Source of the DNA: Bacteroidota bacterium
Lineage (GTDB): Bacteria > Bacteroidota > Bacteroidia > Flavobacteriales > Flavobacteriaceae
Length of the DNA stretch: 11,580 nucleotides
Assembly (NCBI GenBank): GCA_018656255.1
Contig: JABHYI010000177.1
Span: forward strand, 1-11,580
Reading direction: 5' to 3'
Of the stretch, positions 1 through 11,580 are shown one piece after another. A model generated the notes under the pieces. It ran no database searches. It saw only the letters and a list, made by a program, of their open reading frames with translations, and was not told the origin of the DNA. The position numbers and the translations under genes were made by a program. Position 1 is the first letter of the stretch. Each line of letters starts with the position of its first letter.

Positions 1-2070
1 AATCTTCTAGAAGATAGAACAACCCAGATAGACAACCCAGGAAGTATTAGTAGTCATGCTACTCATGTATCGGGTACTATGGTTGGTTCTGGAAGTCAAG
101 TCAATGGGCAAGCCAAAGGTATGGCTCCAATGGCAGAATTGTTAACCTATGATTTTAGTGCAGATGAACCAGAGATGACAAATGCTGCAGCAAATGGCTT
201 GCTAATTTCTAACCATAGTTATGGTATTGCAAGTAGTAATGTACCTCTTTGGTATATTGGCTATTATGATAGTAATGCAAGAGATATAGACAGAATAGTA
301 TACAATGCACCTTACTATTTGCCAATTTGCTCTGCCGGTAATGACCGTCAATCTGGAGAAAACCCTGGAGATGGTGGCTATGATTACCTTACAGATAAGA
401 GTGTGGCAAAAAACAATATTGTGGTTGCAGCTACCTTTGAAGTTTTAGAGTATGAGGATGCCAGTGATGTTTTTATGTCTAGTTTTAGTAGTTGGGGACC
501 AACAGATGATGGGCGTATAAAGCCAGATATTTCTGCAAAAGGGGTAAACATGTATTCCTCTACTGGAGCATCAAACGGTTCTTATGCAAACTTTAGTGGA
601 ACTTCAATGTCTGCTCCAAATGTATCTGGAAGTTTGTTGTTATTACAACAACATTACAATGATTTAAACGGTGAGTATATGCTGGCCTCTACCTTAAGAG
701 CTTTAGCACTTCACACCGCAGATGAGGCAGGTTTTGCTCCGGGTCCAGATTATAGATTTGGTTGGGGGCTCATGAACACTCAGCGTGCTGCTCAAGTAAT
801 CTCACAAGATGGTACTGAGAGTATGATTATTACTGAAACTTTAGATGCCAATGATGTGTATACCTACACTTTTAAAGCAGATGGTACTCAGGAAATATCT
901 GCCACCATTGCCTGGACAGATCCAGCAGCTAATCCATTACCAGGAGGAAACGAAGATGTCGCTACGCCAAGTCTTGTAAATGACCTTGATTTACGAATAT
1001 CTCAAGATGGAGGAGTTACTTTTCTGCCATGGGTTTTAGATGTTGCTACGCCAACTGCTGGCGCAACAAATGGAGATAATGTAGTGGATAATGTAGAGAA
1101 AATAGAAATTAATACTCCAGAGGCTGGAGATTATATTGTTCGCGTATCTCACAAAGGGCAATTGCTTGTTAATGATAGTCAAGTATTTTCTTTGGTTATA
1201 GAAGGTATATCCAGTGAAGATTTTATGGTTTCTACCACCAATGCAAATGTGTTAACATGTCCAGAACTTCAAACAGCTACTTTTGATATAGATGTTACTT
1301 TTGACGATGGCTTTGATGATACCGTTGTATTAACTTTTGATGCGGCGCCAGAAGGCACTACGGCATCTATTGTTCCTAGTTCTGTTACTGAAACTGCCAC
1401 GGCTGTTTTAACCATAGAAGGTATTGACGTTTTAGCATTTGGATCTTATCCTATAGTAATTACAGCAACAGGTACTAGCCAAACAACCAACACCTATGTT
1501 TCTTTAGAAATTACAGATGACATCCAAGTTGGGTTAGTTGAGCTGGATTCTCCATCAAATAATTCTCAAAACAGACCAGTTGATGGTTTAGAATTAGAGT
1601 GGGAACTGGCAAGCAATGCAACCTTGGGGTATGAGTTTGAAGTAGCCTTAGAGGATACTTTTGATACTGTTGTTATTACGGGTACTACCTTAGAGTTGAC
1701 TACTATATTAAGCGGTTTGTCTTATGAGACAGAATATTTTTGGAGGGTACGTGGAGCTAATGAATGTTCTTCTGGAACTTATGACGGGTTTAGAAGGTTT
1801 GTGACCGAGGCAGAGTTGGCTACCAATGACAACCAGATTCAATCACTGATGGTATATCCAAATCCTGCAAATGCACAAGTTACTATAGAATCGCCAGTGA
1901 GTACATTAGAGCGTATTTCTATATATTCTATAACAGGAGTACTGTTACTAGAAAAAGAGGTTTCAGCAACCCAAGTAACTATTGATATATCAGGTTTTAC
2001 AACAGGGACTTATTTTGTAAAGGCTACTACAAAAAATGCGAGTAGTGTAATACAGGTTTTAAAGAACTAA
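1..2070 (+). CDS. Secreted subtilisin-like serine protease (S8 family, KP-43-like) with T9SS sorting domain, 5' partial
   Basis: Secreted endopeptidase, cut by the window start; 689 residues remain and the frame is open to base 1. Residues are numbered from base 1. The catalytic His motif HATHVSGT lies at residues 19-26 (His codon 55-57), so the ATG at 79 is internal and the catalytic Asp lies outside the window. The oxyanion-hole Asn is in SAGND (codon 340-342) and the nucleophile Ser in GTSMSAP (codon 604-606). The catalytic domain ends near residue 265. It is followed by a beta-sandwich (about 275-402) containing NDLDLRI and VNDSQVFSLVIEG, as in KP-43-type proteases. Next come a beta-rich module (about 405-505), a fibronectin III-like module (about 512-602, with YFWRVRG) and a type A T9SS sorting domain (about 612-689, starting at VYPNPA). 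The product should cross the outer membrane by the T9SS and be released or anchored at the surface. Family and catalytic residues are clear; substrate is unknown. Confidence 0.93.
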   Translation, partial: NLLEDRTTQIDNPGSISSHATHVSGTMVGSGSQVNGQAKGMAPMAELLTYDFSADEPEMTNAAANGLLISNHSYGIASSNVPLWYIGYYDSNARDIDRIVYNAPYYLPICSAGNDRQSGENPGDGGYDYLTDKSVAKNNIVVAATFEVLEYEDASDVFMSSFSSWGPTDDGRIKPDISAKGVNMYSSTGASNGSYANFSGTSMSAPNVSGSLLLLQQHYNDLNGEYMLASTLRALALHTADEAGFAPGPDYRFGWGLMNTQRAAQVISQDGTESMIITETLDANDVYTYTFKADGTQEISATIAWTDPAANPLPGGNEDVATPSLVNDLDLRISQDGGVTFLPWVLDVATPTAGATNGDNVVDNVEKIEINTPEAGDYIVRVSHKGQLLVNDSQVFSLVIEGISSEDFMVSTTNANVLTCPELQTATFDIDVTFDDGFDDTVVLTFDAAPEGTTASIVPSSVTETATAVLTIEGIDVLAFGSYPIVITATGTSQTTNTYVSLEITDDIQVGLVELDSPSNNSQNRPVDGLELEWELASNATLGYEFEVALEDTFDTVVITGTTLELTTILSGLSYETEYFWRVRGANECSSGTYDGFRRFVTEAELATNDNQIQSLMVYPNPANAQVTIESPVSTLERISIYSITGVLLLEKEVSATQVTIDISGFTTGTYFVKATTKNASSVIQVLKN

Positions 2071-2088
2071 ATCATATCCTATTATATG

Positions 2089-2126
2089 AAAAAAGTCCCG
2101 AGCTAAACATAGCTCGGGACTTTTTT
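2089..2126. terminator. Strong bidirectional intrinsic terminator between convergent genes
   Basis: A perfect 10-bp GC-rich stem, GTCCCGAGCT (2095-2104) with AGCTCGGGAC (2111-2120), encloses a 6-nt loop. It is flanked by six A on the left and six T on the right, so a U-tract follows the stem on either strand. It lies 19 bases after the protease stop and 44 bases beyond the nuclease stop, and would end both convergent transcripts. Confidence 0.93.
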
Positions 2127-2169
2127 ATGCAATGAGTTTTACAAAAATAAATTGACAGCTAAAACAGCC

Positions 2170-3213
2170 TTACTTTATTACTAATTTTTGTGTTGTTCTT
2201 ACTTTTTCTGGGCTTTCTATTGTTATGATATAGATGCCAGATCCAAGGGTAGAAATATCCATACTTTGGTTTGCTTTAATAGAAGGAACTTCTTTAATTT
2301 TCTTACCAGAGATACTATAGATAATAACAGATATGTTTGTTTGGCTATTACTAGAACTAATAGCTATAGACTCTGTTGCTGGGTTAGGATAAATAGCAAA
2401 TCCTTGCTCGTTGTTGTTTCCAATACCAAGGGTTCCCCAACGGTCCTCAGCGGGTGCTCCTCCCCAAATAATAGTCGCAAGATATGGATTATCTATAAAC
2501 GGGTTTCTATTTCCATATATCGTCTCTAGATAGTTATTTCTTTGGTCTTCAAAAATAGCATCTACGGGATCCTCTATATTCCATTGCAGGTATACTTGTA
2601 GCATATTGTTGCCACTTTGTAGAGGCCCTGATCCATTTAATGAGGGTAGGCATCTTTCTCCATAACGGGTATACATATACATCATCATTCTTGCTATATC
2701 TCCTTTCCACTCGTCACCAGGGTACCAGTTTCCACCTACATCGCCAGCGTTGCCTGTTCCTGCAGCAAATTTTTTATTTCCGCGGTTTCCATTCATTTGC
2801 ACATCACTAGATCTTAGGTTATGAGGATCTGCAACAATACCGGTATAAATATTACTAGTTCCACCCATTTCCGGGTCTGCGTTGCTACGTGCAAAAACGT
2901 GTTCTCTATTGAAATTACAGGAATTACCTCCAAATTCTTGTTTATTTCTAGTACGATCGGTCACACAACTTGAGTTGTTATATCCATACACTAATAACAC
3001 GTTTTGACTGTTATCTGGATCTTCATCTGTTTCTAACATTGTATCACGAACATCACCATATGTAAATGTTGTGTTGTCAATATCAATCTTATCTTGAAGT
3101 TCATTGTATAAAGCTTCTCCTGTAAGAGTAAGATTTACATTGTTATAGTAGGGTTGTTGTGCAAATAATATGCTTGTAATGCTTAAGCAAAAAAGTAGTT
3201 GTAATGTTCTCAT
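2170..3213 (-). CDS. Secreted endonuclease I family nuclease with T9SS sorting domain
   Basis: Probable extracellular DNase of the endonuclease I (EndA/NucM-like, beta-beta-alpha metal) family, 347 aa. Residues 1-18 form a signal peptide with probable cleavage at LFA|QQ. Family motifs appear in order: NREHVFARS (102-110), DPHNLRSS (129-136, carrying the conserved His-Asn), N141xxR144xN146, GDEWKGDIAR (166-175) followed by MYTRY, and NRNPFIDNP (235-243). Residues about 270-347 are a type A T9SS sorting domain beginning FAIYPNPA, so the enzyme should be exported through the type IX system. Its ATG directly follows the TAA of the upstream methyltransferase gene (TAAATG), with no spacer and no Shine-Dalgarno; I see no promoter of its own, so it is probably co-transcribed and perhaps translationally coupled. 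Likely roles are use of extracellular DNA as nutrient or biofilm DNA degradation (inference). Confidence 0.92.
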   Translation of the reverse strand: MRTLQLLFCLSITSILFAQQPYYNNVNLTLTGEALYNELQDKIDIDNTTFTYGDVRDTMLETDEDPDNSQNVLLVYGYNNSSCVTDRTRNKQEFGGNSCNFNREHVFARSNADPEMGGTSNIYTGIVADPHNLRSSDVQMNGNRGNKKFAAGTGNAGDVGGNWYPGDEWKGDIARMMMYMYTRYGERCLPSLNGSGPLQSGNNMLQVYLQWNIEDPVDAIFEDQRNNYLETIYGNRNPFIDNPYLATIIWGGAPAEDRWGTLGIGNNNEQGFAIYPNPATESIAISSSNSQTNISVIIYSISGKKIKEVPSIKANQSMDISTLGSGIYIITIESPEKVRTTQKLVIK

Positions 3214-4428
3214 TTATATATTTTTTTTAAGTAGTGCCATATAAAATCCATCAAATCCAGAACTTGAAGGAAGAATTTTTTCGTCTTTTACAAATGTAAA
3301 GCTTTCTCCAGCATCACGCTTTAGAAATGCTTTTACTTGTTTTTCATTTTCACTTGGTAATATAGAACAAGTAGCATACACAAGATCTCCTCCTGGTTTT
3401 ACCATTCTAGAATAGGAATCTAAAATTTCACTTTGAGTTACTTTAATTTCCTCTAAAAAATCAGGATTCATTTTCCATTTAGCATCTGGGTTTCTTCTTA
3501 ATACACCTAGTCCAGTACATGGAGAATCTATGAGTACTTTATCTGCTTTTTCTAAAAGTTTTTTAATAACCTTGGTAGAATCTATAGTTCTAGTTTCTAT
3601 GTTATGAATACCATTTCGGCGAGCACGTCTTTTTAGCTCATTTAATTTATTTTCATAAATGTCCATGGAGACCACCTGTCCTTTGTTTTCCATAAGTGAG
3701 GCAATATGCAAGCTTTTACCTCCAGCACCAGCACATGCATCTATAATGCGCATACCAGGCTTTGGATCTAGAAGGGCAGCTACTCTTTGAGAAGATGCAT
3801 CTTGTACTTCAAACCAACCTTTTTTAAAGGCATCTGTGATAAACACATTTGCACGCTCTCTTAAAACCAGCGCGTGTGGGTATCCTTTAATTGTTTTTGT
3901 GAGTATTTCATCTTCTTTTAAGGCTAGTTGCAAATCCTCAAGTGTCGTTTTTAAAGGGTTTACTCTTAAAACCACTTCAGCTTGCTTGTTTAATGCCGCC
4001 AACTCTTTGTCCCATTTTTTACCTAATTCTTTTACACCCAATTCATCCAACCAATCTGGAATAGATTCCCTGATTTTTCTTGTTTTTGATAATTCATCAA
4101 AACGACCTTTAATACGCCTTGTTGGAGTTTGCTCAAATTGTGTCCAGTCTTTAGGTATGGCTATGCCTTTTAGGGTACACCAAACAGCAAACATTCTGTA
4201 CAGATTACCGCGAGAGAAAGGAGCTTGTACCTCTGCAATCTCCTGGTAAAGGCGTTTCCACCTCACTATATCATAGGTGGTTTCTGCAATAAAACTGCGG
4301 TCTCTTGAGCCCCAACGTTTGTCTTTTTTCAGGGTAGATCTCAATACTTTATCGGCTTGTTTTTGCTCATTAAAAATAAGGTCTAATGAATCAATGGTAG
4401 CAAAAACAAGGGTTCTGTGTAATCTCAT
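3214..4428 (-). CDS. RsmB/NOP-family SAM-dependent RNA m5C methyltransferase
   Basis: Cytoplasmic RNA (cytosine-5) methyltransferase, 404 aa, using S-adenosylmethionine. The N-terminal part (about 1-150) carries an RsmB-like helical region with a WGSRDRSFIAETTYDIVRW stretch. The C-terminal Rossmann domain has motif I DACAGAGGKS (230-239), motif IV DSPCTGLG (301-308, Cys304) and motif VI ATCSILPSEN (352-361, Cys354). Two conserved cysteines are the hallmark of RNA m5C enzymes: the motif VI Cys attacks C6 of cytosine and the motif IV Cys helps release the product. The end (GFDGFYMALLKK) is typical of the family. The likely target is 16S rRNA, by analogy with RsmB at C967, but the site cannot be read from sequence, so no symbol is given. 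It is the first gene of a two-gene unit with the secreted nuclease and diverges from the lipoprotein gene across 95 bp. Confidence 0.92.
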   Translation of the reverse strand: MRLHRTLVFATIDSLDLIFNEQKQADKVLRSTLKKDKRWGSRDRSFIAETTYDIVRWKRLYQEIAEVQAPFSRGNLYRMFAVWCTLKGIAIPKDWTQFEQTPTRRIKGRFDELSKTRKIRESIPDWLDELGVKELGKKWDKELAALNKQAEVVLRVNPLKTTLEDLQLALKEDEILTKTIKGYPHALVLRERANVFITDAFKKGWFEVQDASSQRVAALLDPKPGMRIIDACAGAGGKSLHIASLMENKGQVVSMDIYENKLNELKRRARRNGIHNIETRTIDSTKVIKKLLEKADKVLIDSPCTGLGVLRRNPDAKWKMNPDFLEEIKVTQSEILDSYSRMVKPGGDLVYATCSILPSENEKQVKAFLKRDAGESFTFVKDEKILPSSSGFDGFYMALLKKNI

Positions 4429-4470
4429 AGGTAAATAATAAACAGCATTTTGTATGCTTTAATGCGTATG

Positions 4471-4478
4471 CAAAGGTA
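4471..4478 (-). promoter_or_regulatory. Putative -7 element of the methyltransferase-nuclease operon
   Basis: On the minus strand this reads TACCTTTG, a perfect match to the Bacteroidota sigma-A -7 consensus TAnnTTTG, 42 bases upstream of the methyltransferase ATG. No TTG stands at the usual -33 distance, so the call rests on the -7 element and position. I found no comparable element for the divergent lipoprotein gene in this 95-bp spacer. Confidence 0.5.
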
Positions 4479-4523
4479 TCTTATTTTCAACGATTTGTTT
4501 TAGTTACTTTTACTAAAAATAAC

Positions 4524-5573
4524 ATGACGATGAAACATCTTTTAAGTATCATTATAATCCTTGTAGTATGTAGCTCTTGTTCTAGACAAAAAAAAGAGTC
4601 TTTTACACGTGTTAGTATTTCAGAAATATTTACAGATAGCTTAAGCATTCGTGCTATTGTTGCCCAAGATACTTCACGTGTATGGTTTGCAGCCAATAGA
4701 GGTGTTGTTGGGCTTGTAGATGGAAATACCCCTAAACTTGCAACGGTAACCTATGATAACAAGCTGCTCCATTTTAGAGCTATAACCAAGACACAAGATG
4801 CTGTTTTTGTTTTAAGCATTGATACCCCTGCGGTTTTATACAAAATTGACGTTAAAGATAATCAGGCTACTACTATGCAAGAAGTATACCTAGAAACTGG
4901 TGAGGGCGTCTTTTACGATGCAATTTCTTTTTGGAATGACCAAGAAGGTATTGCCATGGGAGATCCTATAGGTGGTTGTCTTTCTATTATCATAACCAGA
5001 GATGGAGGTGATTCTTGGTCTAAATTGTCTTGTGATGTCTTGCCATCTGTAGTGGTTGGTGAAGCTGCATTTGCAGCTAGTAACTCTAATATAGCAATTT
5101 ATGGAGATCATACCTGGATTGTAACAGGAGGAATGAGGGCCCGTGTGTTTCATTCTCCAGACAAAGGCATTACTTGGGCCGTGTATGATACTCCTATTTT
5201 GCAAGGAGGTGTTATGACGGGTATTTACAGCGTTGATTTTTTTGATGCCAGCACGGGTGTTATTGTTGGCGGAAACTGGGATGATAAAGATTTTAATCAG
5301 GGGAATAAAGCCATTACCAAAGATGGCGGAAAAACCTGGAGTTTACTCAGTAACGGCGCAGGCCCTGGATATAGATCTTCGGTATCTTTTGTACCTGGAA
5401 CAAAAGGGCAGGGTATTGTAGCGGTTGGGTCACCGGGTATTTCTTATAGCAGTGATCAAGGTCTCACTTGGAGTGAATTATCTAAAGAGGGCTTTTATGC
5501 CATAGAATTTGTAAATGATAGCGTAGCATTTGCCAGTGGTAGTAAGAAGATTTCAAAAATAGTGTTTAGGTAA
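4524..5573 (+). CDS. Ycf48-like Asp-box beta-propeller lipoprotein
   Basis: Predicted envelope lipoprotein of 349 aa with a seven-bladed-propeller (Ycf48/sialidase-like) fold. A hydrophobic leader (residues 6-15) ends in VVCSSC, with Cys19 the best lipidation site; -3 is an unusual Cys. No acidic residues follow the Cys directly, so a surface-export signal is not evident and a periplasm-facing location is more likely. Four Asp-box motifs (S/TxDxGxTW-type) lie at residues 158-165, 211-218, 265-272 and 309-316, spaced 53, 54 and 44 apart, which mark propeller blade turns. The sialidase catalytic Arg triad and FRIP motif are not seen, so glycosidase activity is not predicted. Relatives in non-photosynthetic Bacteroidota are often labelled oxidoreductase or photosystem-assembly-like without tested function. 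The start could equally be the in-frame ATG at 4530 (MKHLL). It stands alone on its strand. Confidence 0.85.
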   Translation: MTMKHLLSIIIILVVCSSCSRQKKESFTRVSISEIFTDSLSIRAIVAQDTSRVWFAANRGVVGLVDGNTPKLATVTYDNKLLHFRAITKTQDAVFVLSIDTPAVLYKIDVKDNQATTMQEVYLETGEGVFYDAISFWNDQEGIAMGDPIGGCLSIIITRDGGDSWSKLSCDVLPSVVVGEAAFAASNSNIAIYGDHTWIVTGGMRARVFHSPDKGITWAVYDTPILQGGVMTGIYSVDFFDASTGVIVGGNWDDKDFNQGNKAITKDGGKTWSLLSNGAGPGYRSSVSFVPGTKGQGIVAVGSPGISYSSDQGLTWSELSKEGFYAIEFVNDSVAFASGSKKISKIVFR

Positions 5574-5636
5574 GTTCTTTTAAAATCTAAATAAACCGAT
5601 TAAAAGCACACAAATAAGATAAAATGCAATTAATCC

Positions 5637-5667
5637 TTGTTTTGTAGGAAAATTCTTTCTATATTTG
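5637..5667 (+). promoter_or_regulatory. Predicted promoter of small RNA unit 1
   Basis: TTG (5637-5639), 20 nt, then TATATTTG (5660-5667) fit the Flavobacteriia sigma-A consensus TTG/TAnnTTTG. GATAAAATGC (5618-5627) sits 9 nt before the TTG and recurs, with one change, at the same distance before the second unit. A start site near 5672-5675 is expected. No open reading frame of useful size follows. Confidence 0.6.
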
Positions 5668-5672
5668 TTTCA

Positions 5673-5760
5673 GGTTAATTTTTGAAACTTTTATTATATG
5701 CCTCAAATGTAATATGAGTTCACTAATGGCGAGAATAGCGGGGGCTTTCTCGCCATTTTA
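5673..5760 (+). ncRNA. Candidate small RNA, unit 1 (about 88 nt)
   Basis: This interval runs from the expected start site of the promoter at 5637-5667 to the end of the hairpin at 5725-5757. It carries TGCCTCAAATGT (5699-5710) in a stretch with no obvious pairing, 14 nt before the hairpin. The same block, with one base changed, recurs at the same offset in unit 2. Both ends are predicted from signals only. I do not recognise a known RNA family (not 6S, tmRNA, SRP or RNase P by size or features). An untranslated leader is unlikely because the next gene downstream is on the other strand. Confidence 0.45.
5725..5757 (+). terminator. Hairpin ending small RNA unit 1
   Basis: A perfect 11-bp stem, AATGGCGAGAA (5725-5735) with TTCTCGCCATT (5747-5757), closes an 11-nt G-rich loop. 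Only four T (5756-5759), two of them in the stem, and then a mixed TATGTTTTAT tract follow, so as a terminator it is weaker than the one in unit 2. Confidence 0.55.
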
Positions 5761-5841
5761 TGTTTTATAAATTCTGTACTTAAGTAGGAATTAAAAAGTG
5801 TATCAAATCAAAAAAATACACATAAAAACGATAAAGTGTTA

Positions 5842-5861
5842 ATAAAATACGATAAAATACG
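5842..5861 (+). repeat. Perfect tandem 10-bp repeat upstream of unit 2 promoter
   Basis: ATAAAATACG occurs twice without a gap (5842-5851 and 5852-5861), preceded by a degenerate relative ATAAAAACG at 5822-5830. The second copy overlaps the GATAAAATRC block shared with unit 1. It lies 8 nt upstream of the -33 TTG of unit 2, where an AT-rich upstream element or activator site would act. Function is inferred from position only. Confidence 0.6.
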
Positions 5862-5869
5862 TTTTTTTC

Positions 5870-5899
5870 TTGTGTACTCTAAATAAAGAGTTATATTTG
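5870..5899 (+). promoter_or_regulatory. Predicted promoter of small RNA unit 2
   Basis: TTG (5870-5872), 19 nt, then TATATTTG (5892-5899) make one of the best promoter matches in the window, with the -33 and -7 parts at canonical spacing. The flanking bases TATATTTGTATCA match TATATTTGTTTCA of unit 1 at 12 of 13 positions. Start site expected near 5904-5906. Confidence 0.68.
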
Positions 5900-5904
5900 T
5901 ATCA

Positions 5905-5985
5905 TACTTATGTTAGTAATTTAGGCACGTGCCCCAAATGTGTTTAACAAAAATTCAAGAGCAGTCTCCCAACTGCTCTTTTTTT
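5905..5985 (+). ncRNA. Candidate small RNA, unit 2 (about 81 nt)
   Basis: Runs from the expected start of the promoter at 5870-5899 to the U-tract of a strong terminator. It contains the 10-bp palindrome GGCACGTGCC (5924-5933), overlapping TGCCCCAAATGT (5930-5941), which is the counterpart of the block in unit 1. An apparently unpaired A-rich linker then leads to the terminator hairpin. The only start codon near the 5' end opens a 4-codon frame. Downstream lies the 3' end of a convergent gene, so this is not a leader. Transcription is predicted, not shown; family unknown. Confidence 0.55.
5957..5985. terminator. Intrinsic terminator of small RNA unit 2, also downstream of the ABC exporter gene
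   Basis: Stem AGAGCAGT (5958-5965) with ACTGCTCT (5972-5979), extended by an A-T pair (5957/5980), 6-nt loop, followed by a seven-T run (5979-5985) on the plus strand. On the minus strand the stem is followed by TGAATTTTTG, a weaker tail, 22 bases beyond the exporter stop codon, so it may also end the minus-strand operon. Confidence 0.85.
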
Positions 5986-6002
5986 ATGCAATAAACTAGC
6001 CT

Positions 6003-7829
6003 TTAGGCTAAGGATTGCATCTCAACAAGGCTGTAATACATTCCTTTTTTTGCTAATAAATCTGCGTGTTTCCCTTGCTCAACAATACATCCTTTGCTGA
6101 GTACCACGATAGTATCAGCATTTTGAATGGTAGAAAGCCTGTGGGCAATGACAATAGAAGTTCTATTTTTCATCATGTTCTCTAAGGCGTTTTGAACCAG
6201 GCGTTCACTTTCTGTATCTAGGGCAGAAGTGGCCTCATCTAGGATCATAATAGGAGGGTTTTTCAGTACAGCCCTTGCAATACTCAGACGCTGCTTTTGG
6301 CCACCACTTAATTTATTACCACTATCACCAATATTGGTATCAATAGTTTTAGGCAATTCTTTTACAAACTCCCAAGCATTTGCAATCTTTAATGCTGCAA
6401 TAATTTCTTGATCGCTAGCATTTTCTTTTCCAATGCGTAAATTTTCTCTAATAGTGTCATTAAACAAAATAGAATCTTGGGTCACAAGCCCAAGTAAACC
6501 TCGTAATGAGTTTTGAGTCATGTCTTTTATATCTATACCATCAATGGCTATACTCCCAGTATTTACATCATAAAATCGTGTAACTAGGTTTGCAATGGTG
6601 CTTTTACCACTACCACTTTGCCCAACCAGTGCAACGGTATGCCCTTTAGGTATTTCTAAACTAAAGTTTTGTAACACATTTTCTTGGTCATATTTAAAGC
6701 TAATGTTGTCTATACGCATGGTATTTGTGAAACGATTTTTTACAATTGCATCTGGTTTGTCAATGATGCTAGATTTGGTTTCTAGTATCTCCAACACACG
6801 TTCAGCAGCAGCATTACCTCTTTTTACACTATAACTAGCTTTACTTATAGCTTTTGCTGGTGTGAGAATATTGTAAGCAAGCCCCATATATACGATAAAT
6901 GCCTCTGCTGGTAGTGATTTATCAACCAGTACCATAGATCCTCCATACCATAAGAGTATCGATATTACTGCAATACCTAAAAATTCACTAGTAGGAGATG
7001 CCAGGTTTTGTCTATTTAATAATGTGTTCGATGATTTAAAAAAGCGCATGGTAGAATCTTCAAATCTTTTGGAGAATATTTTTTCTGCATTAAATCCTTT
7101 GATAATTTTTAAACCCCCTAATGTTTCCTCTAAGAGAGATAAAAAATACCCTTGCTCTTTTTGTACCTTATCACTATGGCTTTTTAGAGACTTTCCAATT
7201 TTTGAAATTAGAAAACCAGAAACAGGAATAAATATAAAAACAAATAAGGTGAGCTCAGGGCTTATTGCAAGCATGGCTATAATGGTAAATAAAATCATTA
7301 GCGGTTCTCTAACTATTAGCTCCAGTATAGACAAAAAAGAGTGTTGCACTTCTAGTACATCATTGGTAATTCTAGCAATGGTATCTCCTTTTCTTTTTTC
7401 AGAATAGTGAGACACAGGAAGTGCTACTGTTTTTCGGTACAATTCGTTACGTAGGTCTTTTAATACACCATTTCTTAGAAATGTAATAAAATACATCGCT
7501 AAATAGCCAAATAAATTTTTCAATAAAAAAGTAGCAATTACAAACACAATCATGATGGTAAGTGCTCCCATCTCTCCAGAGGTTTCAATGCGCTGGGTGA
7601 TGTAGAAATTAGAGAACTGCTCAAAATAATCTCCAATTTTTGTAATACCTAGGTAGGTAGGTTTTACCAACACTTTTTCTCCATTTCCGAATAATACCTT
7701 TAACATAGGCATTAGAGAAACAAAGGCCAGGGTTCCAAAAAAAGCATAGAATACATTGGCAATGATGTTTAACACCGCGTACTTTTTGTAGGGCCTTGCG
7801 TAGTCTAGTATTTTTTTGAAGTAATTCAT
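6003..7829 (-). CDS. MsbA-like ABC exporter, fused permease and ATPase
   Basis: Inner-membrane half-transporter of 608 aa, expected to work as a homodimer exporting a lipid or other hydrophobic substrate. The permease domain (about 1-335) has membrane segments near 16-45, 88-116, 165-190, 192-212 and 283-322. The ATPase domain (about 371-608) has the A-loop Tyr380, Walker A GQSGSGKST (403-411), Q-loop Gln451, signature LSGGQ (507-511), Walker B IMILDE (527-532), D-loop SALD (535-538) and switch His563, so it should be catalytically competent. Length and order fit the MsbA/LmrA type. The first extracytoplasmic loop (about 46-87) looks long for this family. Its ATG lies 4 bases after the stop of the phosphomutase gene, so the two are co-transcribed. 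A lipid-linked sugar or lipid A-like substrate is plausible from context but not shown. Confidence 0.92.
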   Translation of the reverse strand: MNYFKKILDYARPYKKYAVLNIIANVFYAFFGTLAFVSLMPMLKVLFGNGEKVLVKPTYLGITKIGDYFEQFSNFYITQRIETSGEMGALTIMIVFVIATFLLKNLFGYLAMYFITFLRNGVLKDLRNELYRKTVALPVSHYSEKRKGDTIARITNDVLEVQHSFLSILELIVREPLMILFTIIAMLAISPELTLFVFIFIPVSGFLISKIGKSLKSHSDKVQKEQGYFLSLLEETLGGLKIIKGFNAEKIFSKRFEDSTMRFFKSSNTLLNRQNLASPTSEFLGIAVISILLWYGGSMVLVDKSLPAEAFIVYMGLAYNILTPAKAISKASYSVKRGNAAAERVLEILETKSSIIDKPDAIVKNRFTNTMRIDNISFKYDQENVLQNFSLEIPKGHTVALVGQSGSGKSTIANLVTRFYDVNTGSIAIDGIDIKDMTQNSLRGLLGLVTQDSILFNDTIRENLRIGKENASDQEIIAALKIANAWEFVKELPKTIDTNIGDSGNKLSGGQKQRLSIARAVLKNPPIMILDEATSALDTESERLVQNALENMMKNRTSIVIAHRLSTIQNADTIVVLSKGCIVEQGKHADLLAKKGMYYSLVEMQSLA

Positions 7830-7833
7830 AGGG

Positions 7834-9549
7834 TTATACTATATTTAAATCAGTACAAATAGCATTTATTTTATCTTTCAGTAGTTCTGAAATATTTGCT
7901 TGTTGTTTGTCTTGAACGCTAATGTAAAATTTAATCTTAGGTTCTGTACCACTTGGCCTGGCTGCTATTTTACTCCCATCTTGAGTGTAATATATAAGAA
8001 CATTGCTCTTTGGAATATCTAAGGTAACAGTCGTGTTATTTAATACATCAAGTCTTGTACTGGTGTTATAATCTTCGATGCTCACCACAGGACTGCCTGC
8101 AATCTCTTTTAAAGGGTTTGTGCTCAAGTCTTTCATGATTTGCTCAATTTCTTGGGCACCTTTTTTTCCTTTTTTAACAACTGAAACAAGATGTTCTCTG
8201 TAGTATCCTACTTCTTTGTAAATGGTGTCCAAATACTCAAACAGGGTGCGGGATTTTGCTTTTTGCTGAGCGGCAACCTCACAGGCTAATAAACTTGCAG
8301 TTACAGCATCTTTATCTCTTACAAAGTCTCCAACCATAAAACCAAAACTCTCTTCACCACCACCAATAAACTCTAACTCTGGGAAGTCTACTACCATTTT
8401 GGCAATCCACTTAAAACCAGTGAGACTTTCTTTGTAGATAACACCATAAGCATCAGCAATTTTCGCGATCATTGGTGTTGATACAATTGTGGAGGCTATA
8501 AATTGGTTTCCAGTTAATTTGCCCGTGCTTTTCCAATTTTCAAGAAGAAAATTTGTTTTGATAGCCATGGCTTGGTTTCCGTTAATAATTTCCATAATGC
8601 CTTGGCTATTTCTAACTGCAATTCCTAATCTATCGCAATCTGGATCGGTACCTATTACAATATCTGCATTTGTTTGCTCTGCAATCTCTATAGCCATTTT
8701 AAGTGCTTCTGGCTCTTCTGGATTTGGTGAGATCACCGTTGGGAAATCTCCATCGGGTGTTGCCTGTTGCGCTACTACATGCACATTTGTATACCCTGCT
8801 GCTTCCAAAACTCGTGGTATCATGGTAATAGAGGTACCGTGCAGTGCTGTAAAAACAATCTTTAAGTCTTTTTTGGCTGTATCAGTGGTGTTGTAACTTC
8901 CATTTTTAACAGCAGCCTGAGCAAAGGCATCATCTACCTCTTGGTCTATTTCTGTTATTAGGTCTTCCTTGGCATTAAATAGAATATCACTGTAAGCCAA
9001 TGCGTTTATTTCTTTAATAATGGCAGCGTCTTGCGGTGGTACTAGCTGGCCTCCGTCTTGCCAGTATACTTTATACCCATTATATTCTGGAGGATTGTGT
9101 GAGGCAGTGAGTACAATACCACAATGACAGCCTAAATGTTTTACAGCAAAAGATAATTCTGGAGTAGGGCGCAAATCACTAAATAAAAACACCTCTATAC
9201 CATTGGCAGAAAATACATCTGCAACTACTTGTGCAAGTTCTTTAGAGTTGTGTCTGCAATCAAAAGCAATGGCAACTTTTAAAACCTCTGACGGAAAACA
9301 CTTTTTAAGATAATTACTAATTCCTTGTGTGTTTTTACCAAGGGTGTATTTGTTTATTCTATTATCACCAATACCCATGATACCGCGCATACCTCCTGTA
9401 CCAAAGGCAAGATTTTTGTAAAAAGCGTCATCTAGCCCTTGTGGGTCATTGGCTATAAGTTGCTTTATTTTCTCTTGTGTGAGGGTATCAAAAGTAGGAG
9501 TGAGCCAAACATTTACGCGCTCTAATAAGGTAGGGTCTATGGTATTCAT
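7834..9549 (-). CDS. Phosphoglucomutase/phosphomannomutase (alpha-D-phosphohexomutase)
   Basis: Cytoplasmic enzyme of 571 aa interconverting hexose 1- and 6-phosphates through a phosphoserine. The four family motifs are complete: active-site TASHNP (148-153, Ser150), Mg-binding DPDCDR (302-307), sugar-specificity loop GGGEESFG (396-403) and the phosphate-binding loop RPSGTEP (531-537). The GEES form fits glucose/mannose phosphates. The length matches the longer PgcA/PGM2-like class rather than the about 450-aa ManB class. It would supply glucose-1-phosphate (or mannose-1-phosphate) for nucleotide sugars, linking central carbon to envelope polysaccharide. It has a likely promoter of its own at 9568-9575 and is followed after 4 bases by the ABC exporter gene. 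Exact hexose preference cannot be read from sequence. Confidence 0.94.
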   Translation of the reverse strand: MNTIDPTLLERVNVWLTPTFDTLTQEKIKQLIANDPQGLDDAFYKNLAFGTGGMRGIMGIGDNRINKYTLGKNTQGISNYLKKCFPSEVLKVAIAFDCRHNSKELAQVVADVFSANGIEVFLFSDLRPTPELSFAVKHLGCHCGIVLTASHNPPEYNGYKVYWQDGGQLVPPQDAAIIKEINALAYSDILFNAKEDLITEIDQEVDDAFAQAAVKNGSYNTTDTAKKDLKIVFTALHGTSITMIPRVLEAAGYTNVHVVAQQATPDGDFPTVISPNPEEPEALKMAIEIAEQTNADIVIGTDPDCDRLGIAVRNSQGIMEIINGNQAMAIKTNFLLENWKSTGKLTGNQFIASTIVSTPMIAKIADAYGVIYKESLTGFKWIAKMVVDFPELEFIGGGEESFGFMVGDFVRDKDAVTASLLACEVAAQQKAKSRTLFEYLDTIYKEVGYYREHLVSVVKKGKKGAQEIEQIMKDLSTNPLKEIAGSPVVSIEDYNTSTRLDVLNNTTVTLDIPKSNVLIYYTQDGSKIAARPSGTEPKIKFYISVQDKQQANISELLKDKINAICTDLNIV

Positions 9550-9567
9550 TAAGGATTATTTTATATG

Positions 9568-9575
9568 CAAAAATA
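9568..9575 (-). promoter_or_regulatory. Putative -7 element for the phosphohexomutase-ABC exporter pair
   Basis: Minus-strand TATTTTTG matches TAnnTTTG exactly and lies 18 bases upstream of the phosphohexomutase ATG, within the 108-bp gap after the glycosyltransferase gene. No TTG is seen at the -33 distance. A direct repeat TTTTACTAR lies further upstream at 9605-9622. No clear terminator follows the glycosyltransferase stop, so read-through from upstream is also possible. Confidence 0.42.
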
Positions 9576-9657
9576 GCTAATTTACTGCAGCCCTGAAGAG
9601 AGATTTTTACTAATTTTACTAGATATAAATAGCATACCTAAATTAGAAGTAACCTAC

Positions 9658-10599
9658 TTATAACGTGTTTTTAATAGAATAGTTGCTGTTTTCTTTTTTG
9701 GTGCGTAAGAGTAGCTCTCCTAAAAAGCCAGCAAGAAAAAGCTGAGAACCTATAATCATTGCTGTTATAGCAATATAAAATTGCGGTCTTTCTGTAATAA
9801 GTCTACCCGTTGGGTTGATAAACAACTTATCAACTCCTAGGTAAAAAGCAAATAAAAACCCAATGGTTAGCATAAAAGCACCTAAGGCTCCAAATAAGTG
9901 CATAGGCCTTCTGCCAAATCTAGAAAAGAACCAAAGGGTAAGTAGGTCTAAAAACCCATGAGTGAAACGGTCTACACCAAATTTTGTGCTACCATATTTA
10001 CGAGCTTGGTGTTGTACAACTTTTTCTCCAATCTTTGTGAAGCCAGCATTACTGGCCAAAACAGGAATGTATCGATGCATTTCTCCGGTAACCTCTATGT
10101 TTTTAATTACATTTTTGTGGTAGGCTTTAAGCCCGCAATTAAAATCATTTAATTGAACACCAGAGGTCTTTCTTGCCGCCCAGTTAAATATTTTGGATGG
10201 AAAATTTTTAAATATCTTAGAGTCATACCGTACTTTTTTCCAACCAGAAACCAAATCATAGCCTTGATTACAAATCATGTTATAAAGCTCAGGTATTTCT
10301 TCTGGATTGTCCTGCAAATCTGCATCCATGGTGATAACCACATCGCCTTGAGCCATTGCAAAACCTGCATGTAAGGCTTGAGATTTACCAAAGTTTCTTA
10401 AAAACTGTATGGCTTTTATTTGGGGGTGTTGTTTGTGTAGAGAGTCAATAATAGACCAAGATGTATCTGTAGAGCCATCATCTATAAATATTACCTCATA
10501 GCTAAAGCTGTTTGCTTGCATCACTTTTGCAATCCAGAGATAAAGTTCTTTAATAGATTCCTCTTCATTTAAAAGAGGTATGACTACAGATATATTCAT
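9658..10599 (-). CDS. DPM1/GtrB-like family 2 glycosyltransferase with two C-terminal membrane helices
   Basis: Membrane-anchored GT-A glycosyltransferase of 313 aa, of the type that moves a sugar from a nucleotide donor to polyprenyl phosphate at the cytoplasmic face. The N-terminus VVIPLLNEEESI (5-16) and DDGSTD (40-45) bind the nucleotide. DADLQD (92-97) is the DxD-like metal motif. QARKYGSTKFG (198-208) is the conserved Arg/Ser-rich segment near the acceptor. Two hydrophobic segments (about 233-257 and 274-298) form the anchor seen in GtrB, ArnC and DPMS-like enzymes. It starts 3 bases after the DUF4199 stop, so both are probably co-transcribed. Sugar and carrier are unknown; glucose would suit the neighbouring phosphomutase. 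No Shine-Dalgarno is visible, as usual for this phylum. Confidence 0.92.
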   Translation of the reverse strand: MNISVVIPLLNEEESIKELYLWIAKVMQANSFSYEVIFIDDGSTDTSWSIIDSLHKQHPQIKAIQFLRNFGKSQALHAGFAMAQGDVVITMDADLQDNPEEIPELYNMICNQGYDLVSGWKKVRYDSKIFKNFPSKIFNWAARKTSGVQLNDFNCGLKAYHKNVIKNIEVTGEMHRYIPVLASNAGFTKIGEKVVQHQARKYGSTKFGVDRFTHGFLDLLTLWFFSRFGRRPMHLFGALGAFMLTIGFLFAFYLGVDKLFINPTGRLITERPQFYIAITAMIIGSQLFLAGFLGELLLRTKKENSNYSIKNTL

Positions 10600-10602
10600 G
10601 GG

Positions 10603-11145
10603 TTAGTCTATGGCGTTTGGATCTGCTTTTTTGAATATTAAACCGATAAGCAATCCAATAACTGCCTGCATAATTAATCCAGTGAAATAAGATTTGACTT
10701 GATTTACTATTGAAAAATTATCAACTTCTTTTAGTTCATTTAATGATTCGTTCATAATTTCTTCAGGAGTATTAAAACGCTCCATAAAGGCCCGAGCCAT
10801 TTCATAACTTTGTTCATTTAAATAGGCTCCAAGTTCTGTGTCAATAATAGCAAATATTAATATACCTACTGCCGTGCTAATTGCTAAACCTACAGCTGTG
10901 GTAATAAAGTATGCTGTGAAGGCCTCTTTAAAACTCATAAATCCTCCTAGTATGTCTTTTGCTTTGCCAACTGAAAAAATACCTGTACCTATAACAAGCA
11001 CAATAGTACCTACACCAACCCAAGCAGAAAGAAATAATTCTTGATTAAGGGCATACATTAATACCGTTGAAATTGCTAAAATCCCTCCAAGAATTAAACC
11101 ATATTGGATAGCACTTTCTTTTACTGTAACATTTGATTCAGACAT
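10603..11145 (-). CDS. DUF4199 family four-helix membrane protein
   Basis: Small inner-membrane protein of 180 aa with unknown function. Predicted membrane segments are near residues 15-33, 38-58, 75-101 and 152-171. A charged extramembrane stretch (about 102-150) separates the third and fourth. The GGFMSFKEAFTAYF segment (67-80) before helix 3 is the most family-like part, and the recurring glycines in the helices suggest close packing. The gene is first in a unit with the GT2 glycosyltransferase, 3 bases downstream, a pairing that suggests a shared membrane task. A good -7 element lies 33 bases upstream of its ATG. The DUF4199 assignment is by recalled family resemblance, not by a profile search. 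Confidence 0.78.
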   Translation of the reverse strand: MSESNVTVKESAIQYGLILGGILAISTVLMYALNQELFLSAWVGVGTIVLVIGTGIFSVGKAKDILGGFMSFKEAFTAYFITTAVGLAISTAVGILIFAIIDTELGAYLNEQSYEMARAFMERFNTPEEIMNESLNELKEVDNFSIVNQVKSYFTGLIMQAVIGLLIGLIFKKADPNAID

Positions 11146-11178
11146 CTTTATTGTTTTTTAATTATATAGGTTAGTAAA

Positions 11179-11186
11179 CAAATGTA
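11179..11186 (-). promoter_or_regulatory. Putative -7 element for the DUF4199-glycosyltransferase unit
   Basis: Minus-strand TACATTTG matches TAnnTTTG exactly and ends 33 bases before the DUF4199 ATG. A TTG lies 16 nt upstream (11203-11205 on the plus strand as CAA), slightly closer than the usual 19-20 nt. The start site would be near 11173, giving a leader of roughly 30 nt. Confidence 0.55.
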
Positions 11187-11268
11187 GTAAAATGTTACAA
11201 AACAATCTGCTCATAACACACGCATACTGTTTTTAAATTTTTTAATCTTTTTTTTGAGCTAACATTTC

Positions 11269-11302
11269 AAAAAAAAATCACGCTATTTGCATAGCGTGAT
11301 TT
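11269..11302 (-). terminator. Intrinsic terminator of the acyl-CoA synthetase gene
   Basis: A perfect 12-bp stem, AAATCACGCTAT (11275-11286) with ATAGCGTGATTT (11291-11302), has a 4-nt loop. On the minus strand it is followed by a run of T (A at 11269-11277 on the plus strand, partly in the stem). It begins 22 bases after the synthetase stop and insulates the DUF4199 promoter from it. Confidence 0.9.
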
Positions 11303-11324
11303 ATTGTACAAACGTGTACCTGTA

Positions 11325-11580
11325 TTAAGAACGCCCATAGAGCTTCTCATAAAGGTCTTTGTACATTTCCTTGATTACTTTACGTTTTGATTTCATGGTA
11401 GGGGTAAGGTGTCCTGCATCAATGCTCCACAGATCTGGAGTTAGTTGGAAGGTTTTTACTTTTTCCCAACTTCCAAACCCTTCGTTATGGAAATTAATTT
11501 CTTCTTGGATTCGGTCAATCAGCTTCTGATCTTGAGATGCAACTGCTGTGTCTTTAGAAATGTTATGACCTTTTATAGTG
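11325..11580 (-). CDS. Long-chain acyl-CoA synthetase (AMP-forming), C-terminal part only
   Basis: The last 85 codons of a minus-strand gene cut by the window end; its stop is TAA at 11327-11325. The frame contains FGSWEKVKTFQLTPD, then GHLTPTMKSKRKVI and the ending EMYKDLYEKLYGRS. LTPTxKxKRxxI is the C-terminal signature of AMP-forming long-chain fatty acid-CoA ligases, where the lysine-rich segment belongs to the mobile C-terminal lid. The enzyme would activate fatty acids with ATP and CoA. The core AMP-binding motifs lie outside the window, so chain-length class cannot be judged. It is separated from the next minus-strand gene by the terminator at 11269-11302. Confidence 0.85.
   Translation of the reverse strand, partial: TIKGHNISKDTAVASQDQKLIDRIQEEINFHNEGFGSWEKVKTFQLTPDLWSIDAGHLTPTMKSKRKVIKEMYKDLYEKLYGRS

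Follow-up and report, generated by a model that had tools for sequence, protein, structure and literature searches.

Our analysis of an 11,580-nucleotide stretch of a Flavobacteriaceae contig (the window) identifies two predicted small-RNA genes that are paralogues of each other, each with its own promoter and terminator, and sequence comparison assigns them to a structured RNA family that belongs to an ABC transporter locus in many Flavobacteriaceae. Promoter comparisons further indicate that these two units, the gene for a CAP-domain lipoprotein and, in inverted form, about half of the genes for a separate antisense small RNA share a candidate direct-repeat operator. We consider it probable that the second RNA (unit 2) acts as a sponge for the antisense RNA by mimicking its target, and that its paralogue (unit 1), which has an additional G-rich loop, is perhaps directed against the CAP message.

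The two units lie in a gap between a YCF48/BNR-type gene (positions 4524-5573, plus strand) and an ABC transporter gene (6003-7829, minus strand), the copies being set 232 nt apart. The window's own genome is an incomplete assembly of 1.7 Mb. The closest named relatives of its ABC-transporter protein are from metagenome assemblies labelled Aequorivita (99% identity) and Ulvibacter (98%), and the top named cultures are Ulvibacter litoralis (82%) and Altibacter lentus (81%). The sequence blocks that an initial annotation of this DNA had described in both units were found at the coordinates checked, in the order and at the spacing described: TTG follows GATAAAATGC (5618-5627) by 9 nt and precedes TATATTTG by 20 nt in unit 1, and follows GATAAAATAC (5851-5860) by 9 nt and precedes TATATTTG by 19 nt in unit 2. 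According to excerpts of PMC9723704, TAnnTTTG is the sigma-A -7 box in flavobacteria. The promoter layout was incomplete in one respect, a second upstream repeat in each promoter having been overlooked (5598-5607 and 5830-5839). The features of the locus are as follows:

5598-5627, plus strand: candidate unit 1 operator, direct repeats GATTAAAAGC (5598-5607) and GATAAAATGC (5618-5627)
5637-5667, plus strand: unit 1 promoter, TTG at 5637-5639 and -7 box TATATTTG at 5660-5667
5673-5762, plus strand: predicted unit 1 small RNA, about 90 nt, with inferred ends
5688-5718, plus strand: unit 1 hairpin, from predicted fold and alignment, with loop segment TGCCTCAAAT at 5699-5708
5725-5757, plus strand: unit 1 terminator hairpin, in which AGCGGGGGCT (5737-5746) forms a small stem with a GGGG tetraloop
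5830-5860, plus strand: candidate unit 2 operator, direct repeats GATAAAGTGT (5830-5839) and GATAAAATAC (5851-5860)
5870-5899, plus strand: unit 2 promoter, TTG at 5870-5872 and -7 box TATATTTG at 5892-5899
5905-5985, plus strand: predicted unit 2 small RNA, about 80 nt, with inferred ends; putative target-mimic RNA
5906-5912, plus strand: unit 2 5' segment ACTTATG, a putative remnant of motif M1
5920-5947, plus strand: unit 2 hairpin 1, with loop GTGCCCCAAAT (5929-5939), motif M2
5957-5985, plus strand: unit 2 terminator hairpin (5957-5980) and T run, with a second C-rich loop CTCCCAA at 5966-5972
6003-7829, minus strand: ABC transporter neighbour with membrane and ATPase domains; synteny anchor, outside the RNA system

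At the sequence level, the units have what is looked for in an intergenic small-RNA gene, a promoter-like sequence and an intrinsic terminator with no conserved open reading frame. A short peptide was considered as an alternative product and rejected because its frame is not conserved: by eye, the unit-1 frame from ATGAGTTCA lacks an ATG in genome G001, and the frame from ATGGCG is interrupted by a stop in G002. An origin by chance or as a repeat artefact is ruled out by synteny and covariation. Elsewhere in the window, positions 1-2070 and 2170-3213 encode, by eye, subtilase-like and endonuclease-like proteins, both with an apparent type 9 secretion sorting tail, as is usual in the group.

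A structural alignment of 27 unit-2 RNAs gave a two-helix structure. GCCCCAA (GCCCUAA in three RNAs) forms the loop of a hairpin of 8-10 bp, hairpin 1, which is followed by the terminator hairpin, mostly with a second C-rich loop. Alignment cells assigned to helices were paired in 97.0% of cases, versus 75.5% in shuffled alignments and 33.1-66.1% when the structure was slid, and changes on both sides were seen at 14 of the 16 pairs, including all eight pairs of hairpin 1. This combination of compensatory stem changes and a conserved loop is that of a structured RNA family. Outside the helices, the 5' segment ACUUAUG is predicted to be unpaired with a probability of 0.61, the core being held in the hairpin loop. 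Unit 1 is built differently: across 27 sequences its C-loop hairpin is less regular, and its terminator hairpin shows changes on both sides in 8 of 12 predicted pairs.

These alignments alter how the 12-mer TGCCYCAAATGT shared by the two units is to be read. The proposal that it is a functional core accompanied by diverging stems holds up against the synteny, the covariation and the detection of unit 1 with the unit-2 covariance model described below. It is not a linker: the 12-mer consists mainly of the loop GCCCCAA, together with the first stem bases of a hairpin that had been overlooked.

To follow the family beyond the window, we used a covariance model, R1, trained on unit-2 sequences only. 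The search, of a kind the initial annotation had suggested, gave matches with an E-value of 0.01 or lower in 58 of the 199 genomes of the family. Among 30 loci fetched from it, 29 carry the ABC gene; the match at the remaining locus (L162) was judged false, as was a match in L364. In four relatives (L077, L096, L098 and L069) the R1 matches include unit 1 (31.5-32.0 bits, E 3.5e-5 to 4.7e-5). As the model was trained on unit 2, this establishes the paralogy as real; the window's copy of unit 1 has a score of just 14.8 bits (E 0.57). The idea of two small RNAs derived by duplication thereby gains support from synteny, covariation and cross-detection alike. At the DNA level, unit 1 matched nine genomes, two of them (G045 and G230) with short matches taken as chance, and the small RNA is conserved in G001, G002, G003, G006, G007, G010 and G185.

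Both units occupy the equivalent position in close relatives and are also conserved in other genera, so that a lack of conservation in related species, named in advance as grounds for dropping the idea, was not what we found. Behind the ABC gene, two units are present in Ulvibacter, Altibacter, Marixanthomonas, Thermobacterium, Patiriisocius and others (the records of Altibacter lentus and Ulvibacter litoralis carry both), one unit in, for example, Flavivirga and Hyunsoonleella, and up to three near-identical tandem units in Aquimarina. The Aquimarina units (L083, L085, L093, L094, L108, L121, L129) have two C-rich loops each and are about 130 nt long. No unit was seen in the ABC loci read from Lutibacter (two loci) or from Maribacter, Zobellia, Cellulophaga, Pricia and Winogradskyella (one each), genera whose other loci were scanned with a motif pattern only. 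At gathering score, Rfam had no match to the window, to 15 ABC loci or to six antisense and CAP loci, and sub-threshold matches were judged to be chance. The units add a small-RNA family that is absent from the Rfam copy used.

Upstream of both units lie two direct copies, 20-21 nt apart, of a repeat with the approximate consensus GATwAArnrY. The repeats are spaced by 20 nt in unit 1 and 21 nt in unit 2, and end 32 and 31 nt before the -7 box, respectively. Across relatives, 27 of 29 unit-1 promoters and 60 of 76 unit-2-type promoters have them ending 31-32 nt ahead of the -7 box, and an operator score of 17 or 18 of 18 is reached by 27/29 and 54/76 of these promoters versus 4/2100 shuffles, the 76 rows including a few mis-detected places. 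A genome search with a strict form of the operator returned 18 matches, spread over 12 of the 16 genomes; the reversed control returned no match. Nine matches are at unit loci, and among the nine others two precede the CAP gene, in the window's own genome (L213) and in G022 (L200). Unit-1 promoters of the clade also share a TTGTAGGAAAATnnTTnCTA-like imperfect palindrome between the -33 and -7 elements (5642-5661 in the window, and at the same place in L061-L079), at which a second regulator may act.

The CAP gene encodes a lipoprotein-like product with a CAP domain (Pfam PF00188), a relative of which was found in 26 of 59 genomes. Its mRNA leader contains a hairpin, CATCA-TGCCCCAAATT-TGATG, whose loop is identical to the unit loop. 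We assembled 16 CAP leaders, ten of the 30 in one set and six from another, that were chosen for their C-loop leader and all come from the window's genus or an Ulvibacter-like group; they have in common the operator, a TA[G/T]ATTTG promoter and the C-loop hairpin. The operator score is at least 16 in all 16 of these promoters versus 5/320 shuffles, with the repeats spaced by 21 nt and located 20-21 nt before the -7 box. The C-loop leader is absent from three other CAP paralogues of the genus (L223, L224 and L241). In other genera, the CAP leader ends in forms of CCAAATCTA...TTAACCTACTTATG, and the small RNA begins at its 5' end with AACCTACTTATG or a near form, which we call motif M1; the small RNA and the mRNA leader therefore have both M1 and M2 in common. 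In one genome (G002, L060:4354-4557), unit 1 lacks the GGGG loop, the CAP leader lacks CCCC runs and the unit-2 promoter has, by eye, no clear -7 box, changes that are possibly a joint decay.

A search of 11 genomes with the M1 string ACCTACTTATG gave 51 matches versus 41 in the reversed control, and only paired matches stand out: in 10 of the 11 genomes there are pairs about 210-250 nt apart. All eight pairs that we read resemble reverse-strand small-RNA genes with promoter-like boxes and terminators, the better copies having TATATTTG as promoter box, and all eight carry an exact complement of M2 in their flank, though this had not been searched for. The core of this antisense RNA reads ACCAUA(A/G)CAUAAGUAGGUUAAGUUCAUGGUAGAUUUGGGGCA. 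The M1 complement lies in a hairpin, and the M2 complement is predicted to be single-stranded, with an unpaired probability of 0.95 in the G006 copy. Altogether we collected 41 copies in 25 loci, with two copies in 16 loci; their near-invariance is partly by construction, since the pattern used to find them was derived from their own core. Among 39 antisense-RNA promoters, an operator score of at least 16 is found for the inverted operator in 20 and for the direct orientation in none, versus 2/390 shuffles.

Translation of three loci places the antisense RNA between a superoxide dismutase gene and purF, neighbours that we take from their sequence to be sod and purF. We examined this synteny in 28 genomes, 27 of which have sod. 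The antisense RNA is within 1.5 kb of sod in 16 of the 27 and was not found within that distance in 11, including all six window-lineage genomes tested; in two of the 11 (G001 and G022) a contig end is near. A search of the window's own genome for sod found none. In G010, a near relative of the window, one copy of the antisense RNA is located beside purF, as synteny predicted, so that units 1 and 2, the CAP mRNA and the antisense RNA are all present in this genome. At four loci (L303, L314, L315 and L326) sod is followed by arrays of broken repeats, in which pieces resembling the antisense 3' part (ATTTGGGGCA or near) alternate with a CTCGCCACCCC element; this looks like repeated insertion or decay at that locus.

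We next compared these RNAs for complementarity, with shuffle controls that ignore the relatedness of the genomes. The antisense RNA is perfectly complementary to the CAP 5' region over 9 nt or more in 11 of 15 genomes versus 239/4500 shuffles; in the other four the match is only 7-8 nt long. The duplex energy has a mean z of -2.48 over 13 genomes. In seven of eight genomes of the Ulvibacter-like group the energy is good, with 0-4 of 200 shuffles doing as well; it is not good in G008 (41/200) or in five genomes of other genera (15-114/200). The CAP mRNA of the window's own genome is predicted to pair with the G006 antisense RNA at -49.1 kcal/mol (z -6.5) and with that of G010 at a net -27.7 kcal/mol, in a duplex that spans CCCCAAAUU just before the AUG and the codons for KLSLLAM.

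Of the unit-2-type RNAs, 29 of 40 contain a perfect complement of 9 nt or longer to the antisense RNA, versus 124/4000 shuffles; the 40 were picked at loci with a visible C motif, loci without a visible unit being left out, so the motif frequency among them is not independent. By energy this pairing is weak, with a mean z of -1.21 over 21 genomes and several values near 0. In the window, TGCCCCAAAT (from 5930) is a 10-nt perfect complement to the antisense RNA, and the predicted duplex with the G010 copy places the 10-mer UGCCCCAAAU in the loop at a net -8.1 kcal/mol. Unit 1 of the window reaches a net -4.3 kcal/mol with the same partner, with one G-U pair in the equivalent loop, and has no strict complement above chance (6 nt); across all unit-1 RNAs a 9-nt complement to the antisense RNA occurs in 6 of 29 versus 73/2900 shuffles. 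The complementarity to a regulatory small RNA that a sponge should have is thus found in unit 2 only, by sequence, with a weak energy and with a partner taken from the near relative G010. The order of the two motifs in the decoy is opposite to that in the mRNA, so one continuous duplex is impossible. Kissing between units 1 and 2 of the window was tried as another possibility and is not above shuffles (z 0.5).

On the basis of these comparisons, we propose a mechanism in which the hairpin loop of unit 2, GCCCCAAAU, would copy the leader loop of the CAP lipoprotein mRNA, and its 5' segment would copy the start-codon region of the CAP mRNA of other genera. A separate antisense small RNA bears the complements of both motifs. 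In its free state this RNA would block translation of the CAP mRNA by pairing at the start region and first codons; when occupied by decoys, transcribed under the CAP gene's own operator, it would leave the CAP protein to be made. Since unit 2 copies the target of the antisense RNA, it should relieve CAP repression. The common operator would tie the CAP mRNA, the decoys and, in inverted form, the antisense RNA to one transcription factor. An earlier guess that the conserved segment is a target-pairing seed fits best in outline; as the partner found is itself a small RNA, and as it is an mRNA leader that the segment copies, we prefer the term target mimic.

Complementarity alone is silent on which partner regulates the other, and the roles could be reversed, with the C-loop RNAs regulating other mRNAs and the antisense RNA acting as their sponge. 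The rise in unit copy number to three in Aquimarina would suit such an arrangement. We regard it as improbable, given that the C-loop RNA resembles the CAP mRNA and that the antisense RNA pairs at the start region of that mRNA. Quite improbable, in our estimate, is that the GCCCCAA hairpins and the CAP leader are both bound by one RNA-binding protein, and that the RNAs titrate this protein as CsrB does CsrA. In favour of this are the conserved loop on a covarying stem, its frequent repetition within one RNA and its presence in an mRNA leader; against it, an RNA complementary to both the loop and the start region occurs in the same genomes.

Under that target-mimic reading, unit 1 would be a duplicate with a weaker decoy loop and a gained G-rich loop. 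The terminator hairpin described for unit 1 is present; the conserved G-rich loop at its apex had been overlooked. Its top reads AGC-GGGG-GCU in most sequences, with GGGG conserved in 26 of 27 (the exception is G002/L060), and in G010 the AGCGGGGGCT motif occurs, within the 1.2 Mb read, only in unit 1. Among 13 genomes with unit 1, there are eight in which the unit-1 loop AGCGGGGGCU can form at least six Watson-Crick pairs with the bases immediately preceding the CAP start codon, versus at most three in 11 genomes without a G-loop unit, an association that counts for few events because the genomes are related. In G002, which has lost both the G loop and the C-run, there are three such pairs. 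The consensus loop AGCGGGGGCT was applied to every genome in this count; with its actual loop, CGCGGGGGCG, G022 would have seven pairs instead of eight (hand count). As the G-rich loop of relatives can pair with the C-run just before the CAP start, unit 1 may act on the CAP mRNA directly, which is the least certain step of the proposal. In the window lineage no more than 3-4 Watson-Crick pairs link the loop to the CAP start region, so the loop is there unexplained or relaxed, and the predicted pairing of the window's unit 1 with CAP does not exceed that of shuffles (z 0.7).

A simpler account of unit 1, somewhat unlikely in our view, gives the G-rich loop no trans role: it would be a strong terminator loop, or would pair with unit 1's own C loop. 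The location of the loop in the terminator stem, the occurrence of both CCYC and GGGG in most unit-1 RNAs and the few pairs available in the window lineage all fit this account. It sits less well with unit 1 of L061, L070 and L072, in which the C loop is gone and the G loop kept, or with the difference in pairing before the CAP start between genomes with and without a G-loop unit, a comparison confounded by common descent. Taking the target-mimic reading to its full extent, a single transcription factor would govern a closed RNA circuit of mRNA, antisense RNA and tandem decoys, in which one clade duplicated a decoy and exchanged its C-rich loop for a G-rich one, making a second antagonist of the message out of its former protector; we offer this tentatively and think it rather unlikely to hold in full.

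Small-RNA sponges are already known. To our knowledge, none has been described in Bacteroidota that copies the leader of its target and shares its operator. QrrX of Vibrio cholerae is reportedly an RNA sponge of quorum-sensing small RNAs, and like it the putative decoy would be a dedicated small-RNA gene whose product base-pairs with and neutralises regulatory small RNAs; the present family differs in phylum and sequence, in a decoy that resembles the target mRNA leader and stands under the target's operator, and in a decoy paralogue with an opposite-sense loop. In Campylobacter, CJnc190 is said to be a trans-acting small RNA with a cis-encoded antagonist, CJnc180. The likeness is a small RNA neutralised by an antagonist RNA, here putatively, whereas the decoy and the antisense RNA are at separate loci.

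Within the Bacteroidota, excerpts of PMC7366714 and PMC11697453 describe GibS and FopS of Bacteroides as pairing near target start codons, and FopS as a multicopy paralogous family. The phylum, the pairing near a start codon (here predicted) and, for FopS, the multicopy paralogy are shared with our units; the same excerpts describe a single-stranded 5' seed, no C-loop hairpins, and do not mention an antisense partner (PMC7366714, PMC11697453). At unit 2 the Rfam GibS model reaches 22 bits, below its gathering score of 115. Rfp18 of Flavobacterium psychrophilum is likewise a structured flavobacterial small RNA conserved beyond its species, and in excerpts of PMC9723704 it targets metalloproteases and an adhesin via its third stem-loop. 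These reported targets set it apart from our family in a comparison by description only (PMC9723704), and an overlap of our family with one of the F. psychrophilum small RNAs in that paper is possible. Searches of the literature on small-RNA sponges in Bacteroidetes returned B. thetaiotaomicron work with nothing on this RNA family in the excerpts available; none was found on C-rich-loop small RNAs in Flavobacteri- or joining CAP domain, Flavobacteri- and sRNA, and a general small-RNA search had nothing on this family among the matches listed. Post-transcriptional control in flavobacteria is little mapped, and the present system is conserved and compact, with exact candidate pairing sites and named culturable hosts. 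Its putative sponge function, the effect of dosage (copy number ranges from one to three) and the possible descent of an antagonist from a decoy are therefore directly testable.

The circuit may extend to further genes. A search for UUGGGGC followed by ATGA gave more matches than the reversed control in seven of seven genomes; the matches are not separable from coding sequence, and other targets are therefore possible. Operator-like repeats occur near genes for secreted-looking proteins beginning ..AQVGIGTT/V.. (L208, L209, L212 and L260), and CCCCAAAT is found also in the L260 leader, which makes a second regulated mRNA possible. In three genomes (L199, L210 and L211) the operator also precedes a gene for a small zinc-ribbon-like protein (..FGHD/H..).
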